NCBI GenBank assembly: GCA_944384505.1 | Contig: CALWTQ010000004.1 | Span: 27,879-91,878, forward strand | Direction: 5' to 3' | DNA length: 64,000 nt | DNA from: an uncultured Mediterraneibacter sp. | GTDB taxonomy: Bacteria; Bacillota; Clostridia; Lachnospirales; Lachnospiraceae | Shown: positions 1-64,000 of the stretch, one piece after another | Position numbering within the stretch: the stretch's first letter is position 1 | Layout: the number at the start of each line of letters is the position of its first letter | Notes under the pieces: model-generated | The model's input: the letters and a program-made list of their open reading frames with translations, nothing else | What the model was told of the DNA's origin: nothing | Databases searched by the model: none | Translations under genes and position numbers: made by a program

Positions 1-2
1 GG

Positions 3-1013
3 GAAGAATTAAAGAGTGGAAACCGTTCGATCTTAAGCCGGAAGCTGGTGGATCTGATGGAAGACCGGCTTGCGAAGCGGGAACAGATCATGCTCTTCTT
101 AAACCGCAGGGGATATTCGGGATTTGTTTCCTGCAGGGAGTGCGGGCATGTGATCAAATGTCCTCACTGCGATATCTCCCTGTCGGTTCACAGGGACGGG
201 CGGATGCGGTGTCATTACTGCGGCTACTCTCAGCCGCGGATTACAAAGTGCCCGGAGTGCGGATCTGTGCACATCGGAGAATTCCGGGCGGGGACTCAGC
301 AGATAGAAGATATGGTAAAGACGATGTTCCCCAAATCAAGAGTGCTGCGGATGGATATGGACACGACCCGCCACAAGGACGGACATGAGAAGATTCTCTC
401 TACATTTGCGGACGGGGATGCGGATATCCTGGTGGGCACGCAGATGATTGTGAAAGGGCACGACTTCCCCAATGTCACCCTGGTGGGGGTGCTGGCGGCG
501 GATATGTCTCTGTACACGGATGATTACCGCTCCGGGGAGCGCACCTTTCAGCTTCTGACCCAGGCGGAAGGCCGGGCGGGCCGGGGAGAGAAGGCGGGTG
601 CTGCGGTGATCCAGACCTACAGTCCGGATCACTACGCGGTGCAGACTGCGGCGGCCCAGGATTACGAGGCGTTCTATGAGGAGGAGATCCGTTACCGTAC
701 ATTGATGGGATATCCCCCTGTGGAAAACCTGCTGGCACTCTTTGTCTCCTGCGAAGATGAGGCGCTGCTGGAGAAGGGATGCCATTATTTGAAGGAATAT
801 GTCCTCAGAGTGAGCGGCCGCGCGGAGGCTTCCGTGATCGGTCCGGCAAGCCCGGGGATTGAGAAGATCCGGGACATTTACCGGAGAGTGATCTATGTTA
901 AGACAGAACGGTATGAGGACCTTGTGGAGATCAAGGATAAGACGGAGAAATATATAGAGATAAATTCCGGTTTTGACCGGATGAGAATACAGTTTGACTT
1001 CAATCCGATGTAG
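3..1013 (+). CDS. priA: Primosomal protein N' (replication restart helicase PriA), C-terminal part
   Basis: PriA is a 3'-5' DNA helicase that reloads the replisome at stalled forks. Only the last ~336 residues lie in the window; the frame is open through the left edge. Four CxxC pairs (CREC, CPHC, CHYC, CPEC) form the two-zinc insertion typical of PriA. The second helicase half follows: VGTQMIVKGHDFPNVTLV, then the motif VI-like QAEGRAGRG. The GTG at 48 is internal, not a start. Its 3' end is 52 bases from def, so it is probably the upstream gene of the formylation operon, a common order in clostridia. Confidence 0.95.
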   Translation, partial: EELKSGNRSILSRKLVDLMEDRLAKREQIMLFLNRRGYSGFVSCRECGHVIKCPHCDISLSVHRDGRMRCHYCGYSQPRITKCPECGSVHIGEFRAGTQQIEDMVKTMFPKSRVLRMDMDTTRHKDGHEKILSTFADGDADILVGTQMIVKGHDFPNVTLVGVLAADMSLYTDDYRSGERTFQLLTQAEGRAGRGEKAGAAVIQTYSPDHYAVQTAAAQDYEAFYEEEIRYRTLMGYPPVENLLALFVSCEDEALLEKGCHYLKEYVLRVSGRAEASVIGPASPGIEKIRDIYRRVIYVKTERYEDLVEIKDKTEKYIEINSGFDRMRIQFDFNPM

Positions 1014-1065
1014 TACAGCGGATGAACTGTTATCAAAAACAATGTGATGAAAAGAGGAGAATATT

Positions 1066-1584
1066 ATGGCGATCAGACAGGTAAGAGAGATTGGCGATGA
1101 GATACTGACAAAACAGTGCAAGGAAGTGCCTAAGATGACGCTGCGCACGAAGATCCTGATCGGGGATATGCTGGAGACGATGTATGACAAGAACGGCGTG
1201 GGGCTGGCGGCTCCCCAGGTGGGCGTACTAAAACGGATCGTAGTCATTGATGTGGGCGAGGGGCCGATCGTGCTTATTAACCCGGAGATCATCGAGACGT
1301 CCGGGGAGCAGACCGGAGAAGAAGGATGCTTAAGCGTGCCCGGGAAATGGGGCAATGTGACCCGTCCGAACTATGTGAAGGTGCGGGCGTACAATCAGGA
1401 CATGGAACTCTGTGAGCTTGAGGGGGAAGGCCTGCTGGCACGGGCGTTCTGCCATGAGATCGACCACCTGAAAGGCGAGCTCTATGTGGATAAGACACTG
1501 GACGGACTTCATGACGTGACATATGATGAAACAGAGGAAGATGATGAAGGGGAAGGCACGGAAACGGAGGAGCGGACAGTATGA
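1066..1584 (+). CDS. def: Peptide deformylase
   Basis: Removes the N-formyl group from new proteins, using a bound metal (usually Fe2+). All three family motifs are present: GVGLAAPQ at residues 44-51, EGCLS at 86-90 (Cys88 is a metal ligand) and HEIDH at 130-134 (two His ligands and the catalytic Glu). The first ~150 residues cover the usual domain; the last ~20 are a strongly acidic tail (many Glu/Asp). An AAGAGGAG ribosome site precedes ATG 1066. The stop overlaps the fmt start (ATGA), so the two formyl-cycle genes are translationally coupled. Confidence 0.97.
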
Positions 1585-2549
1585 GGATCATTTTTATGGG
1601 AACCCCGGATTTTTCGGTGGGAACGCTGGAGGCGCTTGTCGGGGCGGGACACGACGTCTGCCTTGCGGTGACTCAGCCGGATAAGCCAAGGGGCAGAGGA
1701 AAGGAGATGCAGTTCTCACCAGTCAAGGAGGCTGCACTCAGACTTGGAATTCCGGTGTATCAGCCGAAACGGATCCGCAATCCGGAATGCGCGGAGGAAC
1801 TGAGAAAATATGGCGCGGACGTTATGGTGGTGATCGCTTTCGGGCAGATCCTGCCGAAGTCCATTCTGGAGATGACGCCTTACGGCTGTATTAATGTACA
1901 CGCTTCGCTCCTTCCCAAATACAGGGGCGCGGCGCCGATCCAGTGGGCGGTCATCGAGGGGGAGAAAGTGACGGGAGTCACCATGATGCAGATGGACGAG
2001 GGCCTTGATACCGGAGATATGATCATGAAGCAGGAAGTGCCGATTGCGGAGGACGAGACCGGGGAGAGCCTGCATGACAAGCTTTCTGAGGCGGGGGCGA
2101 AGCTCTGCGTGGAGACGCTTAAAGCGCTGGAAGATAAAACCGCACATTTTGAGAAGCAGGGAGAGAGCCCGACCGCTTACGCGAAGATGCTGACAAAGGA
2201 GATGGGGAATATTGACTGGAGTGACCCGGCAGTCCGCATCGAGCGTCTGATCCGCGGTTTAAATTCCTGGCCCAGTGCATATACTCACTGGAAAGGGAAA
2301 GTGATGAAGATCTGGCGGGCGAAAGCAGAACCGGCAGATACGGAACCTGCAAAGGCGGAACCGGCAGAAGCGGGAACGGCAGTTCCGGGAACTGTGCTCT
2401 GTGTGGGAAAAGATGACTTTACAGTACAGACCGGGGATGGAATCCTGAGAATTCTGGAAGTGCAGATTCCGGGGAAGAAGAGGATGGAAACAGGCGCTTT
2501 CCTGAGGGGGTATCCAATAGAGCCCGGCACAGTATTTACGCGCGGATAG
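1581..2549 (+). CDS. fmt: Methionyl-tRNA formyltransferase
   Basis: Transfers formyl from 10-formyl-THF to Met-tRNAfMet. The N-terminal formyltransferase domain carries the catalytic Asn105 and His107 (NVHASLLP) and Asp146 (GLDTGD), and opens with the [12 protein letters not shown] start typical of the family. The C-terminal tRNA-binding domain ([14 protein letters not shown] onward) contains an extra low-complexity stretch of Glu-Pro-Ala type repeats around residues 253-272, not part of the standard fold. It overlaps def by four bases. Length 322 residues is normal for the family (about 310-320). Confidence 0.97.
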
Positions 2550-2592
2550 CGGAAAAGGGCGCCGGCTTATGTGAGATCAGGAGGTTGACAGG

Positions 2593-3297
2593 ATGTTTTA
2601 CTATTACTATGACTGGACGTATATGCTTGTTATCATTGGCGTTGTTATCTGTATGGCAGCGTCCGCCCGGGTGAACGGAGTTTTTTCAAGATATTCCACT
2701 GTCCGCAGCCGTGTGGGGCTGACCGGGAAGGAGGCGGCGGAAGAAATCCTGAGAAGAAACGGAATCTACGATGTGAGAGTGATCCATATTCCGGGAAACC
2801 TGACAGACCACTATAATCCGGGGAAAAAGACGCTGGGGCTGTCGGACACAGTGTATAATTCCGCTTCTGTTGCGGCGGTGGGCGTAGCGGCCCACGAGTG
2901 TGGCCACGCAGTACAGCACGCCACAGGATATGCGCCGCTGTCCCTGAGAGGAGCTCTTGTGCCGGTGGCGAATATTGGTTCCGCGCTGTCATGGCCGCTG
3001 ATTATTCTGGGGCTGCTTCTGACGGGGCAGACGTCAGCTTTGTTTATCAATCTGGGTATCCTGCTGTTTTCGGCGGCGGTGTTGTTCCAGATTGTAACTC
3101 TGCCTGTAGAATTCAATGCTTCCGGCCGGGCGGTGAGAGCGCTCGAGACGTCAGGGATGCTGTACCCGGATGAGGTGGGCGAAGTAAAGCAGGTGCTCAG
3201 CGCTGCGGCTCTGACCTATGTGGCCAGCGCGGCGGCCATGATCCTGCAGCTTCTTCGTCTTTTGATTATTACAGGAGGAAGAAGGCGGAATGAATAA
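2593..3297 (+). CDS. Membrane zinc metallopeptidase, YugP-like (Zn_peptidase_2 family)
   Basis: Predicted membrane-embedded neutral zinc protease of unknown substrate. The HECGHAVQHATGY segment around residues 103-115 supplies the HExxH-like zinc site (here HECGH), as in B. subtilis YugP. A hydrophobic segment lies at the N-terminus (MLVIIGVVICMAAS) and two or three more flank residues 120-225. AGGAGG sits just upstream of ATG 2593. The 3' end overlaps rsmB by eight bases. Family assignment is firm; the biological role is not known from the sequence. Confidence 0.9.
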   Translation: MFYYYYDWTYMLVIIGVVICMAASARVNGVFSRYSTVRSRVGLTGKEAAEEILRRNGIYDVRVIHIPGNLTDHYNPGKKTLGLSDTVYNSASVAAVGVAAHECGHAVQHATGYAPLSLRGALVPVANIGSALSWPLIILGLLLTGQTSALFINLGILLFSAAVLFQIVTLPVEFNASGRAVRALETSGMLYPDEVGEVKQVLSAAALTYVASAAAMILQLLRLLIITGGRRRNE

Positions 3298-4726
3298 ACA
3301 GATAAACGAGAGGGAGATCGTGCTGGAGGTTCTTATGGAAATCACAGAGAACGGCCAGTACAGCCATATCATCCTCCGGGATGTGCTTGCAAAGTACCAG
3401 TATCTTGCGAAGCGGGAGCGGGCGTTTATATCCAGAGTGACCGAGGGAACTCTGGAGCATATGATCGAGATTGATTATATATTAGACCAGTTCTCAAAAG
3501 TGAAAGTGGAGAAGATGAAGCCGGTGATCCGCAATCTGCTGCGCAGCGCGGTATATCAGCTGAAATATATGGACAGCGTACCGGACCGGGCTGTGTGCAG
3601 CGAGTCAGTAAAGCTGGCTGTAAAAAAAGGATTTTCTGGTCTGAAAGGCTACGTAAACGGCGTGCTGAGAAATATCGCCAGGGGACTTGAGGATGTGAAA
3701 TATCCAGAGGAAGGCTCACGCGCGCTGTCCGTGAGGTATTCCTGCCCGGAATGGATCATCCGGCTGTGGCAGAACTACTATGAAGACGATGTGATTGAAG
3801 CAATGCTTGCTGATTTCCTGACAGAGAAACCGCTGTCTATCCGCTGCTGTTTACACAGGATAAGCCCGGAAGAGTTAAAGGGACGCCTGGAAAAAGAGGG
3901 CGTGAAAGTGGAGGCGCATCCCTATCTGCCCTACGCTTTCCTGATCTCGGGGTATGACCATCTGGAGGGGCTGGAAAGCTTCCGGGAAGGACTCTTTACC
4001 GTGCAGGATGTAAGTTCCATGCTCGTGGGAGAGCTCCTGGGAGTGAAGGCAGGAGATTTTATTATTGATGTGTGCGCCGCTCCGGGAGGAAAGGCGATGC
4101 ACGCCGCGGAGAAGCTTCTGCTGGCGGAAGGCAGTGCAGAGTCGGAAAACACACGCTATTCGGAGGACCGGAAGGAAGCCGCCTCGGATCCAGAGAACTT
4201 GTGCGGCCGGGTGGAGGCGCGGGATCTGACAGAGCATAAGGTGGATCTGATCCGGACCAATATTGCCCGCATGGGTCTTGAGAATATTTCCGCTGTCTGC
4301 ATGGACGCCTCTGTTTTGGACGAAGAGTCACGGGAAAAGGCAGACGCGGTGATCGCGGATCTGCCCTGTTCGGGGCTGGGAGTGCTGGGGCGAAAGCTGG
4401 ATTTGAGATACAGGGCTGATCCGGATGGGATAAAAAGCCTCGTTAAGCTTCAGCGGAAGATATTAAGCTGCGCAAAAGAATATGTAAAACCCGGCGGTGC
4501 ATTGATTTACAGCACATGTACTGTGAATCCGGAGGAAAATACAGAGAATGTCTATCGGTTCCTGGAGGAAAATCCGGAGTTTGAGCTGGATGATATTTCA
4601 GATGGGCTCTGTCCAGAGCTTAGGGAGAGTGTGACGGAGAAGGGATGTATACAGCTCCTTCCGGGAATCCACAGCTGTGATGGATTCTTTATCGCAAGAC
4701 TTGTGAAGAAGGAACGGGAGAGCTGA
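3290..4726 (+). CDS. rsmB: 16S rRNA (cytosine-967-C5)-methyltransferase RsmB
   Basis: SAM-dependent methylation of C967 of 16S rRNA. An N-terminal NusB-like RNA-binding domain (about 1-140) is followed by a Rossmann methyltransferase with DVCAAPGGKAMHAAEK (SAM loop), DLPCSGLGVLG (motif IV Cys) and STCTVNPEEN (catalytic motif VI Cys). A hydrophilic insert of about 30 residues (roughly 280-310, rich in Glu, Ser and Arg) lies after the SAM loop and makes the protein longer (478) than the usual ~440-450. Overlap with the upstream protease gene argues for coupling. Confidence 0.95.
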   Translation: MNKQINEREIVLEVLMEITENGQYSHIILRDVLAKYQYLAKRERAFISRVTEGTLEHMIEIDYILDQFSKVKVEKMKPVIRNLLRSAVYQLKYMDSVPDRAVCSESVKLAVKKGFSGLKGYVNGVLRNIARGLEDVKYPEEGSRALSVRYSCPEWIIRLWQNYYEDDVIEAMLADFLTEKPLSIRCCLHRISPEELKGRLEKEGVKVEAHPYLPYAFLISGYDHLEGLESFREGLFTVQDVSSMLVGELLGVKAGDFIIDVCAAPGGKAMHAAEKLLLAEGSAESENTRYSEDRKEAASDPENLCGRVEARDLTEHKVDLIRTNIARMGLENISAVCMDASVLDEESREKADAVIADLPCSGLGVLGRKLDLRYRADPDGIKSLVKLQRKILSCAKEYVKPGGALIYSTCTVNPEENTENVYRFLEENPEFELDDISDGLCPELRESVTEKGCIQLLPGIHSCDGFFIARLVKKERES

Positions 4727-4795
4727 GGCGCTTTCCCTGCGGTGAATGGCTGCGTTAAAAGAAGCCGGGAAAAACAGAAAAGGAAATGGATCTAC

Positions 4796-5896
4796 ATGAA
4801 AAAGGACATCCGTGCGTATGGATATGAGGAATTAAATACGGAGATTATCAATCTGGGCGAGAAGGCCTTCCGGGCAAAGCAGATCTACGACTGGCTGCAT
4901 GTGAAGCTGGCGGGGAGCTTTGATGAGATGACAAACCTCTCTAAAGCGCTCAGAGAGAAGCTGGACCAGGAGTATGTGATCCTTCCGGTGGAACTGGAAG
5001 AGCGGCAGGTGTCAAAGCAGGACGGGACGAACAAGTTTCTCTTCCGGCTGTATGACGGGAATATGGTGGAAAGTGTACTTATGAGGTATAAGCACGGGAA
5101 TTCCGTATGTATTTCCTCCCAGGCAGGGTGCCGGATGGGCTGCGTGTTCTGCGCTTCCACAATCGGGGGATTAAAGAGGAATCTCTCTGCATCGGAGATG
5201 CTGGGGCAGGTCTACCAGATCCAGAAGATCATCGGTGAGAGGGTACATAACGTAGTTGTTATGGGAACCGGGGAACCTCTGGACAACTATGACAACTTTG
5301 TCCGCTTCGTGCGTATTCTCACAGAGGAACACGGGCTTCACATCAGCCAGAGAAATGTGACCGTCTCTACATGCGGCATTGTCCCGAACATGCTTAAGCT
5401 TGCGGATGAAAATCTTCAGATCACACTGGCTCTCTCCCTGCATGGTTCTACACAGGAGAAGCGGAGGAAACTTATGCCTGTGGCGAACAAATATGAACTT
5501 GGGGAAGTGCTGGCGGCCTGTGATACATATTTTGAAAAAACAGGACGCAGGGTGACGTTTGAGTACAGTCTGGTGCACGGAGTGAACGACCGGGATGAAG
5601 ACGCGGGAGAGCTGGCGGCAATCTTAAAGCCCAGGAACTGCCATCTGAACCTGATCCCGGTCAATCCGGTGAGGGAGCGTGATTTTATACGCCCGACCCG
5701 CGAAAATGCGCTCAATTTCAAAAATAAACTTGAAAAAAGTGGAATAAATGTTACTATAAGAAGGGAAATGGGCTCTGATATCGACGGAGCCTGTGGACAG
5801 CTCCGCCGGCGGTACGCGTCAAAAAACGCGCCGGCAGACAGAAAAATGATGACAGACAGCAGCGCGGCAGCAGAAGAAAGAGCAGGCGGGGCGTGA
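4796..5896 (+). CDS. rlmN: Dual-specificity 23S rRNA A2503 / tRNA A37 methyltransferase RlmN
   Basis: Radical-SAM enzyme methylating C2 of adenine in 23S rRNA and tRNA. The [4Fe-4S] cysteines are in GCRMGCVFCAS (CxxxCxxC), followed by GTGEPLDNYDN and STCGIVPNM. The second catalytic Cys lies near the C-terminus in DGACGQLRRR. I place the start at ATG 4796 (MKKDIRAYGYEEL, the family start, with AGGAAA upstream); an in-frame GTG at 4742 would add an 18-residue tail with no family support. The C-terminal ~25 residues are a divergent polar extension. It overlaps the next frame by four bases. Confidence 0.96.
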   Translation: MKKDIRAYGYEELNTEIINLGEKAFRAKQIYDWLHVKLAGSFDEMTNLSKALREKLDQEYVILPVELEERQVSKQDGTNKFLFRLYDGNMVESVLMRYKHGNSVCISSQAGCRMGCVFCASTIGGLKRNLSASEMLGQVYQIQKIIGERVHNVVVMGTGEPLDNYDNFVRFVRILTEEHGLHISQRNVTVSTCGIVPNMLKLADENLQITLALSLHGSTQEKRRKLMPVANKYELGEVLAACDTYFEKTGRRVTFEYSLVHGVNDRDEDAGELAAILKPRNCHLNLIPVNPVRERDFIRPTRENALNFKNKLEKSGINVTIRREMGSDIDGACGQLRRRYASKNAPADRKMMTDSSAAAEERAGGA

Positions 5897-5934
5897 TCTG
5901 CGGCATCAAAGCGGACAGAGAAAAGGAGACAGAT

Positions 5935-6678
5935 ATGAGGACGTTTTCAATTACAGACGTAGGAATGGTACGGCAGGTGAATCAGGATTATGTCTACGCG
6001 ACAGATCAGCCTCTGGGTATCCTTCAGAATCTCTTTGTAGTCGCGGACGGAATGGGAGGCCACCAGGCCGGCGATTACGCTTCTAAGTATACGGTTGAAG
6101 TGCTGAAAAGAGAGCTCAGCAGAAGTGAAGGCGAGGACGTTGAAAAGTGTCTTGTATCGGCAATCAAGACGGCGAATAGGGAGATCATCAGAGAAGCCGG
6201 CGGGGACGAACATCTCAAGGGGATGGGAACCACGGTCGTAGCGGCTACGATCATGAATCAGATGATGTACTTCGCCAATGTAGGAGACAGCCGTCTGTAC
6301 CTGATTAATCAGGGAATCCAGCAGCTTACCAAGGATCACTCCCTTGTGGAGGAGATGGTCCGGCTGGGCGGCATTAAGCCGGAAGAGGCGAAACACCATC
6401 CGGATAAGAATATTATTACAAGGGCGATCGGCGCGAAAGCCGATGTGGATGTTGATTTCTATGAACACCGTCTGAAACGGGGAGACATCATACTGATGTG
6501 TACGGACGGTCTGAGCAATATGGTGGAGGATGAAGAACTCTTCCATATCGTCCAGGGGGGAAGGGACATTGTGGAGGCAGGCCAGGCCCTTGTGGATACA
6601 GCAAAGGAAAACGGCGGGACAGACAATATAGGGGTTGTCCTGATTGAGCCGTTCTCAGATGAGGTGAGTGTATTATGA
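5935..6678 (+). CDS. prpC: PP2C-family protein serine/threonine phosphatase (PrpC/Stp)
   Basis: Dephosphorylates targets of the neighbouring PASTA kinase. The PP2C metal-binding motifs are all there: DVGMVRQVNQDYVY, VVADGMGGHQAGD, FANVGDSRLYL, MCTDGLSNMV and GGTDNIGVVLIE. The start is ATG 5935 (MRTFSITDVG), preceded by AAAGGAGA at the right distance; an upstream in-frame ATG (5893) overlaps rlmN and lacks support. The stop overlaps the kinase start by four bases, the standard coupled phosphatase-kinase pair of Firmicutes. Confidence 0.96.
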   Translation: MRTFSITDVGMVRQVNQDYVYATDQPLGILQNLFVVADGMGGHQAGDYASKYTVEVLKRELSRSEGEDVEKCLVSAIKTANREIIREAGGDEHLKGMGTTVVAATIMNQMMYFANVGDSRLYLINQGIQQLTKDHSLVEEMVRLGGIKPEEAKHHPDKNIITRAIGAKADVDVDFYEHRLKRGDIILMCTDGLSNMVEDEELFHIVQGGRDIVEAGQALVDTAKENGGTDNIGVVLIEPFSDEVSVL

Positions 6679-8759
6679 TTAAAGAAGGAGTAGTATTAGG
6701 GAAACGGTATGAGATACTGGGCCGCATCGGTTCCGGAGGAATGGCCGATGTTTATAAGAGCAAGGACCATAAGCTGAACCGGTATGTGGCGGTAAAAGTG
6801 CTGAAGAGTGATTATCGTCAGGATGAAGTCTTTATTAAGAAGTTCGTAAGCGAGGCGCAGGCGGCCGCAGGGCTGATGCATCCGAACGTGGTAAACGTCT
6901 ATGACGTGGGCCAGGACAGGGGCCTTTATTATATGGTCATGGAACTGGTGGAAGGGATCACGCTGAAAGATTACATTGAGAAAAAGGGAAGGCTTTCAGC
7001 AAAGGAGACAATCAGCATCTCAATTCAGATGGTGACGGGACTCCAGGCAGCTCATAACCAGCATATCATACACCGGGATATTAAACCTCAGAATATTATC
7101 ATTTCAAAAGACGGAAAAGTAAAAGTAACAGACTTCGGCATTGCACGCGCCACAACGTCTACCCAGACGATCAGCACGAGTGTTATGGGGTCTGTTCACT
7201 ATACGTCGCCTGAGCAGGCAAAGGGCGGGCTGGTGGATCAGAAAAGTGATATTTATTCCATCGGTATCACGATGTATGAGATGATTACCGGGCATGTCCC
7301 CTTTGACGGCGACTCCACTGTGACAGTGGCGCTGAAGCATCTCCAGGAGGAGCTCAGGTCTCCGGCGGAGGAAGTGCCGGACATCCCCTACAGCCTGGAA
7401 TGCATTATTATGAAATGTACTCAGAAGAATCCGAACCTGCGTTATCCGGACTGCGCGTCTCTTCTGCAGGATCTGAAGCACTCTCTGGTGGATCCGGACG
7501 GGGACTTTGTCGTTCTCGGAGCAGGAGCGCCGTCCAGGGATACGGATCAGACTGTGGTAATGTCAACAGAAGAGCTGGAGCGGGTTCAGGCGCGTGGTTA
7601 TGACAATAACTATGATGAAGATGATGAGGATGATGAGGAATACGATGACGATGAAGACGATGAGGACGATGAAGAGGACGATCGCCGCAGAGGCGACGGC
7701 AGACGCCGGAAGAAAAACAATGTAAATCCAGATACAAAGCGGATCATGCGCATCCTTATGATCGTGGCAGGCGTTGTGATCGCGCTTCTCGTTCTTTTCC
7801 TGGTGGCAAACGCGACAGGCTTCTTCTCAGGGCCGGGGCTGGCGTCCTCGTCAGAGAAAGAGATGGTGGAAGTGCCTGACGTAAAAGGAAGGACCTATGA
7901 AGAGGCAAAGGAAATCCTGAATAAAAAGAACCTCGGAATCCGGAAGGCCAACGAGGAGGAGCCATCCAACGAGTATGCGGCCGGAGAGATCAAGAGCCAG
8001 GATCCCGGCGCCGGAGAAGAGGTGGAGATCAACTCTACGATCACTGTTGTGATCAGCAGCGGTGAGGAGGCGGAGAAGGTTTCCGTGCCGAATGTGGTGA
8101 ACAGCAGCGAGGCCGATGCGGAGAAGGCGCTGCAGGCGGCGAACCTGAAAGTGACAAAAGGCACTCCGCAGTACAGCGACACTATAGCGGAAGGCAATGT
8201 AATCTCAAGTGATCCCGCTGCCGGGACAGAGGTTGACGAGGGAACTTCAGTGACCATTGTGGTAAGCCTTGGCGTTGAGCAGGCGACTGTGCCGGATCTC
8301 AGGAATAAGAGCGCGGCTGACGCGGAATCAGCTCTGGCATCCGCCGGGCTTGTGGGAAGCGCAGGTGAGGAATACAGCGACAGCGTGGCGGAGGGACTTG
8401 TAATATCGCAGAGCCCGTCGTCCGGAGAGCATGTGAACAAGGGCAGCACTGTAAGCTATGTGGTAAGCCTTGGGCCGAGAACTACGGTCGTAACCGTGCC
8501 GGAGGTGCGGGGAATGGATCAGAACACTGCGTTTACGCGGCTGACAGAAGAGGGACTGACTCCTTCCTATCAGGGAGAGACAGAGTATAACAGCAACTAT
8601 GGTCCCGGGCAGGTATGCAGGATGTCAGTCAGTCCGGGAACGGGAGTGGCTAAGGGAACTACGGTGCAGTTCTGGACGAATCCTATGACAGATCCCAGTG
8701 AATCTGAGGATTCAGAAAATGGAGGCGGGTCTTCTTCAGGATCAGAGACGACAGAATAG
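6675..8759 (+). CDS. prkC: Membrane Ser/Thr protein kinase with four PASTA domains (PrkC/StkP type)
   Basis: Sensor kinase for cell-wall fragments, acting in growth, division and germination control. Cytoplasmic kinase domain at about 10-270: GSGGMADVY loop, VAVKVLK lysine, HRDIKPQN catalytic loop, DFGIAR and SPEQAKG. A very acidic linker (about residues 310-340, almost only Asp/Glu) and a basic patch RRRGDGRRRKK precede one membrane segment (LMIVAGVVIALLVLFLVA). Outside lie four PASTA repeats, each opening with a VPDV/VPNV/VPDL/VPEV strand, then a Ser/Gly/Glu tail. Length 694 is typical. Confidence 0.96.
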   Translation: MIKEGVVLGKRYEILGRIGSGGMADVYKSKDHKLNRYVAVKVLKSDYRQDEVFIKKFVSEAQAAAGLMHPNVVNVYDVGQDRGLYYMVMELVEGITLKDYIEKKGRLSAKETISISIQMVTGLQAAHNQHIIHRDIKPQNIIISKDGKVKVTDFGIARATTSTQTISTSVMGSVHYTSPEQAKGGLVDQKSDIYSIGITMYEMITGHVPFDGDSTVTVALKHLQEELRSPAEEVPDIPYSLECIIMKCTQKNPNLRYPDCASLLQDLKHSLVDPDGDFVVLGAGAPSRDTDQTVVMSTEELERVQARGYDNNYDEDDEDDEEYDDDEDDEDDEEDDRRRGDGRRRKKNNVNPDTKRIMRILMIVAGVVIALLVLFLVANATGFFSGPGLASSSEKEMVEVPDVKGRTYEEAKEILNKKNLGIRKANEEEPSNEYAAGEIKSQDPGAGEEVEINSTITVVISSGEEAEKVSVPNVVNSSEADAEKALQAANLKVTKGTPQYSDTIAEGNVISSDPAAGTEVDEGTSVTIVVSLGVEQATVPDLRNKSAADAESALASAGLVGSAGEEYSDSVAEGLVISQSPSSGEHVNKGSTVSYVVSLGPRTTVVTVPEVRGMDQNTAFTRLTEEGLTPSYQGETEYNSNYGPGQVCRMSVSPGTGVAKGTTVQFWTNPMTDPSESEDSENGGGSSSGSETTE

Positions 8760-8815
8760 CAGAGACCGTCCGGAAGACCGGACATTCTCTGAAGTAAAAA
8801 CAGCAGCAGGAGAAT

Positions 8816-9694
8816 ATGCAGGGAAAAATTATAAAAGGAATTGCCGGATTCTATTACGTTCACGTGGTAGAATCCGGTGTTTATGAATGTAAGGCAAAAG
8901 GCATCTTCCGCAGGGAAGGCGTAAAGCCGCTGGTGGGAGATGATGTTGAGATTGAGATTACGCATGAGAAAGATATGGAAGGGAATATTATGAAGATCCT
9001 TCCAAGGAAAAATGAGCTGGTCCGCCCGGCTGTGGCGAATATAGATCAGGCTCTGGTGGTGTTTGCGGTGGCGAAGCCGCAGCCCCACTTTAATTTACTG
9101 GACAGGTTCCTTGTCACAATGGAAAGCCGGGAAATCCCGGCAGTGCTCTGCTTTAACAAGACGGACGCTGCGGGAGAGGACTCCCCTTCACAGCTGGAGG
9201 AGATCTATGGGGGATGCGGATATCCGCTCCTTTTTACCAGCGCGAAGGAAGAGAAAAACATCGGCGAACTCAAAAAACTTCTCCGGGGGAAAACAACGGC
9301 GATTGCAGGGCCTTCGGGAGTCGGCAAGTCTTCACTGATCAATCTCCTTCAGTCCGGAGTGCGGATGGAGACCGGGAGTATCAGCCGGAAGATTGAACGC
9401 GGCAGACATACGACAAGGCACTCAGAATTAATCGTTATCGGAGATGATTCTTATATTATGGATACTCCGGGGTTCAGCTCTCTCTACATCAGTGGAATGG
9501 AAAAGGAAGACCTGAAATACTGCTTTCCGGAATTTTCGCCATATGAAGGACATTGCCGCTTTCACGGCTGTGATCATGTCCACGAACCGGACTGCGCGGT
9601 CAGGCAGGCTGTTGAGGAAGGCCGGATACACCGGGTAAGGTATGAGGACTATACCGCGATGTACCAGGAACTGCAGGAAAGGAGAAAGTACTAG
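8816..9694 (+). CDS. rsgA: Small ribosomal subunit biogenesis GTPase RsgA
   Basis: Circularly permuted GTPase that checks late 30S assembly. An N-terminal OB fold (about 1-70) is followed by NKTD (G4), then GPSGVGKSSL (G1 P-loop) and DTPGFSS (G3), the permuted order diagnostic of the family. The C-terminal zinc site uses Cys and His of CRFHGCDHVHEPDC. GCAGGAGAAT precedes ATG 8816. It sits 56 bases after prkC and directly before rpe, the usual clostridial order. Confidence 0.96.
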   Translation: MQGKIIKGIAGFYYVHVVESGVYECKAKGIFRREGVKPLVGDDVEIEITHEKDMEGNIMKILPRKNELVRPAVANIDQALVVFAVAKPQPHFNLLDRFLVTMESREIPAVLCFNKTDAAGEDSPSQLEEIYGGCGYPLLFTSAKEEKNIGELKKLLRGKTTAIAGPSGVGKSSLINLLQSGVRMETGSISRKIERGRHTTRHSELIVIGDDSYIMDTPGFSSLYISGMEKEDLKYCFPEFSPYEGHCRFHGCDHVHEPDCAVRQAVEEGRIHRVRYEDYTAMYQELQERRKY

Positions 9695-9695
9695 T

Positions 9696-10358
9696 ATGAA
9701 AAATATTCTGGCGCCGTCGATTCTGTCGGCAGATTTTAAGACACTGGGTGAGCAGATCAGACAGACGGAGGAAGCGGGGGCGCAGTATATTCATTTTGAC
9801 GTGATGGACGGGATATTTGTCCCGAGCATTTCATTCGGCATGCCGGTGCTCGCGTCGCTGCAGGGCTGTACTGCCCAGGCGCTGGACGTGCATCTTATGG
9901 TGACGGAGCCGGTCCGCTATGTAAAGGAGTTTGCGAAATGCGGCGCGGATATCATCACAGTACACCTGGAGGCGTGCGAGGATGTACAGGGGACGCTCAG
10001 CGCCATACATGAGTGCGGCGTGAAGGCCGGGCTGTCAATTAAGCCGGAGACCCCAGTGGATATGCTGACTCCGTATCTGAATCAGGCGGAAATGTTTCTC
10101 GTTATGAGTGTGGAGCCGGGGTTCGGAGGGCAGGCGTTTATCCCGGAATCTCTCGGGAGAATCCGGACATTGAGAGCGATGCTGAATGAACGGGATTTGC
10201 ATCCGGACATAGAAGTGGATGGAGGCATTTACCAGTCGAATGCAGCGGAAGTGCTGGCGGCGGGAGCGAATGTGATTGTATCCGGCTCAGGAGTATATAA
10301 GGGAGACATCAGAAAAAATACAGCAGGATTTATGGAGATATTAAGAGAATATGAGTAA
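9696..10358 (+). CDS. rpe: Ribulose-phosphate 3-epimerase
   Basis: Interconverts ribulose-5-phosphate and xylulose-5-phosphate in the pentose phosphate pathway. TIM barrel with LAPSILSADF, HFDVMDGIFVPSISFG (metal His and Asp), LDVHLMV, SVEPGFGGQAF and the phosphate-binding VDGGI and GSGVYKG. The start is ATG 9696 (MKNILAPS), one base after the rsgA stop, with AAAGGAGAAAG upstream. The longer reading from 9642 is inside rsgA. It overlaps thiN by eight bases. Confidence 0.96.
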   Translation: MKNILAPSILSADFKTLGEQIRQTEEAGAQYIHFDVMDGIFVPSISFGMPVLASLQGCTAQALDVHLMVTEPVRYVKEFAKCGADIITVHLEACEDVQGTLSAIHECGVKAGLSIKPETPVDMLTPYLNQAEMFLVMSVEPGFGGQAFIPESLGRIRTLRAMLNERDLHPDIEVDGGIYQSNAAEVLAAGANVIVSGSGVYKGDIRKNTAGFMEILREYE

Positions 10359-11004
10359 GAAAACCGTTATTGTGAGCGGGGGTATGCTGGAAGAGGATTT
10401 TGTGCTCCCGATTCTGAAAAGTGAAGAGACAGAATTCATTATCGGCGTGGACAAAGGGCTTGAATTTCTCCACGGCCATCAGATTAAACCTGATTATATT
10501 GTGGGAGATTTTGACAGTGTTTCCCATGAACTGGTCAGCTATTACAGAGAAGAACTTAATGTTCCGATTCGGGAGTTTAACCCCGTGAAGGACGCCTCCG
10601 ATACGGAGATCGCGCTGCGGCTCTGCCTTGGCCTGAACCGCAGGCAGATCTGGATCCTGGGGGGCACAGGCACCCGGATTGACCATCTGTGGGCGAATGT
10701 CCAGTGCCTTCAGATCGCCCTTGCGTCGGGGGCGGATGCCCGGATCCTGGACAGCCATAATCAGGTCCGTCTGCTCAATCATGATATTACCCTGAAAAGG
10801 GACGAGGCTTTCGGACCATATTTCTCTCTGTTCCCGCTGGAACTTCCGGTGGACGATTTCAATATAAAAGGGGCAAAATATCCTCTTAAGAATCATTTCT
10901 TAAAGCCCAGCGACAGTCTGTGCGTCAGCAATGAGTTTGAAGAGGACGAGGTGACAATCTCATTTGCCTATGGAACGGTAATCCTGATGGAGACAAGGGA
11001 CTGA
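10351..11004 (+). CDS. thiN: Thiamine pyrophosphokinase
   Basis: Transfers pyrophosphate from ATP to thiamine, making the cofactor TPP directly from salvaged thiamine. The N-terminal catalytic domain shows GVDKGLEFLHGHQIKPDYIVGDFDS and KDASDTEIAL with GGTGTRIDH, the family pattern; the C-terminal thiamine-binding domain follows (DHLWANVQCL to the end). 217 residues is the usual size. It is the last gene of the housekeeping operon; no TPP riboswitch is seen nearby, in line with its membership in a constitutive operon. Confidence 0.94.
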   Translation: MSKKTVIVSGGMLEEDFVLPILKSEETEFIIGVDKGLEFLHGHQIKPDYIVGDFDSVSHELVSYYREELNVPIREFNPVKDASDTEIALRLCLGLNRRQIWILGGTGTRIDHLWANVQCLQIALASGADARILDSHNQVRLLNHDITLKRDEAFGPYFSLFPLELPVDDFNIKGAKYPLKNHFLKPSDSLCVSNEFEEDEVTISFAYGTVILMETRD

Positions 11005-11036
11005 ATCGACAAAATGCAGAAAGAAAGGAAGGGGTT

Positions 11037-12851
11037 ATGAACTGGAGAAAAGTCAGTAAAATGTTCCTGGCTGCCGCGGTGATTTTTCTCGTGTGCCCCG
11101 GCGGAGCGTCCAACGTACTGGCTGCGGGCGGAGCGGGAGACGAGATAACAGACGATGCGCCGGCGGATTCGCCCGGCGTGGAAATCAGTGAAACAAATTT
11201 CCCGGATGAAGTGTTTCGCACCTATGTACGGCAGTTTGACACAGACGGCGACGGCGTTTTGTCAGAGGCGGAAATATCGGCTGTAAGCGAGATAAATGTA
11301 TTCCAGGGTGATATTTCTGACCTGACCGGAATTGAATATTTTACAGTGCTGGAGGTGCTGGACTGCGGCGGCAATAAACTGACGGAACTGGATGTGAGCG
11401 CGAATACGAAGCTGAGAGAGCTGTGGTGCAATAATACCTATATACAAGAACTTGACCTGAGCGCAAATACAGAATTGACAGCAGTGTACTGCCAGTACAG
11501 TGACGTAAGGGAGATGAATGTAAGCGCATGCCCGGAGCTTAAGGAGATAAATTGCGCTGTCGCAGATATGATCGGGCTGGACGTGAGCAAAAATCCTAAG
11601 TTGGAATGGATGCGCTGCGAATCAAATAATCTGACGGAACTGGACGTGAGTGCCAATCCGGAATTATACTATCTGGATTGCAGTTTTAATCAAATCGGAG
11701 GACTGGACGTCAGCCGGAATTCAAAGCTGCGGGAGCTGTACTGCTCAGGAAATCCTCTGGGGCAGCTGGACTTAAGTGCAAATCCTGATATAGAAATTCT
11801 AAACTGCGCTGACAATAATCTGACAGAATTGGATGTGAGCAATAAGCCGGCTTTGAGCGATCTGGATGTGGACGGGAACCCGCTGGGAGAATTAGATGTG
11901 AGCGCCAATCCGGAGCTGCAATATCTTATTTGCTCCGAAACCGGCCTGACAGAGCTGGATATAAGCGGAAATCCTAAACTGGGAATGCTGTGGTGTGACG
12001 GCAATGGGCTGACAGAGCTGGATGTAAGCACAGCACCGCTCCTGTATGATTTGCGGGTCAGCGGGAATTCGCTGGGAGAACTGGACGTGAGTGCTAATCC
12101 GGAGCTGGAGTGTCTGGCGGGTTCTAATACTGGCCTGACAGAGCTGGATGTGAGTGACAATCCAAAGCTGCTATGGCTGTACTGTGACGGCAATGAGCTG
12201 ACAGAGCTGAACGTAAGCCAAAACGTGTCTCTCCTGGAGCTCTTCTGTTCAGATAATGAACTGACAGAATTGGATGTGAGCGCCAATCCAAAGCTGCGTG
12301 CTCTGGAATGCGCCGGTAACCATCTGACCGCGCTGAACCTGGGGACGGCTGTGAAGGCGGACAGGTTTGCAGGCGGCGGACAGACGGCATCCCTGGAGGG
12401 GATTCCTGCGGACAGCTATGATCTGGCAAAATTGAATTCTGCTATCAGCGGAGATGCTGTTATAAACTTAAGCGGAGCGCAGATCAGCGGTACCGTGATC
12501 AGCGGATATGCCGACGGCGGTACAATTACATATGATTATGACTGTGGAAACGGCTGCGTGATGGATGTGACGCTGAATGTAACTGTGGCGGACGAGACTG
12601 ACGTACCCGGGACGTCCGGAGACGATACGGATAATCCGGCAGACGATAATCCGGGGACTATACCGGAAAAGGATACAGACAGCACATCCGGACAGAAACC
12701 GTCCAAAACTTCCGGCGGAAATGCAGGTAATCAGCAGCAGGCGGTGAAGACCGGAGATGAGGAGGGAATGCTTCCGCTTCTGGCAGCTGCCGGGATTTCT
12801 GCTCTGACTGTTTATTTTGCCCTTGTTTTAAAGAAGAAAAGAGTATACTGA
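11037..12851 (+). CDS. Secreted leucine-rich-repeat surface protein with EF-hand and C-terminal anchor
   Basis: Predicted exported cell-surface protein, ligand unknown. It has a signal peptide (residues 1-30), an EF-hand calcium loop at 68-79 (DTDGDGVLSEAE), then 15 tandem 21-residue leucine-rich repeats from residue 115 to about 429 with the consensus LTELDVSANPKLxxLxCxxN. A short beta domain and a Thr/Asp/Pro-rich linker follow. The C-terminus is KTGDEEG, a hydrophobic segment and KKKR, resembling a sortase signal but without LPXTG. Repeats 8-10 and 11-13 are a 63-residue block duplication. It follows thiN by 32 bases and has its own AAGGAAGG ribosome site. Confidence 0.85.
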   Translation: MNWRKVSKMFLAAAVIFLVCPGGASNVLAAGGAGDEITDDAPADSPGVEISETNFPDEVFRTYVRQFDTDGDGVLSEAEISAVSEINVFQGDISDLTGIEYFTVLEVLDCGGNKLTELDVSANTKLRELWCNNTYIQELDLSANTELTAVYCQYSDVREMNVSACPELKEINCAVADMIGLDVSKNPKLEWMRCESNNLTELDVSANPELYYLDCSFNQIGGLDVSRNSKLRELYCSGNPLGQLDLSANPDIEILNCADNNLTELDVSNKPALSDLDVDGNPLGELDVSANPELQYLICSETGLTELDISGNPKLGMLWCDGNGLTELDVSTAPLLYDLRVSGNSLGELDVSANPELECLAGSNTGLTELDVSDNPKLLWLYCDGNELTELNVSQNVSLLELFCSDNELTELDVSANPKLRALECAGNHLTALNLGTAVKADRFAGGGQTASLEGIPADSYDLAKLNSAISGDAVINLSGAQISGTVISGYADGGTITYDYDCGNGCVMDVTLNVTVADETDVPGTSGDDTDNPADDNPGTIPEKDTDSTSGQKPSKTSGGNAGNQQQAVKTGDEEGMLPLLAAAGISALTVYFALVLKKKRVY

Positions 12852-12871
12852 AATTAAGCGTATTTTTTGAT

Positions 12872-12906
12872 GAGTGAGTAATGAAACCGTTGCTCACTCG
12901 TTTTTT
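12872..12906 (+). terminator. Intrinsic terminator after the leucine-rich-repeat gene
   Basis: Ten-base-pair stem (GAGTGAGTAA with TTGCTCACTC, one G-U pair), eight-base loop, then six T. It would end the long operon that starts upstream of the window. Confidence 0.85.
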
Positions 12907-12909
12907 AAA

Positions 12910-12938
12910 TTGAAAAAGCAGTGCCTTTATGCTATACT
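12910..12938 (+). promoter_or_regulatory. Sigma-A-type promoter for ychF
   Basis: TTGAAA at 12910-12915 and TATACT at 12933-12938 are separated by 17 bases. It begins immediately after the preceding terminator and 56 bases before ychF, so ychF is transcribed on its own. Confidence 0.75.
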
Positions 12939-12993
12939 CTATAGTTGCTGAAATGGCCGAAATCACTGATAAATAAAGGAGATGTGAAGATAT

Positions 12994-14091
12994 ATGAAAT
13001 TAGGAATCGTAGGTCTGCCGAACGTGGGAAAGAGTACGCTGTTCAATTCGCTGACAAAGGCGGGAGCTGAGTCGGCAAACTATCCGTTCTGTACGATTGA
13101 TCCGAACGTGGGCGTAGTCTCAGTGCCTGATAAGAGACTGGACGTGCTCGGGGAGATGTACCATACAAAGAAGATCGTACCGGCTGTGATTGAGTTTGTG
13201 GATATCGCGGGACTTGTAAAGGGCGCGTCCAAGGGAGAAGGCCTGGGGAACCAGTTCCTCGCGAACATCCGGGAAGTAGACGCAATTGTACATGTTGTGC
13301 GCTGCTTTGAAAACAGCAATATTGTTCATGTGGACGGCAGCATAGATCCGCTGAGAGACATTGAGACGATTAATCTGGAGCTGATCTTTTCAGATCTGGA
13401 GATTCTGGAGAGAAGGATTGCCAAGACGGTCAAGCTGTCGCGCAACGACAAGACAGCGGCAAAGGAGCTTGATTTCCTCAACCGTGTGAAAGCGCATCTG
13501 GAGGAAAACAAGCTGGCAAAGACATTTACAACTGACGATGAGGATGAGCAGGCATGGCTGGCAGGCTATAATCTTCTGACAGCAAAACCGGTTATCTTCG
13601 CGGCTAACGTATCGGAAGATGATCTGGCGGATGACGGAGCTTCCAATGCCGGGGTACAGGCAGTCCGTGAATATGCCGCAAAGGAAGACTGCGAAGTATT
13701 TGTTGTCTGTGCGGAGATCGAGGAAGAAATCTCCCAGCTGGACGACGATGAGAAGAAAATGTTCCTTGATGATCTGGGACTTGAGGAGTCCGGCCTTGAA
13801 AAACTGATCCGGGCAAGCTACCATCTCCTTGGACTGATCAGTTACCTGACAGCCGGGGAACCGGAAGTACGCGCGTGGACCATTAAGAAGGGAACAAAGG
13901 CGCCTCAGGCAGCAGGAAAGATCCATTCAGATTTCGAGCGTGGATTTATTCGCGCAGAAGTGGTAAGCTATGACGATCTGATGGCGTGCGGCTCCCACAC
14001 TGCCGCGAGAGAAAAAGGTCTCATCCGTCTGGAAGGCAAAGACTACGTCGTACAGGACGGCGACATCATAGTGTTCAGGTTCAATGTATAG
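12994..14091 (+). CDS. ychF: Redox-regulated ribosome-associated ATPase YchF (OLA1 family)
   Basis: Obg-family P-loop protein that prefers ATP and associates with ribosomes. [12 protein letters not shown] (G1), [19 protein letters not shown] (G3 and family-specific switch) and the NVSEDD region replacing the normal G4 are visible. A coiled-coil insert covers about 125-190, and a C-terminal TGS domain ends in [11 protein letters not shown], the exact family ending. AAGGAGATG precedes ATG 12994. 365 residues matches the family. Confidence 0.96.
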
Positions 14092-14103
14092 CACCAGTTC
14101 AGC

Positions 14104-14164
14104 CATGATGACGTCTGTGAGAGAAAAACATGCTTGCATGTTTTTTCACATGGACGTCATCATG
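14104..14164 (+). terminator. Long hairpin with internal T tract after ychF
   Basis: Perfect 12-base outer arms (CATGATGACGTC at 14104-14115 and GACGTCATCATG at 14153-14164) enclose a second stem (AAAAACATG with CATGTTTTT) followed by T residues. The inner stem can act as an intrinsic terminator for ychF; the outer palindrome is more than a terminator needs and may be a repeat element. Confidence 0.6.
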
Positions 14165-14170
14165 AGCTGA

Positions 14171-14241
14171 GCGCCAGAATACGAGCAAAGAAGCGGCGGA
14201 AGCCGCGGTAAGCACGAAGTGCGGCTTTGCGAGTGGCGCGG
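14171..14241 (+). repeat. REP-like GC-rich palindrome, copy A
   Basis: GCGCCA at the left pairs with TGGCGC at the right, with further pairing inside (GCAAAG with CTTTGC). Bases 14209-14241 are repeated at 32896-32928 with 28 of 33 positions identical and all five differences transitions. It lies between the ychF hairpin and lgt, so it is in the lgt leader. Confidence 0.6.
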
Positions 14242-14268
14242 GCTGAACGGACGAAGAGAGGTATAGAT

Positions 14269-15225
14269 ATGCATTATGACATCAGTTTTCCCAACCTGGG
14301 AATTTATCTTAGTCATGTGGGAAAGAGCATTGACGTATTTGGTTTTGAGATTGCATATTACGGGATTATTATCGGCTGCGCGATCCTGATAGGTTTCCTG
14401 ATCGCTGCGCACGAGGCGAAACGGACGAGGCAGAATCCGGACGATTATCTCGATATGGGAATCGTTGGCGTGGTAGCAGGAATTGTCGGCGCGCGGATTT
14501 ATTTTGTGATCTTCTCGTGGGATATGTATAAGGATAACCTGCTTGAGATTTTTAACACCCGCCATGGCGGGCTTGCAATCTATGGAGGCGTGATCGGAGC
14601 TGTAGCCGCGGTATTTATTATGGCGCGGGTAAAGCGCCTGTCTGCATTTCAAATTCTTGACACTGTTGCGCTGGCAATTTTGAATGGACAGATGCTCGGA
14701 CGCTGGGGTAACTTTTTTAACAGGGAGGCGTTCGGCGGTTATACGGACGGCCTTTTTGCTATGCGCCTGCCATTGGACGCGGTGCGTTCCGGAGACGTTA
14801 CAGAGCAGATGCGGGAACACCTGGAAGTAATTGACGGAGTCAGCTATATTCAGGTGCATCCGACATTTTTATACGAATCGCTCTGGTGCGCGGTCCTTCT
14901 TATTCTTCTCGTACTATACAGGAAGCATAAGAAATACGAAGGAGAATTATTCCTTATGTATATTTTCGGGTATGCTCTGGGAAGAGTGTGGATTGAGGGA
15001 TTGAGGACGGATCAGCTTATCCTTCCGGGAATCGGACTCCCGGTGTCTCAGCTGCTCGCCGGATGTATTGTAGTGTTTGCCGGGATTGCACTTCTTTATC
15101 TTCGGAAAAACCATAAAGGAATTCCGCTTCTGAAGAGCGAGAAGGTATATGAGCCTATGCCGGACAAAATAGAGGGAAGCAGACCGCCGAAGAAAAAAGA
15201 CCGCATTTTCAAATCCAGGAAATAA
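14269..15225 (+). CDS. lgt: Prolipoprotein diacylglyceryl transferase
   Basis: Membrane enzyme that attaches diacylglycerol to the lipobox Cys of lipoproteins. Seven predicted membrane segments; signature stretches GGLAIYGGVIGA, the catalytic-site GRWGNFFNREAFGG, and GRVWIEGLRTDQL. The start is ATG 14269 with AGAGGT upstream; a TTG 42 bases earlier is inside the repeat and unlikely. The C-terminal tail is strongly basic (KKKDRIFKSRK). It would process the lipoproteins encoded at 21.0 and 55.9 kb. Confidence 0.95.
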   Translation: MHYDISFPNLGIYLSHVGKSIDVFGFEIAYYGIIIGCAILIGFLIAAHEAKRTRQNPDDYLDMGIVGVVAGIVGARIYFVIFSWDMYKDNLLEIFNTRHGGLAIYGGVIGAVAAVFIMARVKRLSAFQILDTVALAILNGQMLGRWGNFFNREAFGGYTDGLFAMRLPLDAVRSGDVTEQMREHLEVIDGVSYIQVHPTFLYESLWCAVLLILLVLYRKHKKYEGELFLMYIFGYALGRVWIEGLRTDQLILPGIGLPVSQLLAGCIVVFAGIALLYLRKNHKGIPLLKSEKVYEPMPDKIEGSRPPKKKDRIFKSRK

Positions 15226-15251
15226 AAGATTTACGGATTATTTTAAAATCC

Positions 15252-15515
15252 CTATTCTTCTATAACCTGGATTTCCAGAAAATCGAAGTCAATGGAATCA
15301 ACAAAACTGTCCTGATAAAACCTGGCTTTGGCGTGACGTTTGAATTCATTAATTGTTGCATCCAGCCAGATCGGCCTGCTTAAATCAAATTCATAACAGA
15401 TTTGTTCAAGCGCATTGAAGATCTTGTGGGTGCGGGTGTCGTCCGTGTCATCACAGATGACGATATCTTTAAGCATATGGTTGTCTTTGAATTCCTTACC
15501 CCATAAACGAAACAT
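15252..15515 (-). CDS. Conserved-looking hypothetical protein, 87 residues
   Basis: No recognised family. The protein is acidic overall, without signal peptide or membrane segment, and has an alternating pattern compatible with a small alpha/beta fold (VICDDTDDTRTHKIFNALEQ, then ARFYQDSFVDSIDFDFLEIQVIEE). ATG 15515 is preceded by AAAGGGG on the minus strand, and codon use resembles its neighbours, so I take it as real. It is convergent with lgt (26 bases apart) and transcribed away from the giant-hairpin region. Confidence 0.6.
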   Translation of the reverse strand: MFRLWGKEFKDNHMLKDIVICDDTDDTRTHKIFNALEQICYEFDLSRPIWLDATINEFKRHAKARFYQDSFVDSIDFDFLEIQVIEE

Positions 15516-15633
15516 ATTAAAAGGCCCCTTTCTTTTTAGAGCGCTCCTGAGGATTACTGGAAACAGCCAGAGTCCCGGGAGCGTTTCATGATGCTATTCT
15601 AGCACAAGGCGGATGGAAAGTCATTCAAAAGTT

Positions 15634-15986
15634 CAGCTATAAAGTTCAATAACACTTTCCGGCAAAATATGTCCGGAAGCGGAGCGAATGTTTTGCAGTG
15701 CGTATTCTGTGAAAAGGAGACAGCCGTGCGATGTTCCGTTCCAGAATCTGGAAAATCTAACAGGCCGAAGAGCTGTTTAAGGACAAAGCAGCACGGGGAG
15801 CAACTCGCTTCGCTCAGACAAGTCTCCCCGCACTGCTTAACAACATCTCTTCGCCCTCAAGATTTTCAGCAGATTCTTCCAAAGTCACATCTCCCGGCTG
15901 TCTCCTTCCCCCAGAAAGCATACTCAAATCGTCCGCTCCGCTTCCTGCGCATTCCCAGACGGAAGTGTTATTGACTTAATAAGCTG
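15634..15986. repeat. Giant hairpin repeat, copy 1
   Basis: A near-palindrome of about 350 bases. The ends CAGCTATAAAGTTCAATAAC and TTATTGACTTAATAAGCTG pair. The arms stay complementary, with mismatches and small bulges, down to a seven-base perfect stem (15794-15800 with 15824-15830) closing the loop CAACTCGCTTCGCTCAGACAA at 15801-15821. Landmarks on opposite arms include GGAAGCGGAGCG against CGCTCCGCTTCC and GGAGACAGCC against GGCTGTCTCC. It lies between two divergently transcribed genes. The short open frames inside it look accidental. Confidence 0.85.
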
Positions 15987-15997
15987 CAAAGCGCAGT

Positions 15998-16051
15998 TGG
16001 CGCGGCTTGAGGGCTTTTCGCTGCGAAAGTCTTCCGGCCACGCCTGCTTCT
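15998..16051. repeat. GC-rich flank module of the giant hairpin repeat, copy A
   Basis: TGGCGCGGCTT at the left and GGCCACGCC at the right can pair, with CTTTTCGCTGCGAAAG as an inner stem. The reverse complement of this segment recurs at 63945-63998, again adjoining a giant hairpin copy, so it seems to travel with the element. Confidence 0.65.
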
Positions 16052-16056
16052 TTTGA

Positions 16057-16395
16057 CAGCTATAAATTCATTAACTTCCGGCTTGAAAAGCCCAGAAAAC
16101 AGCCCTATTTCGAGAAAGATTCTGCAGGGATGGAGGACGGCGATGGGCGCCTTCGGAAGGGGATTAGTGAAACTCGAAGTTCCGGTTACGGATGTTGGGA
16201 CAGACGGAGAGATTTGTCTGAGCGAAGCGAGTTGCTCTCCGTCTGTCCCTGCTTTTAATCCGTGGCGGGGACTTCCTAGTTTCCCTTATCCTCTGGAGCG
16301 AAGCCCGGAGCCGTCCTCCATCCCCGCAGAATACGTCTCAGAAATCCCCTGTTTTCGGACGTTTTGCATCCAGACATTAGTGAACTTTATAGCTG
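16057..16395. repeat. Giant hairpin repeat, copy 2
   Basis: The second copy, 70 bases after copy 1. Ends CAGCTATAAATTCATTAAC and TTAGTGAACTTTATAGCTG pair. The middle has a perfect 15-base stem (16197-16211 with 16235-16249) around TTGTCTGAGCGAAGCGAGTTG (16214-16234), the reverse complement of the copy 1 loop. The arms share GGATGGAGGACGG with CCGTCCTCCATCC. Copy 3 at the right edge of the window has the same sequence in inverted orientation. Confidence 0.88.
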
Positions 16396-16492
16396 CCAGG
16401 CAGAATCTTTCATTGCCTGAAATCCGGGTTTTTGATATAGTATTAAAGGACAGATGAAAGGCAGAGAGAATCTTGCTAAGGAGGATTACGAT

Positions 16493-16930
16493 ATGCTCAG
16501 GATATGTAAAGAATCAGACAGGGAGGCCCTGGCGGAATATTTGAAGGAAGAGGCTTACGGAAGGGCAGTTTTAAGCCTGTTGGAGGAGTTTGGGTTTGAC
16601 CGTCCGTTTCAGATAGTGTATGTGGATGAGCAGCCGCCTGCTGAAGGAGGCGGGATCAGGGGCGTGTACCTCTGGTTTCACAGGAACCTGCTCCTTTATG
16701 TGAAGGATAATCATGTTGCCGTTGACTTCCTGGAGGAGATGATGGGAATTGAGGCTCCTCAGTGGGTAGCGGGACGAAAGGACAATGTTAATATCGTGAG
16801 CTGGCTTCTCACGGACTATAACATGGAGAACGGCAGAGAACTGCCTGAGATTACCGGGGAGGGGGACGAACCGGTGAAGTGTATCAACCGTACCGAGCAT
16901 ACGGGGGAATGGAGCATGCTCACAAGATAG
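16493..16930 (+). pseudogene. GNAT-like acetyltransferase N-terminal fragment
   Basis: The 145-residue product starts with MLRICKESDREALAEYLKEE, and the section with EFGFDRPFQIVYVDE and GIRGVYLWFHRNLLLYV resembles the first half of clostridial GNAT-type proteins of about 240-270 residues. The acetyl-CoA-binding half is missing: the frame ends after a poorly patterned tail and nothing downstream continues it. AGGAGG is well placed before ATG 16493, so it may still be expressed. The family assignment is by pattern only. It directly follows the giant hairpin pair. Confidence 0.45.
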
Positions 16931-16978
16931 TATTTGCAACAGTCAGGCTATACGTTCTAAAACAGGGGAATGCAGATC

Positions 16979-18034
16979 ATGAAGAGAATATTGGACAGGA
17001 TTTTTGTTGACGGGCTCAGCGGTATGGCCCAGGGGCTTTTTGCCACATTGATTATCGGGACGATCATTCAGCAGATCGGAACCTACACAGGCGGGCAGAT
17101 CGGCAGTCTCATCTATACGCTTGGGAAAGTGGCTGCGGCGCTGACCGGAGCCGGTATCGGAGCCGGTGTGGCGCGCAAGCTGGATGCGGGCCATCTTGTT
17201 GTTGTGTCTGCCGCGGTGACAGGCATGGTCGGCGCCTTTGCGGAGAATCTGCTGGCCGGCCGGCTGATTGCAGATGGGAATATGGTTCTGTCAGGGCCTG
17301 GGGAGCCTCTGGGAGCTTTTGTAGCGGCTTACCTTGCGATTGCAGTGGGCAGCCTGATCTCGGGAAAGACAAAGCTGGATATTATCCTGACGCCGCTTCT
17401 GTGCATTGGCGTGGGCTCAGCGGCCGGCCTTTTTGCAGGGCCGCCGATCTCTAGATTCATGGCATGGCTTGGATCCCTTGTAAACTGGGGGACTGAGCAG
17501 CAGCCGCTCCTCATGGGAATTGTAGTGTCCGTGCTGATGGGGATGATCTTGACGCTTCCGATCAGTTCCGCCGCACTGGGAGTTATCCTGAATCTGTCAG
17601 GACTGGCCGCGGGAGCTGCGACGGTGGGATGCTGCTGTAATATGATAGGATTCGCCGTGGCAGGCTGGCGTGAGAATAAGTTTAGCGGATTCCTGGCTCA
17701 GGGACTGGGAACATCTATGCTGCAGGTGCCGAACATTGTACGCCATCCTCAGATATGGATCCCGGCGATTGTGTCAAGCGCGGTTCTGGGGCCGGTCTCA
17801 ACGATGGTATTCCATATGACGAATAATGCTACAGGATCCGGTATGGGGACAGCCGGACTTGTGGGGCCGCTGATGACATGGCAGGTCATGAGCCCGTCAG
17901 AGGATCCGGCGATTCTGATGCTGAAGATCATTTTGATCCAGTTCGTTCTGCCCGCAGCGCTGACTCTGCTGATTTCAGAATTCATGAGAAAGCAGAGGTG
18001 GATTCATCCGGGGGATATGAAGCTTGAACTGTAA
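16979..18034 (+). CDS. PTS EIIC-like integral membrane protein (PTS_EIIC_2 family)
   Basis: Polytopic membrane protein with about nine hydrophobic segments and many Gly/Ala residues (TGAGIGAGVARKLDAGHL, GMGTAGLVGPLMTWQ). It matches the stand-alone EIIC-like family in Firmicutes, whose substrate is unknown. No EIIA or EIIB gene lies nearby, so classic phosphotransfer is doubtful. I choose ATG 16979 because AGGGGAA lies at a proper distance; ATG 16970 is too close to it. Confidence 0.8.
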   Translation: MKRILDRIFVDGLSGMAQGLFATLIIGTIIQQIGTYTGGQIGSLIYTLGKVAAALTGAGIGAGVARKLDAGHLVVVSAAVTGMVGAFAENLLAGRLIADGNMVLSGPGEPLGAFVAAYLAIAVGSLISGKTKLDIILTPLLCIGVGSAAGLFAGPPISRFMAWLGSLVNWGTEQQPLLMGIVVSVLMGMILTLPISSAALGVILNLSGLAAGAATVGCCCNMIGFAVAGWRENKFSGFLAQGLGTSMLQVPNIVRHPQIWIPAIVSSAVLGPVSTMVFHMTNNATGSGMGTAGLVGPLMTWQVMSPSEDPAILMLKIILIQFVLPAALTLLISEFMRKQRWIHPGDMKLEL

Positions 18035-18132
18035 CTAAAAAATGCAGCAGTTCAGCCGGCAAGGCCTTTGTCAGCGGGGCCGCCAATAGTAACGAACTGT
18101 TACAAAAAGACTATAAAAAAAGAGTGAACTCT

Positions 18133-18161
18133 GTGACAGCGCATACGGAATATGATATACT
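18133..18161 (+). promoter_or_regulatory. Promoter for the first small alarmone synthetase
   Basis: GTGACA (18133-18138) and TATACT (18156-18161) with a 17-base spacer, 37 bases before the ATG. The -35 is imperfect, the -10 is good. Confidence 0.6.
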
Positions 18162-18198
18162 ATAATAAGATAAAAACAACCAATGGGGGATATCCGCG

Positions 18199-18957
18199 AT
18201 GAAAAGTGAGCAACAGGTCGAAGCTGCGCTTAAGAGTTACGAAGATGTCGACAGTTGGAAGACGGTTATCTTTCTCTATAATGCAGCTTTGAAAGAAGTA
18301 GGCACGAAGCTGGAGATATTAAACGATGAGTTCCAGCATGTACATAAGTACAACCCGATTGAGCATATCAAGACAAGGATAAAGACGCCGGAAAGTATCG
18401 TGAAAAAGTTAAAGCGGTACGGATATGAGACTTCCATTGAGAACATGGTACGATATATTAATGATATCGCCGGGGTAAGGCTGATTTGTTCTTTCACGTC
18501 AGACATTTACCGGCTGGCAGAGATGATCGGGAATCAGAGCGATCTGAAAGTACTCTCTATCAAGGACTATATCAGATATCCTAAGGAGAGCGGCTATAAG
18601 AGCTATCACATGCTTGTTTCGGTTCCGATCTTTTTGTCGGACAGTGTGGTGGATACCAAGGTGGAGATACAGATCCGGACGATAGCCATGGATTTCTGGG
18701 CGAGTCTGGAGCATAAGATCTATTATAAGTTCGAGGGAAATGCTCCGGAGTATATCAGCCGGGACTTAAGAGAATGTGCGAGGATGGTATCCGAGCTGGA
18801 TGAGAAGATGCTTTCGCTCAATGAAGCAATTCAGGAGTGCATTCTCCAGGACGGGGACGATGCGAAGGAAAAGGATAATATGGACGATGTGCTTGACCAT
18901 GTGATCGGGAACAGGAAAGAACAGAAAACAATTCACCTCCGCGCCAGAGAAGCGTGA
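18199..18957 (+). CDS. Small alarmone synthetase (RelQ/YjbM-like GTP pyrophosphokinase)
   Basis: Makes (p)ppGpp from ATP and GDP/GTP. It has only the RelA/SpoT synthetase domain, without HD, TGS or ACT domains. Hallmarks: RIKTPESIVKKLKRYG (ATP site), DIAGVRLICSF, SGYKSYHMLV and VEIQIRTIAMDFWASLEHK (with the catalytic Glu). The C-terminal helices carry a polar tail. GGGGGA precedes ATG 18199. A second paralogue lies at 48753-49361. Confidence 0.9.
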   Translation: MKSEQQVEAALKSYEDVDSWKTVIFLYNAALKEVGTKLEILNDEFQHVHKYNPIEHIKTRIKTPESIVKKLKRYGYETSIENMVRYINDIAGVRLICSFTSDIYRLAEMIGNQSDLKVLSIKDYIRYPKESGYKSYHMLVSVPIFLSDSVVDTKVEIQIRTIAMDFWASLEHKIYYKFEGNAPEYISRDLRECARMVSELDEKMLSLNEAIQECILQDGDDAKEKDNMDDVLDHVIGNRKEQKTIHLRAREA

Positions 18958-18980
18958 GAGGAGAAAAAGCAGTGCCGGAG

Positions 18981-19019
18981 GGCCGGGGACAGCCAGAACA
19001 GGCTGTGCCCGGTCCTTAC
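18981..19019 (+). terminator. Intrinsic terminator after the alarmone synthetase
   Basis: GGCCGGGGACAGCC pairs with GGCTGTGCCCGGTCC around a short A-rich loop, followed by a T-rich stretch (TTACTTTTG). Confidence 0.7.
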
Positions 19020-19048
19020 TTTTGTATCTGTTTCGTCAGCAAAATGTA

Positions 19049-19077
19049 TTGATGCTTTCCTATCTTTTCGCTATACT
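19049..19077 (+). promoter_or_regulatory. Promoter for the metal ATPase gene
   Basis: TTGATG (19049-19054), 17 bases, TATACT (19072-19077). The expected start point is near 19084, giving a short leader before the P-type ATPase. Confidence 0.65.
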
Positions 19078-19128
19078 GTATATCTGAGGAATTCCAAGAT
19101 GGAATTTGTAAAGCCGGAGGGAAAAGTG

Positions 19129-20994
19129 ATGACGAGAGAGGCGAGGAAGAAGGGGCTTGAGATCGGGGCCGGACTGGCACTTTATGTGGCTGCGCTGGCC
19201 GTGACAGTATACCGGAGTGTTCCCGGAACAGTGGAAACGGTGCTGTTTCTGCTGGCATATGCCGCGCTGGCGGCGACTACATATTGGGAACAGATCCGCA
19301 GGATTGTGAGGAGGCAGTTTCTGGATGAAAATCTGCTGATGATTATTGCGACAGCCGGGGCTTTTGCAGTTGAGAGGCACAGGGAAGCTGTAGCGGCGAT
19401 GCTGTTCTATCAGATCGGAAAATTCGTGGAGGAGATCTCATTAAGCAAAACAAAGAAGTCGATTGCAGAGTTTATTGACATCCGGCCGGAATATGCCAAT
19501 CTAAAAGTGGGCAGTACTGAGAAAATTGTACCGCCTCAGGAGCTTTTGTGCGGTCAGATCATCGTTCTGCGCCCGGGGGAAAAGATCCCGGTGGATGCGG
19601 TTGTTACTTCCGGAAGCGGAACCGTTGATATGAAGGCGCTAACCGGAGAGTCAGAACCCTGGGCGGTGGGAACCGGGGACCGGATCTACAGCGGCAGCAT
19701 TAATCTGAACGGAGTGCTGGAAGCAAGGGTCAGAAAGGTTTATAATGACTCTACAGCGGCAAAGATAGTCCGCCTGATTGAGAATGCCAATGAGAAGAAA
19801 TCAGATAGTGTACATTTTGCGGATAAGTTTACAAAGTACTATACGCCGCTTGTGATCCTGGCAGCGCTTCTGACAGTGATCCTTCCGCCTATGATTTTCG
19901 TGGAAGATAAGTTTGAGTGGATCTACAGAGGACTGATCCTGCTCGTGGCCGCATGCCCCTGCGGTCTGATGGTGTCGATTCCCATGGCCTTCCTGGGCGG
20001 GATCGGAGCTGCGTCCAAACAGGGAGTTCTCATTAAGGGGAGCTCGTTTTTGGAGGCTCTGACCAGTGTGGATACATTTGTGTTTGACAAGACAGGGACG
20101 CTGACAGAAGGGGTATTCCACGTTGTGGATATCGTCCCTGAGAAAATGGAGAAAGAAGAGCTCCTTGAGCTGGCTGCCATGGCGGAAGCCTATTCCCGGC
20201 ACCCGGTGGCGGTATCTCTGCTGGAAGCGTATGGCCGGAGGATTGACCGGAACCGGGTGAAAGATATTGAAGAGCAGCCGGGATATGGAGTCAGGGCGAT
20301 GGTAGATGGAAGAGAGGTCTATTCAGGCAACACAAGGCTTATGAACCGGCAGGGGATATTCTACAGACGTCCGGCAGGAACCGGCACCGCGGTTCACGTG
20401 GCGGTTGACGGCACATATGCAGGTTACATCCTGATTTCAGACGTCATAAGAAAAGATGCGGGAAAGCTGATGAAGTGGCTGCGTAAGAGGAATATGTCCA
20501 CGGTGATGCTGACCGGTGACAATGAGCGTGTTGCGGAAGAAGTGGCTGCAAAGCTGAAAATTGAGAGTGTGTACGCGGAACTTATGCCGGAGGAAAAAGT
20601 AGAGCTGCTCACAGAATTCCAGGAAAGTCAGATGGAAGGGGAAAAGCTGGCTTTTATCGGTGACGGAATCAATGACGCGCCGGTACTTGCCAGGGCGGAT
20701 ATCGGGATCGCCATGGGCGGGCTGGGAGCGGACGCCGCCCTGGAAGCCGCGGATATTATTCTGATGGAGGATGAGCCGTCCAGGATCATAAATGCGGTGC
20801 GGATCGCAAAGGCAACACTCCGTTCAGTGAAACAGAACATGGTGTTTGCGATCGGGATGAAGATAATTCTGATTGTACTGGCGCTTTTTGGCTATGTGAC
20901 GATGCAAAATGCGATTATAGCAGATATGGCGGTAATGGTGATTAACATATTGAACTCGTTCTGGATGATGCAGTACCCGGAACATAGAGTATAA
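19129..20994 (+). CDS. P1B-type heavy-metal-translocating ATPase (Cd/Zn/Co class)
   Basis: ATP-driven export of soft divalent metals. Seen in order: N-terminal hydrophobic segments, TGES phosphatase loop (MKALTGESEPWAVG), the membrane CPC site in AACPCGLMVSIP, the DKTGT phosphorylation site, the SRHPVAVS His-Pro motif, MLTGDNERVA and GDGINDAPVLARADIG. No heavy-metal-associated CxxC domain precedes the first membrane segment, so it is the short form (about 620 residues). ATG 19129 has GGAGGG at the best spacing; ATG 19099 is possible and adds ten residues. Zn/Cd over Cu is inferred from CPC context and not proven. Confidence 0.9.
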   Translation: MTREARKKGLEIGAGLALYVAALAVTVYRSVPGTVETVLFLLAYAALAATTYWEQIRRIVRRQFLDENLLMIIATAGAFAVERHREAVAAMLFYQIGKFVEEISLSKTKKSIAEFIDIRPEYANLKVGSTEKIVPPQELLCGQIIVLRPGEKIPVDAVVTSGSGTVDMKALTGESEPWAVGTGDRIYSGSINLNGVLEARVRKVYNDSTAAKIVRLIENANEKKSDSVHFADKFTKYYTPLVILAALLTVILPPMIFVEDKFEWIYRGLILLVAACPCGLMVSIPMAFLGGIGAASKQGVLIKGSSFLEALTSVDTFVFDKTGTLTEGVFHVVDIVPEKMEKEELLELAAMAEAYSRHPVAVSLLEAYGRRIDRNRVKDIEEQPGYGVRAMVDGREVYSGNTRLMNRQGIFYRRPAGTGTAVHVAVDGTYAGYILISDVIRKDAGKLMKWLRKRNMSTVMLTGDNERVAEEVAAKLKIESVYAELMPEEKVELLTEFQESQMEGEKLAFIGDGINDAPVLARADIGIAMGGLGADAALEAADIILMEDEPSRIINAVRIAKATLRSVKQNMVFAIGMKIILIVLALFGYVTMQNAIIADMAVMVINILNSFWMMQYPEHRV

Positions 20995-21012
20995 TCATGG
21001 AGGGGATACAGA

Positions 21013-21594
21013 ATGAAAATGTATGAGAAGAAAATGAAGAGACGGTTATTGTATGTGGTCCTGTCCGGAACACTGGCAGCAGGAGCGCTGGGAGGCTGTG
21101 CGAATCCTCAGAAAAGTGGAACAGAAGCTTTGGAAGCGGAAAACTATGAGGAGGCAGAAGCACAGTTTCAGGCCGCGGCTGATAGCCAGGACAGGGACGA
21201 AGCCGCTGCAGGTTACCGGGGACTGGGCATGACATATTATGAAACCGGAGACTATACATCGGCTCTGGATGCATTTCAGCAGGCGGTAGATAACGGCGCG
21301 GAGCAGACGGCCAGGCTCTATAACCTGATGGGAATCTGCGCCATGCAGTGCGGGGACTATGCCGCTGCTCTCGAGTATATTCAGGCGGGACTGGCCCTGG
21401 CGGATTCTTCCGGAAGCGGAGACAGTGAAGAGGCAGACGTCGGGATGATCCAGGAAATGAGATATAATGAGGTCGTGTGCTATGAGCAGCAGGCAGATTG
21501 GGAAAATGCAAAGCAGAAGGCGTCAGAGTATCTGGCGGACTATCCGGATGATGCACAAATGCAGAGAGAAGCCGGGTTTCTGTCAACCAGATAG
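21013..21594 (+). CDS. TPR-repeat lipoprotein
   Basis: Exported lipoprotein of unknown partner. The signal sequence has a lipobox (ALGGC, lipid Cys near residue 36). It is followed by three or four tetratricopeptide-like helical pairs, for example AAAGYRGLGMTYYETGDYTS and ARLYNLMGICAMQCGDYAAA, a protein-protein interaction scaffold. GGAGGGG sits eight bases before ATG 21013, 18 bases after the ATPase gene, so the two are probably cotranscribed. Lipidation would depend on the Lgt encoded at 14.3 kb. Confidence 0.8.
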   Translation: MKMYEKKMKRRLLYVVLSGTLAAGALGGCANPQKSGTEALEAENYEEAEAQFQAAADSQDRDEAAAGYRGLGMTYYETGDYTSALDAFQQAVDNGAEQTARLYNLMGICAMQCGDYAAALEYIQAGLALADSSGSGDSEEADVGMIQEMRYNEVVCYEQQADWENAKQKASEYLADYPDDAQMQREAGFLSTR

Positions 21595-21636
21595 CAGCAG
21601 CGGTTTGAAACGCCTGGATTATATTATAACAAGATA

Positions 21637-22251
21637 ATGAAAAAAGACAGGAAATATTATCAGATTACAGAATTCTGCCATCGGTTTGTGGCAGACTATA
21701 TAAACGAAGGAGACTGCTGTGTGGACGCGACCTGCGGCAACGGGCATGATACGGAGTTCTTATGCCGTCTGGCCGGGGCGTCCGGGAAGGTGTACGCATT
21801 TGATATCCAGGAGCAGGCTGTGGAAAATACGGCAAAACGTCTTGACGCAGCAGGATATTCGGATCGTGCCAGGCTGTACTGCCGCGGGCATGAGCACATG
21901 GCGGAATACGTGCAGGAGAAAGCGGCCGCGATTATGTTTAACTTCGGATATCTTCCGGGAGGAAGCCATGAGGCGGCTACCCGGCCGGAGACAAGCCTCT
22001 GTGCGGTAAAACAGGGGCTGGGACTCCTGAAGAAGGACGGAGTGATGAGCATGTGTATCTACAGTGGGGGAGACACGGGCTATGAGGAGCGCAATGTGCT
22101 GCTTGAATGGGCGAAAACACTGGATCCGGCAAAATGGCTGGTGATTATGTGCGATTACTATAACCGGAAGAACGACCCGCCGCTTCCGGTATTTATCATC
22201 AGGCTTGCAGGGGAAGACGGCGAAAAGGAGAGGGGATTTGGGAACAAATAA
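21637..22251 (+). CDS. mnmM: tRNA methyltransferase MnmM (YtqB family, class I SAM fold)
   Basis: Class I SAM-dependent methyltransferase of the rRNA_methylase/YtqB family; the B. subtilis member YtqB acts in tRNA wobble uridine (mnm5s2U) modification. SAM-binding VDATCGNGHDTEFL, KVYAFDIQEQAV and the family motif MFNFGYLPGGSHEAATRPET are clear. It overlaps the likely hflX start. No strong ribosome site is visible before ATG 21637. Assignment to the family is firm, to the exact reaction by homology. Confidence 0.85.
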   Translation: MKKDRKYYQITEFCHRFVADYINEGDCCVDATCGNGHDTEFLCRLAGASGKVYAFDIQEQAVENTAKRLDAAGYSDRARLYCRGHEHMAEYVQEKAAAIMFNFGYLPGGSHEAATRPETSLCAVKQGLGLLKKDGVMSMCIYSGGDTGYEERNVLLEWAKTLDPAKWLVIMCDYYNRKNDPPLPVFIIRLAGEDGEKERGFGNK

Positions 22252-23515
22252 GAACGGACGGAGTGACAGGACAATGTATGAGATGGATCAGATGAAAGAG
22301 AAAGTGATCCTTGTAGGCGTCAATGTTGGAAGTGAAGAAGAGACAGAAGGTTCTCTTGATGAGCTGGCGGAACTGGCGCGCACTGCCGGCGCGGAGGTGG
22401 CGGGCCGGCTGATTCAGGCGCGGGACAGTATCCATCCGGGAACTTATATCGGCAGCGGGAAGCTGCTGGAATTGAAAGAGCTTCTCTGGGAAACCGACGC
22501 CACAGGAATCATATGTGATGATGAACTGACCAGCGCGCAGCTGGGCAATCTGGAGTCTGAGCTTTCTTGTAAAGTGATTGACCGGACACTTTTGATTCTG
22601 GATATTTTTGCCGCCAGAGCAGCCAGCGGTGAAGGCAAGATACAGGTAGAGCTGGCGCAGCTCAGATACAGAGCTTCCAGACTGAGCGGTCTGGGAAAGT
22701 CGTTATCCAGGCTTGGCGGCGGGATCGGTACAAGAGGGCCGGGAGAGAAGAAACTGGAGATGGATCGCAGACTGATCCGGGAGCGGATCAGCCGGTTAAA
22801 AAAGGATTTGAAAGATGTGGAGAAGCACCGTGAACTCATTCGGACCCAGCGAAAGCAGTCCGGATTGAAAGTGGCCGCGCTGGTCGGCTATACCTCCGCG
22901 GGAAAGAGCAGTATTGAGAATGCCTTGACAGATGCGGGAGTCCTGGAGGATGCTATGCTCTTTTCTACACTGGATACAACGACCCGCTCACTGGTGCTGG
23001 ACGGCACCCAGGAGATCCTGATTACGGATACGGTTGGATTTATCCGCAAGCTTCCCCACCATCTTGTAGAAGCTTTTAAGAGTACGCTGGAAGAGGCAAA
23101 ATATGCTGATATTATTATTCATGTAGTAGACGCCTCGAATCCCCGGATGGACGAGCAGATGCATGTGGTATATGACACGCTGCGCCAGCTGGGGGCGGAA
23201 GGAAAGCCGGTGATTACGCTTTTTAATAAGCAGGATAAAATGGATCATGAAGTGAGGGTAAGAGACTTTCAAGCGGAGTATACGATCCCCTGCTCTGCGA
23301 AAACGGGACAAGGGCTGGAAGAATTGCGGCAGGCCCTGCTTGAGATCATACGGAGGGATCAGGTATATATTGAGAGACTGTATGATTTCGCGGAAGCCGG
23401 GAATATCCAGCTGATCCGAAGCAGGGGACAGCTGATCTCAGAAGAGTATGTTCCTGATGGGATCGAGGTAAAGGCTTATGTGCCGATGGAGATTTATCCC
23501 CTTTTAAATAAATGA
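22238..23515 (+). CDS. hflX: Ribosome-splitting GTPase HflX
   Basis: GTPase that splits stalled or hibernating 70S ribosomes. The N-terminal HflX domain has the glycine-rich GGGIGTRGPGEKKLE motif, followed by a coiled region and a G domain: GYTSAGKSS (G1), DTVGFIRKLPHHLVEAF (G3) and NKQD (G4). The start is uncertain. TTG 22238 has a perfect AAGGAG seven bases upstream and overlaps mnmM. ATG 22274 (MYEMDQMKEK) looks like the family start but has a poor ribosome site. Confidence 0.93.
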   Translation: MGTNKNGRSDRTMYEMDQMKEKVILVGVNVGSEEETEGSLDELAELARTAGAEVAGRLIQARDSIHPGTYIGSGKLLELKELLWETDATGIICDDELTSAQLGNLESELSCKVIDRTLLILDIFAARAASGEGKIQVELAQLRYRASRLSGLGKSLSRLGGGIGTRGPGEKKLEMDRRLIRERISRLKKDLKDVEKHRELIRTQRKQSGLKVAALVGYTSAGKSSIENALTDAGVLEDAMLFSTLDTTTRSLVLDGTQEILITDTVGFIRKLPHHLVEAFKSTLEEAKYADIIIHVVDASNPRMDEQMHVVYDTLRQLGAEGKPVITLFNKQDKMDHEVRVRDFQAEYTIPCSAKTGQGLEELRQALLEIIRRDQVYIERLYDFAEAGNIQLIRSRGQLISEEYVPDGIEVKAYVPMEIYPLLNK

Positions 23516-23583
23516 CATTACAAGAAACAGGGAGAAAAATGACTGACAGACGTTGTGCAAAAGCGGGGAGAGGAAGGATGAAT

Positions 23584-24375
23584 ATGGTAACAATCAGTCG
23601 GGAAAAATGTATCGGATGCGGGCTCTGCGTGAAGGACTGCCCGGCAGGGAAATTGAAACTGGAGGATAAGAAAGCAGTGTATACTCCGTCCTGCATTCTG
23701 TGCGGACACTGTGTAGCAGTCTGTCCAAAGGGAGCGGTATCTATACCGGAATATGATATGGCGTCGGTGGAGGAATATGAACCGGGACGTTTCTCTCTGG
23801 ATCCGGAGCAGTTCCTGCGCGCGGTAAAGTTCAGAAGAAGCGTCAGAAATTATAAAGACATCCCGGTGGAACACGAAAAGCTGGAGCGGATACTGGAAGC
23901 AGGCAGATATACCCCTACGGCGAAAAACCGGCAGGCATGTAGATTTATCGTCCTTCAAAAAGAATTGACTGAGTTCAAAAAGCTGCTCTGGGAAGAAATT
24001 CCGCAGCTGGCGGAAAAAATGAAGGCGGAGATGCCTCATTACGCCATGCTGTTTAAGTTTATGTACCGGAACTGGAAGAAAGATCCGGCGGATGACGCCC
24101 TGTTTTTTAATGCGCCGGCCTGCCTTTTTATCGCCTCGGAAGATCCTCTGGACGGCGGCCTTGCCGCGGCGAATATTGAGAACATGGCCGTGGCTGAGGG
24201 GGCGGGAGTCCTGTACAGCGGCTATCTGAAACGGATTATCAGCGCGTCGCCCGCTCTGCTTGAGTGGCTTGGAACTGACAATATCCCGCTGACGTGCTGT
24301 ATGCTTCTGGGGTATCCGGCTGTTACATACAAAAGGACCGCTCCGAGAAAACCGGCGGATATACATTGGAGATAG
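23584..24375 (+). CDS. Ferredoxin-domain nitroreductase family protein
   Basis: Predicted FMN oxidoreductase with its own electron input. Two [4Fe-4S] ferredoxin motifs fill residues 1-60 (CIGCGLCVKDCP and CILCGHCVAVCPKG), then the nitroreductase fold starts at RRSVRNYKDIPVEHEKLE with the FMN-binding TAKNRQACRF and GVLYSGYLKR. The start is ATG 23584 (MVTISREKC), with GAGGAAGG upstream. It is convergent with the SDR gene, only ten bases away. The physiological substrate is unknown. Confidence 0.88.
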   Translation: MVTISREKCIGCGLCVKDCPAGKLKLEDKKAVYTPSCILCGHCVAVCPKGAVSIPEYDMASVEEYEPGRFSLDPEQFLRAVKFRRSVRNYKDIPVEHEKLERILEAGRYTPTAKNRQACRFIVLQKELTEFKKLLWEEIPQLAEKMKAEMPHYAMLFKFMYRNWKKDPADDALFFNAPACLFIASEDPLDGGLAAANIENMAVAEGAGVLYSGYLKRIISASPALLEWLGTDNIPLTCCMLLGYPAVTYKRTAPRKPADIHWR

Positions 24376-24385
24376 AAAGTCGGTT

Positions 24386-25117
24386 TTACAGATACCCGCC
24401 GTCAATTCCGATGATCTGTCCGGTGAGATAGGAGGGGCTTTCCGCCAGAGAGAGCACCAGCGCTGCTGTCTCCTCCGGCGTGCCGAAACGACCGGCGGGA
24501 ATCTCATCCTCAAGCGCCCGTCGTTCCTCTGCGTCAAGCCGTTCGTTCATCACCGTGTCAATGGCGCCGCAGGCCACGGCGTTCACCTGGATATTGCTGG
24601 GAGCCAGTTCCTTGGCCAGCGCTTTCGTAAGTCCGTGAACTCCGGCCTTGGCGGCGGAGTAGGCCGCCTCACAGGATGCGCCCGTTGTGCCCCACATGGA
24701 GGATATGTTGATGATCTTTCCCTGCTTTTGGGATACCATATGAGGGATAGCTGCGCGGCAGCAGTAGAAGACAGAGGACAGATCTGTGTTTAGGATGTGG
24801 TTCCAGTCCTCGTCTGTCATATCTGTCAGAAGGCCGAAATATGCCGTCCCTGCATTATTTACAAGAATATTAGGCTCTGCCTGCTGCGAGGCGATCTCCC
24901 GGAACATGCTCCTGACTGCGTCTGGATCGCTTACGTCAGCGGGCAGTTTTGTACATGTGCCGCCAAGCGAAAGGATCTCCTGCTCTGTTTCATTAAGCTG
25001 AGCAAGAGAAGCACGGCAGTTGATGAGTACATGGTATCCGGCTTTTGCAAAGGCAAGGGCACACGCACGTCCAATACCGCGGGAAGAACCGGTTATGAGA
25101 ACATTTTTCTTTTTCAT
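24386..25117 (-). CDS. SDR-family oxidoreductase (FabG/YmfI-like)
   Basis: NAD(P)-dependent short-chain dehydrogenase. TGSSRGIGRACA (cofactor loop), NNAGTAY, the catalytic Ser of ISSMWGTTG, and Tyr/Lys in YSAAKAGVHGL are all present; the C-terminus is LTGQIIGIDGGYL. Candidate roles are 3-oxoacyl-ACP reductase or the EF-P 5-aminopentanone reductase YmfI, to which stand-alone clostridial copies are often assigned. Neither fab genes nor efp are adjacent, so I leave the substrate open. AAAGGAAAGGATG precedes the start. Confidence 0.85.
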   Translation of the reverse strand: MKKKNVLITGSSRGIGRACALAFAKAGYHVLINCRASLAQLNETEQEILSLGGTCTKLPADVSDPDAVRSMFREIASQQAEPNILVNNAGTAYFGLLTDMTDEDWNHILNTDLSSVFYCCRAAIPHMVSQKQGKIINISSMWGTTGASCEAAYSAAKAGVHGLTKALAKELAPSNIQVNAVACGAIDTVMNERLDAEERRALEDEIPAGRFGTPEETAALVLSLAESPSYLTGQIIGIDGGYL

Positions 25118-25186
25118 CAGTCATCCTTTCCTTTCCAGAAGATAGTAACAATTGTAGCAGGTTGGGGGACTGGCGTCAAACTGTAT

Positions 25187-25341
25187 AGCTATTTAGTGCA
25201 CGACCACTTTCCGCCAGCTATATATTCGTTAACTTCCGGCATGAAAAAACCAGAAAACAGCCCCATCCCCGCAGAATATGATTTTGAAATAGTCTCTGTT
25301 TTCGGATGTTTTGCATTCGGATGTTAATGATCTAAATAGCT
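25187..25341. repeat. Giant hairpin repeat, shortened copy 4
   Basis: Outer ends AGCTATTTAG (25187-25196) and CTAAATAGCT (25332-25341) are perfect inverted repeats. A second AGCTATATATTCGTTAAC end begins inside at 25216, so the left arm is partly duplicated. Both arms carry the family sequence (CCAGAAAACAGCCCCATCCCCG on the left, CTGTTTTCGGATGTTTTGCAT on the right), but the central ~200 bases with the apical loop are missing. Like copies 1 and 2, it lies between divergent genes. The other ~230 bases of the 25118-25503 gap show nothing I can name. Confidence 0.8.
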
Positions 25342-25503
25342 GGTGTATTTTAAGAATACATTGTGCTCCCCGCATTCCTGTGCTAATATTTATTTATAGT
25401 CAGAAACAGCAGAATATTTATATATGTGTGTAATTTATTATAACAGGAAATGTGCCGAAGTTATGGCACAGGGAGTGATTCCGATATTTGCGGAGGGTAT
25501 GCC

Positions 25504-26091
25504 ATGATTGATGACGCGATAGAATTTGCAGCGAAAGCGCACGAGGGACAGTTCAGGAAAGGAACGAGGCGGCCCTATATTGTCCACCCCATTGAGGTGG
25601 CGGATATTGTGGCTACCATGACTAAGGATGAGGAAGTCATCTGCGCGGCGGTGCTGCATGATACGATTGAGGACTGCAGGGGAATCACCCAGGACATTCT
25701 GAAGCTCAGATTCGGAGCCAGAGTTGCCGATATGGTCTTTCAGGAGAGTGAGGACAAGAGCAGGACATGGGAGGAGAGGAAAGGCGCGACCATCAGCCGT
25801 CTGAGAGACGCGTCTTATGAGGTACAGATGATCGGACTGGCGGATAAGCTTTCGAATATGCGGGATATAGACAGGGACTATCCGGTGCTCGGAGAGAAGC
25901 TGTGGACCCGTTTCCGGATGCAGAGCAAAGCTGCTATGGCGTGGTACTATAAAGGAATCCGGGATGTGCTGAAAGACCGGTTTGAAGGGGTGGAAGCCTA
26001 CGAGGAGTACTGCCGGCTGATTGAGAAGAACTTCGGACCGGGGCCGGCTCATACTGAATGGATGAAGGAAACGGACGGAAATAGACTTTAG
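25504..26091 (+). CDS. HD-domain phosphohydrolase, SpoT/Mesh1-like
   Basis: The N-terminus AAKAHEGQFRKGTRRPYIVHP, the HD pair in VLHDTIEDC and the later ADKLSNMRD match the hydrolase domain of RelA/SpoT and stand-alone small alarmone hydrolases, so (p)ppGpp 3'-pyrophosphohydrolase is the leading guess. No synthetase, TGS or ACT domain is attached (195 residues). ATG 25504 has GGAGGG seven bases upstream; the longer frame from 25450 lacks a ribosome site. Other nucleotide substrates are possible. Confidence 0.82.
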   Translation: MIDDAIEFAAKAHEGQFRKGTRRPYIVHPIEVADIVATMTKDEEVICAAVLHDTIEDCRGITQDILKLRFGARVADMVFQESEDKSRTWEERKGATISRLRDASYEVQMIGLADKLSNMRDIDRDYPVLGEKLWTRFRMQSKAAMAWYYKGIRDVLKDRFEGVEAYEEYCRLIEKNFGPGPAHTEWMKETDGNRL

Positions 26092-26135
26092 AAGCGATCA
26101 GATATAAAAGATGAAATGAAAAAAGACATGAAAAA

Positions 26136-26187
26136 AAGACCTTTAAAGGGACGGGAAAATACCGTGCTTTTAAAGGTCTTCTTTCTT
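26136..26187. terminator. Bidirectional terminator between HD hydrolase and XRE genes
   Basis: AAGACCTTTAAA (26136-26147) and TTTAAAGGTCTT (26169-26180) form a perfect 12-base stem with a smaller CGGG/CCGT stem in the loop. A-run on the left and T-run on the right suit both directions between convergent genes. Confidence 0.8.
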
Positions 26188-26521
26188 ATCCGGCGCTTTT
26201 TACAGCCTGAATGTAATGTGAAATGATTTCTTCCAGATGTTCCAGTTTCGAAGGAGGGCATGTGGACACAAGACCGATTACTGAGGCGTACTGATCATCA
26301 GGAGTATGGGATCCGAACAGCAGATAGTCAACAGAAACATGAAGAGCGTCGGACAATTTCAGAAGCGTATTCACAGACATGTTTTTCAGACCAAGCTCCA
26401 GGTCATAGCAGAAACGGGGGGTTATGCCGACAAGTTCCGCCAGCTTTTCACGCGAATAGCCGTTCAGTTGCCTTTGCTTTTTGATGCGCTCACCTATCAG
26501 GACATTGTCTGTTATTACCAT
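26186..26521 (-). CDS. XRE-family helix-turn-helix transcriptional regulator
   Basis: A 111-residue regulator. HTH_3 domain at about 8-64: IGERIKKQRQLNGYSREKLA, ELVGITPRFCYDLELG, LLKLSDALHVSVDYLL. A short C-terminal helix (LEHLEEIISHYI) may serve dimerisation. It is divergent from the cohesin-domain gene. An 8-base inverted repeat overlapping that gene's promoter (26587-26621) is a candidate operator. AAAGGAGA precedes the start on the minus strand. Confidence 0.88.
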   Translation of the reverse strand: MVITDNVLIGERIKKQRQLNGYSREKLAELVGITPRFCYDLELGLKNMSVNTLLKLSDALHVSVDYLLFGSHTPDDQYASVIGLVSTCPPSKLEHLEEIISHYIQAVKSAG

Positions 26522-26586
26522 ATATAAGTCTCCTTTTCTATATTCTTTTTAATTGAATGTTAAGAGTAAGGTTTACAAATAAATAT

Positions 26587-26621
26587 GAACTATTAGGGGA
26601 TAAAATATTGACAAATAGTTC
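26587..26621. promoter_or_regulatory. Candidate operator: inverted repeat overlapping the cohesin-gene promoter
   Basis: GAACTATT (26587-26594) and AATAGTTC (26614-26621) are perfect inverted repeats 19 bases apart. The right half fills the start of the promoter spacer, where a repressor would block RNA polymerase. The divergent XRE regulator is the obvious candidate; this is inference. Confidence 0.45.
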
Positions 26622-26636
26622 CTAAAAACGTATAAT
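26608..26636 (+). promoter_or_regulatory. Consensus promoter of the cohesin/Big-domain gene
   Basis: TTGACA (26608-26613), 17 bases, TATAAT (26631-26636): both hexamers are perfect consensus, so strong expression is expected unless repressed. Confidence 0.85.
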
Positions 26637-26679
26637 TATGACGATTTACAAAAAAGTATTTGAGGAGGTTATACCAGGG

Positions 26680-28494
26680 ATGAAAACAAGAAACGTAAAA
26701 AGACTGGCCGCGTTTCTCCTCTCCTTTGTAATGGCGTTTGGCATGTGTACTATATCCGCGCCGGACAAAGCTGAGGCGGCAGAGAACATTGTGTTTACTG
26801 CTGCGGCGGATCAGAAGGATCTGAGTCCGGGTGACACAGTGAATCTGACAGTGTCTATGTCTGGAAACAGCGGAAATGTTTATGGCATGATTTTCAGAAT
26901 TTACTATGACAGCACGGTTGTAGAGCCTGTGATCGGAGCAAATAACCTTCCCGCGATTACAACGGGCGGGGCCGTGCCGGCGAATGGAACTTTTGTGCAG
27001 GTCGGCCCCACGGCGGATCAGCTCGCAGGGAGGGTGAATCTGGTGGTCGTAGGGAACGTGAATGCATTTACAGACGGGACGCTGCTGACAGCCAGCTTTA
27101 AGGTAAAAGAGGATGCAGGCGCAGGGGAGTTCGCATTTGGATTCCGTGATATTGAGCTTTCGCAGGCCGATGCGACTCCGATTACAGATTTTACGGTGAA
27201 TGACCAGACGGCAGGGCTGAATGTTTCTGTTCCGGTGACGGGCGTTACTCTGGATCAGACATCCATGACCCTGGTAAAGGGTACATCCGGACAGCTTACA
27301 GCAGCAGTAGAGCCGGCTGACGCAGCAGGATCTGTCCAATGGACAAGCAGCAATCCGGAAATCGCTTCTGTGGATGCGAACGGCCTCGTGACAGCCAATG
27401 CGGCAGGAGAAGCAGTGATTACTGCGCAGGCCGGAGGAAAGAGCGCGTCCTGCAGCGTAACAGTGACAAGCCCTCTTGCCGGAATCGCGATTGTAGGGGC
27501 GGATGGAAGAGACACTCTGAATAAAGGACAGACTCTTCAGCTCTCTGTACAGTATGATCCGGAAGACACCACAGAAGACCGAACTGTGGCATGGACAAGT
27601 TCAGACCCGTCGGTCGCTTCTGTGGACAGCGCGACGGGAGCGGTCACAGCCCTGAAGGAAGGAACAACAACCATTACCGCGACAACGACACAGACAGCAG
27701 AGGCGTTTACAGATTCTATGGAAATCACTGTGAAAGAGAACCATTTAGATCAGGCGGCAGCATCAGGTCTTGTATTTGCGGGACTGAAAGATCCGGTTTT
27801 CAAGGGACAGCAAGTATACATGAACGATTACCTCACGCTGGATGCAGTGGTAGAGAGCAATCAGATCACAGATGATATTACAGTAGACTGGTCTGTAGAA
27901 GATGAGTCGGTTGCTTCGATTGATCAGAGCGGACGCCTGACAGGATTAAAAGAAGGCGCGACAGCTGTAAAAGCAGTGATTCGCGCAGTGGACGGAAGCG
28001 GAGAGGAAGTCGGAGTTTATGAAGTAGAAACGACGGTGGAAGTGCGGGAGATCCCGCTGGATTCTATTGTATTTGACAAAGTGATTACAGAGATGAAAGT
28101 CGGCGAGACCGCGTCTCTTGGAATCCTCTATAATCCGGAGAATACAACGGACGACAGAACCGCTGTATGGGAGAGCTCAGATCCGTCTGTGATTTCCGTG
28201 GACAACGGAACACTGACTGCGCAGAAAGTGGGAACCGCTGTGATTACAGCAAGAGTAGGAGAAAAATCTGTCAGCTGTGAGATCACGGTAAAAGAGAGCC
28301 TGCCTGACAGCGGAAGCCAGACAGGAAACGGAACCCAGTCCGGAAATAATGGATCCGGCAGCGCGGGCAGCAATGCGGAAGGCGGTAATATCCAGACCGG
28401 TGATATGGCGCCAGTTGGAGCCTGGGCGGTAGCGCTGGTGTTCGCGGCAGCAGCAGTGACGGCAGTTCTGGTTCTGAAAAGGAAGATGAGATAG
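26680..28494 (+). CDS. Secreted cohesin-domain protein with bacterial Ig-like (Big2) repeats and C-terminal anchor
   Basis: Predicted surface scaffold. Signal peptide (1-32, RLAAFLLSFVMAFGMCTISA), then a cohesin-like beta domain (about 33-185: DLSPGDTVNLTVSMSGNSGN, YGMIFRIYYDSTVVEPV). Four Ig-like units follow, at least three clearly Big2 (VTGVTLDQTSMTLVKGTSGQ, AWTSSDPSVASVD, WESSDPSVISVDNG). A Gly/Ser/Asn linker leads to QTGDMAPVG, a hydrophobic segment and KRKMR, like the anchor of the protein at 11.0 kb. The start ATG 26680 follows GAGGAGG. The next gene encodes a dockerin, a plausible binding partner. Confidence 0.85.
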   Translation: MKTRNVKRLAAFLLSFVMAFGMCTISAPDKAEAAENIVFTAAADQKDLSPGDTVNLTVSMSGNSGNVYGMIFRIYYDSTVVEPVIGANNLPAITTGGAVPANGTFVQVGPTADQLAGRVNLVVVGNVNAFTDGTLLTASFKVKEDAGAGEFAFGFRDIELSQADATPITDFTVNDQTAGLNVSVPVTGVTLDQTSMTLVKGTSGQLTAAVEPADAAGSVQWTSSNPEIASVDANGLVTANAAGEAVITAQAGGKSASCSVTVTSPLAGIAIVGADGRDTLNKGQTLQLSVQYDPEDTTEDRTVAWTSSDPSVASVDSATGAVTALKEGTTTITATTTQTAEAFTDSMEITVKENHLDQAAASGLVFAGLKDPVFKGQQVYMNDYLTLDAVVESNQITDDITVDWSVEDESVASIDQSGRLTGLKEGATAVKAVIRAVDGSGEEVGVYEVETTVEVREIPLDSIVFDKVITEMKVGETASLGILYNPENTTDDRTAVWESSDPSVISVDNGTLTAQKVGTAVITARVGEKSVSCEITVKESLPDSGSQTGNGTQSGNNGSGSAGSNAEGGNIQTGDMAPVGAWAVALVFAAAAVTAVLVLKRKMR

Positions 28495-28500
28495 TGATTT

Positions 28501-28534
28501 ACAGCGCGGTACGGCAATGTGCCGCGCTGTTTTA
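28501..28534 (+). terminator. Terminator or attenuator between cohesin and dockerin genes
   Basis: ACAGCGCGGTAC (28501-28512) and GTGCCGCGCTGT (28519-28530) form a 12-base stem with one G-U pair and a six-base loop, followed by TTT and an A-rich stretch. The short T tract suggests partial read-through into the dockerin gene. Confidence 0.65.
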
Positions 28535-28565
28535 AAAATATGCCATTGATATGGAGGAAAAGGAA

Positions 28566-29981
28566 ATGAGGAAGAATCAAGAAAGACAACACAGATTAAA
28601 GAGAGTCAAAGCAGCGGGACTGATGACTGCCCTTTGCCTTTCGATGATGTCAGTCCCGGTTTTCGCGGAGGATACGGAAGCGGCAGCAGAAGCAGGGACA
28701 GAAACAGGAACGGAAGCAGGAACAGACGCCGCTGTGGAGACCTATGCGGAAGAGGAGTATTCAATAGACGGACTGCTGATCGCAAAGCACTGGGTGATTA
28801 TGGATGGAAAACCACTGACAGACTATCAGCACCCGGGAGTGACATATGACGATTCGACAAGAACTTTGACACTGAATAACGCGAATATCGAGGTTGACAA
28901 CAATGAGTTCGGATCGAGCCTTATCCCTGCGATTCAGGTAAACGGCAAAAGCTCAGCAGATGAATTCACGGTGCGTCTGATCGGGGAAAGCACGATTTCT
29001 TACAAGCAGCCTATGATAGAGAAAGACTGTGAAGCAGGAATTATGAGATTTCAGAATTTTTCGGAAGTAACGTTTACCGGGGACGGTACGCTGAATCTTG
29101 ACTGTGACGGAAATGTCTACGCCGGAATCCAGTTTATCCCGGGAAGCTATGACTACTGCGGCGCGAATAACCTGGTGATCGACGGATGTACGATTAATAT
29201 TGACGCTTCAAACTGTCAGGGCGGAACCAGGGAAGCATCGCTTGGAAAATTTCATGGAATTGAGGAGGCGGAAAGCATTACTCTGAACTCCGCAGAACTT
29301 AATATTACTGCTCAGGAGAACGCTGATCTGGCGGAATTTGACGGAGTTGTGCTGAGATCTTACCAGGTGACAGAGCCGCAGACAGTCACGGTTCAGAACA
29401 GTAAGCTCAATATTGTTGGCCCGCCCAATGGCACAGACAGTATGGCGAACGGGATGTGGCTGTGGAACGGGAACCTGAACGCAGATCATTCCGAGATCAA
29501 TATCGATCTGCGGGGGAATACAGCTGCAACAGCGATTGCCTGCTATGATTCGGGCAGCAGCCATATAACGGGATCAGGAAAAATAACGGTTAACAGCTCA
29601 GACATAACGCTTCAGACGTCAAACAGCGACAGCGCAAGTGTGATATGGGCAGAGGAGGGACTCACAGATATGGGAAACTCCACATACATGGCAGGAGATA
29701 CGATGGATACGTTGAAAGAAATAAGCAGATCAGATCTGTTCAGTAAGTATACCCCGCAGCTGTGCTCATATGATGCGCTCAAAATCACGCCGGGCAGTGC
29801 TGTGTTAAAGGGTGATGTGAATCAGGACGGAGCGGTCAACCTGCAGGATCTGATGCTCTGCCTGAATCACGCGACAGAGGTTAAGCTTCTGACTGGAGAT
29901 CAGTTCACGGCTGCGGATATGGATGGGAACGGCGCGGTGACAGTGACGGATCTGATGCAGCTGTTGAATCTGGTGATGTAG
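28566..29981 (+). CDS. Secreted dockerin-containing protein
   Basis: Exported protein of unknown main activity. Signal peptide (1-30, ending VPVFAED), an Ala/Glu/Thr-rich linker, then a ~370-residue region rich in Asn, Thr and beta strands (TYDDSTRTLTLNNANIEV, SEVTFTGDGTLNLD), suggestive of a beta-helix or adhesin-like fold. The C-terminal type I dockerin has two calcium-binding halves: GDVNQDGAVNLQDLMLCLNH and AADMDGNGAVTVTDLMQLLN. ATG 28566 has GGAGG upstream; ATG 28551 overlaps that site. No catalytic domain is recognised. Confidence 0.85.
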   Translation: MRKNQERQHRLKRVKAAGLMTALCLSMMSVPVFAEDTEAAAEAGTETGTEAGTDAAVETYAEEEYSIDGLLIAKHWVIMDGKPLTDYQHPGVTYDDSTRTLTLNNANIEVDNNEFGSSLIPAIQVNGKSSADEFTVRLIGESTISYKQPMIEKDCEAGIMRFQNFSEVTFTGDGTLNLDCDGNVYAGIQFIPGSYDYCGANNLVIDGCTINIDASNCQGGTREASLGKFHGIEEAESITLNSAELNITAQENADLAEFDGVVLRSYQVTEPQTVTVQNSKLNIVGPPNGTDSMANGMWLWNGNLNADHSEINIDLRGNTAATAIACYDSGSSHITGSGKITVNSSDITLQTSNSDSASVIWAEEGLTDMGNSTYMAGDTMDTLKEISRSDLFSKYTPQLCSYDALKITPGSAVLKGDVNQDGAVNLQDLMLCLNHATEVKLLTGDQFTAADMDGNGAVTVTDLMQLLNLVM

Positions 29982-30029
29982 ATATCTGGTGCACTGTCCC
30001 ATTTACATTTCACGTAACAGGATGGTGTA

Positions 30030-30995
30030 CTAGGAATTAAACTGTGCGTATTTCTTCGGCGAGATTCCTACCGCCTTTGTAAATGCTTTGAGGTAATTAC
30101 TGTAGTCATTGAACCCACATGCCTCACATGCCTCGTTTACGGAGTAGCCCTGGCTTAGCAGAGACTTGGACAGGGTGATCCGCTTGGCGGTGATGTATTT
30201 GTTGATTGTAGTTCCTGTAGCTGCCTTGAAAATCCGGCAGATATAAGAGCTGCTTAAGTAAAAGTGGGAGGACAGCTCATCCAGGGAGAGATCATCCTGC
30301 ATATGGGTGTTGATATAGGACAGGATAGCGTCCACCTGGGCGTTGTGGCTGCCCGAAGTCTGGGAACGGCCGGAAGCAGATCTGCCTGCTGTCCGGCGTT
30401 CTTTCGATTTCGAGGAAGATGCGGACGCAGAGGAAGTCCGGGAATCGGAGGAGACGCCTGCAATGGCTTCCGTATCTGATTCCACGCAGCGGTCGTCAAA
30501 AGCGCGGTTTAAGAATACCATCATTTCAAGGAAGACAGCCTGGTCCAGAATATCTTCTCCCAGCCCCTCGTTAGAGGAAAGCTTGTGGATATAATAGAGG
30601 AACCGGCTCTGCTCCTCAGAAGTCAGATGCATCCGGTGAGGCATCTGCGTCCCGCGGAAATGAAAGCAGCGGTCCAGGTCAGTGGAGTCGGTGGACAGGC
30701 TCTTTGTGTATTCCGGATCAATAGACATGATGATACGCTCGTGAGTCTGGCTGTCGATCTGGGACAGGTAATGACTCTCAAACTGATTGATCAGGAAGAT
30801 GTCTCCCGGCTGGATATCGTAGAAACAGTTGTCGATCAGGAACTGTTTCCCTCCGGAAATAGAATAGTAGATTTCATAACAGTCATGGATGTGCATATCC
30901 ATGGCTTTTTCATCGTTATACAGGTGCGCAAAGGCAAAAGTGTGAGTTTCCATGCACTGGCGCATGGATTCTTTGCATGATGAACAGGCTTTCAT
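30030..30995 (-). CDS. AraC-family transcriptional regulator, probable kdu activator
   Basis: N-terminal cupin sensor domain (HIHDCYEIYYSISGGKQFLI, DIFLINQFESHYL), a Ser/Arg-rich linker at about 195-225, and a C-terminal AraC DNA-binding domain (DELSSHFYLSSSYICRIFKA, GYSVNEACEACGFNDYSNYL). I start it at the ATG 30995 (MKACSSCKE), because AGGAGG lies at the right distance; the ORF can be read nine residues further. It diverges from kduI, whose promoter has a weak -35, so it likely activates kduI-kduD in response to a uronate intermediate. Confidence 0.85.
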   Translation of the reverse strand: MKACSSCKESMRQCMETHTFAFAHLYNDEKAMDMHIHDCYEIYYSISGGKQFLIDNCFYDIQPGDIFLINQFESHYLSQIDSQTHERIIMSIDPEYTKSLSTDSTDLDRCFHFRGTQMPHRMHLTSEEQSRFLYYIHKLSSNEGLGEDILDQAVFLEMMVFLNRAFDDRCVESDTEAIAGVSSDSRTSSASASSSKSKERRTAGRSASGRSQTSGSHNAQVDAILSYINTHMQDDLSLDELSSHFYLSSSYICRIFKAATGTTINKYITAKRITLSKSLLSQGYSVNEACEACGFNDYSNYLKAFTKAVGISPKKYAQFNS

Positions 30996-31070
30996 GACAC
31001 AATACCTCCTTGTTGTGTTCAATTATATAAGGGGCGTTCAGAATTTTCAATATTTATATCAAAAAAACAC

Positions 31071-31099
31071 GAGACACGGAATAAAATGAATGCTATACT
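31071..31099 (+). promoter_or_regulatory. Promoter for kduI-kduD with weak -35
   Basis: GAGACA (31071-31076), 17 bases, TATACT (31094-31099). The poor -35 fits an activator-dependent promoter next to the divergent AraC gene. Confidence 0.55.
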
Positions 31100-31160
31100 A
31101 TAAACATAAAGGCCAGAAGGGGGAAAAAACGGCCAGTTTTCTTTTTAAGGAGGATTTATC

Positions 31161-32024
31161 ATGGAAGTAAGGACGGCGGCTTCACCGAAGGATGTGAAGC
31201 ACTACACAACGGACAGATTAAGAGAGGAATTCCTTGTTCAGAATCTGTTCCAGGCTGACAAGATTAACCTTGTATACAGCCATATTGATCGTATCATCAC
31301 AGGCGCGGCGGTTCCGGTGAATGAGAAGCTGGATCTGACAGCAGGGGACGAGCTCCGCGCAGAGTATTTCCTTCAGAGAAGAGAGATGGGACTGATCAAT
31401 ATCGGCGGAGACGGAGTTGTAACAGTTGACGGAAAAGTGTACGAAATCAAAGCAAGAGACGGAATGTACATCGGAAGAGGATCAAAGGAAATTTCCTTCG
31501 AGAGCAAAGACGCTGCCAATCCGGCTAAGTTCTATCTGAACAGCGCTCCGGCTCATGTGGCTTATCCGACAGTACATATCAAACCGGAGGGAGAGCCGGA
31601 AGAAGGCGTTGTCATCATCAAGGATGAGAATAAAGTAGAATGCGGAACTCTTGAGGATGCAAACCACAGAGTGATCAATAAATACATTGTTACAAACCAG
31701 GTTCAGAGCTGTCAGCTCGCAATGGGAATGACAAGGCTGATGCCGGGAAGCGTGTGGAATACAATGCCGAGCCATACACATGACAGACGTATGGAAGTTT
31801 ATCTGTATTTCGATATGGATGACGATGCATTTGTGGTACACTATATGGGAGAACCTCAGGAGACAAGACACATTATTATGCATAATGAGGAGGCTGTAAT
31901 CTCACCGAGCTGGTCCATCCATTCAGGATGCGGCTCCAGAGCATATACATTTATCTGGGGAATGTGCGGAGAGAATCAGGACTATGACGATATGGACAAT
32001 ATCGCGAATAAAGACCTGAGATAA
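31161..32024 (+). CDS. kduI: 5-dehydro-4-deoxy-D-glucuronate isomerase
   Basis: Isomerises 5-keto-4-deoxyuronate (from unsaturated uronates of pectin or glycosaminoglycans) to 2,5-diketo-3-deoxygluconate. The protein is a bicupin; the metal-site stretch MPSHTHDRRMEVYLYFD and the C-terminal WSIHSGCGSRAYTFIWGMCGEN are typical of KduI. 287 residues compares with 278 in E. coli. AAGGAGG sits upstream of ATG 31161. kduD follows, giving consecutive pathway steps. Confidence 0.94.
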   Translation: MEVRTAASPKDVKHYTTDRLREEFLVQNLFQADKINLVYSHIDRIITGAAVPVNEKLDLTAGDELRAEYFLQRREMGLINIGGDGVVTVDGKVYEIKARDGMYIGRGSKEISFESKDAANPAKFYLNSAPAHVAYPTVHIKPEGEPEEGVVIIKDENKVECGTLEDANHRVINKYIVTNQVQSCQLAMGMTRLMPGSVWNTMPSHTHDRRMEVYLYFDMDDDAFVVHYMGEPQETRHIIMHNEEAVISPSWSIHSGCGSRAYTFIWGMCGENQDYDDMDNIANKDLR

Positions 32025-32103
32025 CAGCTCAGCCATCAGGATGGCGCGTGTTGGAATGCTGCAGCTGAGAGAAAATCTTATTCAAAAAAAGGAGAGAATG
32101 AAA

Positions 32104-32898
32104 ATGGTAAATTTTTCACTGGAAGGTAAAATTGCACTTGTAACAGGAGCTTCCTACGGAATCGGATTCGCTATTGCATCAGCTTACGCTGAAGCCGGCG
32201 CAACAATCTGTTTTAACGATATCAACCAGGAGAAGGTTGATATGGGAATGGCTTCCTACAAAGAAAAAGGCATTGACGCTCACGGATATGTGTGCGATGT
32301 AACAGACGAGGAGCAGGTAAAAGCTCTTGTCGCTAAGATCAACGAGGAAGTCGGTGTGATCGATATCCTTGTAAACAACGCAGGAATTATCTTAAGAAAG
32401 CCTATGCTTGAGACAGAGGCGTCTGAGTTCCGCAAAGTGATCGACGTTGACCTGAACGCTCCGTTCATTGTTTCCAAGGCAGTAATCCCGGGAATGATCG
32501 AAAAAGGACACGGAAAGATCATCAACATCTGCTCCATGATGAGCGAGCTGGGACGTGAGACAGTTTCCTCATACGCGGCTGCAAAAGGCGGACTGAAAAT
32601 GCTCACAAGAAACATCTGCTCCGAGTACGGCGAGTACAACATCCAGTGCAACGGTATCGGACCTGGATACATCGCTACACCGCAGACAGCTCCGCTTCGT
32701 GAGAAACAGCCGGACGGAAGCAGACACCCGTTCGATCAGTTCATCGTTTCCAAGACACCGGCGGCAAGATGGGGCAATCCGGAAGACCTGCAGGGACCGG
32801 CAGTGTTCCTCGCTTCCGACGCTTCTGATTTCGTAAACGGCCATATCCTGTATGTGGACGGCGGAATCCTCGCTTACATTGGAAAACAGCCACAGTAA
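32104..32898 (+). CDS. kduD: 2-dehydro-3-deoxy-D-gluconate 5-dehydrogenase
   Basis: SDR enzyme reducing 2,5-diketo-3-deoxygluconate to KDG with NADH. TGASYGIGFAIA cofactor loop, NNAGIILRKPM, catalytic Ser in NICSMMSELGRETVS and Tyr/Lys in SYAAAKGGLKML; it ends in VDGGILAYIGKQPQ, as in KduD. ATG 32104 is best placed after AAAGGAG; 32098 is an alternative. Its stop codon forms the first three bases of a dispersed REP-like repeat (32896-32928). KDG kinase and aldolase genes are not in the window. Confidence 0.92.
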   Translation: MVNFSLEGKIALVTGASYGIGFAIASAYAEAGATICFNDINQEKVDMGMASYKEKGIDAHGYVCDVTDEEQVKALVAKINEEVGVIDILVNNAGIILRKPMLETEASEFRKVIDVDLNAPFIVSKAVIPGMIEKGHGKIINICSMMSELGRETVSSYAAAKGGLKMLTRNICSEYGEYNIQCNGIGPGYIATPQTAPLREKQPDGSRHPFDQFIVSKTPAARWGNPEDLQGPAVFLASDASDFVNGHILYVDGGILAYIGKQPQ

Positions 32899-32928
32899 GC
32901 ACGGAGTGCGGTTTTACGGATGGCGCGG
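32896..32928. repeat. REP-like repeat, copy B (33 bases)
   Basis: Shares 28 of 33 bases with 14209-14241, all differences transitions. It starts with the stop codon of kduD. Only the right half of the copy A palindrome is present here. Confidence 0.6.
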
Positions 32929-32950
32929 CCATCAGTAGAGTATAAAAAGG

Positions 32951-32993
32951 GCGTATCACATGAGATGTTGATTTCCTCATGTGATACGCTTAT
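32951..32993. terminator. Terminator between kduD and the Rpn-type gene
   Basis: GCGTATCACATGAG (32951-32964) and CTCATGTGATACGC (32976-32989) form a perfect 14-base stem with an 11-base loop. It lies between convergent genes and can serve both. Confidence 0.75.
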
Positions 32994-33004
32994 TTGGTTG
33001 TGGA

Positions 33005-33892
33005 TCAATTCTGATTCCGATACTGTTCCAGATACTGTACTGCCTGTTCTCGGCTCAATCCATACTGTTCCATAAGCTGTGAGGCAATCTTCTCCGGGGA
33101 GATGTCGAAACTCCGGCAGGCGTTTATGAGAGCGCGTATTCCTTCTTGACGTTCTTCGTTCCGTCCCTCATTGTGTCCATTATTCCGCGCATCTTCCAGT
33201 TCATCTTTCATCAGTTCCATTAAAGCGTCACACATTTCTGAATGCACCTCCTCGAATGTTTTTTTATTTGCCCTCACGATAATATCCATGACTGTGCGGT
33301 AGAGAGGGTCTGTTTTATGCGTTTCGTAGTCTGTCAGTAAGTTCCCGATCGTTTCTGTAGTTCTGATCCTGTTGCTTAAGCTTCTGAGCCATAGATTTTC
33401 TTCCATTGGAAGCTCATGCGTTATCAGAATCTGGATCGGAATAAAATCGCCGATAATCTCGTATATCCCCGGAATCTCAGTCTGTATTTTGTAATCCCGG
33501 ATTTCCTTTAAGTGACGGATCAGCTTTCGTGGGTAATGGGAACATACAAGAGTAAGTGTCACTTCGCTGATTTTTACTGTGTCCGAATTCCCGGTCAGAG
33601 CTTTGTAGAAATTGACATATCCATATGCTTTATAAAATGCGTCAATGGATAACGTGTCATCCGGACTCTTGTATTCGATGATGTTGTATGTCCGGAAAAT
33701 TCTGCCGATATTTTTGCGAAGCGTCTGTTTGCCGGCCTTTTTGATTATCAGCATATCTGTACGGACGGGTTCTGATCCAAGCGTATGCTCCTGGATAAAC
33801 TCCAGCTGATCCGCATCTTCCTGGAATTCGATCTGAATTCCGGCATAAAACGCGGGATGCCATCGCAGCGTCTTTTTCTTTTGTTTTGCCAT
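33005..33892 (-). CDS. Rpn-family recombination-promoting nuclease / putative transposase
   Basis: PD-(D/E)XK nuclease-like protein, 295 residues. TDMLIIKKAG followed by YNIIEYKSPDD gives the Asp and ExK of the active site; the C-terminus has a charged helix (DELEDARNNGHNEGRNEERQ) and a short helical domain (ISPEKIASQLMEQYGLSREQ). Rpn proteins act in recombination or, in some cases, phage defence; many are degenerate. AAGGAGG precedes ATG 33892, and the frame reading 44 residues further has no support. No other mobile-element parts are visible around it. Confidence 0.78.
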   Translation of the reverse strand: MAKQKKKTLRWHPAFYAGIQIEFQEDADQLEFIQEHTLGSEPVRTDMLIIKKAGKQTLRKNIGRIFRTYNIIEYKSPDDTLSIDAFYKAYGYVNFYKALTGNSDTVKISEVTLTLVCSHYPRKLIRHLKEIRDYKIQTEIPGIYEIIGDFIPIQILITHELPMEENLWLRSLSNRIRTTETIGNLLTDYETHKTDPLYRTVMDIIVRANKKTFEEVHSEMCDALMELMKDELEDARNNGHNEGRNEERQEGIRALINACRSFDISPEKIASQLMEQYGLSREQAVQYLEQYRNQN

Positions 33893-34238
33893 GAAAACCT
33901 CCTTTTCGTATTGAATATGCAGGAAGTTTTCATGCCTTTCTGGAAAACTCCTGCTGAATGTGGGAACAACAAAAGCATGAATTTTCCGAAAGGAGCAGCC
34001 TTTAAAGCAAAGTAAAAGCTGCATAGAATCATCTGAAAGACCGGCAAAGCCGGTTCATTTGAACTAAAGAAAATATGCTTTGAGAGAAGTTTAACATGAA
34101 CAGAAGAGGAATTCAATGATATTATGTTATTGGAAAAACCGATAGGGGGCTGCGGAAATAGATATTTGAACATAGGTCTGTGCGAGGATATATTAGAGGT
34201 GTAAAAGTTAATTATAGCTTCAATGAGGAGGAATCAAT
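33893..34238. other. Intergenic region upstream of the Rpn-type gene
   Basis: 346 bases without a gene that I can support. It holds an imperfect hairpin (AGGAAGTTTTC with GGAAAACTCCT, near 33930-33960), a small perfect one (ACCGG-CAAAG-CCGGT, 34040-34054) and presumably divergent promoters. A sequence AAAAACCGATAG near 34130 resembles half of the LysR box found at 38.2 and 39.3 kb but lacks the ATC half. Confidence 0.4.
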
Positions 34239-34406
34239 ATGAGTAACGCGCTGCCTACAGCTAATATGCAGCCCTTCTGGGGAAAATATGTTCTCAGATC
34301 TTTGCAGGAAGGTCCACAGAAAAATGATCAAAAGGCAGAGAAGAGCAGAAAAGAACGTTTGAGGAAACTATTTCAAATGGTGGATGATTATGTGGAGCAG
34401 GCCTGA
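34239..34406 (+). CDS. Small protein, 55 residues, unknown function
   Basis: ATG 34239 follows a strong GAGGAGGAA site. The product MSNALPTANMQPFWGKYVLR continues into a highly charged helix (Lys, Arg and Glu rich, KAEKSRKERLRKLFQMVDD). No signal peptide or membrane segment. It ends 19 bases before the MBL hydrolase gene, so the two are likely cotranscribed. Family unknown to me; evidence is the ribosome site, spacing and coding-like composition. Confidence 0.5.
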   Translation: MSNALPTANMQPFWGKYVLRSLQEGPQKNDQKAEKSRKERLRKLFQMVDDYVEQA

Positions 34407-34425
34407 ATGATGAAAGGAAAATGAT

Positions 34426-35244
34426 ATGGAACAGCTGTATGTATTAGGTACGGGAAACGCGACAGCATCGCAGTCTTACAATACGTGTTTTGCAATCAGA
34501 AATGAGAATGAACTATTCCTCACGGACAGTGGAGGAGGAAACGGAATATTGAAACGGCTGTCAGATATGGGAATTGATATTAAACGTGTGCAGCATGTAT
34601 TTATCAGCCATCGGCATATGGATCATTGTCTGGGAATTCTGTGGCTTATCCGTGTGAATGCAGTGAAGATGGAAAAGGGGAAGTATGATGGCAGCCTGAA
34701 TATCTACGGGCCGGCGGAAGTCCTCGAGATGCTGGACAGATTCTGTCATGAGATGCTCAGAGAGAAATTCTATAGGATGATAGGGAAATATATCTTTTTT
34801 ATACCTGTGCAGCCAGGCGAAAAAAGAAAGATTTATTCCTGGGAGATTGAATTTTTTGACATTGACTCGAAAAAGACACTCCAATACGGATATAAAATGA
34901 AATTAAAAAATGGGAAAATACTGGTATTTACCGGAGATGAGCCATTAAGCGGAAGAACGAAAGAAAATGGAAAAGACGCTGACTGGCTGCTTCGGGAAGT
35001 ATTGTGCTGCTATGAGGATGAAAAAATATTTCATGCTTATGGGAAAAAGCATGCAACTATGAAAGAGGCTTGTGAAGAGTCCGTAAAAATGAAAGTAAAA
35101 AATGTAGTCCTCTGGCATCTGGAAGACAAAACGGACAAATCTGTACGGAAGAGCAAATATCTCTCAGAGAGCAGAATCTGGCTGGGAGCAAATGCCGGAC
35201 CGAATGTTTATGTCCCGGACGACGGAGATATTATTGATTTATAG
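34426..35244 (+). CDS. MBL-fold metallohydrolase, RNase Z-like
   Basis: Metallo-beta-lactamase fold with the metal motif HRHMDH in HVFISHRHMDHCLGILW and an early GTGNATASQSYNTCF strand as in RNase Z-type proteins. FTGDEPLSG may supply a bridging Asp, and the last His is perhaps in VVLWHLED. At 272 residues it is shorter than tRNase Z and no flexible arm is evident, so the substrate is unknown. AAGGAAAATG precedes the start. Confidence 0.78.
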   Translation: MEQLYVLGTGNATASQSYNTCFAIRNENELFLTDSGGGNGILKRLSDMGIDIKRVQHVFISHRHMDHCLGILWLIRVNAVKMEKGKYDGSLNIYGPAEVLEMLDRFCHEMLREKFYRMIGKYIFFIPVQPGEKRKIYSWEIEFFDIDSKKTLQYGYKMKLKNGKILVFTGDEPLSGRTKENGKDADWLLREVLCCYEDEKIFHAYGKKHATMKEACEESVKMKVKNVVLWHLEDKTDKSVRKSKYLSESRIWLGANAGPNVYVPDDGDIIDL

Positions 35245-35277
35245 ATTGCGGACAGGGGTGCAACAGCACCAGCAGTG

Positions 35278-35347
35278 CTGCAGAGCGTTTTAAGAGTTGA
35301 AACAGCCGATGCGTTTCTAATGTTATAAAACGCTCTGCAGTATTTTT
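35278..35347. terminator. Bidirectional terminator between the MBL gene and citX
   Basis: CTGCAGAGCGTTTTA (35278-35292) and TAAAACGCTCTGCAG (35326-35340) form a perfect 15-base stem with a long loop, followed by a T run. The right arm lies within the end of citX. Confidence 0.75.
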
Positions 35348-35826
35348 TCGATTTCATTCTGGAGTTCTTCAACGGAATGTGTGCGCGAACGGGCACATTC
35401 ATATGCATCTCTGCCGCAGATTATGCACTTTCTGCGGATGCTCCTTGAAAGCTTTCTTCCTGTTTCATCAAGAATATCAATATCATACAGACGGCCCAGC
35501 GGCGGCGTTTCTTCGATGAACACCGCTATTTCTTTCAGTCTCTCTGCGGGGCATTCAGCTGCCATGATCAGTTCGTCTCCGGTGTCCCCATGGAATTCTG
35601 CGCAGTCCAATATATGGACTTGTTCTGTGCCAAGACGGGCATTCAGCTCATACTTTCCGGCGTCAAAGGCTTTTCGCACTGCCGGATTTGTTTTTACCGG
35701 TCCGGGGATATTCATACAGAAAGAGATAACCGGACAATGATACTTTTTGATATAGTCTGCCTGAATATATGCGCGGCGCTCGCGGCAGGATAAGATATCT
35801 TTCAGTTGAATTTTATTTCCTTCCAT
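35323..35826 (-). CDS. citX: Apo-citrate lyase phosphoribosyl-dephospho-CoA transferase
   Basis: Attaches the prosthetic group made by CitG to the acyl carrier CitD. The family pattern is visible: LKDILSCRERRAYIQADYIK, VISFCMNIPGPVK, GDELIMAAECPAERLK, GRLYDIDILDETGRKLSR and the Cys-rich RRKCIICGRDAYECARSRTHS. I set the start at ATG 35826 (MEGNKIQLK) after AGGAGG; the longer open frame upstream is non-coding. 167 residues is normal. It is in the minus-strand arm of the cit island, far from citG and not fused to it. Confidence 0.9.
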   Translation of the reverse strand: MEGNKIQLKDILSCRERRAYIQADYIKKYHCPVISFCMNIPGPVKTNPAVRKAFDAGKYELNARLGTEQVHILDCAEFHGDTGDELIMAAECPAERLKEIAVFIEETPPLGRLYDIDILDETGRKLSRSIRRKCIICGRDAYECARSRTHSVEELQNEIEKILQSVL

Positions 35827-35872
35827 TTGTCTTTGCCTCCTTTTTACGGACAGCCGGCATTTCTTACGGGCT

Positions 35873-35901
35873 CCGGGACCGGCAGTAAAAACCGGCCCCG
35901 G
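35873..35901 (-). other. GC-rich hairpin between the carrier gene and citX
   Basis: CCGGGACCGG (35873-35882) and CCGGCCCCGG (35892-35901) pair with one mismatch. There is no T run on the minus strand, so this is not a standard terminator; it might stabilise the transcript end or tune citX expression. Confidence 0.4.
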
Positions 35902-35933
35902 ATGAGCTGCCTGTGCTGCTGTGATGCCTTCAG

Positions 35934-37226
35934 TTACAGGATGAATGAAAGCACAAAATTGAATACTGTTGCTGAGATTACACTGACCGGGACTGCGCGG
36001 AACAGGAGCTTTGGAAACATCTCGCTGCGGTCTTCTTCTGTTGAGCAAGAGCCCATAACCAGACTTCCGCCGGATGAAAACGGAGAGATGGCGGAGCTCT
36101 GAGCGCCGATCACAATACATGCAAACAGGATCAGGGGATGAATTCCCGTAGTGGAAGCCAGCGCGGGCACCAGCGGGAAAAGAGCGGGGCATACGACTCC
36201 CAGCGTACTGGAAAAGAAACTCATAATTGCGCCCACAATGCTGAAGGCAAGCGGGATAAGCCATGCAGGAAGGCTGCTTCCTGCCCAGTCTGCAAGCAGA
36301 TCAATCGTTCCCGCGATGATTGCAACATTGATCAGCATGCCAACTCCGCAGATCATAATGATCGTATTCCAGGGCACTTTCGCGAGTACGTCTTTCTGAG
36401 GCGCCAGGTTCATGAACAGAGCAATGGCGGAAAAAATGACTGCGGCAAGGCCCACATCCATTTTACTGTTGATAAAAGTAATGATTTCAATATCGGGCAG
36501 TATGATATGCAGGATAGGGAAGATCAGCACTACTATGATCATAAGAATCATAAGCCACACATTTTTCTTTTGAAGATCAGTAAAAGGCTCTGGTTTTTCG
36601 AATGAAGAATCTGCCGATACAGCGCTTCTCTTTGATATTAATTTAAACAGGGTAATAAGAAGCAGTGAAAATATAACACTGGCTATAAATATGACAGCGG
36701 AGTAGTTAAAGGAAACATCTCCGTATCCCCCTTCGTCCATCAGTCCGCGGAAAATGATGCCGCTTCCGCTGGTCATAAAGTTAGCTCCGGAGAGAGCGCC
36801 GCAGTTTATCGCGACAGCGCCGATCAGCTTATCCATCTTTGCCTCATCGCAGATCAGCAGTGTGACGGGCGCCATGAAGGCCATGACGGTGAAAAAGCCG
36901 GCGCCTAAAGCGGCGATTCCCGCACTTGCGAAATAGAGCGCGAATGGAAGAAGCGCCGGGAATTTCCTGAATGCGTAGAGTAGGTAACGCGCTGTCTTTT
37001 CTAGGGTGCCGTTGACCAGTGCGAAATTATAGAAGAGTGACACTGAGAAAATTACAAACATCGTACTGACGGGCCATCCACCGATGATATCGCCTGGAGA
37101 CAGTCCCAGAGCAAAACTTCCGATGAGATAAGAAAAAATGATTGCAAAAAATCCGGTGTTGAATCCGGTCTTATATCCAATGACAACAGAGATGACAATT
37201 GCCGCTATAATTAAAAAACTAAGCAT
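35934..37226 (-). CDS. Ion-transporter superfamily carrier, probable di/tricarboxylate uptake
   Basis: A 430-residue membrane protein with about eleven segments. The pattern with a GGWPVSTMFVIFSVSLFYN re-entrant stretch, GAVAINCGALSGANFMTSGS in the first half and a mirrored ACIVIGAQSSAISPFSSGGS in the second is typical of the SLC13/DcuC/MatC ion-transporter clan. Citrate, aconitate or a related acid is inferred from its place between citX and the DUF6282 gene. ATG 37226 follows GGGGGAGG. The next gene upstream is 21 bases away. Confidence 0.8.
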   Translation of the reverse strand: MLSFLIIAAIVISVVIGYKTGFNTGFFAIIFSYLIGSFALGLSPGDIIGGWPVSTMFVIFSVSLFYNFALVNGTLEKTARYLLYAFRKFPALLPFALYFASAGIAALGAGFFTVMAFMAPVTLLICDEAKMDKLIGAVAINCGALSGANFMTSGSGIIFRGLMDEGGYGDVSFNYSAVIFIASVIFSLLLITLFKLISKRSAVSADSSFEKPEPFTDLQKKNVWLMILMIIVVLIFPILHIILPDIEIITFINSKMDVGLAAVIFSAIALFMNLAPQKDVLAKVPWNTIIMICGVGMLINVAIIAGTIDLLADWAGSSLPAWLIPLAFSIVGAIMSFFSSTLGVVCPALFPLVPALASTTGIHPLILFACIVIGAQSSAISPFSSGGSLVMGSCSTEEDRSEMFPKLLFRAVPVSVISATVFNFVLSFIL

Positions 37227-37247
37227 AAGATACCTCCCCCGAAACAA

Positions 37248-38111
37248 TTAAGAATCAAGGCCTAAAAGGCCGGCCTGAATGGTATGGGTCATGTGATAGA
37301 TTTCGTCTTTCGGAATATCATGATCGCAGAGATACTGGATGTACTGATCAAGCGCATCCTCCCAGTAGGGATTCTCCACCTGTCCTCCGTCCGTACATAC
37401 CATGACATTTTTATAGCCGCATGCCTTTATGGCTTCCAGGTTCATGGGAAGGTTGCTTTTGTACCGGCCGCCGCCCAGAGGCTGGGCAAAGCAGTGCTCG
37501 AGAATAACATCATAATCTTTTGCCGCACGCACCTGAGCGTCCAGGCTCATATCAACAAGCCACCACTCGGGATGTGTTACGACAATCTTTTTGACTCCGG
37601 AATCTCTTGCGGCTTCTATTACGCGGAAACTCTCTTCGGGAGATATGTGCGATGTTGCGAGAACTACGTCATAATCTTTAACCAGCTGAAAGATGTCGTA
37701 AAGTTCTGGGACGACTTTTCCGTCGCGGAGCACTTCAACGCAGCCGTCCTCCGGCTGATTCATCTTTTGCAGGTGATTCCTTGCAGACTGGGTTGGAAGC
37801 CATACGACTTTACCGCCGAGTTTCAGCGCGCTCTCTACGGCAAATGGATTGATGCCTCCCATCTGGCGGTTAAGTGTGATGCCGCCGAACATTGTAAAGT
37901 TATTGTCACCGTGATGCATAAGTTCATTGTGGCGATTGCAGAGGTACGCGCGGTCAACCGTTGTTCCCTGGTGGGTTTTGATCACAATGGCCCGCGCCCC
38001 CACACGGATTCCGGCTTCCATAAGTTCAAAATCATCATAGGCTCGGTGTCGGATGTCGGGATTGGAATGTACGTGCATATCAATAATGCCTTTCATCATT
38101 TTATTGTTCAT
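37248..38111 (-). CDS. DUF6282-type amidohydrolase-like protein
   Basis: Metal-dependent hydrolase-like TIM barrel. MHVHSNPDI near the N-terminus gives HxH metal ligands; further candidates are IKTHQGTT, ATSHISPEES, VVTHPEWW and EHCFAQPLGGG, and VCTDGGQVENPYWED provides a late Asp. Reaction unknown. It is the first gene of the minus-strand arm, just downstream of the LysR box, so it probably converts or detoxifies a relative of the transported acid. Start ATG 38111; AAGG upstream is moderate. Confidence 0.72.
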   Translation of the reverse strand: MNNKMMKGIIDMHVHSNPDIRHRAYDDFELMEAGIRVGARAIVIKTHQGTTVDRAYLCNRHNELMHHGDNNFTMFGGITLNRQMGGINPFAVESALKLGGKVVWLPTQSARNHLQKMNQPEDGCVEVLRDGKVVPELYDIFQLVKDYDVVLATSHISPEESFRVIEAARDSGVKKIVVTHPEWWLVDMSLDAQVRAAKDYDVILEHCFAQPLGGGRYKSNLPMNLEAIKACGYKNVMVCTDGGQVENPYWEDALDQYIQYLCDHDIPKDEIYHMTHTIQAGLLGLDS

Positions 38112-38177
38112 TTTTCGGATACCTTTCTTTTCTGGAATAATTTTTGTTGTTCAGGATTGCCAAATCGTTACGGGAAT

Positions 38178-38205
38178 CTTATAATAGAAATTGGTATAGG
38201 TGCAA
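38178..38205 (-). promoter_or_regulatory. Promoter of the DUF6282-carrier-citX operon
   Basis: On the minus strand TTGCAC (38205-38200) and TATAAG (38183-38178) with 16 bases between. The predicted start point near 38171 is about 64 bases from the centre of the LysR box. Confidence 0.5.
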
Positions 38206-38227
38206 TAAAGAATAACTTATAGATATT

Positions 38228-38242
38228 ATCGAAAAAACCGAT
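38228..38242. promoter_or_regulatory. LysR-type binding box 1 (ATC-N9-GAT)
   Basis: ATCGAAAAAACCGAT, a T-N11-A type LysR site between lysR and the minus-strand operon. It has the same half sites and an A/T core as box 2 at 39271. Position near -65 for the minus-strand operon, and close to the lysR start, so autoregulation is possible. Confidence 0.6.
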
Positions 38243-38284
38243 GATAAAGCGAGAGAAATACATCGAGAGGGGAGGTACGCATAT

Positions 38285-39199
38285 ATGGAGATGAAGGAAT
38301 TTGTATATTTGATCACACTGGCGGAGGAGGGAAATATCTCGAGAGCTGCGGAGCGGCTGTACATGGCCCAGTCTTCCTTGAGTCAGTTTTTGCAGCAGTT
38401 TGAGGCGGAGCTGGGGGTGAAACTGTTTATCAGGACATCAAAAGGGATCCGGCCCACTCATAATGGTGAGGGATTTATTGAGCATGCGCGTTCCATGCTC
38501 CTGGAATATCAGAGAGCGAAAAATGAACTGTGGGATAATGAGAATCTGACAGCAGGCAAGATTATCTTTGGAATCAGCACGTTCAGGGGACTGCGCGCGC
38601 TCCCCAGGATATTAAAGACTTTTTATGAGAGATATCCGAATGTGAACATAGAAGTGGTTGAGGAAAACAGTATGCGCCTCGAAGAGCTTCTGATCGAAGG
38701 AAAGCTGGATCTGGCCATTGTTGCAATGCCTGCGGTTAAGCTGAAAAACGAGGTTTCGATTCTGAAACGGGATGAAATCCTTCTTGTGGCAAATAAGAAC
38801 CATCCCGTAACAGAGCATATGCATGCGGTGGAAGGAACAGCGGATTACTGGATCGATCTGGAAGATACTGTGCAGTACGAATATATAATGAGCGGCTATG
38901 ATACGATTCTCGGAAGCTTTGGAAGAGAGATGCTGCGCGGCAGGAAACTGAAATGGACTTCCTTCAACAACAATATCTCTGCGCCGATGGCAGTGGCCAT
39001 GGCAAGGGAGGGGCTGGGGCTGGCATTTACTTATCAGTCCTGCGCGGAAGTATATGACAATGTACAGTATATGAGGATCGGAGAGGAGGGGGCGTTTCTG
39101 GATCTTGGGATCGCGTATCCGTCAAGCGAATATCACTCAAAGGGCGCGAGAGAACTGGAGAAGGTAGTCAGGGAAGTTTACAGGGATATCAGGATATAG
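38285..39199 (+). CDS. LysR-family transcriptional regulator of the cit island
   Basis: 304 residues. N-terminal winged HTH (EEGNISRAAERLYMAQSSLS, FEAELGVKLFIRTSKGIRPT) and a periplasmic-binding-like effector domain (KIIFGISTFRGLRALPRILK to the end). It sits between the two arms of the tricarboxylate island, with one candidate box on each side. A co-inducer such as citrate or a related acid is expected from the family and context. GGGGAGG precedes ATG 38285. Confidence 0.9.
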   Translation: MEMKEFVYLITLAEEGNISRAAERLYMAQSSLSQFLQQFEAELGVKLFIRTSKGIRPTHNGEGFIEHARSMLLEYQRAKNELWDNENLTAGKIIFGISTFRGLRALPRILKTFYERYPNVNIEVVEENSMRLEELLIEGKLDLAIVAMPAVKLKNEVSILKRDEILLVANKNHPVTEHMHAVEGTADYWIDLEDTVQYEYIMSGYDTILGSFGREMLRGRKLKWTSFNNNISAPMAVAMAREGLGLAFTYQSCAEVYDNVQYMRIGEEGAFLDLGIAYPSSEYHSKGARELEKVVREVYRDIRI

Positions 39200-39228
39200 G
39201 TGTGGAAATAACAGAATAAATTGAGTGA

Positions 39229-39268
39229 AAAGAGCAGTGCATCACCGGTGTGCCGCTCTTTTTTTTTG
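39229..39268 (+). terminator. Intrinsic terminator after lysR
   Basis: An imperfect stem (AAGAGC-AGTGCA with TGTGCC-GCTCTT) around ACCGG is followed by nine or more T. It separates lysR from the cit operon promoter. Confidence 0.7.
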
Positions 39269-39270
39269 TT

Positions 39271-39285
39271 ATCGGTTTTTCCGAT
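39271..39285. promoter_or_regulatory. LysR-type binding box 2 (ATC-N9-GAT)
   Basis: ATCGGTTTTTCCGAT inside the longer perfect palindrome TTATCGG-TTTTT-CCGATAA (39269-39287). Its centre is about 65 bases upstream of the predicted start point of the aconitase-cit operon. Confidence 0.65.
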
Positions 39286-39307
39286 AAAGGGTTATGGTTT
39301 TAAGTAT

Positions 39308-39336
39308 TTGTTTTTGATCACACAGGGTTATATAGT
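39308..39336 (+). promoter_or_regulatory. Promoter of the aconitase-citDEFGC operon
   Basis: TTGTTT (39308-39313), 17 bases, TATAGT (39331-39336). The weak -35 fits activation by LysR. Confidence 0.55.
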
Positions 39337-39387
39337 GAAGACAGGGAAAGCCAAATCTTCATCAGACACAGAGAAGGAGGAAGCAAA

Positions 39388-41688
39388 ATGGTAAAGCTGT
39401 ACGACAAAGGCGTGTATCTGATACATGGGACATATCTTACAGAAGACCGGGAAGAAGCAGAGCGGCTGTATGGACGGCCGGTGACGAAGGAAGAGGCGGA
39501 AAAGGGAACAATCGCTTATTCGATCTTAAAAGAGCATAATACATCTGGAAATATGGAGAAGATGAAAATCAAGTTTGATGCGATGGCTTCACACGATATC
39601 ACATTTGTAGGAATTATCCAGACTGCAAAAGCGTCCGGGATGGAGAGATTTCCGATACCGTATGTTCTGACAAACTGCCATAATTCCCTCTGCGCGGTTG
39701 GAGGCACAATCAATGAAGACGATCATATGTTTGGACTATCAGCGGCGAAAAAATATGGAGGAATTTATGTTCCGCCTCATATCGCAGTCATACACCAATA
39801 TATGAGAGAAATGTTTGCAGGATGCGGGAAAATGATCCTGGGGTCAGATTCTCATACGAGATATGGGGCGCTGGGAACGATGGCGATTGGCGAAGGCGGC
39901 GGAGAGCTGGTAAAGCAGCTGCTCTGCGATACATATGATGTAAACCGGCCGGAAGTGGTCGCAGTCTATCTCGCCGGAAAGCCGAATCCGTGGGTTGGAC
40001 CGCAGGATATTGCCCTGGCAATCATCGGGGCGGTGTTTAAAAGCGGATATGTGAAAAATAAAGTGATGGAGTTTGTCGGGCCGGGCGTGGCATCCATGAG
40101 TACGGATTACAGAAATGGCATTGACGTGATGACGACAGAGACAACCTGCCTGTCTTCCATATGGAGAACAGATGAAGATACGAAGACATTCCTCGCTCTC
40201 CACGGCAGAGAGGAGGAATACAGGGAACTTAATCCGGCGGATGCGGCCTATTATGACGGATGCGTATATGTGGATCTTGGAACAGTGAAACCGATGATCG
40301 CCCTTCCATTCCATCCCAGCAATACTTATGAGATCGATGAACTGAATGCGAATCTGGGAGACATCTTAAGGGAAGTGGAGAAAGAAGCAGAACGTGTCGG
40401 TAACGGAAGAGCCTCTTATACTCTTACAGATAAAATAGAGAACGGGAAACTGAAAGTACAGCAGGGAATCATCGCAGGATGCGCGGGAGGAAATTATACG
40501 AACGTGATTGAGGCGGCGAATGCACTGCGCGGAAGAAACTGCGGAAATGGTGACTTTTCACTTGCCGTATATCCTTCTTCACAACCGGTATTTATCAATC
40601 TGGCGCGAAAGGGAGTGACCGCTGATCTGATGCAGGCCGGAGCGGTTATACGCACCGCCTTCTGCGGACCATGTTTCGGCGCGGGAGATACTCCCTGCAA
40701 CAACGGCCTGAGTATCCGGCACACGACGAGAAACTTCCCGAACAGAGAAGGATCAAAGCCGGGAAACGGACAGATGTCCGCAGTGGCGCTTATGGATGCA
40801 AGATCCATCGCCGCAACAGCAGCGAATCAGGGATTCCTTACATCAGCCGAGGAATTTGACTGCTGGGGAGATGTGCCGGAGTATACTTTCGATGATACGG
40901 TGTACAGAAACAGGGTTTATTATGGGTTTGGCAGAGGAGATCAGGATCAGGAACTGGTTTATGGGCCGAATATTAAGGACTGGCCGGAGATGAGTCCTCT
41001 GACAGACAATGTCCTTTTAAAAGTATGTTCCAGGATCATGGATCCGGTGACAACAACGGATGAGTTGATACCGTCCGGAGAGACTTCCTCGTACCGGTCC
41101 AATCCTCTCGGACTGGCAGAATTTACCCTTTCAAGACGGGATCCGGAGTATGTGGGCCGGTCAAAGGAAGCTGACCGTCTGGAAAAAGCAAGACGGGCAG
41201 GGAAAGACCTGTTTGTGGAGGATCCCGGCCTGGAAGAAATCTACCGTGTGATCCGGTCAATCCCGGGACAGGGCGGGACTGCTCCTGAAAAGACAGAGAT
41301 CGGAAGTGTGATCTATGCAGTGAAGCCGGGAGATGGTTCCGCAAGGGAGCAGGCCGCAAGCTGCCAGAGAGTGATCGGCGGACTGGCCAACATTGCGAGA
41401 GAATACGCGACAAAGAGATACCGCTCCAATGTAATGAACTGGGGGATGATCCCATTTCAGATGAAAGAAGAGCCGGAATTTGAACCGGGAGACTATATCT
41501 TTGTGCCGGGAATCAGGGAGGCACTGAGCAGAGATACGCACGATATTACAGCGTATGTGATCAACAATGGAAAGGCAGAGCCGGTTTCTCTTTATATCGC
41601 TGAGATGACGGATAAGGAAAGAGAAATCGTAAAAGCCGGTTGCCTGATCAACTATAACAGAAACCGCCGGAAAGCGGAGAAAGCATAA
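39388..41688 (+). CDS. Aconitase-superfamily hydratase
   Basis: A 766-residue single-chain aconitase-type [4Fe-4S] hydro-lyase, about 100-150 residues shorter than AcnA. The three cluster Cys are kept: [10 protein letters not shown] corresponds to the SCTNSS position and [10 protein letters not shown] gives the CxxC pair. The C-terminal swivel domain is present with [12 protein letters not shown], the counterpart of GxGSSREHAA. An [11 protein letters not shown] stretch carries the catalytic His region. AGGAGG precedes the ATG. As first gene of the cit operon it probably interconverts aconitate, isocitrate or an analogue with the lyase substrate. Confidence 0.85.
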
Positions 41689-41707
41689 GCGGGGGAGGAG
41701 ATAAAAG

Positions 41708-42010
41708 ATGGAGATAAAGAAACCGGCAGCGGCTGGTACGCTGGAATCAAGTGACTGTCAGGTGACAGTAGAAGCCGGAAGCGGAGGGATTGAATTCTCT
41801 CTGGACAGCGCGGTGATCAATCAGTACGGGAATCAGATCCGGAAGGTCGCTTTTGACACTTTGAAAAATCTGGGCGTAAACAATGTACGACTTACTATTG
41901 TAGATAAAGGAGCCCTTGACTGTACGATACGGGCAAGGATTGAAGCGGCTGTATACCGCTCTGTGGGACAGACGGAAAATTTACCGTGGGGAGGTGCCAT
42001 CAGATCATGA
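41708..42010 (+). CDS. citD: Citrate lyase acyl carrier protein (gamma subunit)
   Basis: 100 residues, family size about 97. It carries the prosthetic group on a Ser near residue 13-15 (GTLESSDCQV), and ends in the family pattern of the NVRLTIVDKGALDC and EAAVYRS segments. GGGGGAGGAG sits upstream. Its stop overlaps the citE start (ATGA). Confidence 0.93.
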   Translation: MEIKKPAAAGTLESSDCQVTVEAGSGGIEFSLDSAVINQYGNQIRKVAFDTLKNLGVNNVRLTIVDKGALDCTIRARIEAAVYRSVGQTENLPWGGAIRS

Positions 42011-42906
42011 ATCCGAATAAAAAACGGCTGAGAAGAACGATGATGTTTCTAAATGCGCAGAAACCTGGACTGATTAAGGATCCTTATATCTATAAACCGG
42101 ATTCCATTATGCTGGATCTGGAGGATGCTGTGGCGGAGAACCAGAAAGACGCGGCAAGATTTTCTCTTTATCATGCTCTCCGGTCGATTGATTACAGGGG
42201 ATGCGAAAGGGTGGTCAGGATCAATGGGCTTGACACCCCGTACTGGCAGGAAGATATCCGCTGCGCTGTGGCAGGAGGATGCGATGCGGTCCGGATCCCG
42301 AAGACGGAGAGCGCAAAAGATGTAAAAACTGTGGAAAACGCAGTCGTACAGGCGGAGAAGGATTTTAGACGCGAGGAAGGAAGTGTTCTGATCATGGCCG
42401 CGATCGAATCCGCGCGCGGAGTAATGCGGGCGCTCGATATCTGCGAGTCCTCAGAGCGCTTGTTTGGAATTGCTCTCTCAGGCGGAGATTATACGAAGGA
42501 TCTGCAGACTCACATTACAGGGACGGGCGTTGAACTGATGGGAGCAAGGCAGAATATGGTGATAGCGGCAAGAGCTGCCGGAGTTCAGTGTTTTGATACG
42601 GTATATACGGATCTTGACGATATGGAAGGATTCCGCCAGGATGTAGAAACGATTCATTTGATGGGATTTGACGGAAAGTCCATAATTAATCCGCGGCAGA
42701 TAGACATCGTGCATGAAATCTTCACGCCGTCTCAGAAAGATATCATATTTGCGGAGAAAGTCGTGAGAGAGATTGATGATAAGAAAGCAAAGGGAATCGG
42801 TGTGTTTACAGTGGACGGAAAGATGATTGATATCGCTTTCTATGATGGGGCAAAGAGGACGATTGAGCTTGCGAAAGCTTCAGGTGTGTACAAGGGGGAT
42901 TTGTAA
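42007..42906 (+). CDS. citE: Citrate lyase beta subunit (citryl-CoA lyase type)
   Basis: Cleaves citryl-S-ACP to oxaloacetate and acetyl-S-ACP. HpcH/HpaI TIM barrel: RRTMMFLNAQKPGLI, LDLEDAVAENQKD, VVRINGLDTPYW, AIESARGVMRA, ALSGGDYTKDL and FDGKSIINPRQID. The start ATG 42007 overlaps citD by four bases; the ORF can be read seven codons earlier. 299 residues is typical. A citramalyl substrate cannot be excluded from sequence alone. Confidence 0.93.
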   Translation: MNPNKKRLRRTMMFLNAQKPGLIKDPYIYKPDSIMLDLEDAVAENQKDAARFSLYHALRSIDYRGCERVVRINGLDTPYWQEDIRCAVAGGCDAVRIPKTESAKDVKTVENAVVQAEKDFRREEGSVLIMAAIESARGVMRALDICESSERLFGIALSGGDYTKDLQTHITGTGVELMGARQNMVIAARAAGVQCFDTVYTDLDDMEGFRQDVETIHLMGFDGKSIINPRQIDIVHEIFTPSQKDIIFAEKVVREIDDKKAKGIGVFTVDGKMIDIAFYDGAKRTIELAKASGVYKGDL

Positions 42907-42907
42907 G

Positions 42908-44470
42908 ATGATTAATGCAGTTGGAAGAGATATCCCGGAAGAAATATTGAAGAGAACAGGGAAAGAAGTGTTTCAGGGCGTTCATCATTTTGACGGACAT
43001 GTCTATAGAAAGCACGGACCGCTTACTCAGGCAGTCATCAATTCAGAAGGAAGCAAGCTGGTGGACAGTATCCACGATGTACTCATAAAATGCGGAATTA
43101 AGGATGGGATGACGGTGAGCTTCCACCATCACTTCCGGGAAGGTGATCTTGTCGTAAATATGGTGATGGAAGAGATTCACAGAATGGGAATCAAAGATAT
43201 TACAATCTGTGCCAGTTCCCTGGGAAAAGCCCATGATCCGATTGTGCCGTATATTGAAGACGGAACAATCACGAATATATATTCCTCGGGAGTACGCGGA
43301 AAGATCGGCGAAGCGATCTCAAACGGGAAACTCAAAGGCCTGGCAGTCATGCAGTCCCATGGAGGAAGAGTGCGTTCACTGGTGACAGGAGAGAAGCAGG
43401 TGGATATTGCGTTTATCGGAGCGCCGACCTGCGACGATTACGGAAACTGCAGGGGAATCGGAGGCAAGAGCAACTGCGGCGTGCTGTCTTATGCCATGGT
43501 GGATTCCCTGCATGCCAACAGAGTGGTTGCGATTACAGACTGCCTCGTGCCGTTTCCGAATTTCCCGGCGCATATCAGCATGACAAGAGTAGATTATGTT
43601 GTTGTGGTGGACGCGATCGGAGATCCGGAGAAGATTGCTACAGGCGCGGCAAAACCGACGACAGACCAGAGAAAACTGATGATGGCGGATTACTGCACAA
43701 AATTTGTGGTAAATTCACCGTATTTTAAGGATGGATTTTCCTATCAGACCGGAGTGGGCGGCGCTTCTATCGCATCTACAATCTCGCTTGCCAGGGAGAT
43801 GAAGGAGAGAAATATCCGCATGCGGTTTGGCGTGGGAGGACTGACAAAGCCGATGTGTGACCTGCTCATTAATGACCAGGTGGACTGTCTGCTGGACACG
43901 CAGGATTTTGATTTGGACGCGGTAGAATCAGTCAAGGATTTAAGGCATTACAGAATCAGCGCGGGGCAGTATGCTGATCCGTTTAATAAGGGAGCGGTTG
44001 TGAATAAGCTGGACTTTGTGATATTGGCGGCTCTTGAGGTGGATGTGAATTTTAACTGCAATGTAGTTGTAGGATCGGACGGCGTCATCACGGGAGCTCA
44101 AGGAGGACACCCGGATACGGCGGCAGGAGCTAAATGTGCCATCGTAATCGCGCCGCTTCTTCAGGGAAGAATTCCGGCGGTCTGCACAGAGGTAACAACC
44201 GTTACGACACCGGGAGAAAGCGTGGATGTTGTGATCACTGATTATGGAATTGCAATTAATCCGAGGAGACAGGATCTCATAGAGGCAATGAAAGACGTGG
44301 ATCTTCCATTTAAGACGATTGAGGAATTAAGAAATATTGCGTATTCGATTGCCGGAGAACCGGAAAAAGTAGAGTTTCAGGACCGGATCGTCGGGATAAT
44401 TGAGAGCCGGGACGGTACAATTATGGACGTAGTACGTCAGATCAAGCCTTTCGAGTTTTCAGAGGAATAG
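42908..44470 (+). CDS. citF: Citrate lyase alpha subunit (citrate:acetyl-ACP transferase)
   Basis: Exchanges the acetyl group on CitD for citrate. Segments VSFHHHFREGDLVVNMV, IGAPTCDDYGNCRGIGGKSN, ITDCLVPFPNFPAHI and GSDGVITGAQGGHPDTAAGA are characteristic of CitF. The ATG 42908 starts one base after citE. 520 residues matches the family (about 510). A longer frame from 42827 lies inside citE and is not used. Confidence 0.94.
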   Translation: MINAVGRDIPEEILKRTGKEVFQGVHHFDGHVYRKHGPLTQAVINSEGSKLVDSIHDVLIKCGIKDGMTVSFHHHFREGDLVVNMVMEEIHRMGIKDITICASSLGKAHDPIVPYIEDGTITNIYSSGVRGKIGEAISNGKLKGLAVMQSHGGRVRSLVTGEKQVDIAFIGAPTCDDYGNCRGIGGKSNCGVLSYAMVDSLHANRVVAITDCLVPFPNFPAHISMTRVDYVVVVDAIGDPEKIATGAAKPTTDQRKLMMADYCTKFVVNSPYFKDGFSYQTGVGGASIASTISLAREMKERNIRMRFGVGGLTKPMCDLLINDQVDCLLDTQDFDLDAVESVKDLRHYRISAGQYADPFNKGAVVNKLDFVILAALEVDVNFNCNVVVGSDGVITGAQGGHPDTAAGAKCAIVIAPLLQGRIPAVCTEVTTVTTPGESVDVVITDYGIAINPRRQDLIEAMKDVDLPFKTIEELRNIAYSIAGEPEKVEFQDRIVGIIESRDGTIMDVVRQIKPFEFSEE

Positions 44471-44496
44471 AAGTGTAAGAACAGGAGAGGGAGAAG

Positions 44497-45390
44497 ATGG
44501 GAGAAACTCAGCTGAAAAGCACCACAGCGGAATCTGTGGCGGAGGAAATCGGAATCAGGGCGAGACAGGCCCTGTTGGAAGAAGTGTATACAACCCCAAA
44601 GCCCGGCCTGGTAGATTTCTATTCACAGGGCGCTCATGATGATATGAACCATCTGACATTCCGGATCAGCGCGGAAACGCTGCTGCCTTATTTTACATAC
44701 ATGGCAGAGCAGGGATTTACTCTGCTCTGCACGCCCAAAGAGCTGTTCCGGGCGATACGCAGAACAGGAATATGGGCGGAGAAGGCAATGTACAGGGCGA
44801 CGTGCGGAGTGAATACGCATAAGGGGCTCATCTTTACAATCGGCATTTTCTGTGCGGCGGCAGGGAGATGCCTGCGGGAGGGAGAGGGCCGTCTTACGGT
44901 GGAGAGCCTGGTTCAGATGGAGCAGGAAATGGCGGCTGATATATTAAAAAAAGAAATGGCGGCTGTTTCTGGAAGAGAGGCAGAAAGTCACGGAGAAAAG
45001 AATCTGAAACAATACGGGACAACGGGAGTGAGGGGAGAGGCAGCCCGCGGATATCCGGCTGTTTTCAGGCTTGCCCTTCCTGTTCTGAAAAAAGGCCTGG
45101 AGGAGAAAAAAGACTGGAATACAATCAAATTACAGACACTCTTTATTTTGATGAGTGAAGTGGAGGACTCGAATGTAATATCACGTCACAATCCGGATAC
45201 CCTGCGTGAAGTACAGAATGAAGCGAAAAGATTCCTGGCTGAGGGCGGCGCTTACCAGGAGAATGCAGTGGAGAAACTGTGCCGGATGGACAGGGATTAC
45301 ATAAGGAGAAATATCAGCCCGGGCGGCTGCGCCGATCTTCTGGCCGCCGCGATATTTTTAGCACTGCTTCTGGAGAGGTGGGGAAGATGA
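44497..45390 (+). CDS. citG: Triphosphoribosyl-dephospho-CoA synthase
   Basis: Makes the precursor of the citrate lyase prosthetic group from ATP and dephospho-CoA. Family motifs: EVYTTPKPGLVDFYSQGAHD, GVNTHKGLIFTIG, GEAARGYPAVFRLALPVLKK and SEVEDSNVISRHNPDTLREV. GGAGAGG precedes ATG 44497. It overlaps citC by four bases. The separate citX partner is on the opposite arm. Confidence 0.92.
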   Translation: MGETQLKSTTAESVAEEIGIRARQALLEEVYTTPKPGLVDFYSQGAHDDMNHLTFRISAETLLPYFTYMAEQGFTLLCTPKELFRAIRRTGIWAEKAMYRATCGVNTHKGLIFTIGIFCAAAGRCLREGEGRLTVESLVQMEQEMAADILKKEMAAVSGREAESHGEKNLKQYGTTGVRGEAARGYPAVFRLALPVLKKGLEEKKDWNTIKLQTLFILMSEVEDSNVISRHNPDTLREVQNEAKRFLAEGGAYQENAVEKLCRMDRDYIRRNISPGGCADLLAAAIFLALLLERWGR

Positions 45391-46400
45391 TTCTGTCTGG
45401 AAATCCATTGTCAGGAAGAGAACTGGATCAGCTGAAAATTTTCCTGAAAAAGATGAATCTCGAATATGATGAAGGAATTGAATACTCCATATGCATTCTG
45501 AACGAAAAGCATGAGATTACAGGAACAGGTTCGGCAGACCGGAATGTACTCAAATGTATAGCCGTTGACCCGGCGTATCAGGGCCGGGGGATTTCCGCTC
45601 AGATTCTGTCTGAATTGATCCAGTACGAGTTTGAGAAGGGAAGGCCTCATATTTTCATCTATACGAAGCCGGGCAATCAGGATATGTTTTCGGATATGGG
45701 GTTTTATACGATTCTCATGACGAAACAGATTCTGTTTATGGAAAACAGAAAAAGCGGGTTTGATAAGTTTATAGAAGACATCAGAAGAGAAACGCCGGGA
45801 GAGGCGCTGGAGAAAGACAGGAAAATCGGAGCGGTTGTGGCGAACTGTAATCCGTTTACGCTGGGGCATAAGTATCTTTTACAGAAAGCACTGGAGGAAT
45901 GCGATTATCTCCATCTGTTTCTGTTATCGGATGACAGAGGCATGTTCACCCCGAAAGAGCGTTTTGAAATGGTGAGAGAGGGGATCAGCGGCATGGACCG
46001 GATACTTGTCCACTGGACAGGGGACTACATGGTATCGGCGGCCACTTTCCCAACGTATTTTTTCAAGGATAAGGCGCAGGGCAGGAGAGCAAACTGCCGT
46101 CTGGATCTGGAACTTTTTGCAAAGCGGATCGCGCCGGAGCTGCATATTACGGAAAGGTTTGTCGGTACAGAACCTGGCTGTGCGGTGACCGGTATGTATA
46201 ATCAGGAGATGAAAGGAATACTGCCCCGTTATGGTATAAATGTAAAGGAGATCGAGAGAATAACGTCAGGAGGGATTCCGATCAGTGCGTCGGCGGTCAG
46301 ACAGGCTGTGATACGTGATAATCTGGAAGCAGTGAAATCAATGCTTCCGCCGGGGGGATATCAGTATCTGAGCAGATATCTGAAAAAGCATCAGGAATGA
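45387..46400 (+). CDS. citC: [Citrate (pro-3S)-lyase] ligase
   Basis: Acetylates the prosthetic group of CitD with ATP and acetate, switching the lyase on. An N-terminal GNAT-like domain (CIAVDPAYQGRGISAQILSE) is followed by a nucleotidyltransferase domain with the HxGH-like NCNPFTLGHKYLL and the late ISASAVRQAV. The ATG 45387 overlaps the citG stop; reading from 45279 lies inside citG. 337 residues is typical. It is the last gene of the operon. Confidence 0.93.
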   Translation: MILSGNPLSGRELDQLKIFLKKMNLEYDEGIEYSICILNEKHEITGTGSADRNVLKCIAVDPAYQGRGISAQILSELIQYEFEKGRPHIFIYTKPGNQDMFSDMGFYTILMTKQILFMENRKSGFDKFIEDIRRETPGEALEKDRKIGAVVANCNPFTLGHKYLLQKALEECDYLHLFLLSDDRGMFTPKERFEMVREGISGMDRILVHWTGDYMVSAATFPTYFFKDKAQGRRANCRLDLELFAKRIAPELHITERFVGTEPGCAVTGMYNQEMKGILPRYGINVKEIERITSGGIPISASAVRQAVIRDNLEAVKSMLPPGGYQYLSRYLKKHQE

Positions 46401-46496
46401 GTGGGAAGATCCGGAAGAACGGTCCGAAAAGCTGTTTTAAATGGTGTATCGCAGGGGATAAAAAACCTGCTTTACATATAAATCAAAATCTGCCAT

Positions 46497-46534
46497 TGCC
46501 ATACAGAGGGTTCTGACATGCCCTTTGTATGGCA
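46497..46534. other. Hairpin in the citC-heparinase gap
   Basis: TGCCATACAGAGGG (46497-46510) and CCCTTTGTATGGCA (46521-46534) pair over 14 bases with one mismatch. There is no T run, so it is a weak terminator candidate for the cit operon. The rest of the 46401-46717 gap holds the promoter listed next and nothing else I can name. Confidence 0.5.
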
Positions 46535-46586
46535 TTCCCAATTTCAGGAAATATCCGCACAAAAGCGGGAAATATCTGTACTGTTA

Positions 46587-46615
46587 TTGACAAATGGATA
46601 CCCCATAGATATAGT
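46587..46615 (+). promoter_or_regulatory. Promoter for the heparinase-like gene
   Basis: TTGACA (46587-46592), 17 bases, TATAGT (46610-46615), about 100 bases before the ATG. Confidence 0.75.
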
Positions 46616-46717
46616 TGCTGTCAGACAAGTGATTTTAGGGAAACAGTTTACAGCGTTTTGCTACAGTGTACATACAGGCGGAAGGAGCTGTTTCGTTCCG
46701 AACAGGAGGAGCAGAGT

Positions 46718-48739
46718 ATGGAATGGATTAGAAATCTGCAGGAGATCTTCGGTGCTGACGAGCCGGAGCTGATCAGCGCCTACTGCAGGCAATACTGGCA
46801 GGAGGATACAGAACACGTGATCCGGACAGCGGATGATGCGTGTGAAAATACATTTTTATTTGATTTTACATGGGATATGGAAAGGACATGGGAACCAATA
46901 CATTTTGAGGGGGAGATTGACTGGAGTATTATACCGAAAGGCGATCGGGAGTTCCTGTGGCAGTTTAATCGGCACAGATTCCTGCCCTGCCTCGCCCAGG
47001 CATATTGTCTGACAGGGGAAGAGCGGTATGCACAGAATTATGTGCGCCTTTTAAGAGACTGGATTCACCGGGCGGACGCCGGAGTGAAGGAAAGTCTGGA
47101 TGTGGGGCCCTGGCGGATGCTGGAGACCGGAATACGGGCCGAGATGTGGCTTAGCTCACTTCCTCTGATATTGAACAGCCCGGCTGTTACAGAGGACTTT
47201 TTAGCGGAAGTGGAGGAATGCATGCGAAGACATCAGCAGCGTCTTCTGTCAGAATTTCCGCCTTATAAGTATATCAGCAACTGGGGAGTTATAGAGGCCT
47301 GCGGACTCTTCCTTTTTTCTCTGGCGCTGCCTGGCTCAGAAGAAGCAGCGCAGGAAGCGCTGAAGCGGCTGAGTCAGTCCACACAGGTTCAGGTGCTTCC
47401 TGATGGGATGCAGTGGGAGCAGTCGCCAATGTATCACAATGAGGTATACCACTGCTATCTGAATACGATTTATTATGGAAGGCGGGCAGGACTTTTCATT
47501 CCGTCAGAGATTGAAGATGCGGCCCGGCGGATGGCGTATGTGGATTATAAATGGAAAAAGCCGGATCATACCCAGTTCACACAGGGCGACAGCGATGCTT
47601 CTGATCTGAGAAATCAAATTACGGAAGGGGCTTATCTTTTCCGTGATGGAATGCTTAAATCCGGCGGTTTTGAAAGACCGGACTACGACAGCGCATGGAA
47701 GTTCGGATGGAAAGGCTGTGAGGAGTATGGAAAGATCAGGCCCGAAGAACCGGATTTTGTTTCAGCGGAACTTCCCTTTGGGGGGAATTATTATCTGCGA
47801 AGCGGCTGGGGAGAAAAGGAAAATCTGCTTCATTTCCACTGCGGGGAAACCGGAGGGGGACACGGACATGCGGATAAGCTTCACGTAGATCTTGTGATAC
47901 ATGGAGAGGACGTGCTTGTGGATTCCGGACGATATACTTACATGGATGTGCCAAAGCGCTATGAGCTTAAAGAAGCCGCCGCGCACAACACAGTGCTTGT
48001 GGATGGAAAAGGATTTTCAGACTGCGTCTCTTCCTGGGAGTATAAAAATTTGTGCACCTGCCTGAAACAGCAGTATTATGAGGGGAAGTCCGGAAGCTTT
48101 GTAGAGGGTACTCATCTGGGATATTTGGATCGGGGCGTTCTTACAAACCGGAAAGTGATCTGGATTCATCCGGATATCTATGTGCTGATCGATGCTTTTT
48201 ATACAGAGGGCAGTCACACTTACGAATCGTGCCTTCATTTTGACGGAAGCGGGGAGGCAGAGCTGTATACCGGGAAGAATGGCTTCCCGTGTGTACACTT
48301 TACTGGACGGGAAATGGAAACGTATATTCAGTCAGTGGAAAAAGTAGAAGCGTACAGTCTGGAAGAGACAGAACAGTCCAGCTATTATAATGAAAAGCAT
48401 CCGAATCTTACTTACCGCGGAAGATGGTCGGCAGACGGATTTACCAGAAGAATCACAGTCATAAACGGCGGAGAGAAGGGAAAGACAGCTCCGGCTCTGG
48501 TAAAGTCTGTGAAGCTGAACTCGCATGTGCGAACAAGCGAGGTGGATCCAAAAGACTCAGAAGGAGTGCAGATCATCTGCGGAGACAGAGAGTATGTACT
48601 CTTTCTGTGCCACAGAGAGATCATGACTCCTACGGATATTCTGAGATGGGAGAACTGCGTGGGGCATGGAAAAGCGGTTCTGTTTGACCGGACAGAAGAA
48701 AAGAACAGGATTATAACAGGAGAGATTCTGGCGTGGTAG
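46718..48739 (+). CDS. Heparinase II/III-family polysaccharide lyase-like protein
   Basis: A 673-residue protein with an (alpha/alpha) toroid N-terminal half (LLRDWIHRADAGVKESLDVG, PWRMLETGIRAEMWLSSL) and the C-terminal beta-sandwich signature GGGHGHADKLHVDLVIHG, then VDSGRYTY, diagnostic of heparinase II/III-type lyases. No signal peptide is seen, so it likely acts inside on imported oligosaccharides, making unsaturated uronates that KduI/KduD could use. ATG 46718 follows AGGAGGAG; the longer frame from 46529 runs over the promoter. Confidence 0.85.
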   Translation: MEWIRNLQEIFGADEPELISAYCRQYWQEDTEHVIRTADDACENTFLFDFTWDMERTWEPIHFEGEIDWSIIPKGDREFLWQFNRHRFLPCLAQAYCLTGEERYAQNYVRLLRDWIHRADAGVKESLDVGPWRMLETGIRAEMWLSSLPLILNSPAVTEDFLAEVEECMRRHQQRLLSEFPPYKYISNWGVIEACGLFLFSLALPGSEEAAQEALKRLSQSTQVQVLPDGMQWEQSPMYHNEVYHCYLNTIYYGRRAGLFIPSEIEDAARRMAYVDYKWKKPDHTQFTQGDSDASDLRNQITEGAYLFRDGMLKSGGFERPDYDSAWKFGWKGCEEYGKIRPEEPDFVSAELPFGGNYYLRSGWGEKENLLHFHCGETGGGHGHADKLHVDLVIHGEDVLVDSGRYTYMDVPKRYELKEAAAHNTVLVDGKGFSDCVSSWEYKNLCTCLKQQYYEGKSGSFVEGTHLGYLDRGVLTNRKVIWIHPDIYVLIDAFYTEGSHTYESCLHFDGSGEAELYTGKNGFPCVHFTGREMETYIQSVEKVEAYSLEETEQSSYYNEKHPNLTYRGRWSADGFTRRITVINGGEKGKTAPALVKSVKLNSHVRTSEVDPKDSEGVQIICGDREYVLFLCHREIMTPTDILRWENCVGHGKAVLFDRTEEKNRIITGEILAW

Positions 48740-48752
48740 CGGAGAGAAAATA

Positions 48753-49361
48753 TCAGGTCGGCTGTTCGATCGCATTTTCGCTGTAGACCTCAAAAGATTT
48801 TTCCATCTTTTCCAGTATATCCGAATACTGGAGAAAGGCGCTGCGCATCTCCATCTCATTGAACGGCTGGTTTTTATAGCAGATCCTGTGTTCCATAGCG
48901 GCCCAGAAGTCCATGGATATGGTGCGGAACTGGATTTCCACAGGATAGTATTCCATTCCTTCCAGGTGATAGATCGGGACTCCTATGATCAGGTGGAAAC
49001 TTCGGTATCCGTTTGGTTTTGGATTTTTTATGTAGTCTTTCTCGCTGATTACAATGAGATCTGTCTGTTTTTTCAGGCATCCGGCCAGAAGCCGGATGTC
49101 CCGCTCAAAGAAGCAGATGACACGGATTCCGGCAATGTCTTTGAGAAGGGTCCTGGCGCTGTTTACACTTAAGTCAGAATGCTTCTTCCGAAGTTTATTT
49201 TCAATACTGTTTTTTTCTTTAATTCGGTTTGTAATGCTGTGGATTGGACGGGACTGTTCATGTTCCCCGGCCTGATGATTTAAGACATCCAGGCGCGTAA
49301 GGATCAGATTCATAGCGTCCGTGTAGGGCTGAATCAGAGTGTAGTATTGTTCATTTGTCAT
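48753..49361 (-). CDS. Small alarmone synthetase, second copy
   Basis: RelA/SpoT synthetase domain alone, 202 residues. NRIKEKNSIENKLRKK, DIAGIRVICFFERDI, NGYRSFHLIIGVP and VEIQFRTISMDFWAAMEHR carry the GTP/ATP-binding residues and catalytic Glu. It differs clearly from the copy at 18.2 kb in both termini. I place the start at ATG 49361 (MTNEQYY), ten bases after GGGAG; starts at 49370 or 49388 are too close to it or lack one. It is convergent with the heparinase gene (13 bases). Confidence 0.87.
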   Translation of the reverse strand: MTNEQYYTLIQPYTDAMNLILTRLDVLNHQAGEHEQSRPIHSITNRIKEKNSIENKLRKKHSDLSVNSARTLLKDIAGIRVICFFERDIRLLAGCLKKQTDLIVISEKDYIKNPKPNGYRSFHLIIGVPIYHLEGMEYYPVEIQFRTISMDFWAAMEHRICYKNQPFNEMEMRSAFLQYSDILEKMEKSFEVYSENAIEQPT

Positions 49362-49450
49362 TTGTATCATACTCCCTTCATGCACCAAAAGTTTATTACG
49401 AAAATGTGACGAAGGTGTGACGATAATCTTATGAAAATATAATAAATTGC

Positions 49451-49483
49451 AACAGTTCAGCTATCACAGTTAGCTGAACTGTT
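49451..49483 (-). terminator. Terminator after hcp
   Basis: AACAGTTCAGCTA (49451-49463) and TAGCTGAACTGTT (49471-49483) form a perfect 13-base stem with a seven-base loop; read on the minus strand it is followed by GCAATTTATT. Its outer sequence resembles segments near 18047-18105. Confidence 0.65.
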
Positions 49484-49492
49484 ACAATAAAT

Positions 49493-51145
49493 TTATTCTC
49501 CAAAAAACAGCTTTATATCATCCTCTACTGTGCCGATCCCTGCGATGCCGAAGGTGTCTGTAAGGACCTTTGCCACGTTAGGCGATAGAAATGCGGGAAG
49601 CGTCGGGCCGAGATGAATATTTTTTACTCCCAGATACAGCAGGGCGAGAAGCACAATGACGGCTTTCTGCTCATACCATGCAATGTTGTAGACGATGGGG
49701 AGTTCATTGATATCTTCCAGACCGAATACTTCTTTGAGCTTCAGTGCGATGACAGCCAGAGAATAGGAGTCATTGCACTGTCCGGCGTCCAGAACCCGGG
49801 GAATTCCTCCGATATCTCCCAAATCAAGCTTGTTATATTTATATTTCGCGCATCCAGCGGTGAGAATCACGGTGTCTCTGGGCAGAGCCTGGGCAAATTC
49901 GGTATAATAGTTCCTTGATTTAGCCCGTCCGTCACAGCCGGCCATAACGATAAACCTGCGGATGGTGCCGGATTTTACCGCCTCTACAATCTGATCTGCG
50001 AGGGCGAGCACCTGATTGTGGGCAAAACCGCCTGTGATTTCCCCCTGTTCCAGTTCCTCCGGGGCGGCGCAGCGCTTTGCGTGTTCAATGATTTGGGAGA
50101 AGTCTTTCTCCTCTCCGATTTTGCCCGGAATGTGGCGGCATCCCGCATAACCCGCTGCTCCCGTAGTGTAAAGACGGTCTTTATAGCTGTCTTTTGGCGG
50201 AACAATGCAGTTGGTAGTCATAAGGATGGGACCGTTGAATTTCTCAAATTCCTCCTTTTGTTTCCACCATGCGTTGCCATAATTCCCGATAAAGTTGGGA
50301 TACTTTTTAAAAGCGGGATAATAGTGTGCCGGCAGCATCTCTGAGTGAGTGTACACATCCACGCCGCTGCCCTGAGTCTGTTCCAGGAGCATCTCCAAAT
50401 CTCGAAGATCATGGCCTGATACGAGGATTCCCGGGCGTGTTCCAACGCCGATGCTGACCTTTGTGATCTCAGGATGTCCATAAGTTTCCGTGTTAGCCTG
50501 ATCCAGAAGCGCCATCCCGTCCACGCCGTATTTACCGACTTCCATGGTAAGAGCGATCAGGTCGTCCACAGAGAGCGTGTTGTCCAGTGTAGCACAGAGA
50601 GCGCGCTGTAAAAACGCATCCAACTCTGCGCTGTTATGGAGCAGTGCGTTGGCGTGCTTAGTGTAGGCAGAAAGTCCTTTCAGCCCATAGGTGATAAGTT
50701 CACGAAGGCTTCTGATATCCTCGTTTTCTGTGGAGAGGACTCCCACAGTGGCAGCCTTTGCGGAAAATTCTGATTCCGGACCATTCCAGAGCGCTGCTTC
50801 TGGCAGTGCGGAAAGATCCTGACTGCCGGAAATTTTCAACTGTTTAAGCAGCTCTTCTTTCACAGACAGAGTTTCCTGAATCCGTGCTGTAACAGCATCT
50901 TTATCAAAATTAGCGTTTGTTATCGTGGTAAACAGGTTATGGGTGATAAGCTGGCTGACTGCCTGAGGGATTTCTGTCCCTTCTCTGCGCAGAGCCGTCG
51001 TTACGGCAGACAATCCCTTTGTGACATATACAAGAAGATCCTGCATAGCGGCCATGTCCGGTTTTTTGCCGCATACTCCTGATATAGTGCATCCGGTGCA
51101 TCCGGCGGTCTCCTGGCATTGGTAACAGAACATTTTATTTTCCAT
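49493..51145 (-). CDS. hcp: Hydroxylamine reductase / hybrid cluster protein
   Basis: Iron-sulfur-oxygen protein of anaerobes that reduces NO or hydroxylamine and protects from nitrosative stress. N-terminal cysteines [13 protein letters not shown] and GVCGK bind the first cluster; later Cys, Glu and His in [29 protein letters not shown] and GYAGCRHI fit the hybrid cluster. 550 residues is standard. It diverges from a Crp/Fnr regulator gene across a perfect palindrome, a common hcp arrangement. Confidence 0.95.
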
Positions 51146-51209
51146 GTGTATCCTCCTTGAAGTGTTTTTCGCTTACGGAAAGAGTGTAATATATTGAGAA
51201 AGAAAAGTA

Positions 51210-51225
51210 TGTTGTTAAAACAACA
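51210..51225. promoter_or_regulatory. Candidate Crp/Fnr operator for hcp
   Basis: TGTTGTT-AA-AACAACA, a perfect 16-base palindrome between hcp and the regulator gene. A minus-strand -10 candidate (TACACT, 51188-51183) puts the palindrome centre near -41 from the hcp start point, a class II activator position. Confidence 0.55.
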
Positions 51226-51247
51226 AAAGTAAAATTTTTTACGGACA

Positions 51248-51276
51248 TTGCTATTTTTCAAAAAAACGCTTATACT
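51248..51276 (+). promoter_or_regulatory. Promoter of the Crp/Fnr gene
   Basis: TTGCTA (51248-51253), 17 bases, TATACT (51271-51276). The predicted start point is only about 12 bases before ATG 51295, so the leader is very short or translation begins downstream. Confidence 0.55.
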
Positions 51277-51294
51277 GGAGCTAAATGCCAGTAT

Positions 51295-51984
51295 ATGAAC
51301 AAAGAGACGGTGAAGAGAGCAATGGCTGAAGCCAGTATTTTTGAAAATGTATTTCCTTTCTGGGGAAAACTTACAGAAGAACAGCAGCAGGAAATTATAG
51401 AGAATACGACAGAGAGCTTCTGTCCGAAGAAGACAAGACTCCATTTCGGCGGAGGCGAGTGCGCCGGAGTGCAGATCATTGTATCAGGCCGGGCGAGAGT
51501 ATTTATCACATCCCCAGCGGGAGGGGATATAACGCTTTTCAGGCTTCTGGACGGAGATGTGAGTATCTTAAGTGCCGCGTGTATGTTAAGTGGCATGGAT
51601 ATAGAGCTTGACATGGAGATGGAGACGGACTGCACGGTATGGACAATTCCGAAGAGAGCATACCGAAAGCTGTATGACGAGAGCGGAGCGGTGAAAGATT
51701 ATACGATGGAAATGATATCAGAGAAGTTTTCTGATATTATGTGGCTGTTCAATCAGTTTGTATTTTCTAATGTGGCGTCAAGGATCGCAGCGGCGCTTCT
51801 CGAACACCGGGGACTATCAGGCGGCGATGAGCTGATGGTGACACACGAGGACATCGCAAGAGACGCGGGTACAGCCAGGGAGGTCGTGAGCAGGATCCTG
51901 AAACAGTTCCAGGCAGATGGCCTGGTGAAACTGACTCGCGGAAAAATCAAGATCCTGGATGCAGGGCGCCTGGGGAAAATATAA
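51295..51984 (+). CDS. Crp/Fnr-family regulator, probable hcp activator
   Basis: 229 residues. N-terminal cyclic-nucleotide-binding-like beta barrel (residues 30-130) without an Fnr-type Cys cluster, a dimerisation helix, and a C-terminal winged HTH (HEDIARDAGTAREVVSRILK, DGLVKLTRGKIKILD). Clostridial HcpR-type regulators next to hcp sense NO or related stress; that is the leading role. ATG 51322 is an alternative start, because the predicted promoter leaves a leader of about 12 bases for ATG 51295. Confidence 0.85.
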   Translation: MNKETVKRAMAEASIFENVFPFWGKLTEEQQQEIIENTTESFCPKKTRLHFGGGECAGVQIIVSGRARVFITSPAGGDITLFRLLDGDVSILSAACMLSGMDIELDMEMETDCTVWTIPKRAYRKLYDESGAVKDYTMEMISEKFSDIMWLFNQFVFSNVASRIAAALLEHRGLSGGDELMVTHEDIARDAGTAREVVSRILKQFQADGLVKLTRGKIKILDAGRLGKI

Positions 51985-52093
51985 AGTAATGTAACGTGAT
52001 TTTGTCACGGAAAAAAATATAAAGTGTGATATACTAGGATTATCAGTTAGATAATATAAAGTGAAATGAAAAAGATCAAAGGAGGATATAGAA

Positions 52094-52402
52094 ATGGCAG
52101 CAGTAAAATTGACAACAGCAACATTTGACGAGGAAGTATTGAAGGCGGATCAGCCGGTACTGGTTGACTTTTATGCAGACTGGTGCGGACCCTGCAAGAT
52201 GATGGCTCCGGTTGTGGAGGAGGTCGCAGGCGAAGCGGCGGGCGTGAAAGTGTGTAAGATCAATATCGATGAGAATATGGAGATCGCACAGCGCTATGGC
52301 GTTATGAGCATCCCGACGTTCATCGCATTTAAGAATGGGGAGATCTCCGGAAAGCAGGTTGGAGCGGTACCAAAGGGAGCGCTTCTTGATCTGGTGAAAT
52401 AA
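52094..52402 (+). CDS. trxA: Thioredoxin
   Basis: 102 residues with the WCGPCK active site in DFYADWCGPCKMMAP and the cis-Pro in GVMSIPTFIAFK. AAAGGAGGA precedes ATG 52094. No thioredoxin reductase is adjacent. It may receive electrons from the cell's usual NADPH or ferredoxin route and protect protein thiols; it sits just after the nitrosative-stress pair. Confidence 0.95.
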   Translation: MAAVKLTTATFDEEVLKADQPVLVDFYADWCGPCKMMAPVVEEVAGEAAGVKVCKINIDENMEIAQRYGVMSIPTFIAFKNGEISGKQVGAVPKGALLDLVK

Positions 52403-52430
52403 GAAAAGACAGTAAAGATACAAAGTAATG

Positions 52431-52479
52431 GCAGACAGTGTGCAGCGGGGAGGATTCCCCGCTCTGTCTGCTTCTTTAT
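52431..52479 (+). terminator. Intrinsic terminator after thioredoxin
   Basis: GCAGACAG...AGCGGGGA pairs with TCCCCGCT-CTGTCTGC (52456-52471), a strong stem with a five-base bulge, followed by TTCTTTATTTT. Confidence 0.8.
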
Positions 52480-52505
52480 TTTGAAAAAGGGGAGCGGCGC
52501 TGCTG

Positions 52506-54257
52506 ATGAAGATGAAATTCAGCTATATGAAACGATATTTTATAAAAATAATGCTGCTGACGCTGGTTTTGGTAGGCGTTCTGGTTCTTTTGATTACGAT
52601 GTATTCACGAACTGTTGTCAGCAGAGAACTTGTCAGCCTTCATCAGTCGATTCTGAATCAGTCAGTACGGCAGCCCGCGCAGGTGATTTCTGCTTTAAAG
52701 GCCAGTGCAAAAACAATCGCTGAAAATTCCGGGCTGATTGACTGGCTTGATACTGAAATGGAAGTCAGCGGCTCAGTGGATGCTTTCATCAGCGATGAGA
52801 TAAACAGCAACTACGAATTGAGCGGAACATACCGGGTCTATATTTACGATGAACTCGGACTCCGGTATGCCAGCGACTATCCGGAAATTTCCAGAGGGGT
52901 ACTGGAACAGGTCCTGCACGAGACTGAGGAAGAAGCAGATGGATTTCGTCTATATGGCCCTGTTAACGACGAGGAACAGACCGGCCTGTACAGATACAGC
53001 TGTTATCTGGTTTATTCAATCAGGGATCTTTTAAGTGACCGGCAGACAGGGTATGTACTGCTGCAATTCAGCGAGCCGGCAATGTACAACTCTTTTCAGA
53101 ATTTAAGTGAGAGCGGAAGAGAGTATTGTATTGTAGATGAGAGCGGACGGATCTATTCAGCCAGAGAAAAGACTTCGGTTGGAGAGATGTATATAGGCGC
53201 GGAAAGGGAGGCGGACTTTTCTTTTTCTGAAGGGGCGGGATGTTCTATCGACCGGTCAGCGGATATGATAAGTTTTTATGAAAAAATACCTGGGACGAAT
53301 CTTTATCTTCTGGAAAGCATGGACCTGAAAGCGGTACTGGAGCCTGTGAACAGAATTGTTCTTGTATCCGGAATCCTTATTTTACTCTTTATTTTGTGTT
53401 TCCTGCCTATGACCTTTTTCTCATTTCGGACAATAGTCAGACCGATTGACGCAATTAAGAATAAGATGAGTGCGGTCGCAAAAGGAAATCTGCAGGTGAG
53501 AATACCGGAGGCGGATCAGGGCAGGGGAGAATTGGCCGAGATAGCAGAATCTTTCAATGTCATGGCAGAGAAACTGGAAGATCAGGTAGAAGAGATCCAG
53601 AGCATTGAACGGAAGAAACACAGACTGCAGCTCGATTTCCTTCAAACACAGATTAATCCTCATTTTATTTATAATACATTAAGTTCCATCCGTTTCTATG
53701 TCGAGATGGGCAGGAATGAGGACGCGGAAAAGATGCTCATTGATTTTTCTAAGCTTTTGAGAAAAACATTGTCAAGTTCAGAAAAAATGATTACGCTTAG
53801 GGAAGAAAAAGAAACCCTGGAATATTATATTGATCTTCAGAAGGCAAGGTACAGAGAGCGGTTTGTAATAGAAATGGATATGCCTGAGGAGACGCTTTCC
53901 TGTATTGTGCCGGATTTTATTACCCAGCCTATCGTAGAAAATGCGATATTTTACAGCCTGAAAGAAAAAGAGATCTGTCATATACTAATCCGCAGCAGGA
54001 TTATAGAAGATGTGCTTTATATCAGTGTAAAGGATAATGGAATCGGGATGGATCAGGATCGGATTAATGAAGTCTTGGATAAATCACTGAGCATGAATAA
54101 AGTAGGGATTCGTAATGTTAATGAAAGGCTGAAATTGAATTATGGGGAGCAATTCGGACTTCAAATTCTGAGTCAGAAAAATGTGGGGACAGAAGTTGTG
54201 ATCTGTATTCCTGTAACAGAATCGGGGGACAAAAATGATGAAAATACTGATAGCTGA
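52506..54257 (+). CDS. YesM-type membrane sensor histidine kinase
   Basis: 583 residues: N-terminal membrane helix (IMLLTLVLVGVLVLLIT), extracellular sensor of about 240 residues, second helix (IVLVSGILILLFILCFLP), HAMP domain (RPIDAIKNKMSAVAKGN), then His_kinase/HATPase with the phospho-His in FLQTQINPHFIYNTLSS and the N box PIVENAIFYSL, and a GIGMDQDRINEV G box. It overlaps the response regulator gene by 23 bases. Likely senses an extracellular nucleoside or sugar for the importer downstream. Confidence 0.9.
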   Translation: MKMKFSYMKRYFIKIMLLTLVLVGVLVLLITMYSRTVVSRELVSLHQSILNQSVRQPAQVISALKASAKTIAENSGLIDWLDTEMEVSGSVDAFISDEINSNYELSGTYRVYIYDELGLRYASDYPEISRGVLEQVLHETEEEADGFRLYGPVNDEEQTGLYRYSCYLVYSIRDLLSDRQTGYVLLQFSEPAMYNSFQNLSESGREYCIVDESGRIYSAREKTSVGEMYIGAEREADFSFSEGAGCSIDRSADMISFYEKIPGTNLYLLESMDLKAVLEPVNRIVLVSGILILLFILCFLPMTFFSFRTIVRPIDAIKNKMSAVAKGNLQVRIPEADQGRGELAEIAESFNVMAEKLEDQVEEIQSIERKKHRLQLDFLQTQINPHFIYNTLSSIRFYVEMGRNEDAEKMLIDFSKLLRKTLSSSEKMITLREEKETLEYYIDLQKARYRERFVIEMDMPEETLSCIVPDFITQPIVENAIFYSLKEKEICHILIRSRIIEDVLYISVKDNGIGMDQDRINEVLDKSLSMNKVGIRNVNERLKLNYGEQFGLQILSQKNVGTEVVICIPVTESGDKNDENTDS

Positions 54258-55737
54258 CGATGAGACGCCCATTAGAGAGTGGATACAGTACAGTATTGAG
54301 CGCTCAGCGAATCCGGAATTTGAGATTGCCGCTATAGCAGAAAACGGAGTCGAGGCATATAAGGCGGCAGTGGATAACCATGTAGACATAGTGATTACAG
54401 ATATTAAAATGCCGGGGATGGATGGACTGTCTCTGATAAAAGCGCTGAGAAAAGAACTTCCGTATGCGGCGTTTATTATTTTGACAAACTATGCGGAGTT
54501 TTCATATGCGCAGGAAGCAGTGGCATATGGGGCAAGAAAATATCTGCTGAAATCAGAGATGAGAGGAAGGGATATCATTGATGCCCTGGAAGAAATAGAA
54601 AACCAGAACAGAGAGCTTATGGCCGGGCATGAAGATAATTATTATTCTACCGGATATCTTGATGTCTTTGCCTGTTTCCAACACAGAGACGATCAGGAAT
54701 TTATAAGAGATTTTTGGATACGGCATCATCTAAAGGATAATGAATATTATCTTGTGACCGCTGTCTGCAGCAGAGACAGCCTTGAAGAAAAGAAGATTAT
54801 CGACCACTTTATCGAAAATCAGAAGATACATATTTTGAGGCCTATTCTTCAGAGGGATAATATTTATCTGGTTATGCAGTCAGAACATGAGTATGAGCTG
54901 ACAAGGGCAGCAAAACATTTCTGGCAGGAATGGAATGAGCAGGGAAGAGGTATTGTGGTATCAACTTCTCCGATGCGGGAAAGCGGCCGTATTATGGATG
55001 CTCTGGAGAAGGCGGAAGTTTTGCTGGGATATGGATTTTTCTGTGAGAGTGGTTATTACACAGAAAATGATATGAATCAGAGGCCGGCAGCTGACAGAGG
55101 TGTCCTGAAGAAAGAGTACAGTAAAATTTTAAATGAGCTTCTGTATGAGGACATGGACACTGTTGCGGGGAAAATAGGACGATGGTTTGATATGATCTGC
55201 AGTCCAACGCTTAAAGATGTAGAGTGGGCGAGGGAGATCTGTATCCGTTTCAGTCTTGGGATGGAAGAGCTGTTACAGGAGCACAGTCCGGAATGTAAAG
55301 GCGAAGGAGAGATCAGCAAGGAGTGGGCGTTTAGAGATTATGAAAATTATTGTATGGAACAGCTTCGGATATTGTATTCTGAGAAGCAGATCCAGTATTC
55401 TCCAAGTATCAGAGAGGCAGTTGCATATATTCATAGAAATTATGGAAAACAGGATTTATCGCTGAGGGAGGTCGCGGCGGCTGTGTACAGATCTTCCGAA
55501 TATCTGAGCCGGCTTTTTAAGGCGGAGATTGGAGAAAAATTTGGAACATATCTGATGAAGTACAGGCTGGAGAAAGCCAAAGATCTGCTTATACATACGG
55601 ATATGAAAATATATGAAATTGCTGATGCGGTCGGATACACAGCAGCCAGTTATTTTTCAAAAGTATATCGGGATTATACGGGAGTGTCCCCAGAAATAAC
55701 ACGGCAGCAGAACAGCGTCCGAATATCAAAAAAGTGA
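54235..55737 (+). CDS. YesN-type response regulator with AraC DNA-binding domain
   Basis: 500 residues. Receiver domain at 1-120 (ILIADDETPIREW, phospho-Asp in DIVITDIKMPGMDGLS), a poorly conserved middle region, and a C-terminal AraC-type pair of HTHs (DLSLREVAAAVYRSSEYLSR, MKIYEIADAVGYTAASYFSK). Partner of the overlapping YesM-type kinase. It precedes the nucleoside importer, whose promoter region (55738-55906) is AT-rich and probably its target. Confidence 0.9.
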   Translation: MMKILIADDETPIREWIQYSIERSANPEFEIAAIAENGVEAYKAAVDNHVDIVITDIKMPGMDGLSLIKALRKELPYAAFIILTNYAEFSYAQEAVAYGARKYLLKSEMRGRDIIDALEEIENQNRELMAGHEDNYYSTGYLDVFACFQHRDDQEFIRDFWIRHHLKDNEYYLVTAVCSRDSLEEKKIIDHFIENQKIHILRPILQRDNIYLVMQSEHEYELTRAAKHFWQEWNEQGRGIVVSTSPMRESGRIMDALEKAEVLLGYGFFCESGYYTENDMNQRPAADRGVLKKEYSKILNELLYEDMDTVAGKIGRWFDMICSPTLKDVEWAREICIRFSLGMEELLQEHSPECKGEGEISKEWAFRDYENYCMEQLRILYSEKQIQYSPSIREAVAYIHRNYGKQDLSLREVAAAVYRSSEYLSRLFKAEIGEKFGTYLMKYRLEKAKDLLIHTDMKIYEIADAVGYTAASYFSKVYRDYTGVSPEITRQQNSVRISKK

Positions 55738-55906
55738 CAGAATATCAACAAAATAATAGAAAATAAAAAGTTGTAGAAAAATAATGTTAAAATTTTTTAA
55801 CAAAAAGTCTACAGCTTTTATTTATTTTCGTGTACTAAATCAATAAAATGATTTCAACAAATCGGATAATTATCTGGAAAACGTTGAAAAAGGAGAGAAA
55901 AATATC

Positions 55907-56977
55907 ATGAAAAAGAAAAAGGTAACAGCATTATTTCTGGCAGTCTGTGTGGCGGCATCTATGGCTGGATGTGGAGGAAGTGACAACAGCAGTACATCTG
56001 AAAACAGTGACGGCGCGGTAAAGGTTGGAATCATTTTCGGGACAGGCGGCCTGGGAGACAAGAATTTTAATGATATGGCTTACGAAGGAATTACACGGGC
56101 AGAAGAAGAACTAGGCATAGAGTTTGATTATGTTGAACCTGAGTCGGTCAGTGATTTTGTATCATATGGCAGGCAGTTCGCGGAAACCGGAGAATATGAT
56201 CTCCTGATAGGCGTAGGGCAGGATATGGAAGAAGCTATGGTTGAGACGGCAAAAGAATTTCCGGATCAGAAGATATCCGTAATTGACAGTTCATCGGACC
56301 TTGAGGAAATCAGTTCGATTCAGACGGAATGGAGTGAACAGACCTTCCTGGCGGGAGTCATTGCAGGGTTGGGAACTCTGAGTGATATGAAATATGCGAA
56401 CGATGCGAATGTTATTGGCGTAATTCTGGGACAGGATCAGCCCGGCCTTCGTGAAGGTCTGGTAGGATTTTCAGCGGGAGCAAAATATGTAAATCCGGAT
56501 GTGGAAGTGCTGGAAGGGGTTGTGGGAGATTTCGGCGATCCTGGACGCGCGAAAGAGGTTGCGCTCTCTATGTACAATAAAGATGTTGATTTTATCCAAT
56601 GTATCGCAGGAGCAGGCGGACTGGGAATCTTCTCGGCGGCAAAAGAAACAGGAGCGTACGCGTTTGGAGTGGGGACAAACCAGAATTCAGAAGAACCGGA
56701 TTATATTCCGGCGTCTTCAATCAGGGATGTAAGCTCTATGGTATATAATGAAGTTCAGAAAGTTATAGACGGTACTTGGGAGACAGGACTTCATATCAGT
56801 GGAATTAAAGAAGGTGCGGTGGACTGTGTGACAGAAGGATCGAATGTGGTACTTCCGGATGAGATACAGACTGCAGTTGACGAGATCAGGCAGCAGTTAA
56901 AGAGCGGGGAGCTTACACCTTGCAGCAATGCAGATGAATTAGAGCAGTGGACAGCTGAGAATCAGTATCAGTCATAG
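55907..56977 (+). CDS. BMP-family lipoprotein, nucleoside ABC transporter substrate-binding protein
   Basis: 356 residues. Signal peptide with lipobox (SMAGC, lipid Cys at about residue 22) and the Med/BMP fold: VKVGIIFGTGGLGDKNFNDM, SVIDSSSDLEEISSIQTEWS, GAGGLGIFSAAKE, AFGVGTNQNSEEPDYIPAS. This family binds purine or other nucleosides (for example PnrA). AAAAGGAGA precedes ATG 55907. The ATPase and two permease genes follow, so it is a complete importer. Confidence 0.92.
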   Translation: MKKKKVTALFLAVCVAASMAGCGGSDNSSTSENSDGAVKVGIIFGTGGLGDKNFNDMAYEGITRAEEELGIEFDYVEPESVSDFVSYGRQFAETGEYDLLIGVGQDMEEAMVETAKEFPDQKISVIDSSSDLEEISSIQTEWSEQTFLAGVIAGLGTLSDMKYANDANVIGVILGQDQPGLREGLVGFSAGAKYVNPDVEVLEGVVGDFGDPGRAKEVALSMYNKDVDFIQCIAGAGGLGIFSAAKETGAYAFGVGTNQNSEEPDYIPASSIRDVSSMVYNEVQKVIDGTWETGLHISGIKEGAVDCVTEGSNVVLPDEIQTAVDEIRQQLKSGELTPCSNADELEQWTAENQYQS

Positions 56978-57008
56978 TATATCCGGTGGCGTTTGGAGGA
57001 ACCAAAGA

Positions 57009-58526
57009 ATGTACGCAGTAGAGATGAAGAACATTACAAAGCAATACCCGCTGGTCCTTGCATTGGATCATGTTGACTTTGCTCTGAAAAAAGGGGAAAT
57101 ACATTCTCTTTTAGGTGAAAACGGTGCGGGTAAGTCCACTTTGATGAAAGTATTGTATGGAATCTGCAGACCGGATGAAGGAACAATAATTGTCAATGGA
57201 AAACAGGTGGATCTGAAAAAACCTAAACAGGCCATTGACCTTGGCATAGGTATGGTTCACCAGCATTTTATGCTCACTCCGGTAATGAGTGTGACAGAAA
57301 ATATTGTGGTTGGATGTGAACCTGTCAGAGGCGTTATATTTGATAAGGCAAGCGCACAAAGACAAGTACAGGAGATGATTGACAGATACGGTTTTCAGAT
57401 TCAGGCTGATCAGAAAGTGAAAGAACTCTCTGTAGGCGAGCAGCAGAAGGTGGAAATTTTAAAGGCAATATACAGGAACGCGAAGATATTGATATTAGAT
57501 GAACCGACAGCCGTACTGACGCCTCAGGAGGTGGAAGAGCTTTTCCGGATATTACGAGAACTTAAAAAAGCGGGAACCAGCATCACTATTATTACGCATA
57601 AACTAAAGGAGACACTGGAGGTAGCGGATACGGTCAGCGTACTGCGGGATGGCAGGATGATTCAGTCGGATATCAGTACGAAAGGTGTAACAACAGAAGA
57701 ACTTGCGCAGATGATGGTCGGACGGGAAGTGGAGCTTGGAATCTGCAGAAAAACACAGAGCGTAGGAAAAGTCCGTTTAAATGTCAAAGAAATCACGCTT
57801 CGGGAAAAAGAGAAGACAGTTCTTGATAAGATCAGTTTTCAGCTGAAAGAAGGAGAAATCCTAGGGATCGCAGGCATAGAAGGAAATGGTCAGACAGAAC
57901 TGATCGAATGTCTTACAGGAATACGGAAGGCTGATGTTTCTCTGATTGAGAAGGACGGAGAAAAGCTGGAAGGGGCGCCCGGAGATTTTATAAGCAGAAA
58001 AGTCGGACATATTCCGGAAGACAGGATGACAAGAGGACTGGTTTTAGAACTTTCAGTTAGGGATAATCTGATACTCGGGTATCAGAAGCTGTTTCAGAAG
58101 AACGGAGTTATGAACCGCAGACGAATTCGGGAATTTACAGAAAATCTATTAAAGGAATACGGAATAAAAGCTCCTAATATCTCGGTTAAGTGCAGTTCAC
58201 TTTCAGGCGGAAACCAGCAAAAAATCGTAATTGCAAGAGTATTCAGTGAGGATCCGGATGTACTGATTGTGGCGCAGCCTACACGCGGTGTTGATATTGG
58301 CGCTATAGAGTACATACATGAACGGCTCTTAAAGCTCAGGGATGAGGGAAAGGCGATTCTTCTTATCTCAGCTGACCTAGATGAAGTAAAAAACTTAAGT
58401 GACAGACTCATGGTAATGTACGACGGGAGAATCGTCGCGGAAGGATTACCAGAGCAGTTCGATGATATGCATCTTGGACTGCTGATGACCGGAGCTGCTG
58501 GAAGAGAGGGCTTACAATATGAGTGA
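57009..58526 (+). CDS. nupO: Nucleoside ABC transporter, duplicated ATP-binding protein (NupO-like)
   Basis: 505 residues with two ABC domains. First: GENGAGKSTLMK Walker A, LSVGEQQKVEI signature, ILILDEPTAVLTP Walker B. Second: degenerate Walker A GIEGNGQTEL and LSGGNQQKIVIAR signature, as in other RbsA-like importers where one site is weak. It ends inside the first permease gene (eight-base overlap). GGAGGAACC precedes the ATG. Confidence 0.93.
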   Translation: MYAVEMKNITKQYPLVLALDHVDFALKKGEIHSLLGENGAGKSTLMKVLYGICRPDEGTIIVNGKQVDLKKPKQAIDLGIGMVHQHFMLTPVMSVTENIVVGCEPVRGVIFDKASAQRQVQEMIDRYGFQIQADQKVKELSVGEQQKVEILKAIYRNAKILILDEPTAVLTPQEVEELFRILRELKKAGTSITIITHKLKETLEVADTVSVLRDGRMIQSDISTKGVTTEELAQMMVGREVELGICRKTQSVGKVRLNVKEITLREKEKTVLDKISFQLKEGEILGIAGIEGNGQTELIECLTGIRKADVSLIEKDGEKLEGAPGDFISRKVGHIPEDRMTRGLVLELSVRDNLILGYQKLFQKNGVMNRRRIREFTENLLKEYGIKAPNISVKCSSLSGGNQQKIVIARVFSEDPDVLIVAQPTRGVDIGAIEYIHERLLKLRDEGKAILLISADLDEVKNLSDRLMVMYDGRIVAEGLPEQFDDMHLGLLMTGAAGREGLQYE

Positions 58527-59589
58527 GAAAAAAGCAAAACTGACTGCAAAAATAATAATTGAGAAATATATGTCTGTTGTGGCGCTGATTCTGGCTCTGA
58601 TTTTAGGCGGTATTATTATTTTTGTCTGCGGATATAATCCGTTTGAGGCATATGCATCCATATTTGAAGGGGCGTTTATAGGGAAAACAGCGATCTGCCA
58701 GACTCTGATTCAGGCAACGCCGCTTATTTTTGCGGGACTGGCGTACGTTGTCGCAAAGAGGGTTAACCTGATTAATCTTGGAATTGAAGGTCAGCTTTAC
58801 ATGGGCGCTCTGGGAGCATCCCTGGTGGCGCTGATGCCGGTCAGCCTTCCTACGCCGGTTCTGATTGTGTCGGCGCTTATAAGCGCAATGCTGTTTGGCG
58901 GGCTGTATGCGGGACTGGTAGGAGCTATGAAGGTAAAGTTTGGATCTAACGAAGTAATAGCTACCATGATGCTTAATACGATCGCGCAGAATTTTATTTC
59001 TTACATGGTAAACTATCCTCTTAAAGAGGAAGGAAAAACTTTGGCCCAGACCAGACTGTTTGATGAAACAGCATGGCTTCCAAAGCTTGTAAATGGCACT
59101 CAGCTGACTATCGGAATACTGGCTGCTGCTGCGGTCTGCATTGGAGTAAAGTTGATTTTTGACAGAACCAGGCTTGGGTATGAGTCCAGATGCGTGGGAC
59201 TGAGTATTCCTGCATCTGAAACTGCAGGAATCAAGATCGGTAAGGTAATGATAATTGCGATGCTTATAAGCGGGGCAATATCAGGACTTTTGGGCGGTAC
59301 TCATGTACTGGGCAGTGATCACAGGCTGATAGCAGATTTTTCGTCAGGATATGGATTTGACGGAATTGCTGTTGCGGCCCTTGCAGGAGACAGTCCGATC
59401 GCAGTTATTTTATCGGGGATTATCTTCGGCGCCTTGAGAGCAGGCTGTATGGTGCTTAACAGAACAACTGGAATTCCGACAGAGTTTATTGATGTAATAC
59501 AGGCATGTATTATTCTGCTTGTAGCAGCGCCGCTGCTAGTGAAAGATATTCTCCGTATCGGGAAAAGGAGAGGAGGCAGGAAAGCATGA
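58519..59589 (+). CDS. nupP: Nucleoside ABC transporter permease 1 (NupP-like)
   Basis: 356 residues with about nine membrane segments in the BPD_transp_2 family. FEGAFIGKTAICQTLIQATP, LINLGIEGQLYMGALGAS and YGFDGIAVAALAGDSPIAV are the expected conserved stretches. It overlaps the ATPase gene by eight bases and the second permease gene by four. Confidence 0.92.
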   Translation: MSEKKAKLTAKIIIEKYMSVVALILALILGGIIIFVCGYNPFEAYASIFEGAFIGKTAICQTLIQATPLIFAGLAYVVAKRVNLINLGIEGQLYMGALGASLVALMPVSLPTPVLIVSALISAMLFGGLYAGLVGAMKVKFGSNEVIATMMLNTIAQNFISYMVNYPLKEEGKTLAQTRLFDETAWLPKLVNGTQLTIGILAAAAVCIGVKLIFDRTRLGYESRCVGLSIPASETAGIKIGKVMIIAMLISGAISGLLGGTHVLGSDHRLIADFSSGYGFDGIAVAALAGDSPIAVILSGIIFGALRAGCMVLNRTTGIPTEFIDVIQACIILLVAAPLLVKDILRIGKRRGGRKA

Positions 59590-60449
59590 GTGATTTGATG
59601 TCAGTTATCACTTCGACGTTCAGTATGTCTGTTCCGTTGATATTAGCGGCACTTGGCGGTGTACTTTCAGTTAAGAGCGGAGTTATGGCGCTGGGGCTGG
59701 AAAGTATGATGACAATGGGCGCATTCTGCGGCGTGCTTGGCTCTTTCTATTCTGGGAATGCGGTAATAGGCATCTTGGCAGGTATGGCCGGCGGCGGTCT
59801 GTTTGGACTGGGGCATGCCGTGCTTAGTGTCAGATATAAGGTGAATCAGGTGATAAGCGGTATTGGCCTGAATCTGCTTGCAGTTGCCGCGACAACGCTT
59901 CTGATGCAGATCATCTGGGATAATAAAGGGTCGTCACCGCAGGTTGCTTCAATTGATGGAAATGTATTTACATCGCCGATTACTTATATAATGCTGGCCG
60001 TTATGTTTTTTGAATATTTTCTGCTGTTTAAAACCCGTTTTGGACTAAGGCTCAGAATGGTGGGGGAAAACCCAAAGGCGGCTTCAACAGTAGGTCTGGC
60101 AGTACATAAAATAAAATATATCGGTGTGACTGCAAGCGGTGTACTTGCAGGATTGGGGGGAGCGTACCTTTCTCTGGATCACCTGAACATGTATGTGCGT
60201 GATATGTCCGCGGGAAGGGGATATATCGCGGTGGCAATTATGATTCTCGCAAAGTATAATCCGTTTCAGGTATTGCTGTGCGCGCTTATTTTTGGCTTTT
60301 CAGACGCTTTGCAAATTAGTTTTCAGGGCCGGGGAGTTCCGCCACAGATCATGGCAATGCTGCCTTACGCTGTGACACTGCTTGTACTTGCGTTTGGCGC
60401 GCGGCATATTACTCCACCGGCCGGCGTAGGCTGCCATGATGACGATTAG
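59586..60449 (+). CDS. nupQ: Nucleoside ABC transporter permease 2 (NupQ-like)
   Basis: 287 residues, about eight membrane segments. SVPLILAALGGVLSVKSGVM, LGLESMMTMGAFCGV, GLRLRMVGENPKAASTVGL and GRGYIAVAIMILAKYNP fit the second permease of BMP-type systems. ATG 59586 overlaps the previous stop; the longer reading from 59505 lies inside that gene. Confidence 0.92.
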   Translation: MSDLMSVITSTFSMSVPLILAALGGVLSVKSGVMALGLESMMTMGAFCGVLGSFYSGNAVIGILAGMAGGGLFGLGHAVLSVRYKVNQVISGIGLNLLAVAATTLLMQIIWDNKGSSPQVASIDGNVFTSPITYIMLAVMFFEYFLLFKTRFGLRLRMVGENPKAASTVGLAVHKIKYIGVTASGVLAGLGGAYLSLDHLNMYVRDMSAGRGYIAVAIMILAKYNPFQVLLCALIFGFSDALQISFQGRGVPPQIMAMLPYAVTLLVLAFGARHITPPAGVGCHDDD

Positions 60450-60496
60450 CATGTGCCCGCGGACAAATAAACCGATAGAAAAGGAGAGACGAAAAG

Positions 60497-61999
60497 ATGA
60501 AAGCGATTATGGTGATGTTTGATTCATTGAACCGGCACTATCTGCCGCCTTATGGATATACGGATATTGAGGCACCCAATTTTCAGCGTCTGGCTCGGCA
60601 GACAGTTACTTTTGATAATTGTTATGTAGGGAGCATGCCATGTATGCCGGCCCGCAGAGAGATCCATACAGGACGGTATAATTTCCTTCACAGAAGCTGG
60701 GGGCCGCTTGAGCCATATGATGATTCCATGCCCAGGATTCTGAAAGAGAACGGAATTTACACACATATTACAACAGACCACTGGCATTACTGGGAAGAGG
60801 GTGGAGGTATCTACCTTAACCAGTACAATTCTTATGAGTTTGTAAGAGGCCAGGAGGGGGATCCGTTCAAAGGCCTGGTGGATTTTGAGGCGCCTGAACA
60901 TATTGGGGGGCGCAAAGATTTTTGCGGCCGTCAGGAATATATTAACAGGAAGTATATGAAGGAGGAGAAGAATCAGTCGATTGTACAGAATTTCTCCAAT
61001 GGTCTTCATTTTATCCATGAGAACCATAATGCAGACAACTGGTATCTGCAGCTCGAGAATTATGACCCTCATGAACCGTTCTTTACTCCGGAAAAATATA
61101 AAGAACCATATAAAGACGGATATGACGGAGTGATGTTTGACTGGCCGGGATATCACGAGGTCGTAGAGACGCCGGAGCAGGCGGAGCACTGTATCAATGA
61201 GTATAAGGCAATTGTGTCAATGTGCGATACTTATCTGGGCAAAGTTCTGGATGTGATGGATGAGTACGACATGTGGAAGGATACTATGCTGATCGTCAAT
61301 ACAGATCATGGCTTCATGCTGACGGAGCACAACTGGTGGGGAAAGATGATGATGCCCTATTTCAGCGAACTTGCGAGAATTCCGCTGTTTATCTGGGACC
61401 CGCGTGTCGGCAGAGCAGGGGAGAGACGGCAGGCGCTTGTGCAGACCATAGATCTTGCACCGACTCTGCTTGAATACTTCGGTCAGGAAATACCGAAAGA
61501 TATGCAGGGCCATCCTCTGAGAGAAACAATGGAAAATGATAAAGCGGTCAGAGAGTATGCTTTGTTCGGACAGCACGGAGTACACGTCAATGTAACAGAT
61601 GGGCGATATGTCTATATGAGATGTCCGCTTCCGGATAAGGAAAACGAATTGTATAATTACATTGTAGAACCCACCAGCTATCCGGGAGCGATCACAGTGG
61701 AGGAGATGAAAACGGCCGAATTCCATGAAGGTTTTTCATTTACAAAGGGCTGTCCGATGTTCCGAATCAAAGGGGGATATGGTATTCGCACCCTTGGATT
61801 CCCGCCCAGAGTACTTATGGATTTTGGAACACTCCTCTACGACCTCGAGAATGATCCGCATCAGGAACATCCGATTGACGATACTGAGACAGAAGAACGT
61901 ATGATCCGGGCTATGGTGCGGCTTATGGAGGAGAACGAAGCTCCACAGGAACAGTATGTAAGGCTTGGCATTGAGGAATACGCGGCAGAGATATCATGA
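60497..61999 (+). CDS. Cys-type sulfatase family protein
   Basis: 500 residues of the alkaline phosphatase/sulfatase superfamily. The nucleophile motif is CMPARREIHTGR (C-x-P-x-R variant with the following Arg and TGR), so the Cys must be converted to formylglycine. Metal sites: VMFDSLNRHYL near the N-terminus and NTDHGFML later. No signal peptide, so probably cytoplasmic. No maturase (anSME) gene is in the window. It sits between the importer and the phosphorylase, with AAAGGAGAG upstream. Whether it acts on a sulfated nucleoside or on glycan sulfates is unknown. Confidence 0.88.
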   Translation: MKAIMVMFDSLNRHYLPPYGYTDIEAPNFQRLARQTVTFDNCYVGSMPCMPARREIHTGRYNFLHRSWGPLEPYDDSMPRILKENGIYTHITTDHWHYWEEGGGIYLNQYNSYEFVRGQEGDPFKGLVDFEAPEHIGGRKDFCGRQEYINRKYMKEEKNQSIVQNFSNGLHFIHENHNADNWYLQLENYDPHEPFFTPEKYKEPYKDGYDGVMFDWPGYHEVVETPEQAEHCINEYKAIVSMCDTYLGKVLDVMDEYDMWKDTMLIVNTDHGFMLTEHNWWGKMMMPYFSELARIPLFIWDPRVGRAGERRQALVQTIDLAPTLLEYFGQEIPKDMQGHPLRETMENDKAVREYALFGQHGVHVNVTDGRYVYMRCPLPDKENELYNYIVEPTSYPGAITVEEMKTAEFHEGFSFTKGCPMFRIKGGYGIRTLGFPPRVLMDFGTLLYDLENDPHQEHPIDDTETEERMIRAMVRLMEENEAPQEQYVRLGIEEYAAEIS

Positions 62000-62058
62000 T
62001 TAATATAAAAAAACAAGGGGCGTGCCAGAATGTACGCATCCGCGCTAAGGAGAGAAAA

Positions 62059-62880
62059 ATGAAAGAGGCAGATATGATCCAGAAATGTGAGGCAAGGATC
62101 AGGGAGAGAACAGCGTTTGAGCCGGAAATCGGCCTGATTCTGGGGAGTGGTCTGGGAGATTATGCAGACCGGATAGAGGATAAGATCTGTATTCCATACA
62201 GTGATTTGCCGGATTTCCCGATATCCACAGTAGAGGGGCATTCCGGACAGTTTGTGATGGGAGAAATTTGCGGGAAAAAAGTGGTCGCCATGCAGGGGAG
62301 GGTGCATTACTACGAGGGCTACAGCCAGCGCATGATTACACTTCCGGTACGTTTGATGAAGAAGCTCGGCGTTCGGAAGATGGTGATCACCAATGCGGCC
62401 GGAGGTGTAAATAAAGCTTTTGAACCCGGGACACTAATGCTGCTCAGCGACCATATCAATTATTCTGGGAGTAACCCGCTGCTTGGAGAAAATATGGAAG
62501 AGTTTGGCCCGAGATTTCCAGATATGTCAGATACATATTCAGGAAAATACAGGGAACAGCTGAAGAGACTTGCAGCTGAGCAGGGAGTTGCGCTGGAAGA
62601 AGGGGTATATATGATGTTCTCCGGACCTTGTTATGAGACGCCCGCAGAGGTGAGAATGGCGCGCGTTATGGGCGCGGACGCAGTAGGAATGTCCACGGTG
62701 CCGGAGGCCATTGTATGCGCCCATATGGGAGTTCCGGTGCTGGGAATCTCCTGCATTACGAATTATGCGGCGGGAATATTGGACCAGCCCCTGAATCATG
62801 CGGAAGTAGTGGAGACGGCGGCGCGTGTAAAGGAGACGTTTGTGAAGGTGTTGGATCTGGCGCTGACGAAAGTCCTGTAA
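62059..62880 (+). CDS. punA: Purine nucleoside phosphorylase
   Basis: Phosphorolyses purine nucleosides to base and (deoxy)ribose-1-phosphate. Trimeric-type PNP pattern: LILGSGLGDYADRI, VEGHSGQFVMG, MQGRVHYYEGYS, TNAAGGVNKAFEPG, FSGPCYETPAEV and SCITNYAAGI. ATG 62059 follows AAGGAGAG; the frame from 61996 overlaps the sulfatase gene. 273 residues fits. Coupled with the BMP importer it completes a purine salvage route. Confidence 0.93.
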   Translation: MKEADMIQKCEARIRERTAFEPEIGLILGSGLGDYADRIEDKICIPYSDLPDFPISTVEGHSGQFVMGEICGKKVVAMQGRVHYYEGYSQRMITLPVRLMKKLGVRKMVITNAAGGVNKAFEPGTLMLLSDHINYSGSNPLLGENMEEFGPRFPDMSDTYSGKYREQLKRLAAEQGVALEEGVYMMFSGPCYETPAEVRMARVMGADAVGMSTVPEAIVCAHMGVPVLGISCITNYAAGILDQPLNHAEVVETAARVKETFVKVLDLALTKVL

Positions 62881-62945
62881 AAGCAAAGAGTTCTTGCCAA
62901 AAGTGCAGATTATTCCTATAATAAGACTAGAATTGTAATGAGCAT

Positions 62946-62980
62946 TAAGAAGCGGATGAAATACGAGCATCCGCTTCTTA
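62946..62980 (+). terminator. Hairpin after the nucleoside operon
   Basis: TAAGAAGCGGATG (62946-62958) and CATCCGCTTCTTA (62968-62980) form a perfect 13-base stem with a nine-base loop. The T run is missing, so termination may be partial. Confidence 0.6.
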
Positions 62981-63044
62981 TGATGTCTGAGTGAATACCC
63001 GGAAGAAGAGGTGCCGGAAAGAGTCTTGGAGGAGGAATGTGGAG

Positions 63045-63596
63045 ATGACAGAAAAAGAGAAGTGGTTAAGAGGGGAATGGTTTCTGTGCAATGATCCGGA
63101 GCTTAAGGAAATCAGATACCGGTGCAGTAAAGAGATATTCCGTCTGAACGGAATGGATAATTCCCGGAAGGCGGAGCGCTATGAACTCCTCTGGGGACTC
63201 TTTGGTCATATGGGGGAAAATGTAAATATCAAGTCCTACTTTCAGTGCGATTATGGATTTAATATCCATGTAGGGGACAATGTATTTGTAAACGGCAACT
63301 GTGTGTTTCTGGATACAGGGCGCATTGACATTGGAGACGATACGCTGATCGGGCCGTCGGTTGGAATCTATACGGTCAACCATCCTACAGATCCTGTGGA
63401 GAGAAAGAAAGGGATCGAGCGTGCGCAGCCGGTACGTATCGGAAAAAACTGCTGGATTGGCGGAAACGCGGTGATCAATCCGGGAGTTGTCCTGGGGGAT
63501 AATGTAGTTGTGGCTTCCGGCGCGGTGGTGACGAAATCCTTTGGAGATAACGTGATGATTGCCGGAGTGCCGGCAAGAATAATAAAGCAGGTGTAA
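63045..63596 (+). CDS. maa: Sugar O-acetyltransferase (maltose/galactoside acetyltransferase type)
   Basis: 183 residues. N-terminal Mac domain (EKWLRGEWFLCNDPELKEIR) and a left-handed beta-helix with hexapeptide repeats (CVFLDTGRIDIGDDTLIGPS, GKNCWIGGNAVINPGVVLGD); the active His is in VNHPTDP. It acetylates sugars such as glucose or maltose with acetyl-CoA, perhaps for detoxification. ATG 63045 follows GGAGGAATGTGGAG; the frame from 62991 has no support. Confidence 0.9.
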   Translation: MTEKEKWLRGEWFLCNDPELKEIRYRCSKEIFRLNGMDNSRKAERYELLWGLFGHMGENVNIKSYFQCDYGFNIHVGDNVFVNGNCVFLDTGRIDIGDDTLIGPSVGIYTVNHPTDPVERKKGIERAQPVRIGKNCWIGGNAVINPGVVLGDNVVVASGAVVTKSFGDNVMIAGVPARIIKQV

Positions 63597-63597
63597 T

Positions 63598-63939
63598 CAG
63601 CTATAAAGTTCACTAATGTCCGAATGCAAAACGTTCGAAAACAGGGGCTATTTCTGAGACGTATTCTGCGGAGATGAAGGATGGCTCTGGATTCCGCTCC
63701 AGGGATATAAGTGAAACTAAGAGTTCCAGTGACGGACTAAATGCAAGGACTGACGGTGGACAACTCGCTTACGCTCAGACAATTCCACCGTCAGCCCTAA
63801 CGTCCCTCGCTGGAACTCTAAGCTTCACTAATACCCTTCCGAAGTCATCCATCGCCATCCTTCATCTCCGCAGAATCTTTCTCGAAATGGGGCTGTTTTC
63901 TGGGCTTTTTCAAACCGGGAGTTAGTGAATATATAGCTG
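63598..63939. repeat. Giant hairpin repeat, copy 3 (inverted relative to copy 2)
   Basis: Ends CAGCTATAAAGTTCACTAA and TTAGTGAATATATAGCTG pair. The central stem TGACGGTGGA (63751-63760) with TCCACCGTCA (63784-63793) closes the loop CAACTCGCTTACGCTCAGACAA. The arms resemble those of copy 2 read on the other strand. It begins two bases after the acetyltransferase stop. Confidence 0.88.
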
Positions 63940-63944
63940 CTGCG

Positions 63945-63998
63945 AGAAGCAGGCGCGGCCGGAAAGCTTTCGCAGCCGAAAGGCTACAAGCCGCGCCA
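63945..63998. repeat. GC-rich flank module of the giant hairpin repeat, copy B
   Basis: AGAAGCAGGCGCGGCC at the left and GCCGCGCC at the right can pair around an inner AAAGCTTTCGCAGCCGAAAGGCTA stretch. It is the reverse complement of 15998-16051 with few changes. The window ends here. Confidence 0.65.
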
Positions 63999-64000
63999 GT

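Follow-up and report, generated by a model that had tools for sequence, protein, structure and literature searches.

A giant two-hairpin element behind stop codons in a Mediterraneibacter genome, with a hairpin tip apparently common to several phyla

Introduction

Bacterial MITEs (Correia, RUP, ERIC and the like) have short inverted ends, carry no gene and reach high copy number. REPs, in the portion of the literature cited here, are described as tagged palindromes with stems of 5-13 bp (GTAG type) or 8-9 bp (CGTC type) that form head-to-head dimers with structured spacers (PMC3733652). According to the excerpts concerned, a significant share of REPs lies 1-20 nt from the end of an ORF, and REPs at distances below 16 nt reduce translation (PMC12306157); the TnpA of REPs reads the tag, the loop or a bulge (PMC8266576).

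Here we analysed a 64,000-nt stretch of genomic DNA from an uncultured Mediterraneibacter sp. (the window). An earlier note on this DNA had pointed to giant near-palindromic repeats unlike REPs. Our results bear out that distinction: the hairpins measure ~340 nt compared to REP stems of 5-13 bp, no tag was seen, and no linked RAYT was found. We describe the architecture of the repeat, its position behind stop codons, the constraints on its fold and its relatives elsewhere, and weigh the explanations that might account for them.

Overall architecture of the element

The long self-complementary repeats proved to be real. Folding energies of -153 kcal/mol (15634-15978; z -12.6), -183 kcal/mol (16057-16395; z -14.0) and -172 kcal/mol (63598-63939; z -15.8) were obtained, and in each case none of 100 shuffles folded equally well. 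What had been taken for two repeats in tandem at 15634-16395, however, turned out to be the two halves of one element, as a profile of 29 aligned copies (31, including the window's own, from which two reverse duplicates were removed) matches the interval from end to end, positions 1-761, on the minus strand. The interval is a single gene-less element of ~761 bp, in which two hairpins of ~340 nt face each other head to head on either side of a small central hairpin (Table 1).

The repeat at 63598-63939 is also genuine but is not a whole unit; it belongs to the first 402 profile positions of a second element (63598-64000), and the window stops inside this element because contig C4 ends there. 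The copy described as shortened at 25187-25341 is shortened indeed, and corresponds to an internally deleted solo hairpin at about 25208-25342.

Table 1. Features of the two-hairpin element and its further copies in the window
Feature	Position	Strand	Evidence
Full-length two-hairpin element (profile 1-761)	15634..16395	-	nhmmer match over full length, 818 bits
Hairpin A (profile 1-342), apical loop on + strand	16054..16395	+	CM match 16167-16283 +, 108.7 bits
Apical motif GTCTGAGCGAAGCGAGTT of hairpin A	16216..16233	+	
Spacer with small GC-rich hairpin GGCGCGGC...GCCACGCC (profile 343-412)	15984..16053	.	paired in consensus fold
Hairpin B (profile 413-761), apical loop on - strand	15634..15983	-	CM match 15752-15868 -, 105.5 bits
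Apical motif of hairpin B	15802..15819	-	
Promoter-like site just beyond left edge	15596..15624	-	weak
Promoter-like site just beyond right edge	16413..16441	+	weak
Start of second element (profile 1-402), covering hairpin A and some of the spacer	63598..64000	+	464.9 bits; CM match 63712-63828 -, 113.7 bits
Stop codon of hexapeptide acetyltransferase gene 62991-63596	63594..63596	+	1 nt before element at 63598
Internally deleted solo hairpin (profile 1-81 and 290-348)	25208..25342	-	

Among 29 aligned tip pairs of the same genome, the element is 754-772 bp long, most commonly 759-761 bp. One tip pair has been widened to 1086 bp by an IS200-type insertion. In the first loci examined, a minus-strand tip is followed by a plus-strand tip ~412 bp on. 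The termini, which start with CAGCTATAAAGTTCACTAAC and end with GTTAGTGCGCTAAATAGCTG, are terminal inverted repeats with sharp boundaries: of the 56 full-length copies, 51 have CAGCT and 50 have AGCTG at the respective end. The two promoter-like sites flanking the element in the window compare with 1.0 expected from shuffles, and are thus weak.

Copies in the same genome and the question of mobility

In the window's own genome (labelled G000), the hairpin tip has 252 matches at up to two mismatches (177 for GTCTGAGCGWAGCGAGTT and 75 for a 19-nt form), compared to none for a reversed-pattern control; the element end has 339 matches (184 and 155), again with a control of zero. Fifty-six different full-length copies were present in the loci examined, together with 93 partial pieces, many of these cut by contig ends; flank analyses were based on the full-length copies. 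Many contigs break inside the element (C1, C4, C75, C103, C113, C118 and others), hence the assembly gaps are probably caused by the repeat itself. Identity among full-length copies ranges from 75 to 98%, with a mean of 83%, and the closest pair, 98.3% identical, occupies different sites. Extra solo ends resembling CAGCTATTTAGTTCA adjoin full elements on the left (L001, L038, L051, L124, L149 and L168) or on the right (L138 and L159), and look as if duplicated or left behind.

The ends differ in other Mediterraneibacter species: elements of genome G002 are bounded by AAATCTGTATTTGTG...CACAAATACAGATTT, the left end being found in 10 of 11 copies, and the end in G029 is AAATCTGAGTTTG. No excess of target-site duplication was detected around the 56 copies for k = 2-15 (z at most 1.9), nor was there any complementarity between their flanks for k = 3-15. 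By eye, target duplication was likewise absent from ten G002 copies with both ends and from G029. The 7-bp duplications that seemed apparent at early single examples failed a shuffle test.

These data bear on the suggestion that the repeat is a large MITE-like element. In form it fits, being a dispersed element with sharp inverted ends and no gene, of which two copies are 98.3% identical, but neither a target duplication nor a transposase partner was found. An ordinary DNA MITE of a DDE or other transposon, whose hairpins are merely DNA ends and whose RNA-like look is incidental, would also account for the internally deleted and truncated forms and for the different ends in other species. We nevertheless consider such an origin quite unlikely, given that no autonomous relative with matching ends was seen in the loci examined, this genome consisting of 141 contigs, many broken in the element, and that covarying stems with a near-constant tip in lineages with different ends (see below) are unexpected for a MITE.

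The element mostly lies directly behind stop codons

Gene context could be assigned to 54 of the 56 full-length copies, the other two having too little flank, with ORFs called mechanically. The flanking genes are in tandem at 36 elements, divergent at 11 and convergent at seven. The earlier proposal of a position between divergent genes therefore fits the element at 15634-16395 but is no rule, and a transcription insulator between divergent genes finds correspondingly no support as a general rule; most elements instead follow immediately upon a stop codon.

Among gene 3' ends facing an element, the stop codon falls within -19 to +9 bp of the element edge in 40 of 50, most commonly 4-6 bp outside. 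By comparison, facing 5' ends (n=57) lie 11-590 bp away, except for one at -16. Counted per element, 36 of 43 are stop-adjacent against 9.8 expected from random insertion into the same gaps, a value reached in 0 of 20,000 simulations. The stop codons beside elements are TAA (14), TGA (8) and TAG (7), and 11 further genes run into the element and terminate at a stop within its end sequence. As all three stop codons are used and 11 stops lie inside the element, no single fixed target word explains the position. In four convergent gene pairs (L012, L018, L133 and L163) both stops touch the element.

Adjacency to stop codons is clear in this genome, partial in two others of the genus (in G029, 8 of 17 facing 3' ends are at most 25 bp away, and in G002, 6 of 14) and weaker elsewhere: in the cross-phylum set described below, with element edges defined by arm alignment, 4 of 24 facing 3' ends lie this close, compared to 3 of 20 5' ends.

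Two genes allowed comparison across species. The C-terminus of galT is kept in 30 loci, with element-like ends directly behind its stop codon in G000, G002 and G051. In the latter two (L478 and L471, respectively), the elements have different ends, AAATCTGGATTTG, and follow the galT stop directly as in G000; several element-free species have a hairpin terminator behind galT, as judged by eye. Behind a PRPP-synthetase-like gene (L133 in G000), also represented by 30 loci, element-like ends follow the stop codon in G000, G037, G036, G051, G002 and G054, and in G057 a tip lies 164 nt behind the gene. At the stop of the other 23 of the 30 loci no element end is present; in four of these 23, a tip is located 332-606 nt away. 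Five of the six ends are of the AAATCT type and may derive from one shared ancestral event. Even if so, together with G000 they indicate at least two independent arrivals at this gene. More generally, species that carry an element behind the same gene may have one ancestral insertion in common.

Relation of the element to terminators

We compared element-free ends with element-bearing ones using orthologues of these two genes. A strong hairpin within 100 nt was present at 25 of 49 element-free orthologous ends, compared to 5 of 29 positions beyond the elements of G000 and 3 of 82 random windows at a cut-off of 22; at a cut-off of 18 the corresponding counts were 31 of 49, 7 of 29 and 15 of 82. 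This hairpin scan replaced an insensitive scan for terminators, which had detected motifs at 9 of 49 orthologous ends, 0 of 11 ends with an element, 5 of 40 positions beyond the elements of G000 and 1 of 91 control genes. Within the element itself, that scan, with the same low sensitivity of 9 in 49, found a terminator-like motif in 0 of 40 stop-adjacent elements when read in the direction of the gene. We had considered the giant hairpins as intrinsic terminators and set this aside, as no combination of a GC hairpin and a T run was found in these 40 elements.

The position behind stops and the fewer terminator hairpins beyond the element would also be expected if the hosts had evolved giant hairpins in place, as immobile super-terminators or insulators at gene ends. 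Such an origin appears highly improbable, because sharp-ended copies of one sequence family, up to 98.3% identical, are found at different genes.

Covariation and strand bias of the hairpins

The apical region was aligned over 37 sequences, of which 11 come from G000, 20 from 15 further Mediterraneibacter genomes and six from three other genera. Changes on both sides were found in 32 of 35 pairs, and 93.2% of the cells are paired compared to 63.9% in shuffled alignments. The covariation score of 0.841 compares with 0.269 for shuffled alignments (0 of 500) and at most 0.23 for slid partners. Within the copies of G000, 42 of 113 pairs together show 549 double Watson-Crick changes, against 165 other departures. 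The tip, TTGTYTGA...GAGTT, is near-invariant in the 37 apical regions with few exceptions, and the small tip helix varies in concert (GC/GC, AC/GT, GT/AC and GGC/GCC). About 15 bp below the tip, an asymmetric internal loop is kept, with GTTA on the 5' side and a TTTTAG-like run on the 3' side.

The mismatches are strand-biased. Read in the tip direction, the copies of G000 have G.U in 83 cells versus A.C in 31 at consensus Watson-Crick pairs, cell counts that are inflated by shared descent, and in 43 versus 21 columns. The excess arises from both G-C and A-U pairs. As the two hairpins of an element lie on opposite strands, replication bias is not an easy explanation, and the excess points to a single-stranded form folded in the tip direction. 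Together with the strong covariation, this one-strand excess in the genus lends support to the earlier suggestion of a structured RNA, as far as sequence comparison can tell. In other genera and phyla the bias is absent (G.U to A.C 9:12 and 14:11); hairpins outside the genus may therefore have a DNA-level role or be subject to arm-correcting mutation.

In two genomes, G171 (L389-L394) and G417 (L400-L405), the copies share an inner stem of ~55 bp, and the outer stems differ from copy to copy yet remain self-complementary.

Pairing might alternatively be kept by mutation alone, if template switching copied one arm of the quasi-palindrome onto the other. Copy-specific, self-complementary outer stems, seen by eye in G171 and G417, and the lack of G.U bias outside the genus would fit this mechanism. 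We consider it improbable, since the conserved internal loops remain unpaired, the tip is nearly invariant and the mismatches within the genus are strand-biased.

Distribution across the genus, the family and other phyla

The apical covariance model has matches in 48 of 58 Mediterraneibacter genomes, including 28 of the 35 best ones. A covariance search of Lachnospiraceae, as the earlier note had suggested, yielded matches in 44 of 397 genomes, which represent 40 of 334 genera; two of these 44 belong to Mediterraneibacter itself. As at most 64 matches per genome were scored in the genus and nine in the family, copy numbers from these model searches are lower bounds.

A scan of GTDB representatives for the exact tip pattern returned at least 113 stretches from many phyla, against a chance expectation of ~2 by our own arithmetic. 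The taxa among the matches listed (80 of 113 titles) include Betaproteobacteria, Gammaproteobacteria, Nitrospirota, Bacteroidales, Gastranaerophilales, Cloacimonadota, Clostridia and others. As an exact-pattern scan returns just the queried tip, the tip looks constant from phylum to phylum in part through the choice of query, and the independent evidence for a cross-phylum class is the hairpins around it. When 70-nt arms were aligned, 75 of 111 tips were flanked by arms that pair better than all 1110 shuffles, and 86 of 111 by arms that beat 99% of them. This test replaced a stricter one over 16 flanking pairs, in which at least 13 were paired in 25 of 116 cases compared to 66 of 5800 shuffled ones.

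In 20 genomes picked for having a match, tips at up to two mismatches number, for example, 75 in Clostridium sp. KNHs205, 45 in Ralstonia soli, 41 in an Anaerocolumna MAG, 29 in Undibacterium umbellatum and 26 in Herbaspirillum sp. 3R11, with a control of 6 for the last. A covariance-model search of 32 of the at least 113 loci revealed head-to-head pairs, minus tip then plus tip, in Herminiimonas, Desulfuromonadales, Polaromonas, Sedimenticola and Bacteroides (L260, L311, L320, L283 and L332). Other close arrangements also occur, with two minus tips at L265 and two plus tips 287 bp apart at L358.

A T-rich block follows the giant hairpin in 44 of 112 matches and precedes it in one. The block is one arm of a second hairpin, of which all eight consensus pairs are changed on both sides in an alignment of 36 sequences hand-picked from 73 candidates. 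This second hairpin, found in several phyla, lies 60-90 nt 3' of the tip and has a T/C-rich stem (CTTACTTTCTTTTG gcgaag CAAAAGAAAGTGAG), often with a U.G pair; examples are L257, L281, L320, L325, L298, L332 and others, and a CCGGG hairpin often comes next. Among 13 folded loci inspected by eye, several from proteobacteria suggest a foot helix enclosing the giant hairpin and a small GC hairpin.

At gathering score, Rfam matched no hairpin in the window or in 18 cross-phylum loci, matches elsewhere in these loci being T-box, tRNA and Gut-1; below gathering score there were microRNA matches alone (E 0.07-0.98). The Mediterraneibacter element has no match in phage or plasmid collections, and an exact tip 21-mer has none in IMG/VR. 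A Ralstonia hairpin matched no phage and four plasmid records, all over the second-hairpin side only (19-26% of the query). The 16-nt tip strings and the second-hairpin strings were not found in the text of the open-access papers searched, and topic searches of the literature returned papers on REPs, MITEs and stem-loops, and unrelated ones. The searches thus brought up neither a gathering-score Rfam match nor a phage match, each of which the earlier note had named as evidence against its view, and the folding is far beyond that of shuffled sequence. A wide class of giant hairpins with one common tip sequence in several phyla has apparently gone undescribed.

Candidates for a mobilising partner

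REPs suggest a further explanation, namely a giant REP/BIME-like system whose palindromes are moved as single-stranded DNA by a hairpin-reading Y1 transposase, either TnpA-REP/RAYT or IS200-type. The habits are REP-like: the element is intergenic, forms head-to-head pairs with a structured spacer, lies near stop codons and shows no target duplication. Moreover, 49 of the 58 Mediterraneibacter genomes carry Y1_Tnp genes, and G000 has five Y1_Tnp matches, two of which are inside an element or immediately next to one (in the spacer on C15, and on C73). These two IS200-type genes, however, were judged more likely to be independent insertions. Seven of the nine genomes lacking a Y1_Tnp match still have hairpins, for example G024 (at least 43 model matches, completeness 100) and G037 (at least 36). 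RAYT-like genes of 255-308 aa have no hairpin nearby in 19 of 20 loci, the only exception being that of G000, with model matches 2.3 and 6.8 kb away. No GTAG tag was seen at the hairpin foot, and the stems are far above 13 bp. Altogether, we regard a giant REP-like system as unlikely.

The IS200-type gene on C15 (L175, 2204-2880) has a 142-aa Y1 frame and sits in the spacer of one copy; that on C73 (L047, from about 2150) has a 107-aa Y1 frame at the broken end of a copy. Y1_Tnp frames of 246-309 aa are found in 37 of 58 genomes of the genus. Their distribution (32 of 48 genomes with model matches compared to 5 of 10 without) gave no clear association, and a Y1/RAYT partner was set aside on this count. 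The Mediterraneibacter loci L409-L428 encode RAYT-like Y1 proteins (255-308 aa) of two types, with the sequences MPRTARRKS... and MPRSKRKQSGTD..., respectively. Among 138 neighbouring proteins at 80 cross-phylum loci, no family was seen more than three times.

Discussion

We propose that the repeat is a non-coding dispersed element, mobile or formerly mobile, whose structured RNA takes the position of a terminator at gene ends, and we put the chances of this reading at about even. Its unit would be a giant hairpin with an apical loop that hardly varies, and the Mediterraneibacter form joins two such units inside short inverted ends. Judging from the sequence comparisons, action as a structured RNA at gene ends is most likely. 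The pairing and its strand bias may reflect selection on a single-stranded form folded in the tip direction, most simply RNA, and the element would insert at, or be retained at, gene ends, where it replaces the ordinary terminator. A transcript entering the element could then form a duplex of great length immediately behind the terminating ribosome. Such a duplex might end or protect the message of the upstream gene and shield neighbouring genes, and stop codons in the termini of the element would end translation at its edge and so keep ribosomes out. The tip may be the recognition site of a putative widespread protein, which would either act on the RNA or provide mobilisation in trans. As to the spread of the element, a Y1 transposase is the natural candidate by analogy with REPs.

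More tentatively, the hairpins of several phyla might form one class of mobile giant-hairpin RNAs, in which a widespread protein reads the constant apical loop, the stems are free to vary as long as they pair, and the elements are delivered to or kept at stop codons, where they replace terminators; we hold this extension possible but doubtful. If it is true, a kind of element would be defined by the shape of an RNA and aimed at the ends of translation or transcription, rather than being a transposon with DNA ends. Should our reading be correct, a structured element named neither in Rfam nor in the literature searched is carried by many bacteria of the gut and the environment, and three matters become linked: the stop-codon adjacency of REP-like palindromes, spread without a recognisable transposase, and a reader of a common apical loop. 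As the genus has species with dozens of copies beside species in which none was found, loss, gain and effects on gene ends are directly testable.

Like intrinsic terminators, the element presents a hairpin behind the stop codon and, in convergent pairs, occupies a bidirectional position; it differs in being a dispersed sequence family, about ten times longer, with no T run detected. It shares covarying helices and near-invariant loops with the large structured RNAs of Rfam, but no hairpin matched any of them at gathering score. It has the short inverted ends, the lack of a gene and the high copy number of MITEs, and differs from them in that no target duplication was found, the body is constrained by pairing and the tip is common to several phyla.

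The closest resemblance in habit is to REP/BIME/REPIN sequences. Both, as far as the cited excerpts portray the latter, are dispersed intergenic palindromes that form head-to-head dimers with structured spacers and lack target-site duplication, and both tend to lie near stop codons, a good share of REPs being within about 15 nt according to the cited excerpts, and 40 of 50 facing 3' ends here within -19 to +9 bp. They differ in that the median stems of the element are ~80-155 bp in the sets measured (with the span limited to 170), that its hairpins of ~340 nt have ends of the form CAGCTATA... with no GTAG or CGTC tag seen, and that its constant part is the apical loop, with no RAYT found linked to it. 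REP-like in habit, the element thus departs from REPs in size, tag and partner, and there is a real chance that it is a separate kind.
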